In this document: in pieces, positions 1-64,000 of the stretch | How positions within the stretch are numbered: position 1 is the first letter of the stretch | Layout: each line of letters opens with the position of its first letter | Source of the DNA: Umezawaea tangerina | GTDB taxonomy: Bacteria > Actinomycetota > Actinomycetes > Mycobacteriales > Pseudonocardiaceae | Reading direction: 5' to 3' | Assembly (NCBI RefSeq): GCF_003002815.1 | Contig: NZ_PVTF01000006.1 | Location: forward strand, 62,001 to 126,000 | Length of the DNA stretch: 64,000 nucleotides | Program-made: the position numbers and the translations under genes | Notes under the pieces: model-generated | Database searches by the model: none | The model's input: only the letters and a program-made list of their open reading frames with translations | Told to the model about the DNA's origin: nothing

Positions 1-9
1 CCCGGCCGC

Positions 10-381
10 TCAGATTCCACGGACGCCATTCAGCACCGCCTGCAGTAGGTTCCTGTCTGGAATTTCCGCGACCCGCGCGGGGTCCCGGATGACGACGTCA
101 CCGCGCTGGATGAGATCGCTCAACAACACCTTCACCACGACGAGCGGAACATCGAGGTAGGCCGCGACCTCGGCGACCGACAGCGGCCGCCTGCACAGCT
201 CCATGATCTCCAGGTGCTCGACCGTCAGCGACTCCGGGTCGGAGGCCGACGGCATCGCCCGCACCTGCGTCACCAGGTGCAGCTCGGCGGTCACCGGACG
301 GGTGCGGCCGCGCACCATCGCGTACGGGCGCACCACCGGACCCGCGGCCTCGTCGTACCACCAGTCGTCGCGGCCGTTCAT
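10..381 (-). CDS. DUF742 protein of a Cvn-type conservon (CvnC-like)
   Basis: 123-aa soluble protein of the DUF742 family. In actinomycete conservons it accompanies a sensor kinase, a roadblock protein and a small GTPase in a membrane-associated complex. The C-terminal half reads as a winged-helix-like module (residues about 55-115, with VAEVAAYLDVPLVVVKVLL). Its ATG overlaps the roadblock stop by one base (TGATG), so the two are translationally coupled. The conservon GTPase normally follows directly; only 9 bases of window remain beyond this stop, so it would lie outside. Family assignment rests on sequence pattern plus context; the biochemical role of DUF742 is unclear. Confidence 0.9.
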   Translation of the reverse strand: MNGRDDWWYDEAAGPVVRPYAMVRGRTRPVTAELHLVTQVRAMPSASDPESLTVEHLEIMELCRRPLSVAEVAAYLDVPLVVVKVLLSDLIQRGDVVIRDPARVAEIPDRNLLQAVLNGVRGI

Positions 382-818
382 CAGGACGACCTACGAGCCG
401 AGGGCAGAGGCGGGACTACTTCGGCCCGCGGCGCCGAGGAGAGGTAAGTTCCGACTCTTTTCACGAGCATGTTCATCTCGTAGGCGATCATGCCCATGTC
501 GGCGTCCTCCTCCCCGAGCACAGCGAGGCACGCCCCGTGGCCCGCCGCTGTGACGAAGAGGTAGGCGTGCTCCATCTCGACGATGGTCTGCCGCACCGCG
601 CCGCCGCCGAACTGGCGGCCGGTCCCCCTGGCGAGGCTCTGGAACGCCGACGCCATCGCGGACAGGTGGTCCGAGTCGTCCTTCGACAGTCCGGGCGAAC
701 GGCCCAGGAGCAGGCCGTCGGCGGAGAGGACCACGGCGTGCCGCGCCCCCACCACTCGACTGACCAGGTCTTCCAACAACCAGTTCAGCTCGTTGTGCTG
801 GCTGTTCATGTCGTTCAT
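381..818 (-). CDS. Roadblock/LC7 domain protein of the conservon (CvnB-like)
   Basis: 145-aa roadblock/LC7 protein, small alpha/beta subunits that act as regulators of partner GTPases. The fold is visible from LNWLLEDLVSRVVGARHAVV (near the N terminus) through SADGLLLGRSPGL and the central strands ending MLVKRVGTYL. I start at the ATG at 818 (MNDMNSQHNEL) rather than the upstream GTG at 854, which would nearly abut the kinase stop; a GGGAAGGGG stretch lies 11-12 nt upstream. It sits between the kinase and DUF742 genes with tight spacing, so the three form one operon. Regulation is not visible beyond the operon structure. Confidence 0.9.
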   Translation of the reverse strand: MNDMNSQHNELNWLLEDLVSRVVGARHAVVLSADGLLLGRSPGLSKDDSDHLSAMASAFQSLARGTGRQFGGGAVRQTIVEMEHAYLFVTAAGHGACLAVLGEEDADMGMIAYEMNMLVKRVGTYLSSAPRAEVVPPLPSARRSS

Positions 819-860
819 GTGGAGATTGCCCCTTCCCAGGCTCACGTCATCCACGACGAA

Positions 861-3305
861 TCACGGTTCGAGGTCGTTGTCGCCGCGACGGGCCTCGCGC
901 GCGCCCTTCTGGAATGCGGCCAGACCCTGCCGAGTGCGTTCGGCGGACCTCTCGATCTCGGCCTCCGCGATGGGCTCGGGGGCGATGAGGTGGTCGTCGG
1001 TCGCCAGCTGTGGTGCCAGGTTCTGCTGGCGACGTCTACGGGGGAGCTCAGGCCTGCTCCGCGGCAAGTCCATCTTCATCTGCACGGTCTCCGGCGCCTC
1101 CGGGTCGTCCACCGGCCACTGCGCCTCCCTCGACCTCCGGGGCAGCTCCACCTGCGCGATCACGGGGGACCGCTGCGCTGCGTGGGAATCTCCGGCGATC
1201 TCCGTCTCGGCCTTGGCCCAGAAGTCTTCCACTCCACTGGAGGACTCGCCCGGTGCTCCGGGAAACCGGGCCTCCCCGCTGAGGTCGCCCTGGCGGGCCG
1301 CCTCCGAGTGGACCAGGTCGTGCTCCGGCGCACCACGCCGCGCGGTGATCTCGTTGGCGTTGGCGGGCTCGACGTTGGACGAGGGGCCCGCGACGATCTC
1401 CGAGGGGATCAGCACGAGCGCGAGGGTTCCGCCGTAGAGCGACTCGCGCAGCTCCACGCGGATCTTGCGGCGGTCGGCGAGCCGGGCGACCACGAACAGG
1501 CCGAGCCGGGACTCACCGCGCAGCGACATGGCGTCGAACTCGGGTGGGTTGGCTAGCATCTCGTTGGCTCGGGCCCGGTCCTCCGGGCTCATGCCGAGGC
1601 CGTGGTCCTCGATCTCGACCACGATGCCCTGGGGCACCTGACTGCTGTGCACCTGGACCTGGGAGCGGGGCGACGAGAACGCCGTGGCGTTGTCGACCAG
1701 CTCGGCGATGAGGTGGATCGTGTCGGCGACCGCGCCGCCCACCAGGGCGGTGTCGGGCACCGGGTTCATCTTCACGCGCACGTACTGCTCGGTCTCGGCG
1801 ACACCGGCGCGCAGGATGTCGATCATGCGCACGGGCTTGCGCCACTGACGTCCCGGCTGCTCGCCCGCGAGGATGATCAGGTTCTCGGCGTTGCGGCGGG
1901 CGCGGGTGGCGAGGTGGTCGAGCTGGAACAGCGCGTCCAGCTGCTCCGGGCTCTCCTCCTCGCGCTCCAGCTTGTCGAGGATCTTGAGCTGGCGGTGCAC
2001 GAGCCCCTGGTTGCGGTGGGCGATGTCGAGGAACACGCGGTTCACACCGTCGCGGACCTGGCTCTCCTTGACGGCCGCGGCGACGGCGGTGAACTGCGCC
2101 GCGTTGAACGCGTCGGCCACCTGCCCGATCTCGTCCTGGCCGTAGTCCAGCGACGGGACCTCGGCCTCCACGTCGACGTGCTCGCCCTTGCGCAGCCGTT
2201 CGACGATGTCCGGCAGCCGCTCGTGCGCCAGGTCGAGGGAGTCGTTCTTCAGCTTGACCAGTCGCGAGATGAGGGCGCGGTTGACCAGGCGGTTGGAGAT
2301 CCGGACGGCGACGAAGATGCCGATGACCACCGCGAGGAGCGCGATCAGGCTGCCGATGAGGACCGTGTTGAACTTGTTCTCGCCGTTGACCAGCGTGACG
2401 TCGGTGGCGTCGACGGACTGCTCCGTCACCAGCTTCGTCAGCTCGGTGCCCAGCGCGCTGGTGGCGGCCTGCCAGTCCTGCAGCGAGACCACGCTGGTGG
2501 GCCGCTCGCCGTCGCTGCGGATCAGCCCGGCCTGGTAGTTCTCGACCTTCTTCCAGTCCTCGCTCTCGGTGATCCGGCGGTGGTGCTCGCGCACCCGCGG
2601 CTCGGCGTAGGGCTGGATGTCGCTCAGCGACGACCGGTAGGCGCCGACCAGGTTCGCGAACTCCACCCGGTCGTCGTCGGTGAACTCGTTCGCCGCCAGC
2701 GAGCCGGACGCGATGGACGTCGCGCGGGACATCCAGTCGGCGGCCTGGAAGTACTGGGTCGAGGCGAGACCGCCCTGCACCGCCACCGGGTCGGGCACGA
2801 TGCGCGCCTGCGTGGTGAACAGCGTGTGGGCCGCGTCGAGGAGGCTGTTGTAGTAGTCGTAGATCTCGCGCTTCGGGGTCTTCCCGGCCTCGACCTGGGC
2901 GCGCCGGTTCGGCAGCTGCGACAGCAGGCCGTTCATGTTGTTGATGCCGTCGACCACCTGCTGCGGCGCCGATCCCGAGAGCGTGGCGAACGCGGATCTC
3001 ATCACGCCGAGGCCCTCGTCGGTCCGGGCCTGCTGCGCGCGCAGGTCCGCCGACGATCCGGGCTGGCTCAGGCTCGTCATCGTCAGCTCGCGCTCGCGCT
3101 GGATCGCGGCGAACGTCTGGACGGCCGGAATGGAGGCGTCCTTCACGCCCTGGGCGACAGCTCGCTGGTAGAAACCGTCAAACACGGTGTACGACGAGAA
3201 CAGCGCCCACATCAACAACAGCACGACGCTCGGGACGACCACGACACCGGTCAGTCGTGTCCGGATGGTCTTGTAGTTCGTCTCCGAACTGCTCTTCTGC
3301 TTCAC
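861..3305 (-). CDS. Nitrate/nitrite-sensor-type histidine kinase of the conservon (CvnA-like)
   Basis: About 814-aa membrane sensor kinase. Order: TM1 (residues about 18-42), an extracytoplasmic NIT-type helical sensor region (about 45-310), TM2 (about 313-335), HAMP-like linker, and an atypical kinase core with ATPase boxes (N box NATAFS near 540, G box DHGLGMS near 568, GLFVVARLADR near 603). A charged low-complexity tail follows. No classical H-box is obvious, as in other conservon kinases. I prefer the GTG at 3305 (VKQKSSSETNYK) because the upstream extension to 3425 is Cys-rich and unlike the family. First gene of the operon with the roadblock and DUF742 genes. The signal sensed is unknown. 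Confidence 0.88.
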   Translation of the reverse strand: MKQKSSSETNYKTIRTRLTGVVVVPSVVLLLMWALFSSYTVFDGFYQRAVAQGVKDASIPAVQTFAAIQRERELTMTSLSQPGSSADLRAQQARTDEGLGVMRSAFATLSGSAPQQVVDGINNMNGLLSQLPNRRAQVEAGKTPKREIYDYYNSLLDAAHTLFTTQARIVPDPVAVQGGLASTQYFQAADWMSRATSIASGSLAANEFTDDDRVEFANLVGAYRSSLSDIQPYAEPRVREHHRRITESEDWKKVENYQAGLIRSDGERPTSVVSLQDWQAATSALGTELTKLVTEQSVDATDVTLVNGENKFNTVLIGSLIALLAVVIGIFVAVRISNRLVNRALISRLVKLKNDSLDLAHERLPDIVERLRKGEHVDVEAEVPSLDYGQDEIGQVADAFNAAQFTAVAAAVKESQVRDGVNRVFLDIAHRNQGLVHRQLKILDKLEREEESPEQLDALFQLDHLATRARRNAENLIILAGEQPGRQWRKPVRMIDILRAGVAETEQYVRVKMNPVPDTALVGGAVADTIHLIAELVDNATAFSSPRSQVQVHSSQVPQGIVVEIEDHGLGMSPEDRARANEMLANPPEFDAMSLRGESRLGLFVVARLADRRKIRVELRESLYGGTLALVLIPSEIVAGPSSNVEPANANEITARRGAPEHDLVHSEAARQGDLSGEARFPGAPGESSSGVEDFWAKAETEIAGDSHAAQRSPVIAQVELPRRSREAQWPVDDPEAPETVQMKMDLPRSRPELPRRRRQQNLAPQLATDDHLIAPEPIAEAEIERSAERTRQGLAAFQKGAREARRGDNDLEP

Positions 3306-3571
3306 AGCGCTCCGCAGCTTCGTGAATCTGGTTTTGCCAGGGCAGGCGCTGCACGTGAGATCCGCCTGCGGCCACGTCACTCGATTGGCCACGAAACGGT
3401 AACACTGGAAGATCATCATTACCAACAGGCAGCGATCACTCGCACGGCGCGAGCGAGAGGGTACCCATTCGTGTGAGGCATGGGAACACGGGGCCGACGT
3501 GGAATCCCGCGAAAATCCACGCCGACCCCGTCACCACCTGGTTTACTGCGCGGTTTGCCCGCGGGCGGCCC

Positions 3572-4504
3572 TCACGGTTTGGGGATCGCGACCGCGTTGT
3601 AGGTCGTATCCGGCGTCGGCGGCGTCGAGAACCGCGCGTTCGGCAGGTACAGCGACTTGCCGAACGAGGCCACCGTGGTCGGGACGTCGAACCGGGGATC
3701 GGTCACCGAGGTCACCAGCTCACCGCGGGTTCCGGTGCGGTTCAAGGAGAACTCCGCGACCGTGTTCAGCCGGTTCTGCACCACGTAGAGCGACCTCCCC
3801 AACACGAGCAGTCCATCACCATTGGCCAAAACCTGCCCTCCCAGGTCGACCTCCTTCGTGACCCCGTTCGCCGGGTCGACCCGGAACAGCTTCCCGGTGT
3901 TGCTCTGCACGACGAGCAACGCCCGACCATCGGGCGTCTCCGCGATCCCGTTGGCGTTGTTGACACCGGGGGTCAGCACGAGGTCACCGGTCAGCGGCAC
4001 CGTCTCGGCGGCGTCGGGCAGCTCGCCGTGCCGACCGAGGGAAACCTTGTACAGCACCGACTTGCGCGAGTCCGTGAACCACGCGGCCCGGTCGGTGACC
4101 ACCACGTCGTTGACGAAGGTGTCGGCGTCCGGCGAGAACTGGTAGCTCTTCAGCACCGCGCCGCCGCGCGCGTCCACGACCCTCCCGTTCCCGGCCCCGC
4201 CACCGGCCACGAACAGCCTCCCGCGGTCGTCGACCTTCAACCCGACCGACGGCGTACCAGGCCCTTTGCTGAAAACCTCCCCCTTCCCGGTCCTCAGGTC
4301 GACCCGGTAGAGCGACCCGTCGCCCCGCGACCCGAAGTACGCCGTCGGCTCGTCCCCGATCGCGATCCCCTCCGGCAGGAACCCGTTGGGGAGCGCGAGC
4401 TCGGTCGGGAACACCCGCCCCCGGTCCGCACCTGCGGGACCCGCTCCCACCAGCGAGATCCCCAGCACGCCGACGGCGACCAGCACGCCAAACCCATGAG
4501 ACAT
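3572..4504 (-). CDS. Secreted SMP-30/gluconolactonase-like beta-propeller protein
   Basis: 310-aa exported protein with a signal peptide (about residues 1-27, ending GAGPAGADRG). The rest is a series of blades with motifs such as ANGIAETPDGRALLVV, GKLFRVDPANG and NGDGLLVLGRSLYVVQ, typical of SMP-30/Strictosidine-synthase-like six-bladed propellers. Function is probably extracellular substrate binding or lactone/ester hydrolysis, but no specific substrate can be assigned. The ATG at 4504 has GGAG six bases upstream and is preferred to the in-frame TTG at 4510. Monocistronic in appearance; the 145-bp gap to the kinase gene contains nothing I can assign. Confidence 0.75.
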   Translation of the reverse strand: MSHGFGVLVAVGVLGISLVGAGPAGADRGRVFPTELALPNGFLPEGIAIGDEPTAYFGSRGDGSLYRVDLRTGKGEVFSKGPGTPSVGLKVDDRGRLFVAGGGAGNGRVVDARGGAVLKSYQFSPDADTFVNDVVVTDRAAWFTDSRKSVLYKVSLGRHGELPDAAETVPLTGDLVLTPGVNNANGIAETPDGRALLVVQSNTGKLFRVDPANGVTKEVDLGGQVLANGDGLLVLGRSLYVVQNRLNTVAEFSLNRTGTRGELVTSVTDPRFDVPTTVASFGKSLYLPNARFSTPPTPDTTYNAVAIPKP

Positions 4505-5235
4505 GTCCAACTCCTGTCGTTCGCACGGTTCGTCCCCACGACCTCCGGAGTCTTTCGCAGCGAGAACACCGCAACCACCGCCGCGAGGACCGCTTCAGCG
4601 AACCGACAGGTCGGTTAGCGGTTCCGATCCGCCATAAGAGACGTGAATCGGTCTCATGGTCTGCCGAAATGGAGTCGAATGTCGCAAGAAGTGGACAGGG
4701 GGATCGGGAAACCGACGCACAGCCATTTCGTCCACCGTCCAAGCCCGTTCGGACACCGGCGTCGACGGAATCGGCGACCTCTCCGGATCGGATCCGCGCC
4801 CGGCCCGATTGACCGATTGCCGGACAAGTCGCGGGCGGTTCCGACCGGAACGGCGCTTCCCGATGATCCACAAGTCGTCGGACCGCTCGCGACTATCGCG
4901 CCGAACAGCGGTGACAGCACCTCGAACGGGCCGAAAACCGTTGCCGCCCAAGGAGTTCCGCCAGACCGCGCGGTCTGGGGACCGAACGGTCCGCAGGGTC
5001 TCCGGTTAGCGGTCGGTGGTGACCGAATCACCAACTGCCAGGGAATCGTGAAACCGCACGTCATGCGCCCTGCGTGACCGGCGTGCCGCACTCGGTGAAC
5101 ATAACGAGCCGATAACGACGAGGTCGCGGAGGAGCATCGGGAGCGGATTGGTACGTATGCCCCAGTGTCCACCGCCGTCAGGCGGCCGGGGATCGAAGCG
5201 CACTGCGCGTACCAAACGACGAGGTGACACATCAC
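4505..5235. other. Non-coding stretch between two divergent secreted-protein genes
   Basis: About 730 bp without a convincing gene. Local GC is lower than in the neighbours and many short ACCGA/TCGGT words recur. Open frames here have no plausible ribosome site and read as low-quality Arg/Pro-rich translation. The right end must hold the promoter of the DUF1996 gene; an 8-bp inverted repeat (TTGGTACG at 5148-5155, CGTACCAA at 5208-5215) brackets part of its leader. I cannot identify a known RNA or mobile element. Confidence 0.5.
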
Positions 5236-6654
5236 ATGACGCGTTCCCAGGGACGGCATTCCTTCTCCCGCCGCGCGAAGCTGACCGCTGGAATGACCGG
5301 ATTGGCACTCACGGTTGGTCTGGCCGTCGCGTTCACCACGACCGGGGACCAGGGGGAGGCTCGTGCCGATGGCGCGGACAAATCGCTGTTCGTCGACATC
5401 ACCACGGTCAAGCCGAACGTCAAGACGCCGAAGGCGCAGCAGGACGCGACCACCGGCACGTTCACGGTCGACTGCGGGTTGAACGAGAACAAGCACTTCA
5501 ACGGCGACAACTTCATCGCGGCCCCTGGGGTGAACAACGGCGCGGAGCACCTGCACGACTACGTGGGCAACCTGACGACCGACGCGAACTCCAGCAACCA
5601 GAGCCTCCAGGCGGGCGGGACCACCTGCGCGAACGGCGACAAGTCGGCCTACTTCTGGCCGGTAATCCGGATCGACAAGGGCGAGGAGGAAGCCGCGGCG
5701 GGCGGCGACGCGGCAGCCGACGGGGATGCGGCTGCCAGCGCCCAGCCCAGCGCGACCAACCAGAACGGCCAGAACGGCCAACGCGGTCAGCGCGGCGGCC
5801 AGGGCGACCAGCAGGGTGACCGCCAGGGCGGCAACCAGCAGGGCGGCAACCAGCGCGACGGCCAGAACGGCCAGCAGGACAAGCCGCAGGGCTTCCAGCG
5901 CGACAACGGCCAGAACGACAACGACAACCAGCAGCAGCGCAACGGCCAGCAGGGCGGCAGGCAGGGCCAGGGCGGCAAGGACCAGGCGGCCAAGGACTCC
6001 GCGGCAGCCGGCTCGAACGCGGCGGACGCGAACGCCGGTCAGGACGCGAACGCCGACGCCGACGCCGCCCAGAACGAGGCCAACCTCGGCAAGGACGCGG
6101 CGGAGGACCTCCCCGGCAACGACGGCGTGATCCAGGAGCCGAAGGCCGCCGACATCACGTTCCGCGGCAGCCCCGTCGGCGACGTGGTCGCGATGCCGAA
6201 GTTCCTGAAGATCCTCTACGGCGACGCGAAGCGCTCGATCAACGGCGACAAGAACACCAAGGCGTCCTGGACCTGCGCGGGCTTCGAGGACAAGGTGCTG
6301 CTCGACAAGTACCCGATCTGCCCGAACGGCGCGGCCGTCAAGCGGATCCACGACTTCCCCGGCTGCTGGGACGGCAAGAACACCGACAGCGCCAACCACC
6401 GCGACCACGTGGCGTTCGCCGACGCCAACGGCCAGTGCGGCAACGGCTTCAAGGCCATCCCGCAACTGCGCATCACGCTGACCTACGACATCCCGGCCGA
6501 TGTGCAGCGCAACGCCCAGTACAAGGTCGACTCGTTCCCGGCCGAGGAGCACGACCCGCTCACCGACCACGACGACTTCGCCAACGTGATGTCCGACCAG
6601 ATCATGAACAGGCTGGTCGACTGCATCAACGGCAACAAGACCTGCAAGGAGTGA
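5236..6654 (+). CDS. Secreted DUF1996 protein interrupted by an N/Q/G-rich linker
   Basis: 472-aa exported protein. The ATG at 5236 is chosen because a GAGGTGA ribosome site lies 8 nt upstream; a GTG at 5224 overlaps that site. A twin-Arg-containing signal peptide (RRAKLTAGMTGLALTVGLA) ends near residue 45. The DUF1996 domain is visible in two parts: residues about 52-148 (AEHLHDYVGNL, YFWPVIRI) and about 302-472 (HDFPGCWDGKN, HRDHVAFAD, PQLRITLTYDI). Between them is a roughly 150-residue low-complexity insert of N, Q, G, D and A, which is unusual. Six-plus Cys in the folded parts suggest disulphides. The Imm1-type gene follows after 3 nt. Biochemical role unknown. Confidence 0.85.
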   Translation: MTRSQGRHSFSRRAKLTAGMTGLALTVGLAVAFTTTGDQGEARADGADKSLFVDITTVKPNVKTPKAQQDATTGTFTVDCGLNENKHFNGDNFIAAPGVNNGAEHLHDYVGNLTTDANSSNQSLQAGGTTCANGDKSAYFWPVIRIDKGEEEAAAGGDAAADGDAAASAQPSATNQNGQNGQRGQRGGQGDQQGDRQGGNQQGGNQRDGQNGQQDKPQGFQRDNGQNDNDNQQQRNGQQGGRQGQGGKDQAAKDSAAAGSNAADANAGQDANADADAAQNEANLGKDAAEDLPGNDGVIQEPKAADITFRGSPVGDVVAMPKFLKILYGDAKRSINGDKNTKASWTCAGFEDKVLLDKYPICPNGAAVKRIHDFPGCWDGKNTDSANHRDHVAFADANGQCGNGFKAIPQLRITLTYDIPADVQRNAQYKVDSFPAEEHDPLTDHDDFANVMSDQIMNRLVDCINGNKTCKE

Positions 6655-6657
6655 GCC

Positions 6658-7068
6658 GTGATCGAGGCGCACTACTCCGTCGCCGTCGAGGGAGACCGGA
6701 GTTGGCTCGGCCAGGTCGACGAACTGCGCCAGGGCGAGGACGTCAGACGGCTCCTCGACAAGCTCACCGATCCCCGTAGCGACAACGCCCTGCTCATCCA
6801 CACCGACCGCCCCACGCTGGACTCCGGCTACCCGGACCACGAGGTGACGGTCGGGGTGCGGGGCGACCGCGGCGCGATCCTCTTCACCGACAGCAACACC
6901 GGCACGTGGGTCACGCTGGGCGAGGGCCCGGCGCGGCGCACGGTGTACGCGGGGATCGAGTTCCCCACGCACTGCGAGATCCCGGTCCCGTCCCTCGTCT
7001 CGGCCATCGAGGAGTTCCTCCTCACCGGCGAGCGCCCGACGAGGGTGCCGTGGCAACAGGCCCGGTGA
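6658..7068 (+). CDS. Imm1-type immunity protein
   Basis: 136-aa cytoplasmic protein resembling the Imm1 family: DNALLIHTDRPTLDSGYPDH, DRGAILFTDSNTGTWVTLG, a GIEFPTHCEIPV segment and a C-terminal helix with VSAIEEFLLTGERPTRVPW. Imm1 proteins are assigned as immunity partners of secreted toxins in polymorphic toxin systems, but in actinomycetes many occur alone. The GTG start is only 3 nt after the DUF1996 stop, so translation is probably coupled. No toxin domain is visible nearby, so whether it neutralises anything encoded here is unproven. Confidence 0.7.
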   Translation: MIEAHYSVAVEGDRSWLGQVDELRQGEDVRRLLDKLTDPRSDNALLIHTDRPTLDSGYPDHEVTVGVRGDRGAILFTDSNTGTWVTLGEGPARRTVYAGIEFPTHCEIPVPSLVSAIEEFLLTGERPTRVPWQQAR

Positions 7069-7083
7069 CGTCCCCCGTCATCG

Positions 7084-7123
7084 GAACCGCCGTGGAGGAG
7101 CGCACCCTCCTCCACGGCGGTTC
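7084..7123. terminator. Bidirectional terminator hairpin
   Basis: Perfect 17-bp inverted repeat (7084-7100 and 7107-7123) with loop CGCACC, between the convergent Imm1 and small membrane-protein genes; it overlaps the stop codon of the latter. No U-tract follows on either side, as is common in high-GC actinomycetes. Confidence 0.85.
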
Positions 7124-7511
7124 ACGGGATCACGAGTCCCGCGGTCCTCAACGACTCCTCGACGCGCAGCCGTTCCAGCTCGCGGTCCATGCCCTCGGGC
7201 AGGTAGCCCAGCCGGTGGTCGACCTCCACGGCCCGGCACGCCTGCACCAGCAGCGCGTCGTAGGCCTGCCGGGTGCCCGCCCTGCGGACCGCCGGGATGC
7301 CCGACTCGTAGCCCGCCAGGATCCGGTGCACGCGCCGGAGGTCGGCGGAGACCTGCTCGATGGACGGCCCCGCGGGCACGACCGGCACGCGGCGGCGGCG
7401 CTTGAGCCGCCGGACCACCTTCGGCACCACGATCGCCGTCCAGCAGAGCACCGCGGGCGTCGCCGTCAACGCCGCGTACGCCACCAGGTTCTGGACCGGG
7501 ACCTCGGCCAT
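7122..7511 (-). CDS. Small membrane-anchored protein, unknown function
   Basis: 129-aa protein with one N-terminal transmembrane helix (residues about 8-31, VAYAALTATPAVLCWTAIVV), a basic stretch KVVRRLKRRRR just inside the membrane, and a cytoplasmic helical domain (about 48-129; SADLRRVHRILAGYESGIP, EVDHRLGYLPEGMDRELERL). I do not recognise a characterised family. It lies downstream of the pucR gene on the same strand with a 9-nt gap, so it may be co-transcribed with the gene following the pucR promoter in the opposite direction from the purine operon. No function should be assumed. Confidence 0.7.
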   Translation of the reverse strand: MAEVPVQNLVAYAALTATPAVLCWTAIVVPKVVRRLKRRRRVPVVPAGPSIEQVSADLRRVHRILAGYESGIPAVRRAGTRQAYDALLVQACRAVEVDHRLGYLPEGMDRELERLRVEESLRTAGLVIP

Positions 7512-7520
7512 CCCCCGATT

Positions 7521-9020
7521 CTACGGCTTTCCGGGCCCCGCTTGGAGTGCCAAGTACAGGTCCACACGGGTGGCGAAGTCGCCGAGGTCGACCCCGAGCA
7601 GCTCCTCCACCCGGCCGATCCGGTAGCGCAGCGTGTTCACGTGGACGTGCAGCTCCGCGGCGGCGGTCGTCCACGACCCCGAGCCGTCCAGGAACGTCCG
7701 CAGCGTGCCGACGAGGTCGGTGCCGTGCTCGGCGTCGTAGTCCAGCACCGCGCCCAGCAGCCTGCGCCGCACCGACGAGCGCAGCTCCTCCGGCACCCCG
7801 GCGAGCAGCAGCTGGTGCAGCGCGATCTCCTCGCCCGCCACCACGCACGTGCGGCCGGGCCGCGCCTCTCCCAGCCGCCGCGCGTGCGACGCCTCCTCGA
7901 CCGCGCCGCGCAGCCCGGCGACGCCGGTCGGTGAGCTGATCCCGACCAGGAGCCGGGTCGAGCCGAGGCCGGGTTCCAAGGCGCGCAACGCCTTGCGCGC
8001 CACGTCGGCGGGCCGGTCGACGTCGGCGGGCGCCAGCGCGTACACCTCGGTGCCGACCGCGCCGACGAGCGCCCGCGGGGCGATCTCCGCGACCAGCTCC
8101 TCCAGCACGGCCGTGGCGAGGTCGACCCGGTGGTCGGACGTCGAGACCGCGAGCACGCGCAGCGGCGCGTCCGGCTCGAACCCCGCGGCCGAGACGCGCG
8201 AGCGCAGCTCCCCCGGTCCGGCCGAGCCGTCCAGCACGAGCCGCAGCAGCGGTCCGGTCGCGCGGTTCTCGATCACCCGGCCCTGCGCGATCCGCGACCG
8301 CTCCAGCGCGACCAGGCTGGCCAGCTCGGCGGCGACCTCGTCGTCGCGCCGGTCGCCGGTCGCGGCCAGGATCCAGCCGGTCAGCCGTCCCCCGCCGCGT
8401 TCGGCCACCGGCAGCAGCGTCGTGCCGCGGACGAGCTTGGGCAGCCGGTCGGCGCGCAGGAAGTCGCGCACCAGCGCCGCGGGCTGGTCGACCTCGGCGC
8501 CCGCGACCAGCCTGCCGGTCGTGGACAGCACCGAGCACGCCGCGCCCAGCTCGCGGGCGCCCGCCTCCACCAGCGCGGGCAGGCCCTCCGCGACCACGGT
8601 CAGCAGCCTGCGGTGCCGCCCGAGCATCGTGCCCGCGTCCCCGACCCGTTCGGCCGCCAGCTCCAGCACCACCCGTTCGGTGATGGTCGCGAACGACAGG
8701 TCGACGGGCACCTCCAGCAGCGGGACGCCGTGCCTGGCGCAGGCCTCCAGCAGCGCCGCCGGGAGCTCCCGCGCCTCGGCCTCGCTGGCCGCCAGCGCCG
8801 CGACACCCGCGCGGGCGAGCGAGGAGACGAACACCTCGCAGTCGGCGGGTCCGCGGTGCCACAGCAGCCCGGTGAGCACCAGCTCCCCGCCGGAGAGGTA
8901 CCGGGCCGGATCGGGGAGCTCGGTGCCGTAGAGCCTGGTCACGGGCCGGTCGAGCAGGTCCTCACCGCACCTCGGGCGCAGTCGCAGCTCGGGCATCCCG
9001 AGCAGGGCCCGCACGAGCAC
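7521..9020 (-). CDS. pucR: PucR-family transcriptional regulator of purine catabolism
   Basis: 499-aa cytoplasmic regulator. Residues about 1-120 form the PucR N-terminal domain (MPELRLRPRCGEDLLDRPV, ELPDPARYLSGGELVLTGL); the middle is a CdaR/GGDEF-like region; the C terminus carries the PucR helix-turn-helix (TTAAAELHVHVNTLRYRIGR). The GTG at 9020 is chosen because GGGAGG lies 8 nt upstream; the open frame extends further but has no better site. It is transcribed divergently from the uraH-led operon, with a 140-bp shared promoter region. In Bacillus PucR controls purine degradation genes in response to nitrogen and purine intermediates; the same role is inferred here from gene arrangement. 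Confidence 0.88.
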   Translation of the reverse strand: MLVRALLGMPELRLRPRCGEDLLDRPVTRLYGTELPDPARYLSGGELVLTGLLWHRGPADCEVFVSSLARAGVAALAASEAEARELPAALLEACARHGVPLLEVPVDLSFATITERVVLELAAERVGDAGTMLGRHRRLLTVVAEGLPALVEAGARELGAACSVLSTTGRLVAGAEVDQPAALVRDFLRADRLPKLVRGTTLLPVAERGGGRLTGWILAATGDRRDDEVAAELASLVALERSRIAQGRVIENRATGPLLRLVLDGSAGPGELRSRVSAAGFEPDAPLRVLAVSTSDHRVDLATAVLEELVAEIAPRALVGAVGTEVYALAPADVDRPADVARKALRALEPGLGSTRLLVGISSPTGVAGLRGAVEEASHARRLGEARPGRTCVVAGEEIALHQLLLAGVPEELRSSVRRRLLGAVLDYDAEHGTDLVGTLRTFLDGSGSWTTAAAELHVHVNTLRYRIGRVEELLGVDLGDFATRVDLYLALQAGPGKP

Positions 9021-9160
9021 CGCGACCACCTCCCTCGTCCGATCGGGTTTGTAGGAAAGCACAACCGCACCGACTGTAGGAGCCTGGGTTTCATGCGCCC
9101 CGCCGTAGCTGTCCCCCGGTCCCGCTCTGTGTACTGGCCCACACACCGATTGGAGGGCGA
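9021..9160. promoter_or_regulatory. Divergent promoter region pucR / purine operon
   Basis: 140-bp region between the pucR start and the uraH start. It contains TTTGT/ACAA inverted words around 9048-9064 that could belong to an operator, but I see no clean promoter hexamers. PucR is the obvious candidate regulator by position; binding is inferred only. Confidence 0.4.
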
Positions 9161-9460
9161 GTGACGATCTCCACCCACGTGCTGGACGCGCAGCGCGGCA
9201 GACCCGCCACCGGGCTCGCCGTGCGGCTGGAACGCGCGGACGGGACGCTCCTGTCGTCCGGGCGGACCGGCGCCGACGGCCGGATCACCGGCTGGGACGC
9301 CACCGAGGCGGGCGTCTACCGGCTGGTGTTCGACACCGGACCGGTCTCGCCGTTCTTCCCGGAGGTCGTGCTGACGTTCCGCGTCGCCGACCCGGCCGAG
9401 CACCACCACGTGCCGCTGCTGTTGTCCCCGTTCGCGTACTCGACCTACCGAGGCAGCTGA
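9161..9460 (+). CDS. uraH: 5-hydroxyisourate hydrolase (transthyretin-like)
   Basis: 99-aa soluble enzyme that hydrolyses 5-hydroxyisourate, the unstable product of urate oxidase, to OHCU. Family marks are ISTHVLDAQRGRPATGL at the N terminus and the diagnostic C-terminal tetrapeptide YRGS; a central DGRITGW also fits. Length is normal for the family. GTG start with TGGAGG upstream. Its stop overlaps the next ATG by one base (TGATG). No uricase or OHCU decarboxylase gene is present in the window, so the enzymes on either side of it in the pathway must be encoded elsewhere or fused elsewhere. Confidence 0.93.
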   Translation: MTISTHVLDAQRGRPATGLAVRLERADGTLLSSGRTGADGRITGWDATEAGVYRLVFDTGPVSPFFPEVVLTFRVADPAEHHHVPLLLSPFAYSTYRGS

Positions 9461-10332
9461 TGGACTTCCTACGCCCCAACACCTTCGCCGAGGCGCTGGC
9501 CCTCAAGGCCGAGCAGCCCGACGCCGTGCCGATCGCCGGTGGCACGGACGTGATGGTGGAGCTGAACTTCGACCACCGCAGGCCGCCCGCGCTGCTCGAC
9601 CTGACCCGGATCGCCGAGCTGCGCGAGTGGTCGGCGGTGGACGGGAAGCTGCGCGTCGGGTCCGGTGTGCCGTACGCGCGGATCATCGAGCAGCTCGGCG
9701 GGCAGCTGCCGGGCCTGGCGATGGCGTCGCGCACGGTCGGGTCGCCGCAGATCCGCAACCGCGGCACGGTCGGCGGGAACCTCGGCGCCGCCTCCCCCGC
9801 CGGTGACACGCACCCGGTGCTGCTGGCGGGCGACGCGGTGATCGAGGCCGCCTCCGCCCGCGGCACCAGGATGATCCCGGCCGCCGAGTTCTACCTCGGC
9901 GTGAAGCGCAACGCGCTGGAGCCCGACGAGCTGATCGCCGCCGTGCACCTGAACGCGGCGCCGGGGCCCGAGCAGTTCGCGAAGGTCGGCACCCGCAACG
10001 CCATGGTGATCGCGGTGTGCTCGTTCGCCATCGCCCTGCACCCCGCCGAGAAGCGGGTCGGCGCGGCGGTCGGGTCGGCCGCCCCGACGCCCCGGCACGC
10101 CACGGCCGCCGAGGAGTTCCTGGCGGGCGAGCTGGACTGGGACGCGCCGAAGCCGCTGCTGGACTCGGTGAAGCGCCGGTTCGGCGAGCTGGTCGCCGAG
10201 GCGGCGAGCCCGATCGACGACGTGCGCGGCAGCGCCGCGTACCGCAAGCACGCACTGGCCGTCCTCGCCCGCCGCACGCTGGGCTGGGCGTGGCAGGACC
10301 ACCTCGGCAAGGAGACCCGCGAATGCGCGTGA
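9460..10332 (+). CDS. Xanthine dehydrogenase FAD-binding subunit
   Basis: 290-aa FAD subunit of a three-subunit molybdenum hydroxylase of the xanthine dehydrogenase family. FAD contact motifs are visible: PIAGGTDVMVEL (residues about 23-34) and TVGSPQIRNRGTVGGNLG (about 89-106). The C-terminal CO-dehydrogenase flavoprotein domain follows (VGSAAPTPRHATAAEEFL). It accepts electrons from the 2Fe-2S subunit and passes them to NAD or another acceptor. It overlaps the iron-sulfur subunit gene by 10 nt. The order FAD, FeS, deaminase, Mo subunit suggests one complex oxidising hypoxanthine/xanthine to urate. Confidence 0.92.
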   Translation: MDFLRPNTFAEALALKAEQPDAVPIAGGTDVMVELNFDHRRPPALLDLTRIAELREWSAVDGKLRVGSGVPYARIIEQLGGQLPGLAMASRTVGSPQIRNRGTVGGNLGAASPAGDTHPVLLAGDAVIEAASARGTRMIPAAEFYLGVKRNALEPDELIAAVHLNAAPGPEQFAKVGTRNAMVIAVCSFAIALHPAEKRVGAAVGSAAPTPRHATAAEEFLAGELDWDAPKPLLDSVKRRFGELVAEAASPIDDVRGSAAYRKHALAVLARRTLGWAWQDHLGKETRECA

Positions 10333-10784
10333 CCGTGACCGTCAACGGCGAGCAGCGCCGGGCCGACGACGTGTGGGAGGGCGAGAGCCTGCTGTTCCTG
10401 CTGCGCGAGCGGCTGGGCCTGCCGGGGTCGAAGAACGCCTGCGAGCAGGGCGAGTGCGGCTCGTGCACGGTGTACCTGGACGACGTGCCGGTCTGCTCGT
10501 GCCTGGTGGCCGCGGGCCAGGTGCAGGACCGCGAGGTGCGCACGGTCGAGGGCTTGGCCGAGGGCGACCGGCTCGACCCCGTGCAGGAGGCGTTCGTCGA
10601 GGCCGGCGCGGTGCAGTGCGGGTTCTGCACGCCCGGTCTCGTGGTCGCCGCGCACGACCTGCTCGACCGCGTGCCGCGGCCCAGCGACCCGGAGATCCGG
10701 GAGGCGCTGGCCGGGAACCTGTGCCGCTGCACCGGGTACGAGAAGATCCTGGACGCCGTGCGGCTCGCGGCGGCCCGCCGGTGA
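10323..10784 (+). CDS. Xanthine dehydrogenase 2Fe-2S subunit
   Basis: 153-aa iron-sulfur subunit. Start ATG at 10323 (MRVTVTVNGEQRR), inside a longer open frame. The ferredoxin-like plant-type cluster ligands are C40, C45, C48 and C60 (SKNACEQGECGSCTV...CSC), and the second cluster is bound by the helical-bundle motifs QCGFCTPG and NLCRCTGY. Length matches the small subunit of bacterial three-subunit xanthine dehydrogenases. Overlaps the FAD gene by 10 nt and the deaminase gene by 4 nt (GTGA), so stoichiometric coupled translation is likely. Confidence 0.93.
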   Translation: MRVTVTVNGEQRRADDVWEGESLLFLLRERLGLPGSKNACEQGECGSCTVYLDDVPVCSCLVAAGQVQDREVRTVEGLAEGDRLDPVQEAFVEAGAVQCGFCTPGLVVAAHDLLDRVPRPSDPEIREALAGNLCRCTGYEKILDAVRLAAARR

Positions 10785-12169
10785 TCACCGTCATCGACCG
10801 GGTCGCGGTGTCCACGGTGGACGCGGCGGGTACCGAGCACCTGCACGGCCACGTGGTCGTGGACGGCGACACCATCGTGTCGGTCGGCTCGGGCCCGGCT
10901 CCCGCGCGGACCGGTCCGCACACCTACGTGGACGGCTCCGGCTGCCTGGTCACGCCCGGCCTGGTCAACACCCACCACCACCTCTACCAGTGGGCCACCA
11001 GGGGGTTCGCCCAGGACGCCACGCTGTTCGAGTGGCTGACCGAGCTGTACCCGGTGTGGCGCGGGCTCGACGCGGGCGTCACGCACGCCGCCGCGTCGGC
11101 GGGGCTGGCCCGGCTCGCGGTGACCGGCTGCACGACCGCGGCCGACCACCACTACGTGTTCCCGCGCGAGGGCGGCGACCAGTTCGAGGCGCTGGTGTCG
11201 GCGGGCAGGCGGATCGGCATCCGGCTGCACGCCGTCCGCGGCTCGATGGACCGCGGCCGGTCGCACGGCGGGCTGCCGCCGGACAACCTGGTCGAGGAGA
11301 CCGAGGCCGCGCTGACCGCGACCGAGAAGGCGATCGACGAGCACCACGACCCCGCGCGCGACGCCCTCGTCCGGGTCGCGGTCGGCCCGTGCTCGCCGTT
11401 CTCGGTCAGTCCCGAGCTGATGACCGGTGCGGCGGAACTGGCCCGCCGCAAGGGGGTCCGGCTGCACACCCACCTCGCCGAGACGGTCGACGAGGAGGAG
11501 CAGTGCCTGGCCGAGAACGGCTGCACGCCCACCGAGTACGCCGAACGGCTCGGCTGGCTCGGCGACGACGTGTGGCTGGCGCACACCGTGCACCTGTCCG
11601 GCGACGCCGTGCGGCGGCTGGGTGCCACGAGCACCGGGTCCGCGCACTGCCCGACGTCCAACGGACGGCTGGGCACCGGTATCGCGCCCGTCCGCGACCT
11701 GCTCGACGCGGGCGCGCCGGTCGGTCTCGGCGTCGACGGGGCGGCGTCCAACGAGGACGGCGGCCTGGTGGCCGAGCTGCGGCAGTCCGTGATGCAGGCC
11801 CGGCAGCGCGGCGGGCCGAAGGCGATGACGTTCCGGCAGGCGCTCTGGCTGGGCACGATGGGCGGCGCCCGCTGCCTCGGCCGCCAGGACGAGATCGGCT
11901 CGATCGAGCCGGGCAAGCTCGCCGACCTGGCGCTGTGGCGGCTCGACGGCGTGGACCACGCCGGGATGGCCGATCCGGTGGCCGCACTGGTGTTCGGCCC
12001 GCAGCCGCCGTTGAAGCTGCTGCTCGTGGGCGGCAGGACCGTGGTCTCCGACAACGAGCTCCGCACCGCGCCCGCCGACGACCTGGCCCGTGAACTCCGG
12101 ACCGCCAGCGCGAAGCTGATGACCGAAGATCCGCTTGCGGGATCGAGCATTCCAGGAGGATCCCGATGA
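10781..12169 (+). CDS. Amidohydrolase, probable 8-oxoguanine deaminase
   Basis: 462-aa metal-dependent amidohydrolase of the ATZ/TRZ-like group. GTG start at 10781 overlaps the previous stop. Metal ligands: NTHHHLYQ (H65-H67), HTHLAET further on, and the catalytic Asp in VGLGVDGAASNEDG. The LYQ after the HxH and the AASNEDG segment fit 8-oxoguanine/guanine-type deaminases rather than chlorohydrolases. Placed inside the xanthine dehydrogenase operon, it would convert 8-oxoguanine to urate or feed guanine to xanthine. Substrate is inferred from family resemblance and context. Confidence 0.83.
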   Translation: MITVIDRVAVSTVDAAGTEHLHGHVVVDGDTIVSVGSGPAPARTGPHTYVDGSGCLVTPGLVNTHHHLYQWATRGFAQDATLFEWLTELYPVWRGLDAGVTHAAASAGLARLAVTGCTTAADHHYVFPREGGDQFEALVSAGRRIGIRLHAVRGSMDRGRSHGGLPPDNLVEETEAALTATEKAIDEHHDPARDALVRVAVGPCSPFSVSPELMTGAAELARRKGVRLHTHLAETVDEEEQCLAENGCTPTEYAERLGWLGDDVWLAHTVHLSGDAVRRLGATSTGSAHCPTSNGRLGTGIAPVRDLLDAGAPVGLGVDGAASNEDGGLVAELRQSVMQARQRGGPKAMTFRQALWLGTMGGARCLGRQDEIGSIEPGKLADLALWRLDGVDHAGMADPVAALVFGPQPPLKLLLVGGRTVVSDNELRTAPADDLARELRTASAKLMTEDPLAGSSIPGGSR

Positions 12170-14391
12170 GCCTGACCCCCGCCGAACTCACCTCCAGCGT
12201 CACCGGGGGCATCGGCACGAGCCCCCAGCGCCCGGACGGCAACCTCAAGGTGCGCGGCGAGTTCGCCTACGCGTCCGACCTGTGGCACGAGGACATGATC
12301 TGGGGCTCGACGCTGCGCAGCCCGCACCCGTACGCGCGGATCGTGTCGATCGACCTGACCGAGGCGCTGGAGGTGCCCGGCGTGTACGCCGTGCTGACGC
12401 ACGAGGACGTGCCGGGCGCGAACCTGTACGGCCTGGAGCACAAGGACCAGCCCGTCCTCGCGGTCGACGTCGTGCGCTACCAGGGCGAGGCGGTCGCGCT
12501 CGTCGGCGCCGACCACCCGGAGACCGCCACCCGCGCGATGAAGCGGATCAAGGTCGAGTACGAGGTCCTGGAACCCGTGGTGGACATGGAGACCGCGGCC
12601 GACGACACCCCGCTGCACCCCGGCGGCAACCTCGTCCGGCACGTGCCGATCCGCCGCGGCGGCCAGGCCCCGACCGCGGACGTCGTGGTCACCGGCCGGT
12701 ACGAGGTCGGCATGCAGGACCAGGCTTTCCTCGGCCCGGAGTCCGGACTCGCGGTACCCGCCGAGGACGGCGGCGTCGACCTGTACATCGCCACCCAGTG
12801 GCTGCACGTCGACCAGGGCCAGGTCGCCTCCGCGCTGGGGATGCCGCTGGACAAGGTGCGGCTCACGCTGTCCGGCGTCGGGGGTGCGTTCGGCGGCCGC
12901 GAGGACCTGTCGATGCAGGTGCACGCCTGCATGCTGGCGCTGCACACCCGCAAGCCGGTGAAGATGGTCTACAACCGCGAGGAGTCGTTCTACGGCCACG
13001 TGCACCGCCACCCCGCCGTGCTGCACTACGAGCACGGCGCGACCAACGACGGGAAGCTGGTGTACGTCAAGGCGAGGATCTTCCTCGACGGCGGCGCGTA
13101 CGCCTCCAGCACCGGCGCGGTCGTCGCCAACGCCGCCACGCTCGGCGTCGGCCCGTACGAGGTCGACAACGTCACGATCGACTGCTACGGCGTCTACACC
13201 AACAACCCGCCGTGCGGTGCCATGCGCGGATTCGGTGCCGTGCAGGCGGGTTTCGCCTACGAGTCCCAGATGGACAAGCTCGCCGACGCGCTCGGGATGG
13301 ACCCGGTCGACGTGCGGATCGCCAACGCGATGACCGAGGGCTCGGTCATGCCGACCGGCCAGGTGGTCGACTCCGCGGCCCCGGTGGCGCAGCTGCTGAA
13401 GCTGGTGAAGGACAAGCCGCTGCCGCCGGTGTCGACCACGCTCGACCTGCGCTCGATGCCCGGCGGCGTCTCCAACACCACCCACGGCGAAGGTGTCGTG
13501 CGCGGGATCGGGTACGCCGTGGGCATCAAGAACGTCTGCTTCTCCGAGGGCTACGACGACTACTCGACCGCACGGGTGCGCGTCCAGGTCATCAACGGCG
13601 AGCTGGTCGCGCTGGCGCACACCGCGGCGTGCGAGGTCGGTCAGGGCCTGGTGACGATCATGCAGCAGATCGTGCGCACCGAACTCGGTGTGCAGCGCGT
13701 GACGATCCTGCCGATGGACACCAGCATCGGCAACGGCGGCTCCACCTCCGCGTCCCGGCAGACCTACGTCACCGGCGGCGCGGTCAAGGCCGCCTGCGCG
13801 GCCGTGCGCGACAAGCTGGCCAAGCTCGCGGGCGGCCGTGATCTGTCCGAAGTGGACCTGGTGGAGCTGCTGGGCGACGACGTGGTCGACGAGACGGTCG
13901 AGTGGCGGCACCGCGCGACCGAGCCGCTGGACCCGGAGACGGGCCAGGGCAACGCGCACGTGCAGTACGGGTTCGCGGCGCACCGCGCCGTGGTCGACGT
14001 GGACGTGGAGCTCGGGCTGGTCAAGGTGGTCGAGCTGGACTGCGCGCAGGACGTCGGCAACGCGCTGAACCCGCAGGCCGTGCTCGGCCAGATCCAGGGC
14101 GGCTCCGCACAGGGCCTCGGCCTCGCGGTGATGGAGGAGATCCAGACCTCGGGCGGCAAGGTGCGCAACCCGTCGTTCACCGACTACCTGATCCCGACCG
14201 TGCTCGACATGCCGCCGATGAGCATCGACGTGCTCGAACTGGCCGACCCCAACGCGCCCTACGGCGTCCGCGGTGTCGGCGAGCCGCCCACCATCTCGTC
14301 CACCCCGGCCATCGTGGCCGCCATCCGGGCCGCGACCGGCCTCGCGCTCACCCGCGTCCCGGTCCGACCCGAGCACATCACCGGAACCTGA
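12166..14391 (+). CDS. Xanthine dehydrogenase molybdopterin-binding subunit
   Basis: 741-aa catalytic subunit that binds the molybdenum cofactor. Recognisable elements: the N-terminal hammerhead domain (VRGEFAYASDLWHEDMIWG), the Moco motif GVGGAFGGREDLSMQVHA, CGAMRGFGAVQAGFAYES, and the C-terminal QGGSAQGLGLAVMEE with PYGVRGVGEPP, which carries the catalytic Glu of the family. Strong AGGAGG site at about 12153. ATG overlaps the deaminase stop by 4 nt. Oxidises purines at the Mo site, with electrons passing to the two preceding subunits. Physiological substrate is inferred as hypoxanthine/xanthine from operon context. Confidence 0.93.
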   Translation: MSLTPAELTSSVTGGIGTSPQRPDGNLKVRGEFAYASDLWHEDMIWGSTLRSPHPYARIVSIDLTEALEVPGVYAVLTHEDVPGANLYGLEHKDQPVLAVDVVRYQGEAVALVGADHPETATRAMKRIKVEYEVLEPVVDMETAADDTPLHPGGNLVRHVPIRRGGQAPTADVVVTGRYEVGMQDQAFLGPESGLAVPAEDGGVDLYIATQWLHVDQGQVASALGMPLDKVRLTLSGVGGAFGGREDLSMQVHACMLALHTRKPVKMVYNREESFYGHVHRHPAVLHYEHGATNDGKLVYVKARIFLDGGAYASSTGAVVANAATLGVGPYEVDNVTIDCYGVYTNNPPCGAMRGFGAVQAGFAYESQMDKLADALGMDPVDVRIANAMTEGSVMPTGQVVDSAAPVAQLLKLVKDKPLPPVSTTLDLRSMPGGVSNTTHGEGVVRGIGYAVGIKNVCFSEGYDDYSTARVRVQVINGELVALAHTAACEVGQGLVTIMQQIVRTELGVQRVTILPMDTSIGNGGSTSASRQTYVTGGAVKAACAAVRDKLAKLAGGRDLSEVDLVELLGDDVVDETVEWRHRATEPLDPETGQGNAHVQYGFAAHRAVVDVDVELGLVKVVELDCAQDVGNALNPQAVLGQIQGGSAQGLGLAVMEEIQTSGGKVRNPSFTDYLIPTVLDMPPMSIDVLELADPNAPYGVRGVGEPPTISSTPAIVAAIRAATGLALTRVPVRPEHITGT

Positions 14392-14459
14392 GTCCCACCC
14401 CCGTCCACGTCGCGGCCCACCCGGCCGCGGCGCGGACGAGCACGCCCGAGGAGACCCCC

Positions 14460-14942
14460 ATGACCACATCCGTCAACGCCGACCAGGCCTGGCTGCGCGA
14501 GGCCGTCGACCTGGCGACGAAGAACGTCGCCGACGGCGGCGGCCCGTTCGGCGCGGTGATCGTCCGCGACGGCGAGGTCATCGCCGCCGGCACCAACCAG
14601 GTCACCCCGCTGCTCGACCCGACCGCGCACGCCGAGGTCGTGGCCATCCGCGCCGCCTGCCGGGTGATCGGCGACTTCAAGCTCACCGGCTGCGTGCTGG
14701 TGTCGTCGTGCGAACCCTGCCCGCTGTGCATCTCCGCCGCGCTGTGGGCGCGGGTGGACCGGGTCGTGTTCGCCGCGGACCGCGACGACGCGGCGGCGGC
14801 CGGGTTCGACGACCGCGAGTTCTACGAGCTGTTCGGCAAGCCCAGGGAGGCCTGGAGCCTGCCCGTCGACCGCGTGAGCACCGACGTGGACAACGCGCCC
14901 TTCAGCGCGTGGCTGTCCCGCGCCGACCGCGTCGACTACTAG
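14460..14942 (+). CDS. guaD: Nucleoside deaminase family, probable guanine deaminase
   Basis: 160-aa zinc enzyme of the cytidine/deoxycytidylate deaminase fold. Zinc and catalytic residues: PTAHAEV (H57, E59) and PCPLC (C87, C90). Length, the GGGPFGAVIV start and the C-terminal acidic/aromatic region match Bacillus-type GuaD, which converts guanine to xanthine for the dehydrogenase encoded just upstream. GAGGAG lies 8-9 nt before the ATG. The 68-bp gap after the Mo-subunit gene shows no terminator, so it is likely in the same transcript. Confidence 0.85.
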   Translation: MTTSVNADQAWLREAVDLATKNVADGGGPFGAVIVRDGEVIAAGTNQVTPLLDPTAHAEVVAIRAACRVIGDFKLTGCVLVSSCEPCPLCISAALWARVDRVVFAADRDDAAAAGFDDREFYELFGKPREAWSLPVDRVSTDVDNAPFSAWLSRADRVDY

Positions 14943-15002
14943 AGACCGGTGCTCGGATCTGACTCTCGGCTCGCCGAGACCCGGAGCGCTGTGAAGCAGA
15001 AA

Positions 15003-15050
15003 CGCGTCCGACGGGGCCGAAGCCGGCAAGCACGGGCCCCGCCGGACGCG
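15003..15050 (+). terminator. GC-rich hairpin in the leader of the purine permease gene
   Basis: Imperfect 16-bp inverted repeat with one A-C mismatch (15003-15018 paired with 15035-15050) and a 16-nt loop, between guaD and the permease. No U-tract follows. It may be a partial terminator, an RNA-stability element or an attenuator that lowers permease expression relative to the enzymes; which one cannot be told from sequence. Confidence 0.55.
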
Positions 15051-15073
15051 CCCACCGGCACGGGAAGGACGTC

Positions 15074-16495
15074 ATGACCCAGCTAAGGAATGACATCCCC
15101 GCACGAACACCCCTCGACCGGTTCTTCCGCGTCAGTGAACGCGGGAGCACCCTCGGCCGCGAGGTGCGCGGTGGGATCACCACCTTCGTGGCGATGTCGT
15201 ACATCGTATTGCTCAACCCGCTGATCCTCGGGGCGTCCGCCGACATCACCGGCGCGAAGCTCTCGATCGAGCAGGTCACGACCGCCACGGCGCTGGCGGC
15301 GGGCGTGATGACCATCCTCATGGGCCTGGTCGGCAACGCCCCGCTGGCCCTGGCGGCGGGCCTGGGCGTCAACGGCGTGGTCGCGTTCCAGATGGCCCCG
15401 ACGATGACCTGGGCGCAGGCGTTCGGCCTCGTGGTGCTGGAGGGCTTCTGCATCGTCGTCATGGCGGTCTCGGGGGTGCGGGAACGGATCATCAACGCCA
15501 TCCCGGAGCCCTTGAAGATCGCCATCACCGTCGGCATCGGCCTCTACATCGCCTTCGTCGGCCTGGTCAGCGCCGGTTTCGTCACCCGGACCCCGGACGC
15601 GGCCCACTCGACCGTCCCGGTCCGCATGGGTGTGGACGGCCACCTGGTCGGCTGGCCGATCGTCGTCTTCGCCGTGGGCCTGCTGCTGATGATCGTCCTG
15701 GTGAGCCGGGGCGTCCCCGGCGCGGTGCTGATCAGCATCGGCACCGCCACCCTGCTGGCCGTCGTGGTCAACGCCGCCTTCCACGTGCAGGGCTGGGGAC
15801 TGGTCGAACCGACCCTGCCCGACCGGGTCGTGGCCGCCCCGGACTTCGGCCTGTTCGGCCAGGTCGACCTGTTCGGCGGGTTCGCCTCGGCGGGCGCGAT
15901 CAGCGCCACGGTCTTCCTGTTCACCCTCGTGCTGTCCGGGTTCTTCGACGCCATGGGCACCATCACCAGCGTCTCCGACGAGGCCGGCCTGACCAAGGAC
16001 GGCAAGGTCGAGGGCATGGGCCGCATCCTCCTGGTCGACGGCGCGGGCGCCATCGCGGGCGGCATCACCGGCTCGTCGCCGAACACCGTGTTCCTGGAGT
16101 CCGCGGCGGGCGTCGGCGAGGGCGCCCGGACGGGCCTGGCCAGCGTCGTGACCGGCGCGATGCTCGGGGCGACGCTGCTGTTCACCCCGCTCGCGGCCGT
16201 CGTCCCGGCGCAGGCGGCCGCACCCGCGCTGGTCGTGATCGGCGGCCTGATGATGGCGCAGGTCCGCCGCATCCCGTGGCAGGACACCGACTACACGATC
16301 CCGGTGTTCCTCACCGCCGCGCTCATCCCGTTCACCTACTCCATCACCAACGGCATCGGCGCCGGGCTCGTGTCCTACGTGCTCATCAGGGTCTGCAAGG
16401 GCCGGTGGCGCGAGGTGGGCGGGCTGATGACCGTGATCGCGGGCCTGTTCGTCCTGTACTTCGGCGTCGAAGCCGTCACCGCCGTCCTGCGCTGA
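15074..16495 (+). CDS. NCS2-family purine permease (AzgA/GhxP type)
   Basis: 473-aa integral membrane protein with about 12-14 hydrophobic segments. AzgA-like marks: the N-terminal GREVRGGITTFVAMSYIV, AAGLGVNGVVAFQ, FDAMGTITSVSDEAGL and GITGSSPNTVFLESAAGVGE, the last two being the conserved substrate-pocket regions of hypoxanthine/guanine/adenine symporters. ATG start preceded by GGAAGGACGTC. It imports the purine bases degraded by the upstream enzymes. The hairpin in its leader may tune its level. Confidence 0.9.
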   Translation: MTQLRNDIPARTPLDRFFRVSERGSTLGREVRGGITTFVAMSYIVLLNPLILGASADITGAKLSIEQVTTATALAAGVMTILMGLVGNAPLALAAGLGVNGVVAFQMAPTMTWAQAFGLVVLEGFCIVVMAVSGVRERIINAIPEPLKIAITVGIGLYIAFVGLVSAGFVTRTPDAAHSTVPVRMGVDGHLVGWPIVVFAVGLLLMIVLVSRGVPGAVLISIGTATLLAVVVNAAFHVQGWGLVEPTLPDRVVAAPDFGLFGQVDLFGGFASAGAISATVFLFTLVLSGFFDAMGTITSVSDEAGLTKDGKVEGMGRILLVDGAGAIAGGITGSSPNTVFLESAAGVGEGARTGLASVVTGAMLGATLLFTPLAAVVPAQAAAPALVVIGGLMMAQVRRIPWQDTDYTIPVFLTAALIPFTYSITNGIGAGLVSYVLIRVCKGRWREVGGLMTVIAGLFVLYFGVEAVTAVLR

Positions 16496-16510
16496 ACCCG
16501 GAGGTACCCC

Positions 16511-16888
16511 GTGGCTCTGATCTTCCTCAACGGCGGCGGCATGCGCGGCGGCCCGCTGCACCACCAGCTCCAAGGGACGCCGCTGCTGTGCGTGGCCCGC
16601 AGCGCGCCCAAGTACCGCTACTTCTCCGTCGGCGACCGCTTCCCCGCCATGCACGGGTCCGGCACCGGCTCCGTCCTCGGCGAGGTCTACGACCTCCCGC
16701 TCACCGTCCTGCGCGACCACCTCCTCCCCGCCGAACCACCCGAGCTGGAGATCGGCGTCGTCGAGCTCGCCGACGGCAGCGCCTGCCTGGCCACCGTGCT
16801 CCGCGACAGCCACCTCGACTCCCCGGACCTCGTCGACATCACCCACATAGGTGACTGGCAGGCGTGGCTGGACCGCGACCGGCCCTGA
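16511..16888 (+). CDS. Stand-alone allophanate hydrolase C-terminal-like domain protein
   Basis: 125-aa protein resembling the C-terminal domain of allophanate hydrolase (AH_C, gamma-glutamylcyclotransferase-like fold): FLNGGGMRGGPLHHQLQG, YRYFSVGDRFPAM, GEVYDLPLTVLRDHLLP and EPPELEIGVVELADGS. In full-length AtzF/DUR1,2 this domain completes hydrolysis of allophanate to CO2 and ammonia; here the amidase half is absent. GTG start with GGAGG about 8 nt upstream, 15 nt after the permease stop. It closes the purine operon, so a role near ureide/urea nitrogen use is inferred only. Confidence 0.75.
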   Translation: MALIFLNGGGMRGGPLHHQLQGTPLLCVARSAPKYRYFSVGDRFPAMHGSGTGSVLGEVYDLPLTVLRDHLLPAEPPELEIGVVELADGSACLATVLRDSHLDSPDLVDITHIGDWQAWLDRDRP

Positions 16889-16981
16889 CCACGTATCCGA
16901 CCACCCACCCCGCGCTCTTGCAGTGGTGGCGGACCTCGCCGCTGGGGGTGGCGAGGAGCGCCGAGGGGGAACGCAGGGGCT

Positions 16982-17019
16982 GTGGGCGGTAGGCGGTCGA
17001 GGGGCCTTCTACCGCCCAC
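16982..17019 (+). terminator. Terminator after the purine operon
   Basis: Perfect 11-bp stem (GTGGGCGGTAG at 16982-16992, CTACCGCCCAC at 17009-17019) followed by TCCTTT. Lies 94 bp after the last purine-operon stop and 48 bp before the hydrolase start, so it separates two transcripts. Confidence 0.8.
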
Positions 17020-17066
17020 TCCTTTGCGCGCTAACGTGTTCGCTCATCCGCACTCGGGGGGACACG

Positions 17067-17843
17067 TTGGCTATCGCGGTCACGGACGACGGCTACCGGC
17101 TCTGGTACGAGGCGGAGGGCACCGGCCCCGCCATCGTCTTCCCGGCCCGGTTCCGCATCGAGCAGGCCGCACTGGCCAAGGCGCTCGCCCACAACCACCG
17201 CGTCGTCCGCTACAAGCCCCGCCAGGTGGTCGGCGTCCTCGAACCCGACGACGACGCGGGCGGCCCGTGGACCCCCACCACGTGGACCGACTACCCGATG
17301 GACCAGGAGATCTCCGACCTGCACGCCGTCGCCGACGCCGCGGGCGTGGACGACTTCGTCCTCGCGGGCTACTCGGGGATGGCCGCACTGGCGGGCTTCA
17401 TGGTCACCGCCACCACCCGCGCCACCGGTCTCCTGATCGGCGGCTTCCCCCTGCTCGCCGGGTACGACTACTGGCTCGGCTACGTGGAAGGCGCACGCGC
17501 CGCACTGCTCCAGGCAGGCCTGCCGGACAAGGCGAACGAACACCACATGGGAGTCCTGCTCTACCGCACGTGGTCCGACCGCGACGACACAGCGACCCTG
17601 ACCGCACTACCGGGCCCGAAGATCCTCTGGTACGGCTCCCAGGACGGCGAACCCGACTGCCGGATGCACGACTACGTGGGCGGCAGCGCCATCGCCCGCC
17701 GCATCCGCGCGACCGCCCCTGTGCTTGATGGGGCCGGTTTCACGCTTCTGGAGTTCGAGGGCCACGACCACATCGCAGCACTGTCCACAACGGATGAAAT
17801 CGCTCCGAGGCTGCTGATCGCTTTGGCAGAGGCCGGTTGGTGA
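17067..17843 (+). CDS. Alpha/beta hydrolase
   Basis: 258-aa alpha/beta hydrolase fold protein. The nucleophile elbow is GYSGM (Ser103), and the catalytic His is probably in EGHDHIAAL near the C terminus; the acid is likely in the QDGEPDCRMHD segment. Cap-like insert around residues 130-165. TTG start at 17067 with GGGGGGA 4-5 nt upstream; upstream in-frame starts would run through the terminator hairpin. Substrate unknown. Convergent with the response regulator gene, with a 205-bp repeat element filling the gap. Confidence 0.75.
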   Translation: MAIAVTDDGYRLWYEAEGTGPAIVFPARFRIEQAALAKALAHNHRVVRYKPRQVVGVLEPDDDAGGPWTPTTWTDYPMDQEISDLHAVADAAGVDDFVLAGYSGMAALAGFMVTATTRATGLLIGGFPLLAGYDYWLGYVEGARAALLQAGLPDKANEHHMGVLLYRTWSDRDDTATLTALPGPKILWYGSQDGEPDCRMHDYVGGSAIARRIRATAPVLDGAGFTLLEFEGHDHIAALSTTDEIAPRLLIALAEAGW

Positions 17844-17855
17844 GGGTGGGTCCCT

Positions 17856-18059
17856 CGAAAACGGGTATCGCTACAGCGGACCCAGGTGCGGCCGACTTGA
17901 CTTGGGGCCCCTTTTTTGGGCTTCGTCGGGCGAAAAAGGGCAGGTGGTAGAGCCTGCCCGCCGACTAATTATAAGCCCAAAAACCCCAAGTCAAGTCGGC
18001 CGCACGGCGGACGAGTGCGCTCGGTTGCGCTGTGGTCGGGCTGTTGGCTCGGTTGGGTG
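17856..18059 (+). repeat. Structured intergenic repeat, copy A (22-bp inverted ends)
   Basis: About 204-bp element shared, inverted, with 35151-35358. Its core 17886-18005 is bounded by perfect 22-bp inverted repeats (17886-17907 and 17984-18005). Inside are nested stems: TTTTTGGGCTT pairs with AAGCCCAAAAA, GTCGG with CCGAC, and GGGCAGG with CCTGCCC around loop TGGTAGAG. It occupies nearly the whole gap between two convergent genes, so it could act as a bidirectional terminator. Homology with copy B continues about 30 bp to the left and 55 bp to the right of the inverted repeats, so the unit is bigger than the hairpin. No transposase and no clear target duplication. Confidence 0.85.
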
Positions 18060-18065
18060 GTTCAT

Positions 18066-18683
18066 TCAGAACAAGCCCCGTTCGAACGCCACCGCCACGG
18101 CGGCGGCGCGGTCTTTCACGCCCAGCTTCGCGTACACGTGCAGCAGGTGGGTTTTCACGGTCGCCTCGCTGATGAAAAGCTTCGCCGCGGCCTCGCGGTT
18201 GGTCGAGCCTCGTGCCACCAGCCCCAGCACTTCGAGTTCCCGTGAGCTGAGGGGGTCCGCAGCAGGTGAGCGCACCTGTCCCAGCAAGGTCGTCGCCACT
18301 GATGGGGACAGCACTGCTTCGCCGCGGGCGGCTGAGCGCACGGCGCGGAACAGTTCGTCGCGCGGTGTGTCCTTCAGGAGGTAGCCGGTGGCGCCCGCTT
18401 TCACGGCGGGCAGCACGTCGCTTTCGGTGTCGAAGGTGGTCAGGACCAGGATGCGGGCGGGGTTCCCCTTCTCCCGCAACGAGGTGATGGCGCCGACGCC
18501 GTCCACCCTGGGCATCCGCAGGTCCATCAGCACGACGTCCGGTCGCACGGCCTCGACGAGCGTGACGGCCTCCGCGCCGTCCGCGGCCTCGCCGACGACC
18601 TCGAAGTCGCCGTCCCCCGAGAACATCCCGCGCAGCCCGTCGCGCACCACCGGGTGGTCGTCCACGATCACCAGCCGGATCAC
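18066..18683 (-). CDS. NarL/LuxR-type response regulator
   Basis: 205-aa response regulator. Receiver domain residues 1-120 with DD at 8-9, phosphoacceptor D54 (VLMDLRMPRVDG), switch T in LVLTTFD and K in YLLKDTP. C-terminal LuxR helix-turn-helix about 145-205 (SSRELEVLGLVARGSTNREA, FISEATVKTHLLHVYAKL). Start overlaps the kinase stop by 4 nt. Together with the kinase, permease and ATPase it forms a single minus-strand unit, so it probably controls the exporter operon in response to a membrane-active signal. Confidence 0.93.
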   Translation of the reverse strand: MIRLVIVDDHPVVRDGLRGMFSGDGDFEVVGEAADGAEAVTLVEAVRPDVVLMDLRMPRVDGVGAITSLREKGNPARILVLTTFDTESDVLPAVKAGATGYLLKDTPRDELFRAVRSAARGEAVLSPSVATTLLGQVRSPAADPLSSRELEVLGLVARGSTNREAAAKLFISEATVKTHLLHVYAKLGVKDRAAAVAVAFERGLF

Positions 18684-19888
18684 GTCGTCACCGCAGTGGG
18701 GATCGCCGGGACGCTGGCGGAGACGGCCGTGCCCAGGCCGGGCTCGGACTCCACCTCGAACGCGCCCGCGAGCCTGCTCACCCGCTGCCTCATGGTCATC
18801 AGACCGAACCCCTCGCCACCGGTGGCACCGGGGTCGAAGCCGACCCCGTCGTCGCGGACGTCCAGCGTCACCACGTCCTCCATGTACGACAGCGTCAGCC
18901 CGACCCTGGACGCCGCGGCGTGCTTGGCGACGTTGGCCAGCGCCTCCTGCGCGGTGCGCAGCAGCGCCACCTCGACCTCGGGGTGCATCGGCCGCGCGGT
19001 GCCGGTGGTGGTGACCTCGACCGGGACGCCGGTGGCGCCGCGCCAGCCCTCCACGACCTCGGCCAGCGCCTCGGGCAGGGCCGCGTTGGCCAGCGGCGCG
19101 GGCCGCAGGGCGTGGACGGACCTCCTGGCCTCGGTGAGGTTCTCCCTGGCGAGCCGGGTCGCGGTGGCCACCCGTGCGCGCCAGTCACCGGTCTGCTCGG
19201 CGGCCTCCAGCTGGGTGATGATCCCGGTGAAGCCCTGCGCCAGCGTGTCGTGGATCTCCCGCGCCATCCGCTGCCGCTCGTCGAGCATACCGGCCTCGCG
19301 GGCCTGGACGAGGAGCTGGGCGTGCAGACCCGCGTTCTCCTCCATCGTGGCGGCGAGCTGGGCCACCATCTCCTTGCGCTTGCGGCTCTGCTCGGTCGTC
19401 ACGTGCCCGACGAACGTGAACGTGCACGCGATCGTCACGAAGAGGAGGCCGAAGATCAGGAACGCGGTGAACTCCGGGCCGCTCGGCACCCCGCCGAACA
19501 GCGACATGGTGGCGAGCACCGCGGTCGTGGCGACCGCGACGAACATCCACCGCACCTTGAGCACTTCGCCGGCGTAGACGTAGACGGCGAACGACACGGC
19601 TCCGAACCACGTCTCGCGCAGGCCGAGGTAGCCGTAGAGGACCAGCATCCCGATGATGAAGACCGCCATCAGCCCCTGGCGCGTCCGCCACTTCGGGTGG
19701 GCGGTGAACCACCAGAACATCCACGCGTAGGTGAAGGCCACGACCGCGAGGCTGATCAGCTTCGCCCCGCGGTCGTGCGGCGACAGCACGAGGTAGAGCG
19801 CGGTGGTGACGGTGAGCACGAAGTACGGGATCACGTGCCCCACCGCCAGCATCCGGCGTTCCCACCTGTCCAGCGCGGTCTCGGCCAC
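18680..19888 (-). CDS. NarL-partner sensor histidine kinase
   Basis: 402-aa kinase with about five to six N-terminal transmembrane helices (residues about 15-160), then a HisKA_3 dimerisation domain with the phospho-His in MAREIHDTLAQGF (H about 213) and a C-terminal ATPase (LLRTAQEALANVAKHA N box, VRDDGVGFDP, GFGLMTMRQRV). I choose the GTG at 19888 because GGGAG lies 5 nt upstream; a TTG at 19900 overlaps the permease stop region. It has no extracytoplasmic sensor domain, as in intramembrane-sensing kinases linked to antibiotic exporters. Confidence 0.92.
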   Translation of the reverse strand: MAETALDRWERRMLAVGHVIPYFVLTVTTALYLVLSPHDRGAKLISLAVVAFTYAWMFWWFTAHPKWRTRQGLMAVFIIGMLVLYGYLGLRETWFGAVSFAVYVYAGEVLKVRWMFVAVATTAVLATMSLFGGVPSGPEFTAFLIFGLLFVTIACTFTFVGHVTTEQSRKRKEMVAQLAATMEENAGLHAQLLVQAREAGMLDERQRMAREIHDTLAQGFTGIITQLEAAEQTGDWRARVATATRLARENLTEARRSVHALRPAPLANAALPEALAEVVEGWRGATGVPVEVTTTGTARPMHPEVEVALLRTAQEALANVAKHAAASRVGLTLSYMEDVVTLDVRDDGVGFDPGATGGEGFGLMTMRQRVSRLAGAFEVESEPGLGTAVSASVPAIPTAVTT

Positions 19889-19890
19889 CT

Positions 19891-20616
19891 CTACTCCCAA
19901 CGGAAGGTCCTGGCGGCGACGGTACCCGCGAACGCCGTGATCAGGGCCATGATCACGAGGTGCAGCGGTTCGGGTGCGGTGCCGACCCAGGCGTTCTGGA
20001 GCGCGGCGACGCCCGGCGGCAGGTACCGGCCGACGGTGTTGACCGCCTCCGGCAGCAGGAACCGCGGCAGGTAGGCGCCGCCGAAGAACATGATCAGGAT
20101 GAACAGGACTCCCGCGACGCCGGTGGCGGCCCGCGCCGTCGGCGCGAGCGCGGCGATGACCAGCCCCAGCGCGAACAGCGAGGTGGCGCCCAGCAGCGTG
20201 GCCAGGACGAACCCGACCGGGTGGTGCGGCAGGTCGATGTCGAACACCAGCTTGCCCGCCGCCACGACGAGCACGACCGACGTCACCGCCGCGGCCAGGT
20301 TGACGACCAGCTGCGCGGTCAGCACCTTCGCCGGGTGCAGCGGCGTCGTGGACAGCCTGCGCAGCACGCCCTTCTCCCGGTAGGTGGCCACCGTCGTGGG
20401 CACCCGCTGCAACCCCAGGTACCCCAACGTGATCACCACCAGCGTGCCGACGTAGCCGTCGATGAACCGCAGCCCGCCGAACGTCGGGTCGGGTGAGCGC
20501 AGCATCGGGATGGCACCGAGCACCAGCAGCAGGATCGTCGGGAACAGCAGCGAGAAGTAGGCCATGACCCCTTCGCGCAGGTACAGCTTCGCCTCGACCC
20601 GGATGACCTTGAGCAC
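19891..20616 (-). CDS. ABC-2 type exporter permease
   Basis: 241-aa membrane protein with six predicted helices, starting MLKVIRVEAKLYLREGVMAYF and containing REKGVLRRLSTTPLHPAKVL, the typical cytoplasmic loop of drug-type ABC-2 permeases, then YLPPGVAALQNAW. Stop is 2 nt before the kinase GTG, and the gene lies 13 nt after the ATPase stop. Likely forms a dimeric half-transporter with the ATPase to export a lipid or drug-like compound. Confidence 0.9.
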   Translation of the reverse strand: MLKVIRVEAKLYLREGVMAYFSLLFPTILLLVLGAIPMLRSPDPTFGGLRFIDGYVGTLVVITLGYLGLQRVPTTVATYREKGVLRRLSTTPLHPAKVLTAQLVVNLAAAVTSVVLVVAAGKLVFDIDLPHHPVGFVLATLLGATSLFALGLVIAALAPTARAATGVAGVLFILIMFFGGAYLPRFLLPEAVNTVGRYLPPGVAALQNAWVGTAPEPLHLVIMALITAFAGTVAARTFRWE

Positions 20617-20629
20617 GTCTTCTCCCCCG

Positions 20630-21538
20630 TCAGCTGCTGAGCTTGCGCCCGGTGAGCTCGACGAACGCGTCGTCGAGACTGGTCTGTTCGATGCGCAGCT
20701 CCGCGGCCACGACTTGGTTGCGCGCCAACAACGACGTGACCGCGTGCAGCAGGTTCCCCGTGCCGGTCACCACGATCTGGCCGCCGTGCGAGCGCACGTC
20801 CGACACCTCGGCGAGCTCGCGGAGGAGCTGCTCGGCGATCGGCTCGGAGGGCCGGAACCGCACCCGCTGCTCACCGTCCACACGCGACACGAGCCCGGCG
20901 GGCGAGTCGATCGCGACCACCCTGCCCGCGTCGATCACCGCGAGCCGGTCGCAGAGCCGTTCGGCCTCCTCCATGAAGTGCGTGACGAGCAGGATCGTCA
21001 CGCCGGAGTCCCGGACGGCCTCGACCAGGTCCCAGGTGTCGCGCCGCGCCTGCGGGTCGAGTCCCGTCGTCAGCTCGTCCAGCACGGCGATCCGCGGCCT
21101 GCCGACCAGTGCCAGCGCCACCGACAGCCGCTGCTTCTGCCCGCCGGACAGCTTGCCGAACTCGACGTCCCGCTGCCCTTCCAGGCCGAGCCGGACCAGC
21201 AGGTCCCGCCAGTCGGCCGGGTCCGGGTAGAACGAGCTGTAGAGGTCAAGCGCCTCCCACACCCGCAGCCGTTCCGGCAGCAGGCTCTCCTGCAGCTGCA
21301 CACCCATCCGCCGCCGCAGCTCGTCCCGGTCGCGCCGCGGGTCCAACCCGTCGACCCGGATCGTGCCGCGGTCGGGCACCCTCATCCCTTCGACGCACTC
21401 GACCGTCGTGGTCTTGCCCGCCCCGTTCGGCCCCAGGATGCCGAAGATCTCGCCCTCTTCCACGGTGAACGACACGCTGTCCACCGCGACCTTCGGCCCG
21501 TACCGCTTGCCGAGGTCCACCACCTCGATGATCGCCAT
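20630..21538 (-). CDS. ABC exporter ATPase (DrrA-like)
   Basis: 302-aa ATPase. Walker A GPNGAGKTTT, signature LSGGQKQR, Walker B RIAVLDELTTGLDP and H-loop THFMEEAERL are all intact. The C-terminal extension ending RIEQTSLDDAFVELTGRKL is typical of multidrug and antibiotic exporters. ATG at 21538 (MAIIEVVDLGKRYG) is the natural family start; no strong ribosome site precedes it. First gene of the ATPase-permease-kinase-regulator operon. Confidence 0.92.
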   Translation of the reverse strand: MAIIEVVDLGKRYGPKVAVDSVSFTVEEGEIFGILGPNGAGKTTTVECVEGMRVPDRGTIRVDGLDPRRDRDELRRRMGVQLQESLLPERLRVWEALDLYSSFYPDPADWRDLLVRLGLEGQRDVEFGKLSGGQKQRLSVALALVGRPRIAVLDELTTGLDPQARRDTWDLVEAVRDSGVTILLVTHFMEEAERLCDRLAVIDAGRVVAIDSPAGLVSRVDGEQRVRFRPSEPIAEQLLRELAEVSDVRSHGGQIVVTGTGNLLHAVTSLLARNQVVAAELRIEQTSLDDAFVELTGRKLSS

Positions 21539-21596
21539 GCCACAACACTGTCCGGTCGCGACGTCCGGCGGATCGACCGGCGAGCCATACCGGCGG

Positions 21597-22484
21597 TCAA
21601 CCGATCGGTTGACCCACCTCGGGGTTCTTCCCCGACCTGACCCGCACCACGACCCACCCGAACACCGCCGCCACCGGGAACATGAGCACGCCGTAGACGG
21701 CTCCCGGCACCGCGATGTCCGTGCTGCCCAGGACGCTGATCGCGATCGTGATCGCCAGCGTGCTGTTGTGGACGCCGATCTCGAACGCGCTCGCGATCGC
21801 CTGCCGGTGCCCGATGCCGAACACCAGCGGCGCGATGTACCCGAGCGACAGGCTGACCAGGCAGAACACCAGCACCACCGCACCGCTGGCCGCCAGGTAG
21901 GGCCCGAGGTTCGCGCGCTCCGACACGACCGTCGCCACGATCACCGAGGCCAGCACCACCACCGAGAAGATCCGCACGGGCCGGTCCATCCGGTCGGCGA
22001 ACCCGGACCACCTCCGCCGCACCACCATGCCGATCACCACCGGCACCAGCACGATCGCGAACACCTGCAGCACCTTGTCGAACTGCAGGTCCAGCGCCCC
22101 GCCCTCGGGCGCGAACACCTTGATCGCCAGGTTCGTGACCAGCGGCAACGTCACCACGGCCAGCACGGAGTTCACCGCCGTGAGCGTGATGTTGAGCGCG
22201 ACGTCCCCGCGGAACACGTGGCTGAACAGGTTCGCCGTCGTCCCTCCCGGCGAGGCCGCCAGCAGCATCATCCCGACCGCCAGCAACGGCGGCAGCCCGA
22301 ACAGCACCACCAGTCCGAAGCAGACCGCGGGCAGCAGCACCAGCTGGCAGACCAGCGCCACGAACACCGCCGCGGGCTGCCGCCGCACCCGGACGAAGTC
22401 CGCCACCGTCAACGACAGCCCGAGTCCCAGCATCACCACGGCCAGCGCCACCGGCAGCAGCACCGAACCAAGCACGGAGTCCAT
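21597..22484 (-). CDS. Bile acid:sodium symporter (BASS) family transporter
   Basis: 295-aa membrane protein with nine to ten helices. Family marks are PALLPAVCFGLVVLFGLPP-like helix 2, the SPGGTTANLFSH unwound-helix motif near residue 80, and the second pseudo-symmetric motif FEIGVHNSTLAI near residue 240. Transports an organic anion with sodium; substrate cannot be assigned. It lies 58 bp upstream of the exporter ATPase on the same strand and might be co-transcribed, but functional linkage is unclear. Confidence 0.88.
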   Translation of the reverse strand: MDSVLGSVLLPVALAVVMLGLGLSLTVADFVRVRRQPAAVFVALVCQLVLLPAVCFGLVVLFGLPPLLAVGMMLLAASPGGTTANLFSHVFRGDVALNITLTAVNSVLAVVTLPLVTNLAIKVFAPEGGALDLQFDKVLQVFAIVLVPVVIGMVVRRRWSGFADRMDRPVRIFSVVVLASVIVATVVSERANLGPYLAASGAVVLVFCLVSLSLGYIAPLVFGIGHRQAIASAFEIGVHNSTLAITIAISVLGSTDIAVPGAVYGVLMFPVAAVFGWVVVRVRSGKNPEVGQPIG

Positions 22485-22633
22485 TCAGCGCCTCACAGTC
22501 CACCACCCGACGGGCCACGACCCTCGCAAGCCCACCGCCCGCGGTCAACCGTTATGTCCGATTCGATACGCACTCCGCACCCCTAGGGGTCAACCAGGGG
22601 CCGCGCAAGCGAGGATGCCGACGGATCGACCGC

Positions 22634-22951
22634 CTACGAGGCGATCAGCACCAGGTCCTCGGAGTGCTCGAACGTCTCGACCGCGTTGCCCGTCACATGA
22701 CGAGCGATCCCCTTGTTCCGCGCGTGGGCCTCCCGGAACGAGTCCGACGCCACCCAGGCCCGGAAGTCCGCCTCGGTGTCGAACTCGTTGAGCGACACGT
22801 AGGGCTGGTCCGGACTCGTGGGCCGGAGCAACGTGCTGCGCCGCAGCCCCGGAACACCCGGCAGGTAGGTCCGCATGTTGTCCCGGAACTTCGCCTCGAA
22901 CTCGTCGGCGCGATCCGCCGGGACGAAAAGGCGGTTGGTGGCGATGAACAT
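22634..22951 (-). CDS. Antibiotic biosynthesis monooxygenase (ABM) domain protein
   Basis: 105-aa ferredoxin-like ABM fold protein: FIATNRLFVPADRADEFEAKF, VPGLRRSTLLRP, YVSLNEFDTEADFRAWVAS. Such small dimeric proteins include quinol monooxygenases and haem-degrading enzymes. The ATG at 22951 has GGAGG six bases upstream and is better than the start at 22987. A 12-bp palindrome, ACCCCTAGGGGT (22579-22590), lies in the 149-bp gap downstream. Next to a TetR regulator on the same strand; substrate unknown. Confidence 0.82.
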   Translation of the reverse strand: MFIATNRLFVPADRADEFEAKFRDNMRTYLPGVPGLRRSTLLRPTSPDQPYVSLNEFDTEADFRAWVASDSFREAHARNKGIARHVTGNAVETFEHSEDLVLIAS

Positions 22952-23023
22952 GTCGCACCTCCGAGGTTCCCGACGCTGTGTAGGCAACTATTCCAACGGT
23001 GCGTCGGGAAAGCAAGAGGACCT

Positions 23024-23623
23024 TCAGCCGCTGGACACCTCACCAAGCAGACCGTGCAGAACCTGCCCCACCAACGCGCGGATCACGGTCTCGTTGTGAT
23101 CCTCACGCCCAGGCGCGATGGCACGCGCAGCGGACTCCACCATCCCGTGGATCAACAACGCACGCAGACCCGGCTCGCCAACACCCGCCTCCTCCAACAC
23201 CCCCACCAACGGCGCCAACAGCCGTTCGTGCTCGGTGCGGATCAACTCACGACTGGCATCCGGCAACGCATGGGCGGACAGGGCGACAACCGCACCATGA
23301 CTACCGTCAGTGATCACACCCAACTCAGCCCTCAGGTACGCCTCGACCTTCGCCGACACACCCTCCGCCCCAGCCACAGCCCTCTCAAGAAACCGCGCCC
23401 ACTCAGGAAGCTCATCGGTCACGATCGCCGCGACCAACTCCTCGCGAGACCGGAAGTACTCGTAAAGGCTGGGACGGGAAAGCCCCACACGACGAGCAAG
23501 CGCAGCAAGCGTAAGCGCCTCAGGCCCACCCTCGGTGACAAGATCACGACCAGCATCCAGGAGCGCACGCAACCGGTTCGCCCGATGCTCCGCAACCGTG
23601 TCAGCACTAATCCTGGGCACCAC
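23024..23623 (-). CDS. TetR/AcrR family regulator
   Basis: 199-aa regulator with an N-terminal TetR helix-turn-helix (residues about 18-65; TLAALARRVGLSRPSLYEYF) and an all-helical ligand domain ending with a charged C terminus. Two consecutive GTG codons (23623 and 23620) could start it. It is followed after 72 bp by the ABM gene, which is the likeliest target with it. The codon and base usage near its start is less GC-rich than its neighbours, and the repeat array at 23713-23881 lies just upstream. Confidence 0.88.
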   Translation of the reverse strand: MVPRISADTVAEHRANRLRALLDAGRDLVTEGGPEALTLAALARRVGLSRPSLYEYFRSREELVAAIVTDELPEWARFLERAVAGAEGVSAKVEAYLRAELGVITDGSHGAVVALSAHALPDASRELIRTEHERLLAPLVGVLEEAGVGEPGLRALLIHGMVESAARAIAPGREDHNETVIRALVGQVLHGLLGEVSSG

Positions 23624-23712
23624 CCGATGCTAGCCCCAACACACACCTTGCCCGACCCCACCGAGCACCCACCCACCAACCACCCCACCAACCCAGCCAA
23701 CCCCACCCCGTT

Positions 23713-23881
23713 GGGCGCAGCCCGCCAGCGCGCATCCGGCGCGAAGCGCCTGGGGCCTTGTCGGCGCCAGCCGATGCCCTGTCGAGCGCAGCTCGATGCC
23801 TTGTCCAACGGCGCAGCCGAGGATGCTTTGTCGGGCGGAGCCCGATGCAGTGTCGGACGTAGTCCGATGCTGGCGAAGCCA
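23713..23881 (+). repeat. GNA-loop mini-hairpin array, locus R1
   Basis: Eight short palindromes spaced 18-30 bp: 23713-23723, 23738-23750, 23761-23774, 23782-23796, 23809-23819, 23831-23845, 23853-23867 and 23871-23881. Stems differ (GGGC/GCCC, GGCGC/GCGCC, GAGC/GCTC, GGAC/GTCC, TGGC/GCCA) but each closes on a C-GNA-G triloop (GCA, GAA, GTA, GGA); the third has a GCCA tetraloop. Most units start with TTGTC or TGTC and end with GATGC. The same architecture recurs at 33873-34069 and 48174-48354. Translations across it are Arg/Ala-rich artefacts. It lies downstream of the DUF305 gene and upstream of the TetR gene. Confidence 0.88.
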
Positions 23882-23916
23882 GACTCCCCCTCTGCCCCCG
23901 ATCCACAGCGCCCTCC

Positions 23917-23971
23917 TACCTGATCTTCGTTGTCAAGACAGCCCTATCGTCTTGACAACGAAGATCAGGTA
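23917..23971. terminator. Long palindrome of locus R1
   Basis: Perfect 23-bp arms (23917-23939 and 23949-23971) with a 9-nt loop AGCCCTATC. Core TTGTCAAGAC/GTCTTGACAA is shared with the palindromes at 33781-33841 and 48391-48445. It lies 53 bp beyond the DUF305 stop in the direction of transcription and would terminate that transcript. ATTGAGACAATCGCGCGCC, following on the plus strand, is also shared with the third locus. Confidence 0.85.
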
Positions 23972-24023
23972 TTGAGACAATCGCGCGCCGGGGGCCGGGC
24001 TTCGCTCTTTCTCTTCACACCCC

Positions 24024-24656
24024 CTACCCCAACCCCAACCCCTGCATCCGATTGATCTCATCCGTCTGCGTGGCGATCACGTCGGCGGCCATCTCCTCCA
24101 CCTTCACGTCCACCCCGCTCGACAGAACCTCCTCCGCCATCGCCAACGCCCCCTTGTGGTGCGCCACCATCAGCCTCACGAACACCCGGTCGAACTCCTC
24201 CCCCCGCGCCGCTTTCAGCTCCCCCATCTGCTCCGCCGTGGCCATCCCCGGCATCGCGGCGTGGTCGACGTCCGGCATCTTCCCCGAGTGCCCGTGCTCC
24301 CCGGCCGTGGCCGCGTACTGCCGCTGCCACTGCTCCATCGCCCCGATCTCCGGGCCCTGCGTGTCGTGGATCCGCGCCGCCAACCCCCGCACGACCTCGT
24401 TGGACGCCCTCTCCGGCGCCAGCTCGGTCATCTCCACCGCCTGCCGGTGGTGCACGACCATGCCCGCGACGTAGGCCAGGTCGCGGTCGTTGGGCGCGAT
24501 GTACCGGTCGGTGCCAAGATCGTCGGGCGAGATCGTCTTCGCGGTCTCGCCCGGTGCGCCCGGGACGATGACCGGTGCCGCGTCCTCGGTGGAGGAGGTG
24601 CCCGTGCAGCCCGCCAGCAGCAGCGCGACCGCCGCCACTCCGACCTTGATGCGCAT
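24024..24656 (-). CDS. DUF305 lipoprotein
   Basis: 210-aa secreted lipoprotein. Signal peptide with lipobox LLAGC (Cys about 18); start ATG at 24656 has GGGGAG three bases upstream. The DUF305 ferritin-like four-helix region shows the two signature motifs MVVHHRQAVEMTELA and LMVAHHKGALAMAEE, plus DEINRMQ at the end. A His/Met-rich middle (HGHSGKMPDVDHAAMPGM) suggests metal, perhaps copper, binding, but function of the family is not settled. Divergent from the LVIVD-repeat gene. Confidence 0.88.
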   Translation of the reverse strand: MRIKVGVAAVALLLAGCTGTSSTEDAAPVIVPGAPGETAKTISPDDLGTDRYIAPNDRDLAYVAGMVVHHRQAVEMTELAPERASNEVVRGLAARIHDTQGPEIGAMEQWQRQYAATAGEHGHSGKMPDVDHAAMPGMATAEQMGELKAARGEEFDRVFVRLMVAHHKGALAMAEEVLSSGVDVKVEEMAADVIATQTDEINRMQGLGLG

Positions 24657-24802
24657 GAGCTCCCCTTCCGTCCGCGACGCCAACGTACCCAGGGTTCCAG
24701 CAGCCGGGAACGGGGCACTACCCGTCGATCGGACCTGGTCGCACTTCGGTCGAAACGGTGATACTGACGTTCCTGCATCAGCTTTTCGAATAGGGGGACT
24801 CT

Positions 24803-26293
24803 GTGCCCACAGCATCCGTCCCGATCCGACGGCGCCGTGCGCCGCTCGCGGTCCTGGGAGCGTTCGCGCTGGTCGTGTCCGCCGTGGCGCTCAGCCCACA
24901 AGCTCTGGCCCAGCCCGACCAGGACAACCTCGACGGCCTCTCCGAGACCCAGCTCTCGGCGCCCGCGGAGCCCAGCGCCGGCATCCCCGCCGTCGACGAG
25001 GTCGTCCGCAGCCGCAACGTCAAGCACCTGGTGAACGTCCCGAAGCCGGGCACGTTCGCCACGACGACCAACTCCGACCTCGCGTTCGCGGACAACCACG
25101 CGTTCATCGGCAACTACGACGGCTTCACGATCTACGACATCCGCAACCCGCAGAAGCCGAAGCTCGTGAGCCAGGTCCTGTGCCCCGGTTCGCAGAACGA
25201 CATCTCCGTGCAGGGCAACCTGCTGTTCCTCTCCACGGACTCGTCGCGCTCGGACAACTCCTGCTCCAGCGTCCCCCAGCCCGCAACGGAGAAGAACTCG
25301 TGGGAGGGCGTGAAGATCTTCGACATCAGCGACAAGCGCAACCCGAAGTACGTGGCCGCCGTGGAGACCGACTGCGGCTCGCACACGCACACGCTGGTGC
25401 CGGACAAGAAGGGCCGCAACGCCTACCTGTACGTCTCGTCGTACTCCCCGAGCACGACGTTCCCGGACTGCCAGCCGCCGCACGACAAGATCTCGATCGT
25501 GAAGGTGCCGCTGAAGGACCCGGCGAAGGCGTCCCTGCTCTCGGCCCCGATCATCTTCCCGGACGGCGGCAACCCCGGCCGGGGTGGCACGGTCCCGGAC
25601 GGCTACGTGACGCCCACCAGCGGCTGCCACGACATCACCGTCTACCCGTCGAAGGACCTCGCCGCCGGTGCCTGCATGGGTGACGGCGTCCTGTTCGACA
25701 TCTCCGACCGCGAGAAGCCCCGCGTGATCACCACCGTCCAGGACAACGTGAACTTCGCGTTCTGGCACTCGGCCACGTTCAACAACGAGGGCACCAAGGT
25801 CATCTTCACCGACGAGCTCGGTGGTGGCGGCGCGGCGACCTGCAACGAGGCCATCGGCCAGAACCGCGGCGCGGACGGCATCTACGACATCAAGGGCCGC
25901 GGCGACAACCGCACCCTCGAGTTCAAGAGCTACTACAAGATCCCGCGCCCGCAGTCCGACACCGAGAACTGCGTGGCCCACAACGGCTCGCTGATCCCGG
26001 TGCAGGGCCGCGACATCATGGTCCAGTCCTGGTACCAGGGCGGCGTGTCGATCTGGGACTTCACCGACTCGTCCAAGCCGAAGGAGATCGGGTTCTTCGA
26101 GCGCGGCCCGCTGCCCAACGGCGGTGGCGGCGGCACCTGGTCGGCGTACTACTACAACGGGTTCATCTACTCGTCGGACATCGCGAAGGGCCTCGACGTC
26201 CTGGACGTCCGGGACCCGCGGACCTTCTCCGCGAAGTTCGTGCGGGTGAACGAGCTCAACGTGCAGACCCAGGGCGCCTACCGCGAGTGGTAG
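24803..26293 (+). CDS. Secreted LVIVD-repeat beta-propeller protein
   Basis: 496-aa exported protein with a signal peptide (RRRRAPLAVLGAFALVVSAVA, cleavage near ALAQ). The mature part has LVIVD-type repeats: FTIYDIRNPQKPKLVSQ, VKIFDISDKRNPKYVAAV, GVLFDISDREKPRVITTV, VSIWDFTDSSKPKEIGFF and LDVLDVRDPRTFSAKFV, about one per propeller blade. Six or more Cys suggest disulphides. GTG start. DUF305 and LVIVD genes share a 146-bp divergent promoter region, so joint regulation is plausible. Function unknown; such proteins are often extracellular scaffolds. Confidence 0.82.
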   Translation: MPTASVPIRRRRAPLAVLGAFALVVSAVALSPQALAQPDQDNLDGLSETQLSAPAEPSAGIPAVDEVVRSRNVKHLVNVPKPGTFATTTNSDLAFADNHAFIGNYDGFTIYDIRNPQKPKLVSQVLCPGSQNDISVQGNLLFLSTDSSRSDNSCSSVPQPATEKNSWEGVKIFDISDKRNPKYVAAVETDCGSHTHTLVPDKKGRNAYLYVSSYSPSTTFPDCQPPHDKISIVKVPLKDPAKASLLSAPIIFPDGGNPGRGGTVPDGYVTPTSGCHDITVYPSKDLAAGACMGDGVLFDISDREKPRVITTVQDNVNFAFWHSATFNNEGTKVIFTDELGGGGAATCNEAIGQNRGADGIYDIKGRGDNRTLEFKSYYKIPRPQSDTENCVAHNGSLIPVQGRDIMVQSWYQGGVSIWDFTDSSKPKEIGFFERGPLPNGGGGGTWSAYYYNGFIYSSDIAKGLDVLDVRDPRTFSAKFVRVNELNVQTQGAYREW

Positions 26294-26309
26294 TCACCTG
26301 ACGTGCGAC

Positions 26310-26346
26310 CTCGGGGCCCGTGTCCACTCCGGACACGGGCCCCGAG
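26310..26346. terminator. Bidirectional terminator between LVIVD-repeat and ltrA genes
   Basis: Perfect 16-bp stem (26310-26325 and 26331-26346) with loop ACTCC, placed between the convergent stops at 26293 and 26355. Confidence 0.88.
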
Positions 26347-26354
26347 TCGTCCGG

Positions 26355-27500
26355 TCACCCGCGCGAGGCCCGTTCGGCGGTCACGACGACGGCGACCAGC
26401 GCCGCCAGCAGCACCGCGGTCACGTGGATCGGCGCGGGCCCGAACGACGCGGCGAGCACGAGCGCCGCCCCCACCGGGAACGCCCACTTGGCCGTGCCGC
26501 GGGCGGACGGGAAGACCTGGAGGAACCACACGACCAGCAGGTACACCGCCACCGGCACGGTCGTCGTCATGGCCGCCGCGAGCGACGGCAGGTGGGTCGC
26601 GTGCGTGTCGTAGTCCACCGACACCTCCAGACCCGCCCCCACCGCGGCGGCCGAGGCGAACACGAGGTAGTGGCCGTAGCCCCAGGTCAACGACTTGCGC
26701 AGGGTGGTGAGCTGCTCCTCGGCCGGGTGGTCGAAGTACAGCCACCAGAGCGCGAACACGATCACCAGCCCGGCGAACGCCAGCGACACGAGCCCCGGCA
26801 CGTCGGCGGCCGCGTCCAGGCCCGCCCGGATCGCGTTGCTGGCGGCGAGGATGGACTCGCCGAGCACGATGAGCGTGAACAGCCCGTAGCGCTCGACGAC
26901 GTGGCCGGGGTGGAACGTCGTGCCCGCGGCCCGTTCGGCCCACACCGGGACCAGCATCTCCAGCACGGCGAGCACGATGAAGGCCGTCAGCAGCAGGCCG
27001 TCCGGCAGGAACAGCCGGGCGACCCACCCGAGCTGGACGGCGGTGATGCCCGCGGCGTAGCGCAGGGCGGTCCCCCGGCGGTCCTGGTCGCCGTGCCACG
27101 CGCGCAGCCACTGGCTGACCATCGCGAGCCGCATCACGACGTACCCGGCGGTGACGATCTTGAAGTCGCCGTCCTCGAACGCCCGCGGCACCCCGGCGGC
27201 GAGCACGAGGACACCGGTGACCTGCACCAGCGTGGTGACCCGGTAGACGACGTCGTCGGTGTCGTAGGAGGAGGCGAACCAGGTGAAGTTCAGCCACGCC
27301 CACCAGATCGCGAAGAACACCGTGACGTAGCCGAGGACCCCGTGTCCGATGTGGTCTTCGGTCAGCGAGTGGTGCAGCATGGCCGCCGCCGACGCCACCG
27401 CCACCACGAAGCTGAGGTCGAACAGCAGCTCGAGCGGGGTCGAGGCGCGGTGCGGCTCATCGGGCCGACGGGCGGTCATCGGACGGTACGGGACGGTCAT
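26355..27500 (-). CDS. Low temperature requirement A (LtrA) family membrane protein
   Basis: 381-aa protein with about ten to twelve transmembrane helices. LtrA marks are STPLELLFDLSFVVAVA near the N terminus, FFAIWWAWLNFTWFASSYDT, and ERYGLFTLIVLGESILAAS in the middle. Named after a Listeria gene needed for cold growth; the true activity is unknown. Start at ATG 27500 is the first family-like Met, a second ATG at 27479 is possible, and neither has a clear ribosome site. Confidence 0.88.
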   Translation of the reverse strand: MTVPYRPMTARRPDEPHRASTPLELLFDLSFVVAVASAAAMLHHSLTEDHIGHGVLGYVTVFFAIWWAWLNFTWFASSYDTDDVVYRVTTLVQVTGVLVLAAGVPRAFEDGDFKIVTAGYVVMRLAMVSQWLRAWHGDQDRRGTALRYAAGITAVQLGWVARLFLPDGLLLTAFIVLAVLEMLVPVWAERAAGTTFHPGHVVERYGLFTLIVLGESILAASNAIRAGLDAAADVPGLVSLAFAGLVIVFALWWLYFDHPAEEQLTTLRKSLTWGYGHYLVFASAAAVGAGLEVSVDYDTHATHLPSLAAAMTTTVPVAVYLLVVWFLQVFPSARGTAKWAFPVGAALVLAASFGPAPIHVTAVLLAALVAVVVTAERASRG

Positions 27501-27555
27501 GCGTGGATGATGCACGACCTGTGCCGGGGCCACCACGCGTGACCCCGGCCGCAGG

Positions 27556-28611
27556 TCAGGCCGGTACGACCAGGAACCGGGAGGCGTTGAAGTCCAGTGC
27601 CACGGCGGTTCCCGGCGGGTAGGCCGCGGCGAGGTTGGACGGCTGGTCGACGCGGACCAGCTGCTCGTCGCCGTCGAGCCGGACCACCAGGCGGGTGACC
27701 GGTCCGAGGAAGCTCTGGGTGAGCACGCTGCCCAGCAGCGACCCGTTCGACTCGCCCTTGTGCTCGACGATCCCGATGTCCTCGGGGCGCACGATCACCT
27801 TGACGTCGCTGCCGTCGGCCAGCTCGGCGGCGGCGTCGGTCGGGAGGGTGAACGTCCCCAGCCGGACCGCTCCGGACGCCGCCTTGCCCAGCACCGCGTT
27901 GGTCACGCCGACGAACTGCGCGACGAACGCGGACGCGGGCTCGCGGTAGACGACCGCGGGCGAGTCCAGCTGCTCCAGCTTGCCCTGCGACATCACGCCG
28001 ACCCGGTCGGAGACGGCGAGCGCCTCCTCCTGGTCGTGCGTGACGAACAGGGTGGTCATGCCGAGCTCGGTCTGGATGCGGCGGATCTCGTCGCGGAGGC
28101 TGACCCGCACCTTGGCGTCCAGCGCGGACAGCGGCTCGTCCAGCAGCAGCACGCGCGGCTGGATGGCCAGCGCGCGGGCCAGTGCCACGCGCTGCTGCTG
28201 GCCGCCCGACATCTGGTGCGGGTAGCGGGCGCCGAACTCGCCGAGGCCCACCAGCTCCAGCAGCTCGTCGACGCGCTTCGCGCGCTCGGGGCCGGACGCC
28301 TTGCGCAGCCGCAGGCCGAACTCGATGTTCTGCGCCGCGGTCATGTTCGGGAACAGGCTGTAGGCCTGGAACACCATGCCCATGTCGCGCCGGTTCGCCG
28401 GGACCGCCGTGATGTCCTTGCCCGCCACGACGACGTGCCCGGTGTCGGCCGTCTCGAACCCGGCCACGATCCGCAGCGCGGTCGTCTTGCCGCACCCGCT
28501 CGGCCCGAGCAGGCTGACCAGCTCGCCCTCGGACAGGTCGAGGTCGAGCCCGTCGAGCGCGGGCTGGCCGCCGAAGGACTTCCGGAGGCCCTTGAGCTCT
28601 AGGTAACCCAT
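27556..28611 (-). CDS. ABC importer ATPase (Fe3+/polyamine type)
   Basis: 351-aa ATPase of the CUT1/MOI class. Walker A GPSGCGKTT, Q-loop VFQAYSLFPNM, signature MSGGQQQRVALARAL, Walker B RVLLLDEPLSALD, H-loop THDQEEAL. A C-terminal TOBE-type regulatory domain occupies residues about 235-350. Last gene of a four-gene importer operon. The ATG lies 17 bp after the second permease stop. Confidence 0.92.
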   Translation of the reverse strand: MGYLELKGLRKSFGGQPALDGLDLDLSEGELVSLLGPSGCGKTTALRIVAGFETADTGHVVVAGKDITAVPANRRDMGMVFQAYSLFPNMTAAQNIEFGLRLRKASGPERAKRVDELLELVGLGEFGARYPHQMSGGQQQRVALARALAIQPRVLLLDEPLSALDAKVRVSLRDEIRRIQTELGMTTLFVTHDQEEALAVSDRVGVMSQGKLEQLDSPAVVYREPASAFVAQFVGVTNAVLGKAASGAVRLGTFTLPTDAAAELADGSDVKVIVRPEDIGIVEHKGESNGSLLGSVLTQSFLGPVTRLVVRLDGDEQLVRVDQPSNLAAAYPPGTAVALDFNASRFLVVPA

Positions 28612-28627
28612 GAAACCCGGTCTTTCT

Positions 28628-29428
28628 CTAGTCCTCGACGACGGTGACCCGACGTCGTTGACCGACGTAGGAGAGCAGGAACAGCAGCACGAACGCGAAC
28701 ACCAGGCAGGCGAGGGAGACCGCGATCGACAGGCCAGCGTTGCGCTTGCCGATCAGGTTGACCTGGACCTGGAGGGTCTCGAAGTTCAGCAGCGAGGCGA
28801 TGGTGAACTCGCCGAGCACCAGCGCCACCGACAGCAGCGAGGCGCCGATCAGGGCGGTGCGGATGTTCGGCACCACGATCCGCCACAGCACCGTGCCCCA
28901 GGACGCGCCGAGGCTGCGAGCGGCCTCCGCGAGCGTCTTGAGGTCGATCGAGGCCAGGCCCGCGTCGATGGCGCGGTAGGCGAACGGCAGCACCAGGACC
29001 GCGTAGACGAAGGTGAGCGTCAACGGCGAGTCGCCGAGGAAGTAGTTCACCCACGCGTACAGCGGCGCCATGCCGACCACGAGCACGATCGCCGGGATCG
29101 TCAGCGGCAGCAGGCACAGGAACTCGACGAGCCTGCCCAGCTTCGGCAGCCGCAGCCGGATCCACGCCATCGTCGGCACGAGCAGCACGAGCATCAGCAC
29201 GGAGCTGAGGACCGCGAGCTCGACCGACGTCAGGATCGCGTCGACCAGGTCGGGGTCGGAGAAGATGCCGGTCCACGAGTCCAGGCTGCGGGTGTTGTTG
29301 ATGCCGCGGGTGGAGAACTCGCCCATGGCCACGAGCGGCAGGACGAAGTAGAACCCGAGCACGACGAGCACGACCCAGCGCAGGACCGTGCCGCCGATCT
29401 TCCTGCCGGGCTTGGCGGTCACTGCCAT
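28628..29428 (-). CDS. ABC importer permease 2
   Basis: 266-aa inner-membrane permease with six helices. The ABC coupling motif is EAARSLGASWGTVLWRIVVP. ATG at 29428 overlaps the first permease stop by 10 nt. Resembles PotC/AfuB-second-half permeases; pairs with the preceding permease to form the channel. Confidence 0.9.
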   Translation of the reverse strand: MAVTAKPGRKIGGTVLRWVVLVVLGFYFVLPLVAMGEFSTRGINNTRSLDSWTGIFSDPDLVDAILTSVELAVLSSVLMLVLLVPTMAWIRLRLPKLGRLVEFLCLLPLTIPAIVLVVGMAPLYAWVNYFLGDSPLTLTFVYAVLVLPFAYRAIDAGLASIDLKTLAEAARSLGASWGTVLWRIVVPNIRTALIGASLLSVALVLGEFTIASLLNFETLQVQVNLIGKRNAGLSIAVSLACLVFAFVLLFLLSYVGQRRRVTVVED

Positions 29429-30345
29429 TTGGACACCCTCCGCTGGAGCAGGGCGTAGATGCCCATCGCGACGCCGACGACGACGACCATGCCCAGTCCC
29501 AGCGCCTTGCCGAGGTTCTCCTGGCCCAGCAGCACCTCGCCGGTCAGGAAGCCGCGGATCTGCAACGGCACGATGGGACTGCCCTGCGACACCAGCGCCG
29601 CGGCGGTCGCGTACGCGGAGAACGCGTTCGCGAACAGCAGCAGCACGGCGCCCAGGAACGGCGAGAACAGGATCGGGCCGCCGACGTGGCGCCAGTACGT
29701 CCACGCGCTGCCGCCGAGGCTCTCGGTCGCCTCCCTCCACTGCGGACGGAGGCCGTCCAGGGCGGGGAGGAACACGATGACCATCAGCGGGATCTGGAAG
29801 AACGTGTAGACCAGGGTCAGGCCGGGCAGGTCGAAGATCCAGGCGCTGCCGGCGAACAGGTCGATCCCGAGGCTGTCGCGCAGGAACTGCGTGACGAAGC
29901 CCTGGAACCCGACGGTCGCGAGGAACGCGAACGCCAGCGGCACCCCGCCGAACTGGGCGAGCACACCGGCGGCCGCCACGACGACCCGGCGCAGCAGGCC
30001 CTGGGGGTTGCCGGTCGCGACCGCCCAGGACAGCAGGGCGCCGAACACCGCGCCCAGCAGGGCGGTGATCGCGGACAGCTCGATGCTGCGCCAGAACGCC
30101 TGGAGGTAGACGCCCTTCATCAGATCGGTCAGGTTGCTCAGCGTGAAGCCGCCGTCGGAGTCCTGGAACGCCCCGGCGAGCACCAGGATCGTCGGGTAGA
30201 CCAGGAACGTGCCGACGTAGGCGAGGAACGGGACGACGACGAGCCACGCCAGGAGAGTCGAGGGCCCGCTGCGTCCACCTCCTCGGCTGGGGGTGGCCGC
30301 CTTCGCAGCGCCACCCCCGGTCGAGGTCGTGACGGGTGCGACCAA
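29419..30345 (-). CDS. ABC importer permease 1
   Basis: 308-aa permease with six helices and the coupling motif EATESLGGSAWTYWRHVGGP. TTG start at 30345, 3 nt after the binding-protein stop; I see no better in-frame start. A Gly/Ala-rich N-terminal tail of about 30 residues precedes TM1. Together with permease 2 and the ATPase it makes one importer. Confidence 0.88.
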   Translation of the reverse strand: MVAPVTTSTGGGAAKAATPSRGGGRSGPSTLLAWLVVVPFLAYVGTFLVYPTILVLAGAFQDSDGGFTLSNLTDLMKGVYLQAFWRSIELSAITALLGAVFGALLSWAVATGNPQGLLRRVVVAAAGVLAQFGGVPLAFAFLATVGFQGFVTQFLRDSLGIDLFAGSAWIFDLPGLTLVYTFFQIPLMVIVFLPALDGLRPQWREATESLGGSAWTYWRHVGGPILFSPFLGAVLLLFANAFSAYATAAALVSQGSPIVPLQIRGFLTGEVLLGQENLGKALGLGMVVVVGVAMGIYALLQRRVSKWQ

Positions 30346-30348
30346 GGG

Positions 30349-31476
30349 TCAGCCCACCGCCTGCGCCCACGTGGCGGTCAGGACCTGCTTGGCCTTGTCG
30401 GCCTGCTCCTGGGTCTGGAACACCTGCTTGCCCTCGGTCTTGGGCAGCTTGGCCGCCGCGGCGGAGTCGGCCTTGCCCGACTTCGTCATGGCCTCCAGCC
30501 GGACCGGGCGGGACAGGCCCTGCAGGTAGGTGTTCTGGCCCTCGTCGGAGTACAGGTACTCCTGCCACAGGCGCGCGGCCGCGGGGTGCGGGGCGTCCTT
30601 GTTGATGGCCTGGTTGTAGTAGGCGCCGATCTGGGCGCCGGTCGGGACCACCGTCTTCCAGTCGATCTTGCCCGCGAGCTTCGCGGTCTGGGCGGCGTTG
30701 GTGTAGTCCCAGTCGATGACGACCGGCGTCTGGCCGGACTCGATCGTCGCGGGCGACGGGTCGACCGGCAGGAAGTTGCCGGCCGCCTTGAGCTTCTTGA
30801 AGAACTCCACGCCGGGCGCGATGTCGTCGGCGGAACCGCCGCTGCCCAGTGCCGCCATCACGACGCCGGAGTAGGCGGCGCCCGCCTGCGTCGGGTCGCC
30901 GTTGAGCGCCACCTTGCCCGCGTACTCAGGCTTGAGCAGGTCCTCGACCTTGGTCGGCGCGGGCACCTTCCCCGCGTCGTACCCGATCGACATGAAGCCG
31001 CCGTAGTCGCCGTAGTAGAGGCCGCTCGACTCCTTCAGCTCCGCGGGGATGTCGCCCCAGGTCTCCACCTGGTACGGCGCGAAGATCGCCTTGTTGGCGA
31101 CGGCCACGTTCAGGCCGAGGTCGAAGACGTCGGGGGCGCGGTCACCGCCCTTGAGCTGCTCGGCGGCCTTGATCTCGTCGGCGCTGGAGCCGTCGGGCTG
31201 GGCCGACTCGACCTTGATGCCGTACTTGTCCGAGAAGGCCTTGATCATCACGCCGTAGTTCGCCCAGTCCGGGGGCAGCGCGATGACGTTCAGCGTGCCC
31301 TCCTTCTTCGCGGCCTCGACGAGCTTGTCGATTCCACCGAAGTCGGCAGCGGACTTGGCCGTCGCCGCGGCGGTGCCGCTGGACGAGCTTTCCTTGGCGG
31401 GAGGGGCCCCGCAGGCGGCGAGCGCGATGGCCAGCGCTCCGACGCCGAGCAAGCGCACAACTGGGGTGGGAGTCAA
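30349..31476 (-). CDS. ABC importer substrate-binding lipoprotein (Fe3+/polyamine type)
   Basis: 375-aa lipoprotein; lipobox LALAAC-like (AIALAACG) near residue 22. TTG start at 31476 with GAGGAAGG nine bases upstream. Family features: LVEAAKKEGTLNVIALPPDW, VFDLGLNVAVANK, YYGDYGGFMSIGYDAGKVP, VVIDWDYTNAAQ. This pattern fits extracellular solute-binding family 1/8 proteins of iron, spermidine or phosphonate importers; the ligand cannot be chosen from sequence alone. First gene of the operon. Confidence 0.85.
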   Translation of the reverse strand: MTPTPVVRLLGVGALAIALAACGAPPAKESSSSGTAAATAKSAADFGGIDKLVEAAKKEGTLNVIALPPDWANYGVMIKAFSDKYGIKVESAQPDGSSADEIKAAEQLKGGDRAPDVFDLGLNVAVANKAIFAPYQVETWGDIPAELKESSGLYYGDYGGFMSIGYDAGKVPAPTKVEDLLKPEYAGKVALNGDPTQAGAAYSGVVMAALGSGGSADDIAPGVEFFKKLKAAGNFLPVDPSPATIESGQTPVVIDWDYTNAAQTAKLAGKIDWKTVVPTGAQIGAYYNQAINKDAPHPAAARLWQEYLYSDEGQNTYLQGLSRPVRLEAMTKSGKADSAAAAKLPKTEGKQVFQTQEQADKAKQVLTATWAQAVG

Positions 31477-32015
31477 CGAATCGAACCTTCCTCGTCGGGC
31501 GTGCCCGCGGGCGGTGCTCGCCCGCGAGTCGGATACCCCGAAACGTGTCAGTTGGCGCGAGGATTGGTCACATTGAGCGGCCTTGTCAAGCTCGGCGCGC
31601 GTACTGATACCAATTCGAATGACAAGGCGAATTCCGCGTGGTGACCACATGTACCAACGGTTAACCGGACACCGTTGTGCGGACCGCCCCAAGATCGCCC
31701 GGACCGCGCCTGCGCAGGCCCGTTGGCCCACCACCCGGTGCGACGCCGCGCTTTCGGGCCGTGGTCGGGGGTGTGTTCGGGAGCGCGGAACGGGCCGAAA
31801 CCGGGCACGGATCCACCAGGACGGGCGACGGGGTGCGGACGAATCAGACGACATCCGGTTCCTATTCGGCGCAGGCGCGTTATTGGAAGTGGATTCACCA
31901 GCGATTTCTGGACCGTTCCAGGCCCGTTCGCGAAACGCGGTGACGATATCCGCCGCCTCCGCGCGGCCATGCGTAGCTGTACTATGCATCGCACGGCTAC
32001 CTATGGGGGGTTCTC
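31477..32015. other. Non-coding divergent region, importer / membrane-protein genes
   Basis: About 540 bp, lower in GC than neighbours, with no credible gene. It holds a 9-bp inverted repeat, GCCTTGTCA (31581-31589) and TGACAAGGC (31621-31629), overlapping a candidate -35 for the importer, and a TACTAT word (31980-31985) that may be a -10 for the membrane-protein gene at 32016. Open frames crossing it are Arg/Pro-rich and without ribosome sites. Confidence 0.5.
31562..31590 (-). promoter_or_regulatory. Candidate promoter of the importer operon
   Basis: On the minus strand a perfect -35 TTGACA (31590-31585) is followed at 17 nt by a weak -10 (CAATCC, or AATCCT at 18 nt). The -35 lies inside the 9-bp inverted repeat 31581-31589/31621-31629, so a repressor could mask it. 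Weak -10 keeps confidence low. Confidence 0.35.
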
Positions 32016-32675
32016 GTGGCGCAGCGGAAGTTGCTGGTGTGGTTGCACGTGCTCGGCCCGGTCGGCTGGATGAGCCAGGCGCTAGCCCTGTTCGCCTTGA
32101 CGACGTACGGACTGGGCGCGACCGGCCCGACGCGCGCGAGCGCGTTCGAGATGGCCAACGTGATCGACACCGCCGTCCTCCAGGTCATGGCCACGACATC
32201 GGCCTACACCGGCTTCATGCTCTCCGCACTCACCTCCTGGGGCTATTTCCGGCACTGGTGGGTCCTCGCGAAATTCGTGATCACGTTGTCCCAGCTCTAC
32301 CTCGGGATCTTCCTGCTCAGCCCCAATCTCGACCTCGGCGAACAAGGAAATCCGATACTGATGCGACTCGGATCCCTGTTGATGGCGGCCGCCCTGGCGA
32401 CCCAGGTGTGGCTGTCCGTCGCCAAGCCCGGCAAGCGCACCCCGTGGACCCCACCAGGCAAGTTCCCCTCCGCGCCCGGATGGGTGATCGGCGCGTCCGC
32501 CGCGGTTCCGCTGATCGACTACGTGTTACTCCGCGGTATTCCCGCGGTGTCACTCCTGGTCGCCATCGCCTACCCCATGTGGCGCCGGTGGAAAGTCACA
32601 CCTCGGCAATCGGCCACCTCCACTGGGCCACGTAGGCTCAAGGGTGGAATCGACTTGACCCACCACCAGAACTGA
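32016..32675 (+). CDS. Five-to-six helix membrane protein, unknown function
   Basis: 219-aa membrane protein: LLVWLHVLGPVGWMSQALALFAL, MLSALTSWGYFRHWWVLAKF, LIVTLSQLYLGIFLLSP-like helix 3, and two more helices. Resembles DUF2269-type proteins only loosely; no function assigned. GTG start with GGGGGG a few bases upstream. It contains a TTA leucine codon (32526-32528) and is less GC-biased than neighbours. Ends 8-17 bp before the desaturase start and is probably co-transcribed with it. Confidence 0.75.
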   Translation: MAQRKLLVWLHVLGPVGWMSQALALFALTTYGLGATGPTRASAFEMANVIDTAVLQVMATTSAYTGFMLSALTSWGYFRHWWVLAKFVITLSQLYLGIFLLSPNLDLGEQGNPILMRLGSLLMAAALATQVWLSVAKPGKRTPWTPPGKFPSAPGWVIGASAAVPLIDYVLLRGIPAVSLLVAIAYPMWRRWKVTPRQSATSTGPRRLKGGIDLTHHQN

Positions 32676-32691
32676 GAACGGGGTGATCGGT

Positions 32692-33636
32692 GTGACGGTT
32701 GGCGATAGCCACCGCCGCGACTCGGATCTGCTGCGCGAACTGGAACCGATCGTGGAGGTGAACCTCGACCGCCACTTGTCGATCGCCAAGGAGTGGATGC
32801 CGCACGACTACGTCCCGTGGAGCGAGGGCCGCGACTTCGCGTTCCTCGGCGGCGAGGACTGGCGCCCGGAGGACTCCCGGCTCGACCCCACCGCCAAGAC
32901 GGCGATGATCATCAACCTGCTGACCGAGGACAACCTGCCCTCGTACCACCGGGTGATCTCCCAGTCCTTCGGCAAGGACGGCGCCTGGGCCACCTGGATG
33001 CACCGCTGGACCGCCGAGGAGGCCCGCCACGGCATCGCCCTGCGCGACTACCTCGTCGTCACCCGCGGCGTCGACCCGGTCGAGCTCGAGCGCAAGCGCA
33101 TGGAACACATGTCGGTCGGCTTCGAAGGCCAGACCGAGTCCGCGATCCGCAACATCGTGTACGTGTCCTTCCAGGAGCTCGCCACCCGCATCTCCCACCG
33201 CAACACCGGCCGCGCGACGAACTGCCCGCTCGCCGACCAGCTGCTCGCCCGCATCGCCACGGACGAGAACCTCCACATGGTCTTCTACCGCAACCTCGTC
33301 ACCTCGGCCTTCGAGGTACAGCCCGACGAGACCATGCAGGCCGTGCGGGACGAAGTCATGAACTTCAAGATGCCCGGCGCCGGCATCTCCGACTTCCTGC
33401 GCAGCTCAGCGACTATCGCCAACGCCGGCATCTACGACCTCAGGCTGCACCACGACGAGGTGATCATGCCGATCCTGAGGTTCTGGAAGGTGTTCGAGCG
33501 GACGAACCTCGGCGGTGAGGGGGAGAAGGCGCGTGAGGAGCTGGCGGAGTTCATGAGCGTGCTGGACGGGAAGGCGAGCAAGTTCGTGGAGATGAGGGAG
33601 CGGAGGAGGGAGCGGGCGGCGAAGGCTGCTGAGTAG
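32692..33636 (+). CDS. Acyl-ACP desaturase (fatty acid desaturase type 2)
   Basis: 314-aa soluble di-iron desaturase that introduces a double bond into acyl-ACP. Iron ligands lie in TAEEARHGIALRDYL and ATDENLHMVFYRNL (two ExxH motifs), with a further Glu in LTEDNLPSYHR. Close in layout to mycobacterial DesA proteins (N-terminal LLRELEPIVEVNLDRHLSIAKEW). GTG at 32692 has GGGGTGA five bases upstream; GTG at 32683 is the alternative. C-terminal end is Arg/Glu-rich. Probably supplies unsaturated fatty acids. Confidence 0.92.
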   Translation: MTVGDSHRRDSDLLRELEPIVEVNLDRHLSIAKEWMPHDYVPWSEGRDFAFLGGEDWRPEDSRLDPTAKTAMIINLLTEDNLPSYHRVISQSFGKDGAWATWMHRWTAEEARHGIALRDYLVVTRGVDPVELERKRMEHMSVGFEGQTESAIRNIVYVSFQELATRISHRNTGRATNCPLADQLLARIATDENLHMVFYRNLVTSAFEVQPDETMQAVRDEVMNFKMPGAGISDFLRSSATIANAGIYDLRLHHDEVIMPILRFWKVFERTNLGGEGEKAREELAEFMSVLDGKASKFVEMRERRRERAAKAAE

Positions 33637-33780
33637 TTGGATTTCGGGTAGTTGGGTTTTAGGGAGTTGGACCGGTTTGGCCTTGGCCGTGGGTATGCGC
33701 GGCCAAGGGTCGGTCGTGGGTTCTTCCGGCGTTGGGGTTGGGTGGTGGGGAACATGCCTCCAACCCGCTCGCCGAGTGTT

Positions 33781-33841
33781 CTATGCTTGCCACCCCTTGT
33801 CAAGACGATGAAGCTGTCTTGACAAGGCGTGTCAAGCATAG
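33781..33841. terminator. Long palindrome of locus R2
   Basis: 26-nt arms with two mismatches (33781-33806 and 33816-33841) and a 9-nt loop whose minus-strand reading is AGCTTCATC, matching loops at the other two loci. The outer arm (CTATGCTTG/CAAGCATAG) is unrelated in sequence to the others, while the inner CTTGTCAAGAC is shared. Lies 145 bp after the desaturase stop and is a likely terminator. Confidence 0.8.
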
Positions 33842-33872
33842 AGATGGCTTCGGATCGGGTTGCCGGGTGGAT

Positions 33873-34196
33873 CTGGCTACGCCAGCATCAGGCTGCGCCT
33901 GACCGGGCATCGGGCTACGCCCGACAAGGCATCCTCGGCTGCGCCGTTGGACCAGGCATCCGCGCTTCGCGGCGGACCAGGCATCGGCTGGCGCCGACAG
34001 GGCATCCTCGCTGCGCGTCGGACAAGGCCACAGGCGCTCCGCGCCGGATGGGGGTGACGGGCTGCGCCCCGCTGGAGGTCCTCGCTGCGCGTCGGGGCTG
34101 GCAGGCCTGAGTTGGGCTGGGCCGGTCTCGGCTGTGCCTTTGGGTGGGGATACCCCTCTCTTTGCGTCGGAACAAGATGGGCGGGCGCTCCGCGCC
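33873..34196 (-). repeat. GNA-loop mini-hairpin array, locus R2 (inverted)
   Basis: About ten units in inverse orientation to the other loci: 33873-33883, 33890-33900, 33910-33924, 33936-33946, 33960-33972, 33984-33997, 34009-34017, 34033-34045, 34059-34069 and a decayed pair to 34196. Read on the minus strand each loop is GNA (GTA, GCA, GAA, GGA) or the GCCA tetraloop, with changing stems and TGTC/GATGC flanks. The terminal TGGC/GCCA unit is again nearest the long palindrome. Most of the 860-bp gap between the desaturase and the ATPase gene is this array; the last 300 bp hold decaying copies and nothing else I can name. Confidence 0.82.
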
Positions 34197-34495
34197 GGTT
34201 GCGAGGTGGCGGCTGTGCCGGTCGCGAGGTGGGGGCTGCGTCGGAGCAGGTGTCGGGTCCTGCCTGTCGGTGCGGCAGCTTCGTCGGGAGTTCGATGGGT
34301 TCCCTGCGGCGGGCAGGGTATCGGGGGCGGTTGGTGGACGCTGGTGGCCCTTGTGGGCCCGGTGGGCGGGTGGTTTGGGAGATATATGGATATCCGGCCT
34401 GCTCGGGCTGTGTGGGCAGGTCTGAACAGGGGTACTCGGTGGGCGTTGGGATGGATGTCCGTCGGTTGGCGGGCCTGATGTTCATGGGGAGGCTC

Positions 34496-34921
34496 GTGAA
34501 ACCGACCTTGCGCTTGCCGGCGTCGCTTGACCTGAGCCGGTTCCCGCACCCGCCGCTGTCGACCGTGCGGCAATGGGTGACCGATGTGCTGACCGGAGCG
34601 TCGGAGGAATGCGTCGACGACGCCGTCCTCCTGGTGAACGAGCTGGTCTCCAACGTGTACGACCACGCAACCCCTCCATGTCGGGTACGGGTGTCCGAGC
34701 TGCCTGAACAGCACGGAGTGCGAGTAGAAGTCGACGACGGCGAAGCCGACCTGATGCCAGTGGTGGGCACATCCCGACTGGGCAAGTACCGCGGCCGCGG
34801 CCTGCTGCTGGTGGAACGGGTAGCCGAACGCTGGGGCATCTCCCGACGCACCTGGGGCAAAACCGTTTGGGCAGAACTCCCCTACCGCATCGGCATCCCC
34901 CGCCAAGCCGCCCACCAGTAA
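34496..34921 (+). CDS. RsbW-like ATP-binding protein (HATPase)
   Basis: 141-aa single-domain GHKL ATPase like anti-sigma/serine kinases. N box VNELVSNVYDHATPP, G1 VEVDDGEADLMPV, G2 KYRGRGLLLVERVAERWG. Such proteins regulate sigma factors or act as orphan kinases in actinomycetes. I place the start at GTG 34496 (MKPTLRLPASLDL) just after GGGGAGG; ATG codons at 34451, 34478 and 34484 are alternatives. No anti-anti-sigma or sigma gene is adjacent. Confidence 0.8.
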   Translation: MKPTLRLPASLDLSRFPHPPLSTVRQWVTDVLTGASEECVDDAVLLVNELVSNVYDHATPPCRVRVSELPEQHGVRVEVDDGEADLMPVVGTSRLGKYRGRGLLLVERVAERWGISRRTWGKTVWAELPYRIGIPRQAAHQ

Positions 34922-35419
34922 CCACCACCAGGGGCCTCGCCTGCGGCATCGAAGACCACCCGGCGACGCAGCACCGCCACCGAAGCGCCCCAAAGTCAGG
35001 CCACCCCCACCCGACTCGCGACCTCGACCACTCAGGCACCAGTCAGCCACCCCAGCCGCCGAGAGCCAAGCGGCCAGCACCCACACGCAAAGCAAGCCAG
35101 CCGACCGGCCAGCCGATCGCGCACCCAACCGAGCAAACCTGCCGAGTGAGCACCCAACCGAGCAAGCAGCTCGACCACAACGACACCGAGCACGCTCGTC
35201 CGCTCGTGCGGTCGGCTTGACTTGGGGTTTTTGGGCTTAAACTTGCGGCGGCGGGCAGGCTCTACCACCTGCCCTTTTTCGCCCGACGAAGCCCAAAAAT
35301 AGGGGCCCCAAGTCAAGCCGACCGCACCCGGAGTCCGTGGTAGCGACACCCCGCTTTGACCTCGCCACCGATTCCCGACCTTGCCCTCGGCAGCGATCCA
35401 CACCCCCAGCATCACCCCC
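34922..35419. other. Convergent gap holding repeat copy B
   Basis: About 500 bp between the convergent ATPase gene and a small unknown gene. 35151-35358 is the inverted copy of the structured repeat. The rest (34922-35150) is Pro/Arg-type low-complexity sequence with a short duplication of CACCCAACCGAGCAA (35122-35136 and 35151-35165); no gene is supported. Confidence 0.55.
35151..35358 (-). repeat. Structured intergenic repeat, copy B (inverted)
   Basis: Inverted copy of 17856-18059. Perfect 22-bp inverted repeats at 35206-35227 and 35306-35327. Relative to copy A, repeat positions 7 (C to T) and 10 (A to G) changed, and both changes are matched by compensating bases in the other arm. The core from GGGCTTCGTCGGGCGAAAAA through GCCTGCCC is identical in the two copies when oriented. 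The segment next to one arm differs (TAATTATAAG in A, CGCAAGTTTAAG in B). Again between convergent genes. Confidence 0.85.
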
Positions 35420-35662
35420 TCACCCCGACAGCAAAGCCACCACCTCCGCATCCCTCGGCTCCATCACCTCCAACAACCCCGAAGCCCCCACCCCCGGCCC
35501 CAACCCCCGCACCCTCTCCTCCACCGCCCGGTACTCCACACTCCCCACCGGCAAAACCCGAAGCAACTTCACGTTCGCGATGAACTCCGTGATCACCCTC
35601 CCCCTCACGTCCGCCCCCAGAAACCCGACCTCATCCACCCTCACCTGCGGAACCATCGACAT
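35420..35662 (-). CDS. Small protein of unknown function
   Basis: 80-aa protein beginning MSMVPQVRVDEVGFLG. ATG at 35662 has GGAGGGG five bases upstream, strong support for translation. Sequence is a mixed alpha/beta pattern (VRGRVITEFIANVKLLRVLP, EYRAVEERVRGLG) with no recognised domain. Divergent from the MarR gene across a 92-bp region that carries two identical palindromes, so it is probably a MarR target. Confidence 0.65.
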   Translation of the reverse strand: MSMVPQVRVDEVGFLGADVRGRVITEFIANVKLLRVLPVGSVEYRAVEERVRGLGPGVGASGLLEVMEPRDAEVVALLSG

Positions 35663-35687
35663 GGCTACCCCTCCCAAGAGTCACAAC

Positions 35688-35706
35688 TACGTGCCCCCGG
35701 CACGCA
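35688..35706. promoter_or_regulatory. Putative MarR operator 1
   Basis: Palindrome TACGTGCC-CCC-GGCACGCA, one mismatch in the outer arm. Second near-identical copy is 38 bp away; both lie between the divergent small gene and the MarR gene. Confidence 0.7.
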
Positions 35707-35725
35707 AAACAGACCTTACACCATA

Positions 35726-35744
35726 TACGTGCCCCCGGCACGTA
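35726..35744. promoter_or_regulatory. Putative MarR operator 2
   Basis: Perfect palindrome TACGTGCC-CCC-GGCACGTA, 10 bp before the MarR GTG. Site overlaps the expected promoter or start region (TATACG at 35724-35729 is a possible -10), consistent with autorepression. Confidence 0.75.
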
Positions 35745-35754
35745 CACTGATCGG

Positions 35755-36195
35755 GTGCATTCCGCCGCCTCCCGCGTAGAAGCCGCCCTCGGCCTCCTCC
35801 TCCGCCGCACCACCAGGGCGAACCTGTACGACAACCTGGTCGAGGACGTCGAGGGGGTGGACGAGACGACGTACCCGGTGTTGAGCGGGATCGCGCGGTT
35901 GGAGCCGGTGAGCTCGACGCGGTTGGCGGACGAGATCGGGATCGACCGGACGGCGACGACGCGGTACGCGGCGCGGTTGGAGAGGGCCGGGTTGGTGCGG
36001 AGGGAGCCGGACGCGGGGGACGCGCGGTCGACGTTGTTGCTGCTGACGCCGGAGGGGCGGAGTGCGATCGACTCCGCGCGGCGGAAGGTGGTCGACCGGT
36101 TGGACGGGATCGTGGCGGAGTGGACGCCGCTGGAGGCCGAGCTGTTCGCGACGGTGCTGGAGCACCTGGTGGGGAAGCTGCGCACCGAGTCCTGA
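35755..36195 (+). CDS. MarR family regulator
   Basis: 146-aa winged-helix regulator. The HTH reads VSSTRLADEIGIDRTATTRYAARLERAGLVRREP (positions about 57-90), followed by the beta wing DAGDARSTLLLLTPEG. GTG start at 35755. The two palindromes at 35688-35744 are its probable operators. The PaaX gene follows on the same strand after about 80 bp and may be co-transcribed. Ligand unknown; an aromatic compound is plausible given the neighbouring box genes. Confidence 0.9.
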   Translation: MHSAASRVEAALGLLLRRTTRANLYDNLVEDVEGVDETTYPVLSGIARLEPVSSTRLADEIGIDRTATTRYAARLERAGLVRREPDAGDARSTLLLLTPEGRSAIDSARRKVVDRLDGIVAEWTPLEAELFATVLEHLVGKLRTES

Positions 36196-36274
36196 GTGGA
36201 CGTTCTACACGGTTCTTGTGCGGGTCACCGCGGTTGTATCAGAATGGTGCCCCTCGGCGAGGCTGGTGAAGCAG

Positions 36275-37114
36275 ATGACGGACGTCGCACACCCGAGGGT
36301 GTCGAGACGGCGGGAAGTGAGCCACGCCAGCGCGCGGTCGGTCTTGATGACGGTGCTCGGCGAGTACGTGCTGCCGCGTGACGTGCCGGTCTGGACGTCG
36401 ACGCTGGTCACCGTGCTGGCGATGTTCGGCATCGAGGAGAAGTCGGCGCGGCAGGCGCTTTCCCGGACGGCGGCCGAGGGGTGGCTGGAGTCGGAGCGGG
36501 TGGGGCGGCGGGTGCGGTGGAGCCTCACGAAACCGGGGCACCGGCTGCTGTCGGAGGGCGCGCACCGGATCTACGAGTTCGGTCGCGGGCCGGAGAGCTG
36601 GGACGGGCGGTGGCTGATGCTGTTCGTGTCGGTGCCCGAGTCGCAGCGCGACCTGCGGCACCGGCTGCGGACCCGGTTGGCGTGGGCGGGGTTCGGGTCG
36701 CCGCAGCCGGGTGTGTGGGTCAGCCCGAACACCCGCAGGCAGGTGGAGGCGGCGAAGATCGTGGCGGAGCTGGGCGTGGAGACGCCGGTGACGTCGTTCC
36801 TCGCCGAGCACGGCGAGATCGGCGCGGAGGCCGACCTGGTGACCAGGGCCTGGGACCTCAGGGAGCTGGAGGAGCGCTACGAGGACTTCATCGACGAGTT
36901 CACCGCGATAACGCCCACCAGCGGCCAGAAGTCGCTGCACGCGCAGACGCTGCTGGTGCACGAGTGGCGCCGGTTCCCCTTCCTCGACCCCGGCCTGCCG
37001 GCGCGGCTGCTCCCGCCGAACTGGAGCGGCGCGAAGGCCGCGGACCTGTTCCACCGCAAGCACGACGACTGGCGCGCGGACTCCCAGCGGCACTGGGAGA
37101 CCGTCATGGCGTAG
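36275..37114 (+). CDS. PaaX family transcriptional regulator
   Basis: 279-aa PaaX-type repressor. N-terminal winged-helix domain about residues 15-95 (SARSVLMTVLGEYVLPRDV, EKSARQALSRTAAEGWLESE), central Cas2-like segment (WLMLFVSVPESQRDLRHRLR) and C-terminal domain ending HWETVMA. PaaX proteins bind aryl-CoA esters, such as phenylacetyl-CoA. ATG at 36275 gives the usual length. Convergent with, and overlapping by 11 nt, the benzoate-CoA ligase gene, so benzoyl-CoA is a plausible effector. Confidence 0.9.
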   Translation: MTDVAHPRVSRRREVSHASARSVLMTVLGEYVLPRDVPVWTSTLVTVLAMFGIEEKSARQALSRTAAEGWLESERVGRRVRWSLTKPGHRLLSEGAHRIYEFGRGPESWDGRWLMLFVSVPESQRDLRHRLRTRLAWAGFGSPQPGVWVSPNTRRQVEAAKIVAELGVETPVTSFLAEHGEIGAEADLVTRAWDLRELEERYEDFIDEFTAITPTSGQKSLHAQTLLVHEWRRFPFLDPGLPARLLPPNWSGAKAADLFHRKHDDWRADSQRHWETVMA

Positions 37115-38681
37115 GCAGCGCCAGGTCGCCGCGGACGAGGTCGCGCAGCACGTTGCGGCGGATCTTCCCGGTCGCGGTCTTGGGCAGCTCCGCCAGCACG
37201 ACCACGGCCCGCGGCCGCTTGAACGACGCCAACCCCTGCCTGCACCACCGGATCACGTCGTCCGGGTCCACCTCGCGCCCCGGCACCGGCACGACGCACG
37301 CGACGGGTTTGTCCAGCTCGTCGGCGTCCAGCACGCCCACGACCACGGCCTCCGAGATGTCCGGGTGCTCCAGCAGCCGTTCCTCGACCTCGCTCGGCGT
37401 CACCCAGATCCCGCCCGCCTTCAGCATGTCCCCCAACCGCCCCAGGCAGCTCAACGTGCCGTCGTCGTTGCGCACGTAGGTGTCGCCGGTCCGCGTCCAC
37501 GCCCCGAGGAACACCGCGCGCGACGTCTCGGTGCGGCACCAGTACCCCGTCGCGACCGACCCGCCGCGCACGTGCAGCTCACCCGGCTGCCCGGTCGCGT
37601 CGACCACGGCACCGCGCTCGTCGCGCAGCTCCACGTCGTAACCGGGCACAGGTGTGCCGGACGACCGCGTCCGCACCCGACCGGGCCGGTTGGACACGTA
37701 GATGTGCAGCATCTCGGTGGACCCGATGCCGTCCAGCACCTCGACGCCGAACCGGTCGCGCATCCCCTCGAACATCCGCGCGGGCAGCGCCTCCCCCGCG
37801 GAGACCCCTTGGCGCACCGAGGAGAACGCGTCATCCGGCACGTCGGCGACCAGCAGCGGACCCCAGAAGCTCGGGGTGCCGAACAGCAGCGTCGCCCCGT
37901 CGCGCGCGGCGCGGGCGGCGAACAGCGCCGGGCTGGGCCGAGCGGGTTCCAGCAGCGCCGTCGCGCCGACGGACAGCGGGAAGAACAGCGAGTTGCCGAT
38001 GCCGTAGGCGAAGAACAGCTTCGCCACCGACAGGCACCGGTCGTCGCGGGTGATGCCGAGGACGCCGCCCGCGTAGTCCCGCGCGACCAGCAGGATGCTG
38101 CCGTGCCGGTGCATCGCGGCCTTCGGCACGCCGGTCGTGCCCGAGGTGTAGAGCCACAACGCGGGCGAGTCCGGCCACGTGGCGTAGGGTTCCGCGGGCC
38201 CGTCGCGCAGGAGGTCCTGCCAGGCGACGCCTTCGACGCCGGGCGGCAGCCCGTCGACGTCCGCGTCGACCAGGACGACGTGCCGCACGTCGGGCGCGTC
38301 GGCGACCGCGACCCGTACCGCGCCCGCGTGGTCCGCCGACCCGACGACCACCCGCGCCCGCGAGTCCACCACGATGTCGTGCAGCTCGCGGCCGGTCAGC
38401 ATGGTCGACGACGGCACGGCGACCGCGCCGACGAACATGGTGGCGAGGATCGCGGTGAACAGCTCGACCTCGTCGACCATGCACATCAGGACGCGTTCCT
38501 CGGGCCGCACGTCCAGTGCCAGCAACCCGGCCGCGACGCGCCGCACCTCGGCGTCCAGCTCGGCGTAGGTCAGCGAACGGGTCGGGGTGACGACGGCGGT
38601 GCGGTCGCCGTCGCCCTCGCGGAGGTGCCTGCCCACCAGGTGGTCGGCGGCGTTGAACGTGGTGGGAGCGGCAGTCGGCAT
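37104..38681 (-). CDS. Benzoate-CoA ligase family enzyme
   Basis: 525-aa AMP-forming acyl-CoA synthetase that activates benzoate to benzoyl-CoA. Motifs: ALWLYTSGTTGVPKAAMH (P-loop), GIGSTEMLHIYVSNRPGRVR, TGDTYVRNDDGTLSCLGRLGDMLKAGGIWV and the catalytic Lys in PKTATGKIRRNVL. N-terminal FNAADHLVGRHLREGDGDR is characteristic of the benzoate-CoA ligase subfamily. Third gene in the box operon, 10 bp after boxB. Confidence 0.9.
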   Translation of the reverse strand: MPTAAPTTFNAADHLVGRHLREGDGDRTAVVTPTRSLTYAELDAEVRRVAAGLLALDVRPEERVLMCMVDEVELFTAILATMFVGAVAVPSSTMLTGRELHDIVVDSRARVVVGSADHAGAVRVAVADAPDVRHVVLVDADVDGLPPGVEGVAWQDLLRDGPAEPYATWPDSPALWLYTSGTTGVPKAAMHRHGSILLVARDYAGGVLGITRDDRCLSVAKLFFAYGIGNSLFFPLSVGATALLEPARPSPALFAARAARDGATLLFGTPSFWGPLLVADVPDDAFSSVRQGVSAGEALPARMFEGMRDRFGVEVLDGIGSTEMLHIYVSNRPGRVRTRSSGTPVPGYDVELRDERGAVVDATGQPGELHVRGGSVATGYWCRTETSRAVFLGAWTRTGDTYVRNDDGTLSCLGRLGDMLKAGGIWVTPSEVEERLLEHPDISEAVVVGVLDADELDKPVACVVPVPGREVDPDDVIRWCRQGLASFKRPRAVVVLAELPKTATGKIRRNVLRDLVRGDLALPTP

Positions 38682-38691
38682 GGCATCCGCC

Positions 38692-40113
38692 TCAGGGGAG
38701 GTAGACGTACTCGTAGTCGAACGGCTTGTCGTTGACGCCGTTCACCGGTGGTGCGACCCAGCTCGCGATCCTGCCCCGCTCGTAGACCGGGTGCATCAGG
38801 GACCGGACGAACGCGAGGTCCTCCGTCGTGGGCAGCCACTTCCGCCGGTTCGCGGCCCACGTCGCCTCGTCGACGATAGTGCCGTCCGGCGTGACGCGGA
38901 ACCCCGCGTTGAGCCCCACCGCGCGGTTGAAACCGGGGTGCGGCAAGGAGAACCGGAAGCCGATCCCGTTCTCCTCGAGGATCCTGTTCCACCGCTTCAC
39001 ACCCGTGCGGCAGTCCGCGATGTACTCGCCGCGCAGGTCCAGGTTCAACGCCAGCAGCGTCTGCACCTCGTCGGTCGTCCAGGTCCCGTCGGCCGTCGGC
39101 TTCTCCAGCACCGTGCCGCCCTCGGTGAGCCGGTGGTCGTCCTTGCGGCGACCTTCCTGCCAACGCCCCTTGAGCCCGGCGGTGTAGTAGTTGGCGGCGT
39201 TGGTGGAGGTCTCGCCGCCGAACAGGTCGAGCGAGACGGTGAAGTGGAAGTTGATGTACTTCTGGATGACGTCCAACGGGATCCCGCCGCACGCCCCGAT
39301 CTCCAGCGTGTCGTTCTCCCTGACCAGCTGCGCGCTGCGGGTCACCACGCGGTCGACACCGGTGGTGCCGACGAACATGTGGTGCGCCTCCTCCTTCAGC
39401 ATGAACTCGCAGGTGCGCGACAGCGGGTCGAAGGCGCTCTCCTTCAACGTGCCGAGCTGGTACTTGCCGTCCCGGTCGGTGAAGTAGGTGAACATGTAGA
39501 ACGCCAGCCAGTCCGCCGTCTCCTCGTTGAACGCGCCGAGGATGCGCGGGGCGTCCGGGCTGCCGGAGTTGCGCAGCAGCAGGCCTTCCGCCTCGTCGCG
39601 CCCCTCCTTGCCGAAGTAGGCGTGCAGCAGGTAGACCATCGCCCACAGGTGCCTGCCCTCCTCCACGTTGACCTGGAACAGGTTGCGCAGGTCGTAGAGG
39701 CTGGGCGCGGTGAGCCCCAGCAGCTTCTGCTGCTCCACCGAGGCGGGCTCGGTGTCGCCCTGGATGACGATCAGGCGCTGCAGGTCGGCCCGGTACTCCC
39801 CTGGAACCTGTTGCCACACCGGCTCCCCGGCGTGCTCGCCGAAGCCGATCCGCCGGTCGGCGTCGCGCTCGGCGAGGAAGATCCCCCACCGGTAGTCGGG
39901 CACGTTCACGTGGTCGAAGTGCGCCCAGCCGTCCCGGCCGACGGCGACCGCGGTGCGCAGGTACACGCCGTTCGTGCGCAGCGTGGGCCCCATCTCGCCC
40001 CACCAGTCCAGGAACTTCGGCTGCCAGCCCTCCAGCGCGCGTTGGAGCCTGCGGTCGCCGGACAGGTTGACGTTGTTGGGGATCTTGTCGTCGTAGTCGA
40101 TCTTCTCCGGCAT
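38692..40113 (-). CDS. boxB: Benzoyl-CoA 2,3-epoxidase
   Basis: 473-aa di-iron epoxidase that converts benzoyl-CoA to 2,3-epoxybenzoyl-CoA. Iron-ligand motifs EEGRH (151-155) and EEAHH (241-245) are visible. Start ATG at 40113 (MPEKIDYDDKIPNNVNLS) is the family N terminus, with an AGGAA/GGGTG site upstream, 2 nt after the boxC stop. Needs electrons from a BoxA-type reductase, which is not encoded in the window. Sits between boxC and the ligase. Confidence 0.94.
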   Translation of the reverse strand: MPEKIDYDDKIPNNVNLSGDRRLQRALEGWQPKFLDWWGEMGPTLRTNGVYLRTAVAVGRDGWAHFDHVNVPDYRWGIFLAERDADRRIGFGEHAGEPVWQQVPGEYRADLQRLIVIQGDTEPASVEQQKLLGLTAPSLYDLRNLFQVNVEEGRHLWAMVYLLHAYFGKEGRDEAEGLLLRNSGSPDAPRILGAFNEETADWLAFYMFTYFTDRDGKYQLGTLKESAFDPLSRTCEFMLKEEAHHMFVGTTGVDRVVTRSAQLVRENDTLEIGACGGIPLDVIQKYINFHFTVSLDLFGGETSTNAANYYTAGLKGRWQEGRRKDDHRLTEGGTVLEKPTADGTWTTDEVQTLLALNLDLRGEYIADCRTGVKRWNRILEENGIGFRFSLPHPGFNRAVGLNAGFRVTPDGTIVDEATWAANRRKWLPTTEDLAFVRSLMHPVYERGRIASWVAPPVNGVNDKPFDYEYVYLP

Positions 40114-40115
40114 CG

Positions 40116-41777
40116 CTACACCCGATTCCTGTCGAAAACGGCCTTCCGCCCGGTGCCGTAGCGGCGCAGGGCGCCGTCGGGGCCGGACGCGTTCGGGCGG
40201 GTGAAGATCCAGTTCTGCCAGGCCGCGAGCCTGCCGAAGATCTTCGTCTCCACGGTCTCCGGGCCGACGAACCGGTGGTTCGCCTCCATCCCGGTCAACG
40301 AGTCCGGGCTCAGCGCAGCCCGGCCCTCCACGACGAGGCGGATCTCGTCGTCCCAGTCGAGGTCGTCGGGCGCCTCGGTCACCAGGCCGAGCCCATCGGC
40401 CTCCGCGGCGGACAGCGGCCGGTCGGACTCCCGCGCCAGCCGGTCGACGTGGTCTTCGTCGCGGTAGAAGCGCGACCGCAGCCGGGTCAGGCCGTTGCCC
40501 ATCGGGAACGGCCCGAAGTTGGCCCGCGACAACGTGACCGACGCGCGTTCCGGGCTGTCCTCGTCGTCGACCGGCGGGCCGTCGAGCATGTACTGCCGGT
40601 CCGCGGCGAGCGCGAGCTCCAGGAGCACACCGGCGAAGCAGCCGCCCGGCTCGACGAGCGCGACCAGGCTGCGGCTGGTGACGTCGAGCCGCTTCAGCGT
40701 GCGCTTCCACAGGTGCAGGACCTCGTTGCACAGCCAGTCGGTCGCCGCGTTCTCCAGCACGACCCGCTCGTGCGCGAGCACCAGCTCCGGGTCCCCGTCG
40801 GTGCGGATCAGCCACGTGCCCAGCTCGGTCTCGTTGGTGCGCAGGCGGAGGATGAGATCGTCCAGCTCGCGCGCCGAGGCCAGCAGCCAGCCGGACGCGC
40901 CCTGCTCGTGCAGCGCCGCGACGGACGACGGGGCGCCCTCGCGCGGACCGCGCACGGTGATCGCGACGGTGCCCGCCGAGCGGTCGAACGCGGCGGTGAC
41001 GTGGGTGTACTCGATCCCGTCGGCGGTGGCCTTCCGCCGCAACGGGGTCAGCTCGACGCCGACGGCGTCCCGCGGCCGCGTGCCGGACTCGGCCAGCTCG
41101 GCGGCACGGGCGGCGACCGCCTCGGTGAACCCCCGACGCGGCGCCAGCTCGTCGACCAGCCGCCACTCGACGGCGGTCTTGCCCTTCACGCCGTCGCTGC
41201 GGGTGGCGAACACGTCCGCGCGGTCCTTGCGCACCCGCCGCTTGTCCACCAGCCGGGTCAGCCCGCCGGTGCCGGGCAGCACGCCCAGCAGCGGCACCTC
41301 GGGCAGCGCCACGGTGGAGGAGCCGTCGTCGACCAGCACGATCCGGTCGCAGGCCAGCGCCAGCTCGTACCCGCCTCCCGCGCAGGTCCCGTTGACCGCC
41401 GCCAGGTACGCCTGGCCGGAGTGCTCGGTCGCGTCCTCCATGCCGTTGCGGGTCTCGTTGGTGAACTTGCAGAAGTTCACCTTCCACGGGTGCGAGGACG
41501 CCGCCAGCATGCGGATGTTGGCCCCCGCGCAGAACACCCCCGGCTTCGCGCTGGTCAGCACCACGGTGCGGACGCCGGGGTGCTCGAACCGCAGCCGCTG
41601 CGTGGCGTCGTGCAGCTCGATGTCCACGCCGAGGTCGTAGGAGTTGAGCTTGAGCTCGTAGCCCGGTACCAGGCCGCCCTGCTCGTCGACGTCCATCTCC
41701 AGCCACGCCACGGGGCCGTCGACGCGCAGCTTCCAGTGGCGGTAGGAGTCGGGGTGACGGTCGAACGAGACCTCCAT
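40116..41777 (-). CDS. boxC: Benzoyl-CoA-dihydrodiol lyase
   Basis: 553-aa enzyme that hydrolytically cleaves the ring of 2,3-epoxybenzoyl-CoA in the aerobic box pathway. Two crotonase-like halves: PGVFCAGANIRMLAASSHPW and NGTCAGGGYELALACDRIV in the first, and a second enoyl-CoA-hydratase-like segment (LTRLRSRFYRDEDHVDRLA, EADGLGLVTEAP). N terminus SFDRHPDSYRHWKLRVDGPV fits the family. First gene of boxC-boxB-ligase; GAGGAGGG upstream of its ATG. Confidence 0.94.
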   Translation of the reverse strand: MEVSFDRHPDSYRHWKLRVDGPVAWLEMDVDEQGGLVPGYELKLNSYDLGVDIELHDATQRLRFEHPGVRTVVLTSAKPGVFCAGANIRMLAASSHPWKVNFCKFTNETRNGMEDATEHSGQAYLAAVNGTCAGGGYELALACDRIVLVDDGSSTVALPEVPLLGVLPGTGGLTRLVDKRRVRKDRADVFATRSDGVKGKTAVEWRLVDELAPRRGFTEAVAARAAELAESGTRPRDAVGVELTPLRRKATADGIEYTHVTAAFDRSAGTVAITVRGPREGAPSSVAALHEQGASGWLLASARELDDLILRLRTNETELGTWLIRTDGDPELVLAHERVVLENAATDWLCNEVLHLWKRTLKRLDVTSRSLVALVEPGGCFAGVLLELALAADRQYMLDGPPVDDEDSPERASVTLSRANFGPFPMGNGLTRLRSRFYRDEDHVDRLARESDRPLSAAEADGLGLVTEAPDDLDWDDEIRLVVEGRAALSPDSLTGMEANHRFVGPETVETKIFGRLAAWQNWIFTRPNASGPDGALRRYGTGRKAVFDRNRV

Positions 41778-41812
41778 GCGAACACCCTCCTCGTTGTGGG
41801 GTTCGTCACAAG

Positions 41813-41840
41813 TGTCTACACATCACCTCCAGGGCGTCAA
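41813..41840 (-). promoter_or_regulatory. Candidate promoter of the box operon
   Basis: Minus-strand -35 TTGACG (41840-41835), 16-nt spacer, -10 TAGACA (41818-41813), about 36 bp before the boxC ATG. GTGTAGACAC overlaps the -10 as an inverted repeat, and TTCTAGA/TTCTACAGAA words sit just upstream (41843-41862). They are possible operators for PaaX or MarR. Confidence 0.5.
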
Positions 41841-41856
41841 GGTTCTGTAGAACGAT

Positions 41857-42417
41857 CTAGAAGTCGTCCGGCTCGACGCTGCCGCGGGTCAGGTACCCGG
41901 CCCAGGACGCCTTGGGGGCCTTGGCGGGGTTGTGCGCGACCTGGTCCACCACCAGCCGCTTGAGCTCGCGCTCGATGTCCCAGCGCGGGAACTGCTCCTC
42001 GAACGCCGGGTCCGGCTCGTCGAAGTCCGCGACCACACCGCGCCGGGTCAGCATCGTGATCGGGCCGCGCCGCTCGGCGATCTGCGCCGAGGTGTGCAGC
42101 GCGATGGCCTCCCAGACCTGGTCCACCACGTCCGCCGGCACCTTCTCCGCGGTCAGGAACGCCGCCGCGCCGTCCGCGCCCTCCACCTCGAACCGGACCG
42201 GGCCGTCGAAGGCGTGGGCGGTGCCGAGGTCGTGCAGGGCGCAGGCGTGGAACAGCACCTCGCGGTCGTGCTCGACGCCCTCGCGCGCGGCGATGGCGGA
42301 GGCGTGCAGGAAGGTGCGGATGCTGTGGTTGAGGATCGGCGGCACCACGTGCAGGCGGGCGAAGTCCAGGACGCGCTGGGACAGGGGGTCGTTCGGCAGG
42401 ATGATCACGGCGTCCAC
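41857..42417 (-). CDS. HD-domain hydrolase (cyanamide-hydratase-like)
   Basis: 186-aa HD phosphohydrolase-like protein. Metal ligands: LNHSIRTFLHA (first His), FHACALHDLG (HD pair), and a later Asp in VADFDEPD or WDIERE. Resembles small HD proteins annotated as cyanamide hydratases, but substrate is unproven. GTG at 42417 (MDAVIILPNDPLSQRVLDF) is the most natural start; the frame extends upstream without a credible ribosome site. Lies just upstream of, and on the same strand as, the box operon. Confidence 0.75.
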   Translation of the reverse strand: MDAVIILPNDPLSQRVLDFARLHVVPPILNHSIRTFLHASAIAAREGVEHDREVLFHACALHDLGTAHAFDGPVRFEVEGADGAAAFLTAEKVPADVVDQVWEAIALHTSAQIAERRGPITMLTRRGVVADFDEPDPAFEEQFPRWDIERELKRLVVDQVAHNPAKAPKASWAGYLTRGSVEPDDF

Positions 42418-42670
42418 GGTAGTGCCGGGGCCCCGACCTCCCGCGACGCGGCGGATCCGGCCGTTGTCCGGCGCCGGACGTCGGGGAGTGGTATAGCGGA
42501 ACGAGTTCACCGGAGCGGGTGACAAGAACGCGGTTGGTCACGCGGTCTATCAGGATTTTCTCAGTTTTCGCACTTCAGAGGGACAGATTCTCAGGCAGCT
42601 CACAGCGAACTGACCACTCACCGTGATTACATGGCTCCTAGTTCGCGGTGTGCTGGGAGGGGTGACGTAC

Positions 42671-44011
42671 ATGCGTGGTCTTGTGGTGGTGGCTGTGGTC
42701 GCCGTGGTGCTCGTCAGCGGGGCACCCGCGTCGCTGGCCCAGCCGGACCCGTCCTCGGCGGTCCCCACGACGACCACCCCGCCCCCGGTGACGACCACCC
42801 CGCCGCCGGTCACGACGACTCCCCCGCCGGTCACCACGACGACGACCACGCCGCCGCAGACCACGACTCCCCCGGTCACGACGACGAAGCCGCCGACGAC
42901 GACCACCCCGCCCTCCAGCGGGACGAGCACGACGCCGCCGACGTCCTCGACGCCGAGCGCTCCGCTGCCCACGCCGACCGTGCCGGGCCAGCCCGCCGTC
43001 CCGAACACCGCGGAGATGACCAAGTACCTGGAGGCGAGCCAGGCCGCCGCGCTGGCCAACCAGGACGCGCTCACCGCCCAGCAGAACCTCGCGGACAAGC
43101 GCGAGGCCGCCGACAAGGCGACCACCGCGGCGAGCAACTCCAAGCAGGCCGCCGCCGACGCCGTGAAGGCGGAGGAGGCCGCCAAGACGATCGAGATCCG
43201 GGCGCACGCGCAGGCCATCACGCTGCAGGCCGAGGTCGACACCCTGGTCGAGATCACGTTCAAGGGGCTGCGGCTCAACGGGCTGGCCGCGGTGTTCAGC
43301 AGCGAGTCGCCCGAGGAGTACCTCGACGCCGCGATGATCATGGACGTGTACGCCGAGCGGCACGGCGAGATGGTCAAGACCGCGCAGAAGGCCGCCGACG
43401 ACGCGCTCGACGCGCAGAAGAAGGCGAAGGAGGCGAGCGACCAGGTCGAGGCCACGAGCAAGAAGGCCGAGGAGGACCGGGTCACCGCCCAGCGGCTGGC
43501 CGACGAGGCCGCGGCGGCCGTGACGCTGGCCGAGCAGCGCAAGGCGAACCTGGACGGCAAGTCCGGTGACGTGCGGCAGGCCCTGGGCGTGCTGAGCCCC
43601 GCCGACCTGGCCCGGTTGACCAACACCGGGCCGTCGATCAACGTGCCGCTGCCCACCGGTGCCGCGGGCGACGCGGTGAAGTTCGCGCTGGCGCAGCTCG
43701 GCAAGCCCTACGTGTGGGGTGCGATCGGGCCGGACACCTACGACTGCTCCGGGCTGATGCAGACCGCGTACAAGTCGGTCGGCGTGTCCATCCCGCGCAC
43801 CACCTACGTGCAGGCGCTGGTCGGCAACGCCGTGCCCCGCGACCAGGTGAAGGCAGGCGACCTGATCCTCTACTACGCCGACCTCGGGCACGTGGCCATG
43901 GCGATCGACGGCACGTACGCGGTGCACGCTCCGACCGCGGGCGAGCCGGTGAAGGTGTCGTTGATCAACGCCATCGGGCCGATCGCGACGATCCGACGGG
44001 TGACCGGCTGA
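42671..44011 (+). CDS. Secreted NlpC/P60 peptidoglycan endopeptidase (RipA-like)
   Basis: 446-aa exported cell-wall hydrolase. Signal peptide residues about 1-24; a Pro/Thr linker (about 30-100); a long Ala-rich coiled coil (about 115-310); and a C-terminal NlpC/P60 domain with catalytic Cys in YDCSGLM, His in LGHVAMAI and a polar residue in HAPTAG. ATG at 42671 has GGGAGGGGTGA five bases upstream. It likely cleaves peptide stems in peptidoglycan, with the coiled coil masking the active site as in RipA/B. Confidence 0.9.
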   Translation: MRGLVVVAVVAVVLVSGAPASLAQPDPSSAVPTTTTPPPVTTTPPPVTTTPPPVTTTTTTPPQTTTPPVTTTKPPTTTTPPSSGTSTTPPTSSTPSAPLPTPTVPGQPAVPNTAEMTKYLEASQAAALANQDALTAQQNLADKREAADKATTAASNSKQAAADAVKAEEAAKTIEIRAHAQAITLQAEVDTLVEITFKGLRLNGLAAVFSSESPEEYLDAAMIMDVYAERHGEMVKTAQKAADDALDAQKKAKEASDQVEATSKKAEEDRVTAQRLADEAAAAVTLAEQRKANLDGKSGDVRQALGVLSPADLARLTNTGPSINVPLPTGAAGDAVKFALAQLGKPYVWGAIGPDTYDCSGLMQTAYKSVGVSIPRTTYVQALVGNAVPRDQVKAGDLILYYADLGHVAMAIDGTYAVHAPTAGEPVKVSLINAIGPIATIRRVTG

Positions 44012-44086
44012 CCGGGCTTGGTCGCGAACCGATTTCCCCCACCGGAGATACTGGGCTGAAAGCAGTACGAGCCTGGAGGTCCGAAG

Positions 44087-45835
44087 GTGTTGCAGGGTGA
44101 CGTCGGTGTGGAACTGGGGCGCAGGGTGGCAGCGGCGCTGCACGCGGCCCTGGGTGTGGAGATCACCCCTGCCGAGGCGGTCATCCGACCCTCCGCCCGC
44201 GAGGGCGTGGACTACCAGTGCAACGTGGCGATGAGCCTGGCCAAGAAACTGGAGAAGGCCCCGCGCGAGGTGGCGCAGGCCGTGGTTGAGCACCTGGACG
44301 CCGCGGACCTGGTGGAGGCGCCGGAGATCGCCGGGCCGGGGTTCGTCAACCTGGTGCTGCGCCGGGAGTGGCTGCAGGAGCAGGCCGCCGGGCTGCTCGG
44401 CGACGAGCGGATGGGCGTGGGGACCGCGGAGGTCGCCCGACGGGTCGCGATCGACCTGTCGAGCCCCAACGTGGCCAAGGAGATGCACGTCGGGCACCTG
44501 CGGTCGTCGATCATCGGTGACGCGCTGGTGCGGCTGCTGCGGTTCGCCGGGCACGAGGTCATCCCGCACAACCACCTCGGGGACTGGGGGACGCCGTTCG
44601 GGATGCTGATCGAGCACCTGGTCGACGAGGGCTGGTCAGCCGACGGCACCACCGCCGACCACTCGATCGGCGACCTGAACGGGTTCTACGTGGCGGCGCG
44701 CAAGAAGTTCGACGCCGACCCCGAGTTCGTGGACCGCGCGCGGCTGCGGGTCGTGGCGCTCCAGGGCGGGGACGAGGACACGCTGTCGCTGTGGCGGCAG
44801 CTCGTCGACGAGTCGACGCGGCACTTCGAGAAGGTGTACGCGATGCTCGGCATCGGGCTCGGGCCCGACGACGTGTACGGCGAGAGCTTCTACAACCCCT
44901 ACCTGGCCGAGACGGTCGCGGAGCTGGAGGACAAGGGGCTCACGGAGGTCAGCGACGGGGCGGTGTGCGTGTTCCCGCCGGGGTTCGCCAACCGCGAGGG
45001 CGACCGGCTGCCGTTGATCGTGCGCAAGCGCGACGGCGGCTACAACTACGCGACCACCGACTTCGCGACGATCCGCTACTGGGTGCGCGACCGGGGCGTG
45101 ACGGACCTGCTCTACGTGGTCGGGACGCCGCAGTCGCAGCACTTCAAGATGGTGTTCGCCGCCTCCCGGCAGGCCGGGTGGCTCACCGACCAGCACGCCG
45201 AGCACATCGGGTTCGGGTCGATCCTCGGCGAGGACGGCAAGACGATCCGGTCGCGCGAGGGCGGGACGCTCAAGCTGGTGGACCTGCTGACCGAGGCGGT
45301 CGACCACGCCGCGGCGGTGATCGCCGAGCGGACCGCGTTCGACGCCGAGGAGCAGGCCGCGCTCGCCCGGATCGTGGGCATCGGCGCGGTGAAGTACGCC
45401 GACCTGTCCAACGACCGCGAACGCGACTACGTGTTCACCTGGGCGAAGATGCTGGCCAAGGAGGGCAACACCTCGGTGTACCTCCAGTACGCCAACGCCC
45501 GCATCCGGTCGATCCTGCGCAACGCGGGCGACGTGCCGGAGCCCGGCGCGCGGGTGGTGCTGACCGAGCCCGCCGAGCGGGCGCTGCTGGTGAAGCTGAT
45601 CGGGTTCCCGGCCGCGATCGAGGCGACCCTCGAGTCCTACGCGCCGCACAAGCTGAGCACGTACCTGTTCGAGACGGCGACGACGTTCACCGGCTTCTAC
45701 GAGAACTGCCCCATCCTCAAGCCGGACACCACCCCGGAGGCGCGCGAGTCCCGGCTGGTGCTCGCGCGGCTCACCTCCAGGGTGCTCACGCTCGGCCTGT
45801 CGCTGCTGGGCATCGAGGCACCCGAACGCCTCTAG
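44087..45835 (+). CDS. argS: Arginyl-tRNA synthetase
   Basis: 582-aa class I aminoacyl-tRNA synthetase. HIGH-type motif EMHVGHLRSSIIGDAL (near residue 133), the N-terminal Add1-like domain, and the C-terminal DALR anticodon domain with AERALLVKLIGFPAAIEA. The KMSKS loop is replaced by KTIRSREGG, usual in ArgS. GTG start with GGAGG seven bases upstream. Overlaps the convergent GNAT gene by 4 nt. It could be the only or a second argS; not decidable here. Confidence 0.95.
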   Translation: MLQGDVGVELGRRVAAALHAALGVEITPAEAVIRPSAREGVDYQCNVAMSLAKKLEKAPREVAQAVVEHLDAADLVEAPEIAGPGFVNLVLRREWLQEQAAGLLGDERMGVGTAEVARRVAIDLSSPNVAKEMHVGHLRSSIIGDALVRLLRFAGHEVIPHNHLGDWGTPFGMLIEHLVDEGWSADGTTADHSIGDLNGFYVAARKKFDADPEFVDRARLRVVALQGGDEDTLSLWRQLVDESTRHFEKVYAMLGIGLGPDDVYGESFYNPYLAETVAELEDKGLTEVSDGAVCVFPPGFANREGDRLPLIVRKRDGGYNYATTDFATIRYWVRDRGVTDLLYVVGTPQSQHFKMVFAASRQAGWLTDQHAEHIGFGSILGEDGKTIRSREGGTLKLVDLLTEAVDHAAAVIAERTAFDAEEQAALARIVGIGAVKYADLSNDRERDYVFTWAKMLAKEGNTSVYLQYANARIRSILRNAGDVPEPGARVVLTEPAERALLVKLIGFPAAIEATLESYAPHKLSTYLFETATTFTGFYENCPILKPDTTPEARESRLVLARLTSRVLTLGLSLLGIEAPERL

Positions 45836-46821
45836 TCCGGCGCCGCGGTCCGGTTCACGTCGACCATGGACCGGATCGTGGTGTAGCCGAGCGCGAGGTT
45901 GACCGCGACCATGTGCTCGTTGTCGGCGTTCGTGCTGGTGATCACCGAGTCGACGGCCAGGTCGTCGGCCACGAGGTCGCGCAGCATGCGCGCCTTGACG
46001 CACAGCCCCAGCCCGTGGCCGCGGTGCTCGGCGTGCACGCCGGTGTCCTGCTGGACGGCCTCCCGGTTGGGCGGCACCGGCAGGCGCAGCTCGGTGAACC
46101 CGGCGACCTCGCCCGTCGCCTCGTGCACGGCGACGACGACCCGGTGGTCACGGCCGCTGCGGCGCAGCTCCTCCTCGGTCCGGCGCACCCGTTCCACCGT
46201 CCACTCGGGATGGTGGAACGCGGCGGATCCCGTCGGCGCGTCGTGCATCGCCGCCTTCGACCGGACGTAGGACTCGACGACGTGGTCGGGCGCGGCACCG
46301 GACCACGTCTCCAAGCGGTAGCCCTCGGGCACGTCGACGTCCCACCGCGCCGCGTCGACGTCGGCGATCCGCAGCTCCTGCATGACGGTCGCGTTGACGG
46401 TCCGGAACCCGAGCGCGTGCGCCCACCGCTCACCCGCGCCGCCCGCGACCACCTGGAGCCCTTCCACGACCCGCCTGCCCCGCAGCCCCGGCAGCACGGC
46501 CTCGAGCAGGGCGGTGCCGATCCCCTGCCGCCTCGCCTTCGGGTGGACCGTCACGTCGACCAGCGCCACGTGCTCGTTCCCGCCGTCCGGGAAGTACGCG
46601 AACGCGACCGCGATCACCTCGCCGCTGCGCCGGGCCACCCACCGGTCCGCCCGGCCGAGGCCGGGGTGCGGCAGGCGCACCGACCGCACGACGGCCTCGT
46701 AGGCGATCGGCACCGCCTCCGCCAGGTCCACGTCCCGCGCCGACTGCACCACCCGGTGGTAGGCCAGCAGGTCCGCCTCTTCGGCGCGCTCGCCGTCGAA
46801 CGCCGTGATCTCGATGTCCAC
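45832..46821 (-). CDS. Tandem GNAT acetyltransferase
   Basis: 329-aa protein with two GNAT domains, like mycothiol-synthase-type enzymes. First domain has the acetyl-CoA loop HPKARRQGIGTALLEAVLP (about 93-111), the second HAEHRGHGLGLCVKARMLRDL with ITSTNADNEHMVAVNLALGY. Acceptor unknown. Convergent with argS. Divergent from the SigE-type sigma gene. Confidence 0.85.
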   Translation of the reverse strand: MDIEITAFDGERAEEADLLAYHRVVQSARDVDLAEAVPIAYEAVVRSVRLPHPGLGRADRWVARRSGEVIAVAFAYFPDGGNEHVALVDVTVHPKARRQGIGTALLEAVLPGLRGRRVVEGLQVVAGGAGERWAHALGFRTVNATVMQELRIADVDAARWDVDVPEGYRLETWSGAAPDHVVESYVRSKAAMHDAPTGSAAFHHPEWTVERVRRTEEELRRSGRDHRVVVAVHEATGEVAGFTELRLPVPPNREAVQQDTGVHAEHRGHGLGLCVKARMLRDLVADDLAVDSVITSTNADNEHMVAVNLALGYTTIRSMVDVNRTAAPD

Positions 46822-46932
46822 TTCTCCCCCTCGTCCAGGCCACCCATTCCAGCAGAGATCGGGCCGCCGCTCTCAACCTTTCGGCGGCCCCGCTCGTACA
46901 CACCAGTGCGGGAGTGCGCGCGGAGGAGGCAT

Positions 46933-47430
46933 GTGAGCAGGGGTGACCGCCAGTTCGTCGAGTTCGTGGAGGCGAACTCGGCCCGGCTGCTGCGGGCCGC
47001 GCACCTGATGACCGGCGACCGCCACCAGGCGGAGGACGCCGTGCAGACCGCGCTGGCCAGGACCTACGCGTCGTGGTCGCGGGTGCGCAGCCAGGACGCC
47101 TACAGCTACACCCGCCGGGTGCTCACCAACCTGACCATCGACCGCTGGCGCCGCCCCATCCGCGAGCACGTGCAGGAGACCCTCCCGGAGCGCCCGGAGG
47201 TCGGCGACTTCACCGACGACCACGCCGAGCAGGAGTGGCTCATGCGGGTCCTCGGTGGTCTGACCGCACGGGAACGCGCGATCATCGTCCTCCGCCACTA
47301 CCTCGACCTCCCAGAGGCCGAGGTGGCCGCCGAGCTGAAGGTGTCGCTCGGCACCGTGAAGAGCACGAACTCGCGCGCACTGGCCAAGCTGCGAGTCACC
47401 TTGTCGCCCACGCGGGAGGAGACCCGATGA
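46933..47430 (+). CDS. SigE-family ECF RNA polymerase sigma factor
   Basis: 165-aa ECF sigma factor. Region 2 is FVEFVEANSARLLRAAHLMTGDRHQAEDAVQTALARTY with YTRRVLTNLTIDRWRR, region 4 LTARERAIIVLRHYLDLPEAEVAAELKVSLGTVKSTNSRALAKLR. GTG at 46933 has GGAGGAGG immediately upstream. Overlaps the following gene by 4 nt, typical of a sigma/anti-sigma pair in this family. Confidence 0.92.
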   Translation: MSRGDRQFVEFVEANSARLLRAAHLMTGDRHQAEDAVQTALARTYASWSRVRSQDAYSYTRRVLTNLTIDRWRRPIREHVQETLPERPEVGDFTDDHAEQEWLMRVLGGLTARERAIIVLRHYLDLPEAEVAAELKVSLGTVKSTNSRALAKLRVTLSPTREETR

Positions 47431-48137
47431 CCGACCTGGACGCCCTCCGCACCGCCCTGCGCACAACCCCGGCCGACTCCCCCGCGATCGACGTCGCCCA
47501 GGTCATGAAAACCGGCAGGCGCATCAGAACCCGCCGCAGACTCGCCCTCAGCGGCAGCGTCGTCACCACCACCGCCGCCCTGCTCGTCGGCATCATCGCC
47601 CTCGGCCGCGCGGGCCCACCCCCCACTCCCCCACCCACCGTCGAGATCACCGCCGCCAACCCGACCAGCTCAGCACCGGGCCCGGTCGGCGACATCATCA
47701 ACACCGGCTTCGACGACGAGGTCCTCTACTTCACCACCAACCACCAAGACCCCGCCCGCCCCGACGGCTCAGCCACCACCCTCAAGGACAGCACCCTCCG
47801 CGACACCGACACCGGCTACGCCCTCACCCTCGCCACCGGCCCCAACCACCACGCCGTGCAAACCACGCCCCTCTACGCACGCGGCACCGGCTTCGCCACC
47901 ATCACCACCCACACCGGCACCACAACCCGCCTCTACGGCATCTACCAGGGTCCCGTCCACCGCATCGTCCTGGAACTCGACAACCAGGTCATGGGCGCCG
48001 CCCACCAAGCCCAGTGGAGCACCGACAACACCATCACCGTCTTCTGGTTCACCCCAGACGAAGTCCCCGACGGCACCCCCCTGGACAACATCACCCTGTC
48101 CGCCTACGACCCCCAGGGCAACCGCCTACCAACCTGA
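47427..48137 (+). CDS. Single-pass membrane protein, probable sigma-factor partner
   Basis: 236-aa protein: a short cytoplasmic N terminus (DALRTALRTTPADSPAIDVAQ), a basic TGRRIRTRRRLALS before one helix (residues about 41-60), then a Pro/Thr-rich extracytoplasmic domain with many Thr and His. No zinc-binding anti-sigma motif is present, so it is called partner only because it is translationally coupled to the ECF gene. Such genes after SigE-family factors are common in actinomycetes. Confidence 0.7.
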   Translation: MTDLDALRTALRTTPADSPAIDVAQVMKTGRRIRTRRRLALSGSVVTTTAALLVGIIALGRAGPPPTPPPTVEITAANPTSSAPGPVGDIINTGFDDEVLYFTTNHQDPARPDGSATTLKDSTLRDTDTGYALTLATGPNHHAVQTTPLYARGTGFATITTHTGTTTRLYGIYQGPVHRIVLELDNQVMGAAHQAQWSTDNTITVFWFTPDEVPDGTPLDNITLSAYDPQGNRLPT

Positions 48138-48173
48138 CGACAACAACCAAAGCCAGAACGCCCCGCCACGAAG

Positions 48174-48354
48174 GGCGCAGCCGCCACCTCGCATCCGGCG
48201 CGTAGCGCCCACCCGCCTTGTCCGACGGCGAAGCCAAGGATCCCCACGATGGGCGCAGCCCGCCAACGCGCATCCGGCGCGAAGCGCCTGGGGCCTTGTC
48301 CGACGGCGCAGCCGAGGATGCTTGAGTCGAGCGCAGCTCGATGCTGGCGAAGCC
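48174..48354 (+). repeat. GNA-loop mini-hairpin array, locus R3
   Basis: Eight units at 48174-48182, 48197-48209, 48227-48235, 48251-48261, 48276-48288, 48304-48314, 48327-48341 and 48344-48354, with loops GCA, GTA, GAA. The last three or four units match R1 closely, including GGCGC-GAA-GCGCC and TGGC-GAA-GCCA, while stems elsewhere differ. Fills the start of the gap between the convergent sigma partner gene and the sugar permease gene; the rest to 48598 is the long palindrome and GC-rich sequence with no gene. Confidence 0.88.
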
Positions 48355-48390
48355 AGACTTCCCCTCTGCCCCTGATCCACAGCGCCCTCC

Positions 48391-48445
48391 TACCCGATCT
48401 TCGTTGTCAAGACAGCTCCATCGTCTTGACAACGAAGATCGGGTA
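48391..48445. terminator. Long palindrome of locus R3
   Basis: Perfect 23-bp arms (48391-48413 and 48423-48445), loop AGCTCCATC. Differs from R1 by one base pair (T-A to C-G) changed on both arms. Flanked by the same CCCGATCCACAGCGCCCTCC-like and ATTGAGACAATCGCGCGCC sequences as R1. Lies 154 bp beyond the sugar permease stop in the direction of its transcription. Confidence 0.85.
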
Positions 48446-48598
48446 TTGAGACAATCGCGCGCCGGGGGCTGGGCTTCCCAGGGGTGGGAGGCCCGAAAGC
48501 CGGACCCACGGGGTGAGAGGGCCGGACTGGACTTCACCAGGGGCAAGAGGGGCGGGGCCGGGCTTCACACGTTGGAAAAACCGAAAACCGAACCCCCC

Positions 48599-49846
48599 CT
48601 ACGCCCGAACCCCCGACCTCCTCTTCGTCCACACGTCATAAGCCACAGCCGCCAACAACACCAGCCCCTTGACCAGCATCACCCGTTCACTGGGCGCCCC
48701 GATCAACGACATCCCGTTGTTGATCACCGCCATGATCAAACCACCGGTGATCGCCCCGACCACCTTCCCGACCCCGCCCTGCACGGCCGCCCCGCCGATG
48801 AACGCCGCCGCGATCGCGTCCAGCTCGAACGCGTTGCCCGCCGTGGGCCCCGCCTGGTTGAGCCTGCCCGCGAAGATCACTCCCGCGAGCGCCGCCAGCA
48901 CCCCCATGTTCACGAAGATCCAGAACGTCACCGACTTCACCTTCACGCCCGACAGCGTGGCCGCCTGGAGGTTGCCGCCCACCGCGTAGATGCGCCGGCC
49001 GAACACCGCCCGGTTGGTGAGCAGCGAGTACCCGAGCACCAGCGCGGCCAGCAGGACGAGCACCCACGGCAGGTTCTTGAACCGGGCGAGCTGCACGATG
49101 ACGGCGAGCACCACCAGTGCCGCCGCGACGATGCGCGCGACGAAGATCGGGAACGGGTCGACCGTCTGGCCGTAGCCCGCGCGGCCCTTGCGGGACCGCC
49201 ACTGGGTGAACGCGATGCCCGCCACGACCACGACCCCGACCAGGAGGGTGAGCAGGTCGGCGCCGCCCAGCGGGCCGAGGCCGACGTTGCCGAGGACCCC
49301 TTCGATGAACCCGTTGGAGAGGGTGCGGATCTGGTCGGGGAACGGGCCGATGCCCTGGTTGCCCAGCACGGTCAGGGTGAGCGCGCGGAACACGAGCATG
49401 CCCGCCAGCGTCACGATGAACGCCGGGATGCCGAAGTAGGCGACCCAGTAGCCCTGCCAGGCCCCGATCGCGGCGCCCGCCACGAGCGTGACCAGCACGG
49501 CCAGCGGCCAGGGCATGCCCATGTTCACCGTGAGGACCGCGCAGATCGCGCCGGTCAACGCCACCACCGACCCGGCGGACAGGTCGATGTGCCCGGCGAT
49601 GATGATCAGGATCATCCCGATCGCGAGGATCAGGACGTAGGAGTTCTGGACGATGATGTTCGAGATGTTCTGCGGCTGGAGCAGCGCACCGTCGGTGAGG
49701 ATGGTGAACAGCACGACGATCAGCCCGAACGCGACGTAGATGCCGCCCTGCCGGAGGTTGATCGAGAACCGGCGCGGCGCGCGCTCCGGCGGGCCGTCGA
49801 GAACGGGGCTGGGGACGTCGGCGTCCGTGGGGGCGGTGCTGGTCAT
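48599..49846 (-). CDS. Sugar ABC permease (L-arabinose importer)
   Basis: 415-aa inner-membrane permease of the CUT2 family with about ten helices. Family marks: IGMILIIIAGHIDLSAGSVVAL, NIGIVLGAAIGAWQGYWVA-like stretch, AVGGNLQAATLSGVKVK and AALAGVIFAGRLNQAGPTAGNAFELDAIAAAFIGGAA in place of the GGTS... loop. Last gene of the arabinose locus, overlapping nothing; start ATG 49846 is 5 bp after the ATPase stop. Resembles XylH/GguB. Confidence 0.92.
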   Translation of the reverse strand: MTSTAPTDADVPSPVLDGPPERAPRRFSINLRQGGIYVAFGLIVVLFTILTDGALLQPQNISNIIVQNSYVLILAIGMILIIIAGHIDLSAGSVVALTGAICAVLTVNMGMPWPLAVLVTLVAGAAIGAWQGYWVAYFGIPAFIVTLAGMLVFRALTLTVLGNQGIGPFPDQIRTLSNGFIEGVLGNVGLGPLGGADLLTLLVGVVVVAGIAFTQWRSRKGRAGYGQTVDPFPIFVARIVAAALVVLAVIVQLARFKNLPWVLVLLAALVLGYSLLTNRAVFGRRIYAVGGNLQAATLSGVKVKSVTFWIFVNMGVLAALAGVIFAGRLNQAGPTAGNAFELDAIAAAFIGGAAVQGGVGKVVGAITGGLIMAVINNGMSLIGAPSERVMLVKGLVLLAAVAYDVWTKRRSGVRA

Positions 49847-49850
49847 GGCG

Positions 49851-51380
49851 CTACTCCTGTCCCTTGGTCATGTACTGCATCAGTCGCTCCTGGGTGGCTT
49901 CCGCGCGGTCGACCTCGCCGGTGACGTGCCCGGCCGACAGGGCGTAGATCCGGTCGCAGAGGCCCAGCAGCTCCGGCAGCTCCGAGGAGATGACCAGCAC
50001 CGCCTTGCCCTCGTCCGCGAGCTTGTTGACGATCGAGTAGATCTCGTACTTGGCGCCGACGTCGATGCCGCGGGTCGGCTCGTCGAGGATCAGCACGTCC
50101 GGATCGGTGAAGATCCACTTGGACAGCACGACCTTCTGCTGGTTGCCGCCGCTGAGCGTGCCGGTGGTGGTCGCCACGCCGGGGGCCTTGATGTTCATGC
50201 TGCGCCGGAACCCCTCGGCGACGCGGTGCTCCTCGTTCTCGTTGACCCATCCCCGTCTGGCGAGCTTGCCGAGGCCGACGGCGGAGACGTTGCGCTTGAT
50301 GTCCTCGATGAGGTTGAGGCCGTAGCGCTTGCGGTCCTCGGTGACGTAGGCGATGCCGTGGCGGATCGCGTCGCGCACCGACCTCACCGAGATCTCCTGG
50401 CCGTTCTTGAAGATCCGCCCGGAGATGTCGGTGCCGTAGGCGCGGCCGAACACGCTCATCGCCAGCTCCGTGCGGCCCGCGCCCATCAGCCCGGCCAGCC
50501 CGACGATCTCACCCCGGCGCAACACCAGGTTGGCGTCGGAGACGACGACCCGACCGCGCTGGGTGGTGCTGTGCACCGTCCAGTCCTCGATGCGCAGCAC
50601 CTCGTCGCCGATGTTCGGCGTGTGCGGCGGGAACCGGTCGGACAGGTCGCGGCCGACCATGCCGGAGATGATCCGGTTCTCGGTCACGTCGTCGACCTTC
50701 ATGTCCAGCGTCTCGATCGTCCGGCCGTCGCGCAGGATCGTGATGGAGTCGGCGATGGCGGCGATCTCGTTGAGCTTGTGCGAGATGATCACGCAGGTGA
50801 TGCCCTGCTCGCGCAGGCCGCGCAGCAGGTCGAGCAGGTGCGCGGAGTCCTCGTCGTTCAACGCGGCGGTCGGCTCGTCGAGGATCAGCAGCCGCACCTC
50901 CTTGGACAGCGCCTTGGCGATCTCCACGAGCTGCTGCTTGCCCACGCCGATGTCGAGCACCGGCGTGGTCGGGTTCTCCTTGAGGCCCACCCGTTCCAGC
51001 AGGGCGGCGGCCTCGTGGTTGGTGCGGTTCCAGTCGATCAGGCCGCGGTGCGACAGCTCGTTGCCCAGGAACAGGTTCTCCGCGATCGAGAGCTGCGCGC
51101 ACAGCGCCAGCTCCTGGTGGATGATCACGATCCCGCGGCGCTCGCTGTCGTGGATGCCGGAGAACTCGCACGGCTCGCCCTCGAACGTGATCTCGCCGTC
51201 GTAGGACCCGTGCGGGTACACGCCGGACAGCACCTTCATCAACGTGGACTTGCCCGCGCCGTTCTCCCCGCAGATCGCGTGGATCTCGCCGCGCCGCACC
51301 GAGAGCGCGACGTCCTGCAGCGCCTTGACGCCGGGAAAGGTCTTCGTGATCCCCCGCATGCGCAGGATGTCGTCTGCCAT
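49851..51380 (-). CDS. Sugar ABC ATPase, tandem domains (L-arabinose importer)
   Basis: 509-aa protein with two ATPase domains. First: [52 protein letters not shown]. Second: [16 protein letters not shown] (degenerate Walker A), [30 protein letters not shown]. This is the GguA/MmsA type of CUT2 importers. Follows chvE with a hairpin between them. Works with the permease and binding protein. Confidence 0.93.
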
Positions 51381-51402
51381 CGCTGGTCGGTTCCCTTCAC
51401 AC

Positions 51403-51428
51403 GGCCGGGCCCCGAGCGGGGCCCGGCC
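51403..51428 (-). terminator. Intercistronic hairpin between binding-protein and ATPase genes
   Basis: 11-bp perfect GC stem (51403-51413 and 51418-51428), loop GAGC, between the chvE-like stop and the ATPase start. Placement fits partial termination or mRNA stabilisation that yields more binding protein than transporter. Confidence 0.75.
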
Positions 51429-51437
51429 TGCGGCGTG

Positions 51438-52565
51438 CTACTTGATCTGGTCGGCGGTGTAGTAGCCGGACTCGATCAGGACCTTCTGGTAGTTGGTCTT
51501 GTCGACGGTGACCGGCTGGAGCAGGAACGACGGCACGACCTTCTTGCCGTTGTCGTAGTCCTTGGTGTTGTTGACCTCGGGCTTGGAGCCCTTGAGCACG
51601 GCGTCGGCCATCTTCACCGTGACGGCGGCCAGCTCGCGGGTGTCCTTGTACACCGTGGAGTACTGCTCACCGGCGATGATCGACTTGACCGAGGCGACCT
51701 CGGCGTCCTGACCGGTCACGATCGGGTAGGGCTGGGTGCCGCTGCCGTAGCCGTTGCTCTTGAGCGCCGACAGGATGCCGATGGACAGGCCGTCGTAGGG
51801 GGACAGCACGCCCTGCACCAGCGCGCCGCCGCCGTAGCTGGACGTCAGCACGTCCTCCATGCGCTTCTGCGCGGTGGCCGGGTCCCAGCGCAGGATCGCG
51901 ACGGTCTTGAAGTCCTTCTGGTTGCTCTTCACGACCAGCGTGCCCTTGTCCAGGTACGGCTGGAGGACGGACATGGCGCCGTTGAAGAAGAACGTGGCGT
52001 TGTTGTCGTCCGGCGAGCCCGCGAACAGCTCGATGTTGAACGGGCCCTTGGCGTCGCCCTCGGAGCCGTCGGCCTTCTTCAGGCCCAGTCCGACGAGCAG
52101 CGACGTGGCCTGCTCGACGCCGACCTTGGCGTTGTCGAACGTGGCGTAGTAGTCGACGTTCGGGCTGTTGCGGATCAGCCGGTCGTAGGCGATGACCGGG
52201 ATCTTCTTGTCCGCGGCCTCCTGCAGCTGGGTGGTGATCGCGGTGCCGTCGATGGACGCCACGATGAGCACCTTGGCGCCCTTGGTGATCTGGTTCTCGA
52301 TCTGGTTGACCTGCGTCGGGATGTCGTTCTCCGCGTACTGCAGGTCGACCTGGTAGCCCTGCTTCTCCAGCGCGGCCTTGATGTTGTCGCCGTCGTGGAT
52401 CCACCGCTCGGAGGACTTCGTCGGCATCGTGACGCCGACCAGCGAGCCCGCACCGGACCCGCTCTCGGCCTGCTGGTCGACCGTCTTGGTGGACGAGCCG
52501 CACGCGCTCAGCGCGGCGGTCAGCGCGAGTGCGCCACCCACCGCTGCGATACGGGTGAACTTCAT
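51438..52565 (-). CDS. chvE: Sugar-binding lipoprotein of the arabinose importer (ChvE-like)
   Basis: 375-aa lipoprotein; lipobox LSACG with Cys about 22. ChvE-type CUT2 binding protein: [100 protein letters not shown]. ChvE relatives bind L-arabinose, galactose and glucose; context argues for arabinose. Follows araA by 28 bp. Confidence 0.9.
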
Positions 52566-52593
52566 CGTTCTCTCCTGTCGGGTTCGGTACGTG

Positions 52594-54111
52594 CTATCGC
52601 CAGCCGGGCAAGCCCTGGGCGAGTCGGTAGTAGGCCTGGTTCCAGCGGAGGCGGTCCCCGAAGTCCGCCGTGGTGGTCGACCCGTCGATGACCACGAGCT
52701 CGGTGTGCGCCATGTGCGCGAAGTCCCGCAGGGTCTCGGCGCCGACGGCCTGGGTCAGCACCGTGTGGTGCGGACCGCCCGCGGTGAGCCAGGACTCGGC
52801 GGAGGTGGAGAGGGCCGGTGCGGGCTTCCACACGGCGCGGGCCACCGGGAGGTTGGGCAGCGGCTCGTCCGGTGGCACGACCTCGATCTCGTTGGCCACC
52901 AGGCGGAAGCGGTCGCCGAGGTCGGACAGCCCGATCACCACGCCCGCGCCCGGAGTGGCGTCGAAGACCAGGCGGACCGGGTCCTCGCGGCCGCCGATGC
53001 CGAGCGGGTGGATCTCGCACGACGGGCGGTCGGCCGCGATCGTCGGGCAGACCTCCAGCATGTGGGCGCCGAGGATCTTCGGCTCGCCCGGCCCGAAGTG
53101 GTAGGTGTAGTCCTCCATGAACGACGTGCCGCGCCCGGTGCCCGTGCCCATCGCCTTGACCGCGGCCAGCAGCGCCGAGGTCTTCCAGTCGCCCTCGCCG
53201 CCGAAGCCGTAGCCGTCGGCCATCAGCCGCTGCACGGCCAGGCCGGGCAGCTGGCGCAGGCCGCCGAGGTCCTCGAAGTTCGTGGTGAACGCGCCGAACC
53301 CGCCGTCGGTGAGGAACCGCCGCAGCCCCAGCTCGATGCGGGCCGCGTAGCGCAGCGACTCGTGCCGGTCGGCGCCCCTGGCCAGCTCCGGGGCGAGCGC
53401 GTAGGCGTCGGCGTACTCCGCGACCAGCACGGAGACCTCGTCGTCGGCCACGTCGTCCACCACGGCCACGAGGTCGTTGACGCCGTAGGTGTTCACCGAG
53501 ACGCCGAACCGCAGCTCGGCCTCGACCTTGTCGCCCTCGGTCACCGCGACGTCGCGCATGTTGTCGCCGAACCGGGCCAGCTTGAGGCCGCGCAGGTGGC
53601 TGTGGCCGGTGGCGGCGCGCACCCAGCCGTCGATCCGGGCGGCCAGCTCGGGGTCGGAGGCGTGCCCGGCGACGGTCTTGCGGGCCACCCCGAGCCGGGT
53701 CTGGATGAACCCGAACTCGCGGTCGCCGTGCGCGGCCTGGTTGAGGTTCATGAAGTCCATGTCGATGGACTCCCACGGCAGCGCCGCGTTGAGCTGGGTG
53801 TGCAGGTGCAGCAGGGGCTTGCGCAGCACGTCCAGCCCGGTGATCCACATCTTGGCGGGCGAGAACGTGTGCATCCAGGCCAGCACGCCGACGCACGCCG
53901 GGTCGGCGTTGGCCTCCAGCATGACCTGGCGGATGGCGCCGGAGTCGGTCAGCACCGGCTTCCAGATGATCTCCGCGGAGATCCGGCCGGAGTCCGAGAG
54001 CGTGCCCTGGATCTGCTGGGACTGCTTGGCGACCTGGTCCAGCGTCTCGGGGCCGTAGAGGTGCTGGCTGCCCGTGAGGAACCAGAGCTGGGGCTTGGCT
54101 GCGGGTGGCAT
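52594..54111 (-). CDS. araA: L-arabinose isomerase
   Basis: 505-aa enzyme converting L-arabinose to L-ribulose. Family sequence is evident: [115 protein letters not shown]-type active-site stretch. ATG at 54111 has GGAGA seven bases upstream. Order araB-araD-araA-chvE. Confidence 0.97.
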
Positions 54112-54138
54112 GGCGGGCTCTCCTCGTGGTTCCACGTC

Positions 54139-54807
54139 CTAGGCCTGCCCGTAGACGGTGCGGTAGCGGACGTACAGGCTGTCGATGTCGTCCTGGCCGA
54201 TGCCGGTGGGGCTGCCGAGCTGGTGTGCGATGTGGACGGTCCTGGCCACGTCCTCCACCATCACCGCGGCCTTCACCGCGGCGCGGGCGTCGGACCCGAT
54301 CGTGAACGGGCCGTGGTTGCGCATCAGCACCGCCGGGGAACGGCTGTCCCGCAACGTCTCCACGATGCCGCGGCCGATGGAGTCGTCGCCGATCAGGGCG
54401 AACGGCCCGACCGGGACCTCGCCGCCGAACTCGTCGGCCATCATCGTCAGCACGCACGGGATCGGCTCGCCGCGGGCGGCCCACGCGGTGGCGTAGGCGG
54501 AGTGCGTGTGCACGACCCCGCCGACCTCGGGCATGTGCCGGTAGACGTACCCGTGCGCCGCGGTGTCCGACGACGGCGACAGGTCGCCCTCGACCAGCTC
54601 GCCGTGCAGGTCCGTGACGACGATCGTGTCGGCGGTCAGCTGGTCGTAGGCCACCCCGGACGGCTTGATCACCATCAGGTCCTCGCCCGGCACCCGCGCC
54701 GACACGTTGCCCGCGGTCCACATCACCAGGCCGTACCTGGTGAGCTCGCCGTGCAGGGCCGCGACGGTCTCGCGCAGGTCGGCGATCACCTGCCGCACCA
54801 ACGGCAT
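54139..54807 (-). CDS. araD: L-ribulose-5-phosphate 4-epimerase
   Basis: 222-aa zinc aldolase-class enzyme converting L-ribulose 5-phosphate to D-xylulose 5-phosphate. Features: LVMWTAGNVSARVPGEDLMV, IKPSGVAYDQL, zinc motif VVHTHSAYATAWA and MRNHGPFTIG. ATG overlaps the araB stop by one base (TGATG). Confidence 0.96.
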   Translation of the reverse strand: MPLVRQVIADLRETVAALHGELTRYGLVMWTAGNVSARVPGEDLMVIKPSGVAYDQLTADTIVVTDLHGELVEGDLSPSSDTAAHGYVYRHMPEVGGVVHTHSAYATAWAARGEPIPCVLTMMADEFGGEVPVGPFALIGDDSIGRGIVETLRDSRSPAVLMRNHGPFTIGSDARAAVKAAVMVEDVARTVHIAHQLGSPTGIGQDDIDSLYVRYRTVYGQA

Positions 54808-56489
54808 CAGCTCTTCCCCTCGGTAGCCGTGACGGCGCGCTTGCGCGCCTTGAGCCGGTGCATCACGTCGTTGCCGCCGCGCCCGAAGTGGTCGTGCAGC
54901 TCGACGTAGTCGGCGTAGAGGTGCTGGTAGGCCTCGACGTTCGCGGGGACGGGCAGGTAGGCGCCGCGGCGCACAGACCCCATCGCGGCCGCGGCCGACC
55001 GGATGTCGGGGTAGGCGCCCGCGGCGACCGCCGCGTGGATCGCCGACCCGAGCGCGGGCCCCTGCTCGGACCCGATCACCGACAGCGGCAAGCCGGTGAC
55101 GTCGGCGTAGACCCGCATCAGGAAGGTGTTGCGCAGCAGGCCACCGGCGACGATCAGCTCGGTGACCGGCACGCCGGACTCGGCGAACGCGTCGATGATC
55201 CGGCGGGTGCCGAACGCGGTCGCCTCGATCAGCGCGCGGTAGGTGTCCTCGGCGCGGGTGGCCAGGGTCTGGCCGACGACCAGGCCGGACAGCTCGTGGT
55301 CGACCAGCACGGACCGGTTGCCGCTGTGCCAGTCCAGCGCGACCAGGCCGTGCTCGCCGATCTCCTGCGCCTCGGCCAGCTCGGTGAGCAGCTCGTGCAC
55401 GGTGATGCCGCGGTCGACCGCGAGCCGGTGGTAGGACGGCGGGACGCAGTTCTCCACGAACCAGCCGAAGATGTCGCCGACGCCGCTCTGCCCCGCCTCG
55501 TAGCCCCACAGGCCGGGCACGATGCCGCCGTCCACGACGCCGCACATGCCGGGCACCTCGCGCAGGTCGGCGCCGCTGAGCACGTGGCAGGTCGAGGTGC
55601 CCATGATCGCGACCATCTGGCCGGGCTCGACGGCGTTCGCGGCGGGGGCGGTGACGTGCGCGTCGACGTTGCCGACCGCGACGGCGATGCCCTCGGGCAG
55701 CCCGGTCCACGCGGCGGCCTCGGCGGACAGCCCGCCCGCGCGGTCGCCGAGCGCGCCGATCGGGTGGTCGAGCTTGTCCGCGACGAACCGCTCGAAACCG
55801 GGGTGCAGCTCGCGCAGGAAGTCCGGCGACGGGTAGCCGCCGTCCTGGCGGATGCCCTTGTACCCGGCCGAGCAGGCGTTGCGGACGTACTGCCCGGTGA
55901 GCTGCCAGATGATCCAGTCGGCGGCCTCGACCCAGTGGTCCATCGCCTCGTAGACCTCGGGCGCCTCCTCCAGGAGCTGGAGCCCCTTGGCGAACTCCCA
56001 CTCCGAGGAGATCAGCCCGCCGTAGCGCGGCAGCCACGGCTCCTCGCGCTTGCGGGCCAGCTCGTTGATCCGGTCGGCCTGGCCCTGCGCGGCGTGGTGG
56101 CGCCACAGCTTCACGTAGGCGTGCGGGTTCTCGGCGAACGCGGGCAGCTCGGACAGCGGCGTGCCGTCGGCGGTCGTGGGCACCATCGTGCAGGCGGTGA
56201 AGTCCGTGCCGACACCGATCACCAGCGCCGGGTCGGCGCCCGCGGCCTCGAGCGCCCTGGGCACCGCGTCGCGCAGCACGTCGACGTAGTCGGACGGGAC
56301 CTGGAGCGCCCACTCCGGCGGCAGCGCCCTGCCGGTGGCGGGCAGCGTGCGGTCGAGCACGCCGTGCCGGTACGCGTGCACGGCGCTGCCCAGTTCGGCG
56401 CCGTCGTGCACCCGCACCACCACTGCTCTGCCGGACAGCGTGCCGTAGTCGACTCCGACCACCAGCGCGTCCTGCGGATCGATCGGCAT
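54807..56489 (-). CDS. araB: L-ribulokinase
   Basis: 560-aa FGGY kinase phosphorylating L-ribulose. N-terminal phosphate motif VVGVDYGTLSGRAVVV, the active-site DFTACTM, QSGVGDIFGWFVENCVPPSY, LDWHSGNRSVLVDHELSGL and GGLLRNTFLMRVYADVTGLP. ATG at 56489 with GGTG upstream and an operator 37-54 bp before it. First gene of the catabolic unit. Length fits the family. Confidence 0.96.
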   Translation of the reverse strand: MPIDPQDALVVGVDYGTLSGRAVVVRVHDGAELGSAVHAYRHGVLDRTLPATGRALPPEWALQVPSDYVDVLRDAVPRALEAAGADPALVIGVGTDFTACTMVPTTADGTPLSELPAFAENPHAYVKLWRHHAAQGQADRINELARKREEPWLPRYGGLISSEWEFAKGLQLLEEAPEVYEAMDHWVEAADWIIWQLTGQYVRNACSAGYKGIRQDGGYPSPDFLRELHPGFERFVADKLDHPIGALGDRAGGLSAEAAAWTGLPEGIAVAVGNVDAHVTAPAANAVEPGQMVAIMGTSTCHVLSGADLREVPGMCGVVDGGIVPGLWGYEAGQSGVGDIFGWFVENCVPPSYHRLAVDRGITVHELLTELAEAQEIGEHGLVALDWHSGNRSVLVDHELSGLVVGQTLATRAEDTYRALIEATAFGTRRIIDAFAESGVPVTELIVAGGLLRNTFLMRVYADVTGLPLSVIGSEQGPALGSAIHAAVAAGAYPDIRSAAAAMGSVRRGAYLPVPANVEAYQHLYADYVELHDHFGRGGNDVMHRLKARKRAVTATEGKS

Positions 56490-56525
56490 GGCGTGACACC
56501 TTTGTCCGTGCGGCTTGTGCGACGG

Positions 56526-56543
56526 ATTGTTATCGCTAACAAT
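56526..56543. promoter_or_regulatory. Operator of the arabinose operon
   Basis: ATTGTTA-TCGC-TAACAAT, a LacI-type palindrome with 7-bp arms, 37 bp upstream of the araB ATG. Shares the GTTATCG core with the site before the LacI gene. Confidence 0.8.
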
Positions 56544-56638
56544 GCGGCCGTCAACAGGGTGGCGCAACGTTTCGGTAACTCGACGGACACCTTGTCAGCG
56601 CACGGGATCAGACCCCGCAACGGGCGGGATGAGCGTTC

Positions 56639-57661
56639 TCAACGCCCGGCGGGCGGGGCCACGCTGTCGCGCACCACCAGCTCCGGCGCGATCGTGTGCC
56701 GGGTGGCCGTCGGCGTGCCGGACTCGATCTGGCCGAGCAGCATCGCCAGGGTCGCCCTGGCCACGGCCTCGAAGTCCGGCCGGATCGTGGTCAGCGGCGG
56801 GATGAAGTACGCGGCCTCGGGCACGTCGTCGAAGCCGACCACGCTGACGTCCTCGGGCACCCGGCGCCCGCGTTCGCTCATCGCGCGCAGGATGCCGAGC
56901 GCGAGGTGGTCGTTGGCGGCGAACACCGCCGTCACCTCCGGCATCCGCGCCAGCATCTGCCCGGCCCGGTAGCCCGACGCGGCGGTCCAGTCGGCGGGTA
57001 CGACCGGAGGCACCTCCACGCCCGCCGCGGTCAGCGCGTCCCGCCAGCCCTGGACGCGGCCGGTGCTGTCGAACCAGTCGTTCGGCCCGGACACGTGCCA
57101 CACCGTGGAGTGGCCCGCGTCGAGCAGGAACTTGGTGGCGTCGCGGGCCCCGGCGGCCTGGTCGACGGTCACCAGCGCGGCCGGGCGCGACGGGTCGCCG
57201 TCGATCGTGACCAGCGGGACGTCGGCGGGCAGGTGTTCCAGGGCCTCGTTAGCGGACTCGACGGGCGCGATCACCACGATCCCGGCGACCCGCTGGTCGA
57301 GGTGCTGCTCCACCGCGCGCCCGATCGAGTGCCGGTCGAGCACGCTGACGTTGCCCACGCTGACGGTGAACCCGGCCTCGGCGGCGGCGTGCTCGAAGGC
57401 GACCAGCAGCGAGGCGGGCCCGTAGAGCGTCGAGTTCTGCGCCACCACGCCCAACACCTGCGAACGGCCGGTGACCAGGGCTTTCGCCGCCCTGTTCGGC
57501 CGGTAGCCCAGCTCGGAGATCGCGGCCCTGACCCGGTTGCGGGTCTGCTCGCGCACGTTCGGGTGGCCGTTGAGCACCCTCGACACCGTCTGGTGCGACA
57601 CACCGGCCAGCCGCGCCACGTCCGTCATCGCGGGCTCTCGCGTCACCTTGTCCACCGGCAC
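56639..57661 (-). CDS. LacI family regulator of arabinose genes
   Basis: 340-aa repressor. HTH: MTDVARLAGVSHQTVSRVLN with GYRPNRAAKALVTG, then a periplasmic-binding-protein-like ligand domain. GTG at 57661 is the longest start; ATG at 57628 (MTDVARLAG), with GAGAG six bases upstream, is an equally good alternative. Located upstream of araB, both on the minus strand. A related palindrome sits just before its own start, suggesting autoregulation. Ligand presumably L-arabinose, inferred from context. Confidence 0.9.
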   Translation of the reverse strand: MPVDKVTREPAMTDVARLAGVSHQTVSRVLNGHPNVREQTRNRVRAAISELGYRPNRAAKALVTGRSQVLGVVAQNSTLYGPASLLVAFEHAAAEAGFTVSVGNVSVLDRHSIGRAVEQHLDQRVAGIVVIAPVESANEALEHLPADVPLVTIDGDPSRPAALVTVDQAAGARDATKFLLDAGHSTVWHVSGPNDWFDSTGRVQGWRDALTAAGVEVPPVVPADWTAASGYRAGQMLARMPEVTAVFAANDHLALGILRAMSERGRRVPEDVSVVGFDDVPEAAYFIPPLTTIRPDFEAVARATLAMLLGQIESGTPTATRHTIAPELVVRDSVAPPAGR

Positions 57662-57677
57662 ATGTTATCGATCACAT
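57662..57677. promoter_or_regulatory. Operator-like palindrome before the LacI gene
   Basis: ATGTTATCGATCACAT, 16-bp palindrome with one mismatched pair around ATCGAT, contiguous with the GTG start. It shares TGTTATCG with the araB operator. May regulate the LacI gene and perhaps the divergent exporter. Confidence 0.65.
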
Positions 57678-57699
57678 CGCGTTGTGGCGCACATCCGAC

Positions 57700-57745
57700 C
57701 ATTCCACGGCTCGGCGCGCCGGCATGTTCGTGCCGAGGCGGAATG
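57700..57745 (+). other. Structured leader of the exporter gene
   Basis: Nested inverted repeat: CATTCC (57700-57705) with GGAATG (57740-57745), inner CTCGGC/GCCGAG, and an apical CGGCA/TGCCG alternative. It lies 66 bp before the exporter ATG. Could be a regulatory RNA stem or a DNA operator. Confidence 0.4.
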
Positions 57746-57810
57746 CGGGCACCCGACCAGGGCGTTGCCCCTGTGCGGACCCACCCCTCGACCCCTAGGA
57801 GCAGTCGCGC

Positions 57811-59331
57811 ATGACGGCACCGGCCCCGCTCACCCGGAAGCAGCTCGGACTCCGGTCGGACCGAGGCCCCGTCCTCATAGCGGTCATGCTCACCACCGGC
57901 CTGGTCGCGCTGGACAGCACGATCATCGCGACGGCGGTCCCGTCCATCGTGGACGACCTCGGCGGGTTCTCCCAGTTCCCCTGGCTGTTCTCGATCTACC
58001 TGCTCACCCAGGCGGTCACCGTGCCGCTGTACGGGAAGTTCGCCGACATCCTCGGCCGCAAGCCGGTGATGTTCTTCGGCATCGGGGTGTTCCTGCTGGG
58101 CTCGGTGCTGTCCGGAGCAGCGTGGAGCATGCCGGTGCTGATCGCGGCCCGCGCCATCCAGGGCATCGGCGCTGGCGCGGTGCAGCCGATGAGCATCACG
58201 ATGCTGGGCGACCTGTACACCGTGCAGGAGCGCGCGAAGGTGCAGGGCTACGTGACCAGCGTGTGGGCGGTCGCCTCGCTGATCGGCCCCGCGCTGGGCG
58301 GCGTGTTCTCCGACTACCTGTCGTGGCGCTGGATCTTCTTCGTCAACGTGCCGCTGGGCGCGATCGCCGTGGTGTTCCTGGCACTGCGGTTCCAGGAGAA
58401 GATCGTCAAGCAGGTGCACAAGGTCGACTACCTCGGCGCGACGCTGCTGACGATCGGCCTCCCGCTGGTGCTGCTCGGTCTGCTCGAGGGCGGGGTGGCC
58501 TGGCCGTGGGCGTCGTGGCAGAGCCTGCTGGTGTTCGGCGTCGGCGCGGTGGTGCTGGTCGTGTTCGTGCTGGCCGAGCGCCGGGCCGCGGAGCCGATCC
58601 TGCCGATGTGGGTGTTCCGCCACCGCACGCTGGTCGGCGGCAACCTCACGTCCCTGGTGGTCGGCGCGCTGCTGATGGGCCTGACCTCCTACCTGCCCAC
58701 GTTCGTCGAGGGCGTGCTCGGCACGGGGGCGCTGGTGGCCGGGTTCGCGCTGGCCGCGCTCACCCTCGGCTGGCCCGCGTCCGCGGCGATGTCCGGCCGG
58801 GTCTACATGCGGATCGGGTTCCGCGACACGTCGCTGATCGGCAGCGCCTTCGTGATCGTCGGAGCCGTGCTCGTCACGCTGCTGTCGCAGGACTCGGCCG
58901 TGTGGGAGGCCGCGGCGGGCTCGTTCGTCATGGGCGTGGGCCTCGGCCTGGTGTCGAGCCCGACCGTCATCGCCGTGCAGTCGACCGTCGGCTGGGACCG
59001 CCGGGGCGTCGTCACGGCCACCAACATGTTCAGCCGGTCGCTGGGCAGCGCGGTGGGGGTGGCCGTGTTCGGCGCCATCGCCAACGCCTCGCTCGCGTCC
59101 AGGTTCGCCGAGCCGCCCGCGAACGTGGCGGGGCAGCTGCCGCCGAGCGTGGACGCCACGACCGTGGTGCTGGGCGGCCACGCCGACCCGGACTCCCCAG
59201 TCGTCACGTTCGTCCGCGGCGCCCTCGACGACGCGACGCACAACGTCTTCGTCGCCATGGCGCTCGTCGCGGCGTGCAGCGCGCTGACCGTCCTGCTCAT
59301 GCCCCGGCGAACGAAGGAAATCACTTTCTGA
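57811..59331 (+). CDS. DHA2-family MFS drug exporter (EmrB/QacA type)
   Basis: 506-aa membrane protein with about 14 helices. DHA2 motifs: LDSTIIATAVPSIVDDLGGF (motif D1/helix 1), GKFADILGRKPVMFFGIGVF (motif A), IQGIGAGAVQPMSI (motif B), WAVASLIGPALGGVFSDYLSWRW-like motif C. ATG at 57811 with AGGAG nine bases upstream. Divergent from the LacI gene. Substrate unknown; exports drugs or metabolites using proton motive force. Confidence 0.9.
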   Translation: MTAPAPLTRKQLGLRSDRGPVLIAVMLTTGLVALDSTIIATAVPSIVDDLGGFSQFPWLFSIYLLTQAVTVPLYGKFADILGRKPVMFFGIGVFLLGSVLSGAAWSMPVLIAARAIQGIGAGAVQPMSITMLGDLYTVQERAKVQGYVTSVWAVASLIGPALGGVFSDYLSWRWIFFVNVPLGAIAVVFLALRFQEKIVKQVHKVDYLGATLLTIGLPLVLLGLLEGGVAWPWASWQSLLVFGVGAVVLVVFVLAERRAAEPILPMWVFRHRTLVGGNLTSLVVGALLMGLTSYLPTFVEGVLGTGALVAGFALAALTLGWPASAAMSGRVYMRIGFRDTSLIGSAFVIVGAVLVTLLSQDSAVWEAAAGSFVMGVGLGLVSSPTVIAVQSTVGWDRRGVVTATNMFSRSLGSAVGVAVFGAIANASLASRFAEPPANVAGQLPPSVDATTVVLGGHADPDSPVVTFVRGALDDATHNVFVAMALVAACSALTVLLMPRRTKEITF

Positions 59332-59443
59332 ACCGGTCACGATTTGGGAATCACCATTGCCGAACGGCGCCGACCGTGATCCGAATGGCGCGTACCACCG
59401 GATGCCGGCCGGAAACACGGCCGACATCCGAATCGACCGGAAT

Positions 59444-60205
59444 TCACCCCGCCGTGCCCTTGGGTTCGGCGAGCATGTCGTTCTCCGAGGTGAACAGCGT
59501 CCACAGCAGGACGGCCACGACGAGGCCACCGAGCACGAAGACCGGGAACACGAGGTCGAACACGTCGGTGCCGACCGGCGGGACGATCGACGGGTTGACC
59601 TCGACCCTCACCGCGGCCATGCCGGTGAAGTGCATTCCGGTCACGGCCACACCCATGATGAGGCCCGCGCCGATGCGGGCCGGGGTCGTCTTCACCACGA
59701 GTGTGAACCAGAAGGCGGCCGTGGCGGCGACGACGGCGATGAGGCAGGACACGGCGACGAGCAGCGGGTCGTAGGAGATCTCGCCCTGGAACCGGATCGC
59801 GGACATCCCCATGTAGTGCATGCCCGCCACGCCGAGACCGGACACCACGCCCGCGCTCACGAGCCGCACCTTGGTGAACCGCGCGAGGGTGACCATCGAC
59901 AGGCCGATGCCGACCATGACCACGGCGATCAGCGCGGACAGCGCCGTGAGCGGCGCGGAGTACTTGACGACGCCGGAGCTGACGTCGAAGCCGAGCATCG
60001 CGATGAAGTGCATCAGCCAGATCGCCACACCACCGATGGCGAACGCCCCGAACACCGTCCAGGTCACCTTGGCGCGGCGGCCGTCCTCCGCCCTGGCCTT
60101 GGCCATGCACGACAGGCCGATCAGCGACCCGATCACCGAGATCGCGTAGGCGAGCAGCGGGGTCCACAGACCCGAGGAGAAATGCTGCATCGAATCGTGG
60201 TTCAC
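59444..60205 (-). CDS. MHYT-domain membrane sensor protein
   Basis: 253-aa protein with seven transmembrane helices and three MHYT-type motifs: LMHFIAMLG, MHYMGMSAIRF and MHFTGMAAVRV. MHYT domains are proposed to bind copper and sense diatomic gases. Here no catalytic GGDEF/EAL or kinase domain is attached, so it is a stand-alone sensor or carrier. GTG at 60205 (MNHDSMQHFSSGLWTPLLAY) matches the family start; ATG 60190 is possible. Confidence 0.88.
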   Translation of the reverse strand: MNHDSMQHFSSGLWTPLLAYAISVIGSLIGLSCMAKARAEDGRRAKVTWTVFGAFAIGGVAIWLMHFIAMLGFDVSSGVVKYSAPLTALSALIAVVMVGIGLSMVTLARFTKVRLVSAGVVSGLGVAGMHYMGMSAIRFQGEISYDPLLVAVSCLIAVVAATAAFWFTLVVKTTPARIGAGLIMGVAVTGMHFTGMAAVRVEVNPSIVPPVGTDVFDLVFPVFVLGGLVVAVLLWTLFTSENDMLAEPKGTAG

Positions 60206-60768
60206 AAGTACACCGGTCCTTGGGTGGAGGTGGTCCCCGGTCGTCGCTCCCGCGCAGGGCGCGTTAACCGCGCGACCGGTCTGGCTCTCAGAGGCACGCC
60301 CAACTAGTAACCCCCTCGCCAGGCATCCACCAGTTGTATTCGCCCGCCGTGATCCATTCGAGATATTATTTCGGATTTCAGCTACCTTGTGTAGTCGACA
60401 GGGCACCGAGCGACCCCGGTAACCGATTCAGAACACCCCCTACAACGCCTTGGACCGGGAGCGTTCCCAGAGTTCACCGAATCGGCGTTATCGATCTCCC
60501 GGACCCGGACGCTAGATCATCCGAGTGGCGAAAGAAGTCGGATGACGTCGAGGGCGAAATCGGCCTCCAGAACGCCGTAAACGGGACTCGAATCCCGGAA
60601 ATAGTGATGAACGATCACTTTCGCCGACGATGCATTTCGTGGCGACGACATCTCCCGAAACGGTGTTTCGTCACACGGCCACGCGGTGAGACCGCACACG
60701 ATCGGGGCGATCGGACGCCCTCGTGTGGCGCTCGGGACAGGACATAAGGGACACTGTTCGCGGTAAGC
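60206..60768. other. Non-coding divergent region, MHYT / terC
   Basis: About 560 bp without a supported gene. It carries several short inverted repeats but none matches an RNA family I recognise. A tRNA T-arm-like string at 60582-60598 has no tRNA around it. The right side leads into the terC leader. Confidence 0.45.
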
Positions 60769-60866
60769 GGAGGGGAGTACTCCCAACGCGGTGGTGCCGT
60801 CAACACGGAGGCAGTTCGAGCTCCCGGTGCCGCCGGTCGGTCGCAACCGGCGGAGGAGACCTCCGG
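60769..60866 (+). ncRNA. Probable yybP-ykoY (manganese) riboswitch
   Basis: Leader of terC with the landmark words of this family in order: GGGGAGTA followed by CTCCCAAC, then GCCGTCAACACGG, a pairing region, and GGAGGAGACCTCCGG near the end. GGGGAGTA is the L1 metal-binding signature and GAGACC the second part of the site. TerC genes are classic partners. Distal part ends about 40 bp before the terC ATG, so ribosome-site control is the likely mode. Confidence 0.75.
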
Positions 60867-60907
60867 TCATCGGCGTGCTCGCCATGTTCCGGAGGGTGTG
60901 TTCCCGC

Positions 60908-61894
60908 ATGTCTGTTCCACTGTGGTTGTGGCTTGCGACGGTCGCGGGGCTGCTGCTCCTGCTGGCCGTCGACCTGGTCCTGGTCGGTCGCAAGCCCCAC
61001 GAGGTGTCGCTCGGCGAGGCGGGCAGGTGGGTGACGTTCTACGTCTCCGTCGCCGTGCTCTTCGGCATCGGCATCTGGTACTTCGCGGGAGGCGTCCCGG
61101 CGAGCGAGTTCTTCGCGGGGTACATCACCGAGTACTCGCTCAGCATCGACAACCTGTTCATCTTCCTGATCATCATGAACACGTTCAAGGTGCCCGCCGT
61201 CCACCAGGGCAGGGTGCTGCTGGTCGGCATCCTGATCGCGCTGGTGATGCGCGGCATCTTCATCGCCGTCGGCGCGGCGGTCATCGCCCAGTTCAGCTGG
61301 GTGTTCTACCTCTTCGGCGCGTTCCTGATCTACACCGGCTACAAGCTGGCGCGGTCGGGCCACGACGAGGACGAGGAGTTCAAGGAGAACGCGTTCCTCC
61401 GCTTCGTGCGCCGGATCTTCCCGGTGGCCGACGAGTACCACGACGCGAAGTCGTTCATCAGGATCGACGGCAAGCGGTTCGTGACCCCGATGTTCATCGT
61501 GATGATCGCGATCGGCAGCACCGACCTGCTGTTCGCGCTCGACTCGATCCCGGCGATCTTCGGCCTCACCAAGGAGCCGTTCCTCGTCTTCACGGCCAAC
61601 GCGTTCGCCCTGATGGGCCTGCGCCAGCTGTACTTCCTGCTCGGCGGCCTGCTGAACAGGCTCGTGTACCTGTCGATCGGCCTGTCGCTGATCCTCGCGT
61701 TCATCGGCGTGAAGCTGATCCTCGAGGCGCTGCACACCAACTCGCTGCCGTTCCTCAACGGCGGTGAGCCGCTGGCCGTCCCGACGATCGGCATCGAGGT
61801 GTCCCTCCCGGTGATCATCGGCATCCTGGTGGTCACCACGGTGGCGAGCCTGGCCAAGTCCCGGCGCGACGAGAGGGCCGCGCGCCCCTCGTAG
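60908..61894 (+). CDS. TerC family membrane protein, probable metal exporter
   Basis: 328-aa protein with about nine helices. TerC marks: FFAGYITEYSLSIDNLFIF with conserved acidic residue, PVADEYHDAKSFIRIDGKRF, MIAIGSTDLLFALDSIPAIF, and a C-terminal GVKLILEAL. Members (Alx, YkoY) export manganese, in some cases to load secreted enzymes. ATG at 60908 (MSVPLWLWLATVAG) is the family start; the longer frame runs through the riboswitch. Regulation by manganese is inferred from the leader. Confidence 0.92.
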   Translation: MSVPLWLWLATVAGLLLLLAVDLVLVGRKPHEVSLGEAGRWVTFYVSVAVLFGIGIWYFAGGVPASEFFAGYITEYSLSIDNLFIFLIIMNTFKVPAVHQGRVLLVGILIALVMRGIFIAVGAAVIAQFSWVFYLFGAFLIYTGYKLARSGHDEDEEFKENAFLRFVRRIFPVADEYHDAKSFIRIDGKRFVTPMFIVMIAIGSTDLLFALDSIPAIFGLTKEPFLVFTANAFALMGLRQLYFLLGGLLNRLVYLSIGLSLILAFIGVKLILEALHTNSLPFLNGGEPLAVPTIGIEVSLPVIIGILVVTTVASLAKSRRDERAARPS

Positions 61895-61900
61895 GCCCTT

Positions 61901-61933
61901 CGGATCCCCCTGGGCGCGGCTCAGGGGGATCCG
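61901..61933. terminator. Bidirectional terminator, terC / DUF427 gene
   Basis: Perfect 12-bp stem (CGGATCCCCCTG at 61901-61912 and its complement at 61922-61933), loop GGCGCGGCT, between convergent stops at 61894 and 61940. Confidence 0.88.
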
Positions 61934-61939
61934 GCGCGG

Positions 61940-62686
61940 TCAGAAGTGGGTGACCGGCCGTTCCTGGAGCACGCCGTCCAGCAGGACGTCGACCTTCTCG
62001 TTGTAGAACGCGACCAGACCGGCGATCGGCAGCATTTCCTTCGTGGGGAAGCTGTAGCTCCAGGCCAGGTCCTGGTGCGTGCCGGTGGGCGTGACGATCG
62101 ACCAGTAGTCGGTGGTCGTCCCCTTGTACGGGCACGCGGTGACCGTCGCGGTGCGGGTCAGCACGCGGAAGTCGACGTCGGTGCGGCTGAGGTAGTAGCG
62201 GGTCGGCAGGCCGGTCTCGAACACCAGCACCGGCGTCGACGACTCGGCGACCACCACCCCGTCCAGCTCGATCCGCACCGTGCGCGACGACCGCAGGGCG
62301 TCCACCCGCACGTACGGGCTGCGCGGGTGCACGAAGACCTGCTCGTCCTCCTCGAACCACAGGTCCGCCGCGGCCCAGTCGAAGCGCACGGCGTCGTGGA
62401 AGTCCGGGTAGTGCAGCGCCGCCCCCGCCCGGTGCTCCGCGCCCGCGCGGACGCCGTGCAGGCGGGCGACGCCCCGGCTCGTGGGCTTGTCGCGGTGCTC
62501 GTCCACGAGCACCGCGGGGCGGACGTCGGCGCGCGGGACGTAGTACTGCGGGTAGTACGGGTGCTCCCAGACGTAGAGCGCGCGCGTGGTGTCGAGCAGG
62601 ACCTCGCCCGCCAGCAGCGCGCGGATGCGGCGCGGGACGGGCTGCACGTGGTCCACGGGCACGGGAGGGGCGGGGTGGTCGGCCAT
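61940..62686 (-). CDS. DUF427 protein with two DUF427 modules
   Basis: 248-aa protein with two DUF427 modules: residues about 20-120 (RIRALLAGEVLLDTTRALYV, WEHPYYPQYYVPRADVRP) and 145-240 (VRIELDGVVVAESSTPVLVF, TGLPTRYYLSRTDVDFRVL, CPYKGTTTDYWSI). The second contains the conserved CPYKG and YWS. ATG at 62686 preferred over 62767. Function of DUF427 is unknown; some work suggests RNA or nucleotide contact, which I do not infer. Confidence 0.88.
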   Translation of the reverse strand: MADHPAPPVPVDHVQPVPRRIRALLAGEVLLDTTRALYVWEHPYYPQYYVPRADVRPAVLVDEHRDKPTSRGVARLHGVRAGAEHRAGAALHYPDFHDAVRFDWAAADLWFEEDEQVFVHPRSPYVRVDALRSSRTVRIELDGVVVAESSTPVLVFETGLPTRYYLSRTDVDFRVLTRTATVTACPYKGTTTDYWSIVTPTGTHQDLAWSYSFPTKEMLPIAGLVAFYNEKVDVLLDGVLQERPVTHF

Positions 62687-62790
62687 GTCCGCACGGTAAC
62701 CCCCGGTGCGGGGACGTGTGATCGAAAAATGTCGGTGCTGCCGGCTACCTTGGTCCCATCGCGCCACCCGGTCCCCGAGGAGAGATCAGA

Positions 62791-64000
62791 ATGCCTGCTG
62801 CCACCACGTACCTGGAGCTGTCCGAGTCCGACGGCGGTGCGCACAAGTTCTACGAGGTGCGGGTGGTCGACACGAAGGTGACGATCACCTACGGGCGCAT
62901 CGGCGAGACGGGGACGATCCGCGACGCGACGTACCCGGACGCCGCCAAGGCCGTGAAGGCGGCCGAGAAGAAGATCGGCGAGAAGGTGCGCAAGGGGTAC
63001 GCGCCCGCCGTGAAGGGCGTGCGGCAGCGGCGCGCGGTCACCAGGCGGCAGATCACCAGCGTCGTGTCCACCGCGCACCAGGCGCCGGTGCTCTGGCGGT
63101 TCGCGTCGGGCGCGCCCGCGTTCGGCATCTTCGTCGGCGAGGACCAGGCGTGGGTGGGCAACGAGAAGGGCGACGTCTACACGCTCACCCACGACGGCGC
63201 GGTCACCGGGCGGTACGGCCTGCCCGACGGGGTGAAGTGCATCGTCGCGGACGACTTCTGGATCTACGCGGGGTGCGACGACGGCCGCGTGTACGACCTG
63301 GGCGGCAAGGTGCCCAGGGTCGCGTACGAGATCGCCAGCAACGTCGACATCTACTGGCTGGACATCGACGACGGCGTGCTCGGCGTGTCCGACCGCCAGG
63401 GCGGCATCACGGTCGTCGACCACGAGGACGAGTTCCAGTGGTCGCGGCCCAGCAGCGGCGACGGCGCGTGGATGGTCCGCTGCGCGCCGGAAGGCGCTTA
63501 CCACGGGCACTCGCGGGGCGTGACCCACTACGCGGCGCGCTCGGGCGACCAGGTGTGGCACACCGACACCAACGGGGACGTGCTGTTCGGCTGGCAGGAA
63601 CCGGCGGAGGTGTTCGCGGGGACCAGCCGGGGGTGGGTGCACCGGCTGGCGAAGTCGACGGGCGCGGAGGTCGCGCGGTACCGGTGCGACGCGGCGGTGT
63701 TCTCGTGCGCGACGTCCCCGGACGGGGAGTACGTGTTCGCCGGGGACAGCCACTCGTCGGTGTACTGCTTCGCCGCCGACGGGACCCGGCTGTGGAAGCT
63801 GGGGACGGGGTGCGGGTCGGCGTTCTCGATGCAGTACCGGGACGAGCGGCTGTACATCGTGACGACCGACGGGTCGCTGGCGTGCATCGACGCGAGCCCG
63901 GCGGCGGTGGGGGCGGCGGAACAGGGGAAGGTGCCGGTCCGCAGCGACGTGAAGGCGGACGGGTGGAAGAGGGTGGAGGCGACCGCTGAGGTGGAGACGG
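62791..64000 (+). CDS. WGR-domain protein with beta-propeller, truncated by window end
   Basis: 403 codons to the window edge with no stop. ATG at 62791 with GAGGAGAG upstream. N-terminal WGR domain, residues about 1-75 (YLELSESDGGAHKFYEVRVV, VTITYGRIGETGTIRD), then a PQQ/WD-like propeller of seven or so blades (VLWRFASGAPAFGIFVGED, TSRGWVHRLAKSTGAEVARY, SVYCFAADGTRLWKLG). WGR domains bind nucleic acid or mediate PARP-related contacts; here no PARP is seen within the visible part. Function unknown, C terminus unseen. Confidence 0.8.
   Translation, partial: MPAATTYLELSESDGGAHKFYEVRVVDTKVTITYGRIGETGTIRDATYPDAAKAVKAAEKKIGEKVRKGYAPAVKGVRQRRAVTRRQITSVVSTAHQAPVLWRFASGAPAFGIFVGEDQAWVGNEKGDVYTLTHDGAVTGRYGLPDGVKCIVADDFWIYAGCDDGRVYDLGGKVPRVAYEIASNVDIYWLDIDDGVLGVSDRQGGITVVDHEDEFQWSRPSSGDGAWMVRCAPEGAYHGHSRGVTHYAARSGDQVWHTDTNGDVLFGWQEPAEVFAGTSRGWVHRLAKSTGAEVARYRCDAAVFSCATSPDGEYVFAGDSHSSVYCFAADGTRLWKLGTGCGSAFSMQYRDERLYIVTTDGSLACIDASPAAVGAAEQGKVPVRSDVKADGWKRVEATAEVET

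Follow-up and report, generated by a model that had tools for sequence, protein, structure and literature searches.

Integron attC sites serve recombination and are recognised in folded single-stranded form, their stem sequences being variable, and a cGNAg loop gives a DNA mini-hairpin great stability. The pneumococcal BOX repeats are reported to have a modular head-middle-tail organisation, to number 125 copies in the strain studied and to be predicted to fold; they are described as over-represented between convergent genes, almost restricted to close relatives and bearing terminal inverted repeats and target duplications, and they have been read as parasitic (PMC3049150). REP and BIME sequences are described as many extragenic palindromes and modular arrays in which complementary changes preserve the palindromes, some enterobacterial REPs reading GCG-N-AGC at the tip (PMC2817692). 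The promoters of the phage N4 virion RNA polymerase are reported to be DNA hairpins with a three-base loop and a sheared G-A pair, which extrude at a superhelical density of -0.035 with Mg2+ as well as in vivo, and whose non-conserved stem bases are free provided that they pair (PMC4496689).

The window analysed here, a stretch of 64,000 nucleotides from the 10.7-Mb genome of Umezawaea tangerina (G000), contains a composite repeat that has in common with BOX, as the latter is portrayed in the report cited, variable middle modules, copy number, folding, convergent sites and narrow spread. The likeness is one of architecture (a head, variable middle modules and a tail, folding, many copies): the host phylum is different, the middle modules of the composite are cGNAg mini-hairpins with covarying stems, and no terminal inverted repeat of the kind expected of a MITE is defined for it, whereas BOX is reported to have such repeats and target duplications. 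Like REP and BIME, the composite amounts to many short extragenic palindromes in one genome, but it has no GTAG/GTGG-type head, the copies read being flanked by TGTC and GATGC, and no Y1 transposase was detected in G000, in the same-genus genomes G001 and G002, or in six of seven further carriers. With the N4 promoters, as described, it shares short DNA hairpins, a three-base loop and stem letters that are free when paired, yet those are single phage promoters and the composite holds an array of hairpins; a likeness to attC sites would be one of analogy only. We consider it probable, at roughly 60%, that the composite is a non-autonomous mobile element of BOX-like build, recognised as folded DNA by an enzyme supplied elsewhere. 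Its mobility is well supported by the observations below; recognition at the DNA level, transposition itself and the enzyme are what we infer.

The array at 23713-23882 (Table 1) comprises, as an earlier note on this DNA had read it, eight mini-hairpins in 170 bp with differing stems, 4-6 bp long, and C-G closure in all; seven loops are C(GNA)G and one is C(GCCA)G. The flanks, described there as constant, are so in units 3-7 only (TGTC...GATGC or TGTCC...GGATGC), the outer TC/GA pairing within the stem, and the first two units and the last are flanked otherwise. The array forms the left half of a composite of about 290-300 bp, the other half being a long terminal hairpin, whose inverted repeat begins after a gap of 34 bp. 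The order is a head, GGGCGNAGCCC and GGCGCGNAGCGCC, followed by the row of units, CTGGCGNAGCCAG, about 50 bp and the long hairpin, and it recurs with small differences at two further places in the window, one of them on the opposite strand, and more than 100 times in the genome, which bears out the placing of the array in a repeated composite. The composite consists of a head module of two hairpins, a variable number of units of about 22 bp and a tail module; in 75 composites, the 320 bp before the terminal hairpin hold between 2 and 11 hairpins of at least 4 bp. The 23713-23971 composite is flanked by minus-strand genes, one of TetR type and one with DUF305. The 19-mer core GCATCCGGCGCGNAGCGCC occurs 164 times in G000 and 49 times in G002, and not at all in G001 or in 28 further genomes. 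Rfam gave nothing above the gathering score on the composite or on nine loci with the terminal hairpin (sub-threshold microRNA-type matches to the long hairpin were taken as chance), and a literature search at the level of titles and abstract openings found no description of the repeat. Elsewhere in the window, 33019-33086 on the minus strand matches the Rfam ASdes sRNA (78.7 bits), antisense inside a called gene (32683-33636). To the right of the terminal hairpin, several type A composites, for example L023 at 18.7-19.2 kb, have degenerate tandem repeats (CCGGGCTTC...GGTGGGAGG), whose GGGCTTCGC complements the array's GCGAAGCCC.

Table 1. Parts and copies of the composite repeat in the 64,000-nucleotide window
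Feature	Position	Strand	Remark
Array hairpin 1, GGGC-GCA-GCCC	23713..23723	+	head module
Array hairpin 2, GGCGC-GAA-GCGCC, inside 19-mer core GCATCCGGCGCGNAGCGCC	23738..23750	+	head module
Unit with cGNNAg tetraloop, TCGGC-GCCA-GCCGA	23761..23774	+	identical interior 30 times among 364 units
Array unit TCGAGC-GCA-GCTCGA	23782..23796	+	
Long-form array unit, inner stem CGGC-GCA-GCCG	23809..23819	+	TCC/GGA outer pairs, small internal loop
Array unit TCGGGC-GGA-GCCCGA	23831..23845	+	
Array unit TCGGAC-GTA-GTCCGA	23853..23867	+	
Final array hairpin CTGGC-GAA-GCCAG	23870..23882	+	
Terminal hairpin, arms TTGTCAAGAC/GTCTTGACAA	23917..23971	+	23-bp perfect inverted repeat, 9-nt loop
Terminal module, basal stem GCCCCCG/CGGGGGC, internal loop	23894..23995	+	3' side ...GAGACAATCG...
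Second window copy of composite	48174..48445	+	array ~48174-48356, terminal hairpin 48391-48445
Third window copy, type B	33780..34196	-	array hairpins 33873-34196; terminal hairpin ~33780-33843, outer stem less perfect

Units were gathered by their flanks (NGTC...GATGC), blind to the loop, from 94 composite regions in 85 sources of G000. Among the 364 units so obtained, 324 read CGNAG at the loop, 35 only CGNNAG (GCCA in 31 and GTCA in three, neither of GNRA type, and one damaged unit) and five neither; in G002, CGNAG is present in 43 of 49. The earlier note had set its reading against loops that vary as freely as stems, and in these flank-anchored units the loops are held (359 of 364 in G000), although its word "invariant" is slightly too strong because exceptions exist, five of 364 in G000 and six of 49 in G002, the latter including two C(AAC)G loops. 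Its further statement, that loop and pairing are kept while stem letters change, largely stands: at least three contiguous Watson-Crick pairs adjoin the loop in 303 of the 359 rule-loop units, and 56 fall short of this, so that pairing is not intact everywhere. The 112 short units have the stems AGGC/GCCT (38), GGGC/GCCC (26), GAGC/GCTC (22), GGAC/GTCC (22) and CGAC/GTCG (1), besides three unpaired hybrids, with only four unpaired cells (three A-C, one G-T); their middle loop base (C 45, G 39, A 22, T 6) varies beneath each of the four common stems. Because single-hairpin counts across the genome swamp the signal, clusters were counted instead, as at least four triloop hairpins in 200 bp, for 64 loop classes in 1734 kb of G000, a sample of 85 sources many of which were picked for containing matches: C(GnA)G gave 86 clusters and its complement C(TnC)G 83, with at most two for any other class. 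Two contiguous 200-kb blocks, one known to contain matches, yielded seven clusters, the complement being the sole other class, and the window itself has three C(GnA)G clusters. A flank-anchored count not restricted to composites was dropped, as 464 of its 734 matches lacked the rule loop and seemed to be fortuitous ones inside genes.

The loop rule (GNA, GCCA or GTCA, hardly any G-U) fits the stability of DNA mini-hairpins better than it fits RNA rules; ViennaRNA energies are useless for this choice because its DNA parameter set scored all 64 triloops identically. The fold might also be functionless, the units being ordinary repeats whose palindromes stay perfect through template switching and gene conversion and whose loop was kept by descent. 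Such a history would accord with the small number of unit types (78 distinct interiors among the 364), with the hybrids among them and with the ability of template switching, proposed as a mutational route, to keep stems perfect (PMC8794818). Yet two of the three loop bases are near-fixed and the middle one varies under each common short stem, descent alone would not guard the outer loop bases and free the middle one, and the tip and internal loop of the terminal hairpin recur across genera with the middle of the stem replaced, and we regard this account as unlikely. The same mutational route qualifies the earlier view that covariation implies a selected fold: pairing and loop are largely held, but selection is unproven by this, since template switching can keep paralogous palindromes perfect, and the missing G-U intermediates are for the same reason no proof of selection on DNA.

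In the tail module, the terminal hairpin keeps its tip, varies in the middle of its stem without losing pairing, and stands on an internal loop and a basal stem. Its inner arms are constant and 13 bp of its outer stem differ among copies; the stem measures 23-27 bp, 57 of 70 copies are perfect, stem positions 10-22 show up to four Watson-Crick pair types, and tip positions 3-9 are identical in all 70, in a search that tolerated few tip mismatches. When arms were shuffled among copies of equal stem length, pairing fell from 0.96-0.99 to means of 0.66-0.80. An alignment of 34 of 35 reference sequences (one was dropped), which includes four genomes of two other genera but consists mostly of paralogues and takes its structure from the same sequences, has 96.7% standard pair cells, against 74.7% after shuffling (none of 500 reached the observed value) and at most 45.8% after sliding. 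Changes in these pair cells are two-sided in 215 cases and one-sided in five, G-U-type intermediates thus being nearly absent. Tip invariance is partly built into this alignment because all references were found with a tip-fixing pattern; fairer tests are the 70-copy set, found with a looser, still tip-based pattern, and the matches to a covariance model built from the 34 sequences, with which 120 genomes were searched. Nine model loci were aligned, and the following reappear in them in varied form: a tip like GUCAAGGC, a loop like CUUUCCC, the internal loop and a base like CCCCG/CGGGG. Mismatches of the G000 terminal hairpin, read on the array strand, are G-T or T-G in 13 cases and A-C or C-A in four, an excess that leans towards RNA on that strand and is not decisive, because five of the 13 fall at one position. 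Reading TTGACA near the terminal hairpin as part of a promoter was rejected, as the spacing and the second box, judged by eye, vary.

The two halves of the composite are unequally distributed. The array is present in two of three same-genus genomes (G000 and G002), the tandem-unit pattern matching 151 times in G000, 45 times in G002 and, among 295 other family genomes, a single time in one of them, without pairing. Terminal hairpins number 131-132 in G000, 116 in G002 and 74 in G001; the exact tip was found in 10 of 297 family genomes, with 1 to 132 copies each, and the covariance model matched in 16 of its 120 genomes, from 10 genera, seven of them with at least 22-28 copies scored each and nine with one. 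No array-type cluster accompanies the terminal hairpin at 14 loci of other genomes (at most two hairpins in 200 bp), and the array, limited to G000 and G002, therefore looks like a local addition to a more widespread terminal hairpin. In a wider contig collection, which may omit the genome itself and its near relatives, the array pattern matched 33 contigs of scattered taxa once each, taken as chance, and in viral contigs it had no match.

Sites also turn over between sister genomes. A 150-kb stretch of G000 aligned to G001 at 86.9% identity over 126 kb and to G002 at 91.9% over 140 kb; of its nine composites, three are shared with G002, four are absent there and two have no strict-pattern match. 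With a second G002 stretch added, 14 composites became comparable, four more having no mapped flank, and five proved shared, six absent and three without a strict-pattern match in the G002 gap, this last class being defined by the pattern only. Where a composite is absent, the G002 site is empty, carries a small gene, or has hairpins or repeats of other kinds. One site is clean (C1 of G000, ~1.1044 Mb): the flanks that can be aligned are separated by 329 bp in G000 and by 14 bp in G001, and in G002 they overlap by 15 bp, with borders that match, by eye and at this one site, in 12 of 16 positions, a figure that does not establish a target-site duplication. Four shared copies were viewed; a tip pair is compensated in them (AAGAC/GTCTT in G000, AAGGC/GCCTT in G002, both forms occurring in each genome in differing proportions), and arms and loop differ with pairing restored at most places. 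A second repeat family, a hairpin of ~112 bp with ends GCCGATTTkACTTGGGG...CCCCAAGTmAAATCGGC, variable inner stems and a sequence unlike the terminal hairpin, has 75 end-motif matches per strand in G001, 25 in G002 and 6-7 in G000. G002 has yet another kind of intergenic repeat, direct repeats like CACCCCGTGTCGAACGYTCAGG at the ends of genes, noticed in the gap at glgC and where L018 14.8 kb and L126 9.6 kb have their counterparts.

Composites sit at gene 3' ends. With gene positions from a custom gene caller, none of 94 overlaps a called gene, and the flanking genes are convergent in 58, tandem in 32, divergent in two and uncalled on one side in two (19, 13, 1 and 2 in a first sample of 35); gaps of at least 200 bp in the same stretches, often chosen for their matches, are convergent in 101 cases, tandem in 154 and divergent in 99. 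In the 32 tandem contexts, the array is in sense orientation 19 times and antisense 13 times. Such sites suit a structured transcription terminator or 3' UTR, in which the hairpin would end both convergent transcripts and the array would protect or anchor the 3' end. The position behind genes and between convergent ones, a 23-27-bp hairpin perfect in most copies, the 13-to-4 mismatch excess and the fact that the same gap in sister genomes can contain a different long hairpin all speak for it; yet no U-tract or T-run of the Rho-independent kind follows the hairpin in the copies listed, at some loci, L026 and L018 14.8 kb among them, a further hairpin of classical type stands, by eye, in the space that separates the composite from the stop codon, the clean site is empty in G001 and G002, the tip sequence and internal loop are kept across genera, as is not expected of a generic terminator, and the orientation of the array shows no clear tie to transcription. 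We judge a terminator role rather unlikely. The same counts weigh on the RNA decoy suggested in the earlier note, and on a small RNA with CsrB-like logic: near-identical loops are repeated on one strand, as such an RNA would predict, but the 19 sense and 13 antisense arrays show no consistent orientation, the tail has almost no G-U pairs (five one-sided against 215 two-sided changes) and the composite has no Rfam match above the gathering score, which together make such an RNA very improbable.

Convergent gaps are where torsion builds up. Extruded mini-hairpins might accordingly act there as supercoil sinks or as places where a DNA-hairpin protein docks, a protein-binding or topological array kept for host benefit, and hairpins of the cGNAg type, to judge from the N4 report, extrude readily (PMC4496689). 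The array is, however, missing in G001, one of the three same-genus genomes, and in almost all of the 297 family genomes, and its sites turn over, and therefore no general host need is visible; this role, too, appears improbable.

Copy number, patchy spread, site turnover and species-specific versions together point to a mobile non-autonomous repeat, which of the four functions offered in the earlier note fits these data best. On this reading the composite would spread as a non-autonomous mobile element built like the pneumococcal BOX, and would pile up behind genes because insertion there does least harm. Since the cGNAg loop is that of a very stable DNA mini-hairpin, the array would fold whenever replication or supercoiling exposes the strand, an enzyme acting in trans would recognise the folded single strand, and the letters of the stems would be of little importance provided that pairing holds. 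Counting against it are the G-T excess in the terminal hairpin, the 56 units that fall short of three pairs at the loop, the two C(AAC)G loops of G002 and the route by which template switching could keep stems perfect in the absence of selection. Transposition itself was not seen, and no mobilising enzyme was found. A search with PF01797 (Y1/RAYT), run on carriers other than those found by the covariance model alone, was positive in none of the three same-genus genomes and in one of seven other carriers, with five of 14 controls positive; a search for Y2 (IS91-type) enzymes had no match anywhere, controls included, and is uninformative. As a RAYT-type transposase is missing from nine of the 10 carriers tested, membership among the REP/RAYT systems was rejected, and the composite, a new form of interspersed repeat, is no REP. 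A mobile composite would thus be a BOX/REP-type repeat spreading without RAYT, and, with an array that keeps its stabilising loop bases while stems drift, would make the folding and use of such mini-hairpins in cells testable beyond phage N4.

Single-copy loci in other genomes give the terminal hairpin a different setting. In all five read (L226, L227, L228, L230 and L231, of the nine single-hit genomes), a second piece of conserved sequence, made up of a ~10-bp GC-rich hairpin and CTTGATCCCATAGAGCCAARTTCGGCA with at most one mismatch, comes 163-323 nt after the terminal hairpin, from about 1794-2022 onward in hairpin orientation. Beyond it the DNA is low in GC (46-60% over the windows that follow) and holds a gene that differs from locus to locus, whose protein is cut off by the locus end: one has GmrSD_N and PADLOC NsnA matches, one matches PtuA of Septu (4.9e-138), one matches ApeA_NTD1 below the cut-off only, and two have no family above the cut-off, one of these with a weak AAA match. 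By their sequence, two of the five cargo genes look like virus-defence genes. The terminal hairpin thereby connects copies dispersed over several genera with a neighbour of low copy number whose cargo varies and is in part defence-like, and it may be the outward sign of a mobile system that has yet to be described. These loci suggest a possible parent element for the composite: tentatively, the terminal hairpin could mark where a family-wide mobile system with anti-phage cargo recombines or ends; the hairpin would have escaped as a high-copy non-autonomous repeat in some genomes, G000 included, and gained the cGNAg array in G000 and G002. The enzyme of this putative system would read folded DNA; a Y1 transposase is an unlikely candidate. 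The second piece is absent, as a 26-mer, from G000, G001 and G002, and had no match in viral contigs, plasmids or phages; the 26-mer occurs in 69 of the 297 family genomes, spanning 18 of 46 genera.
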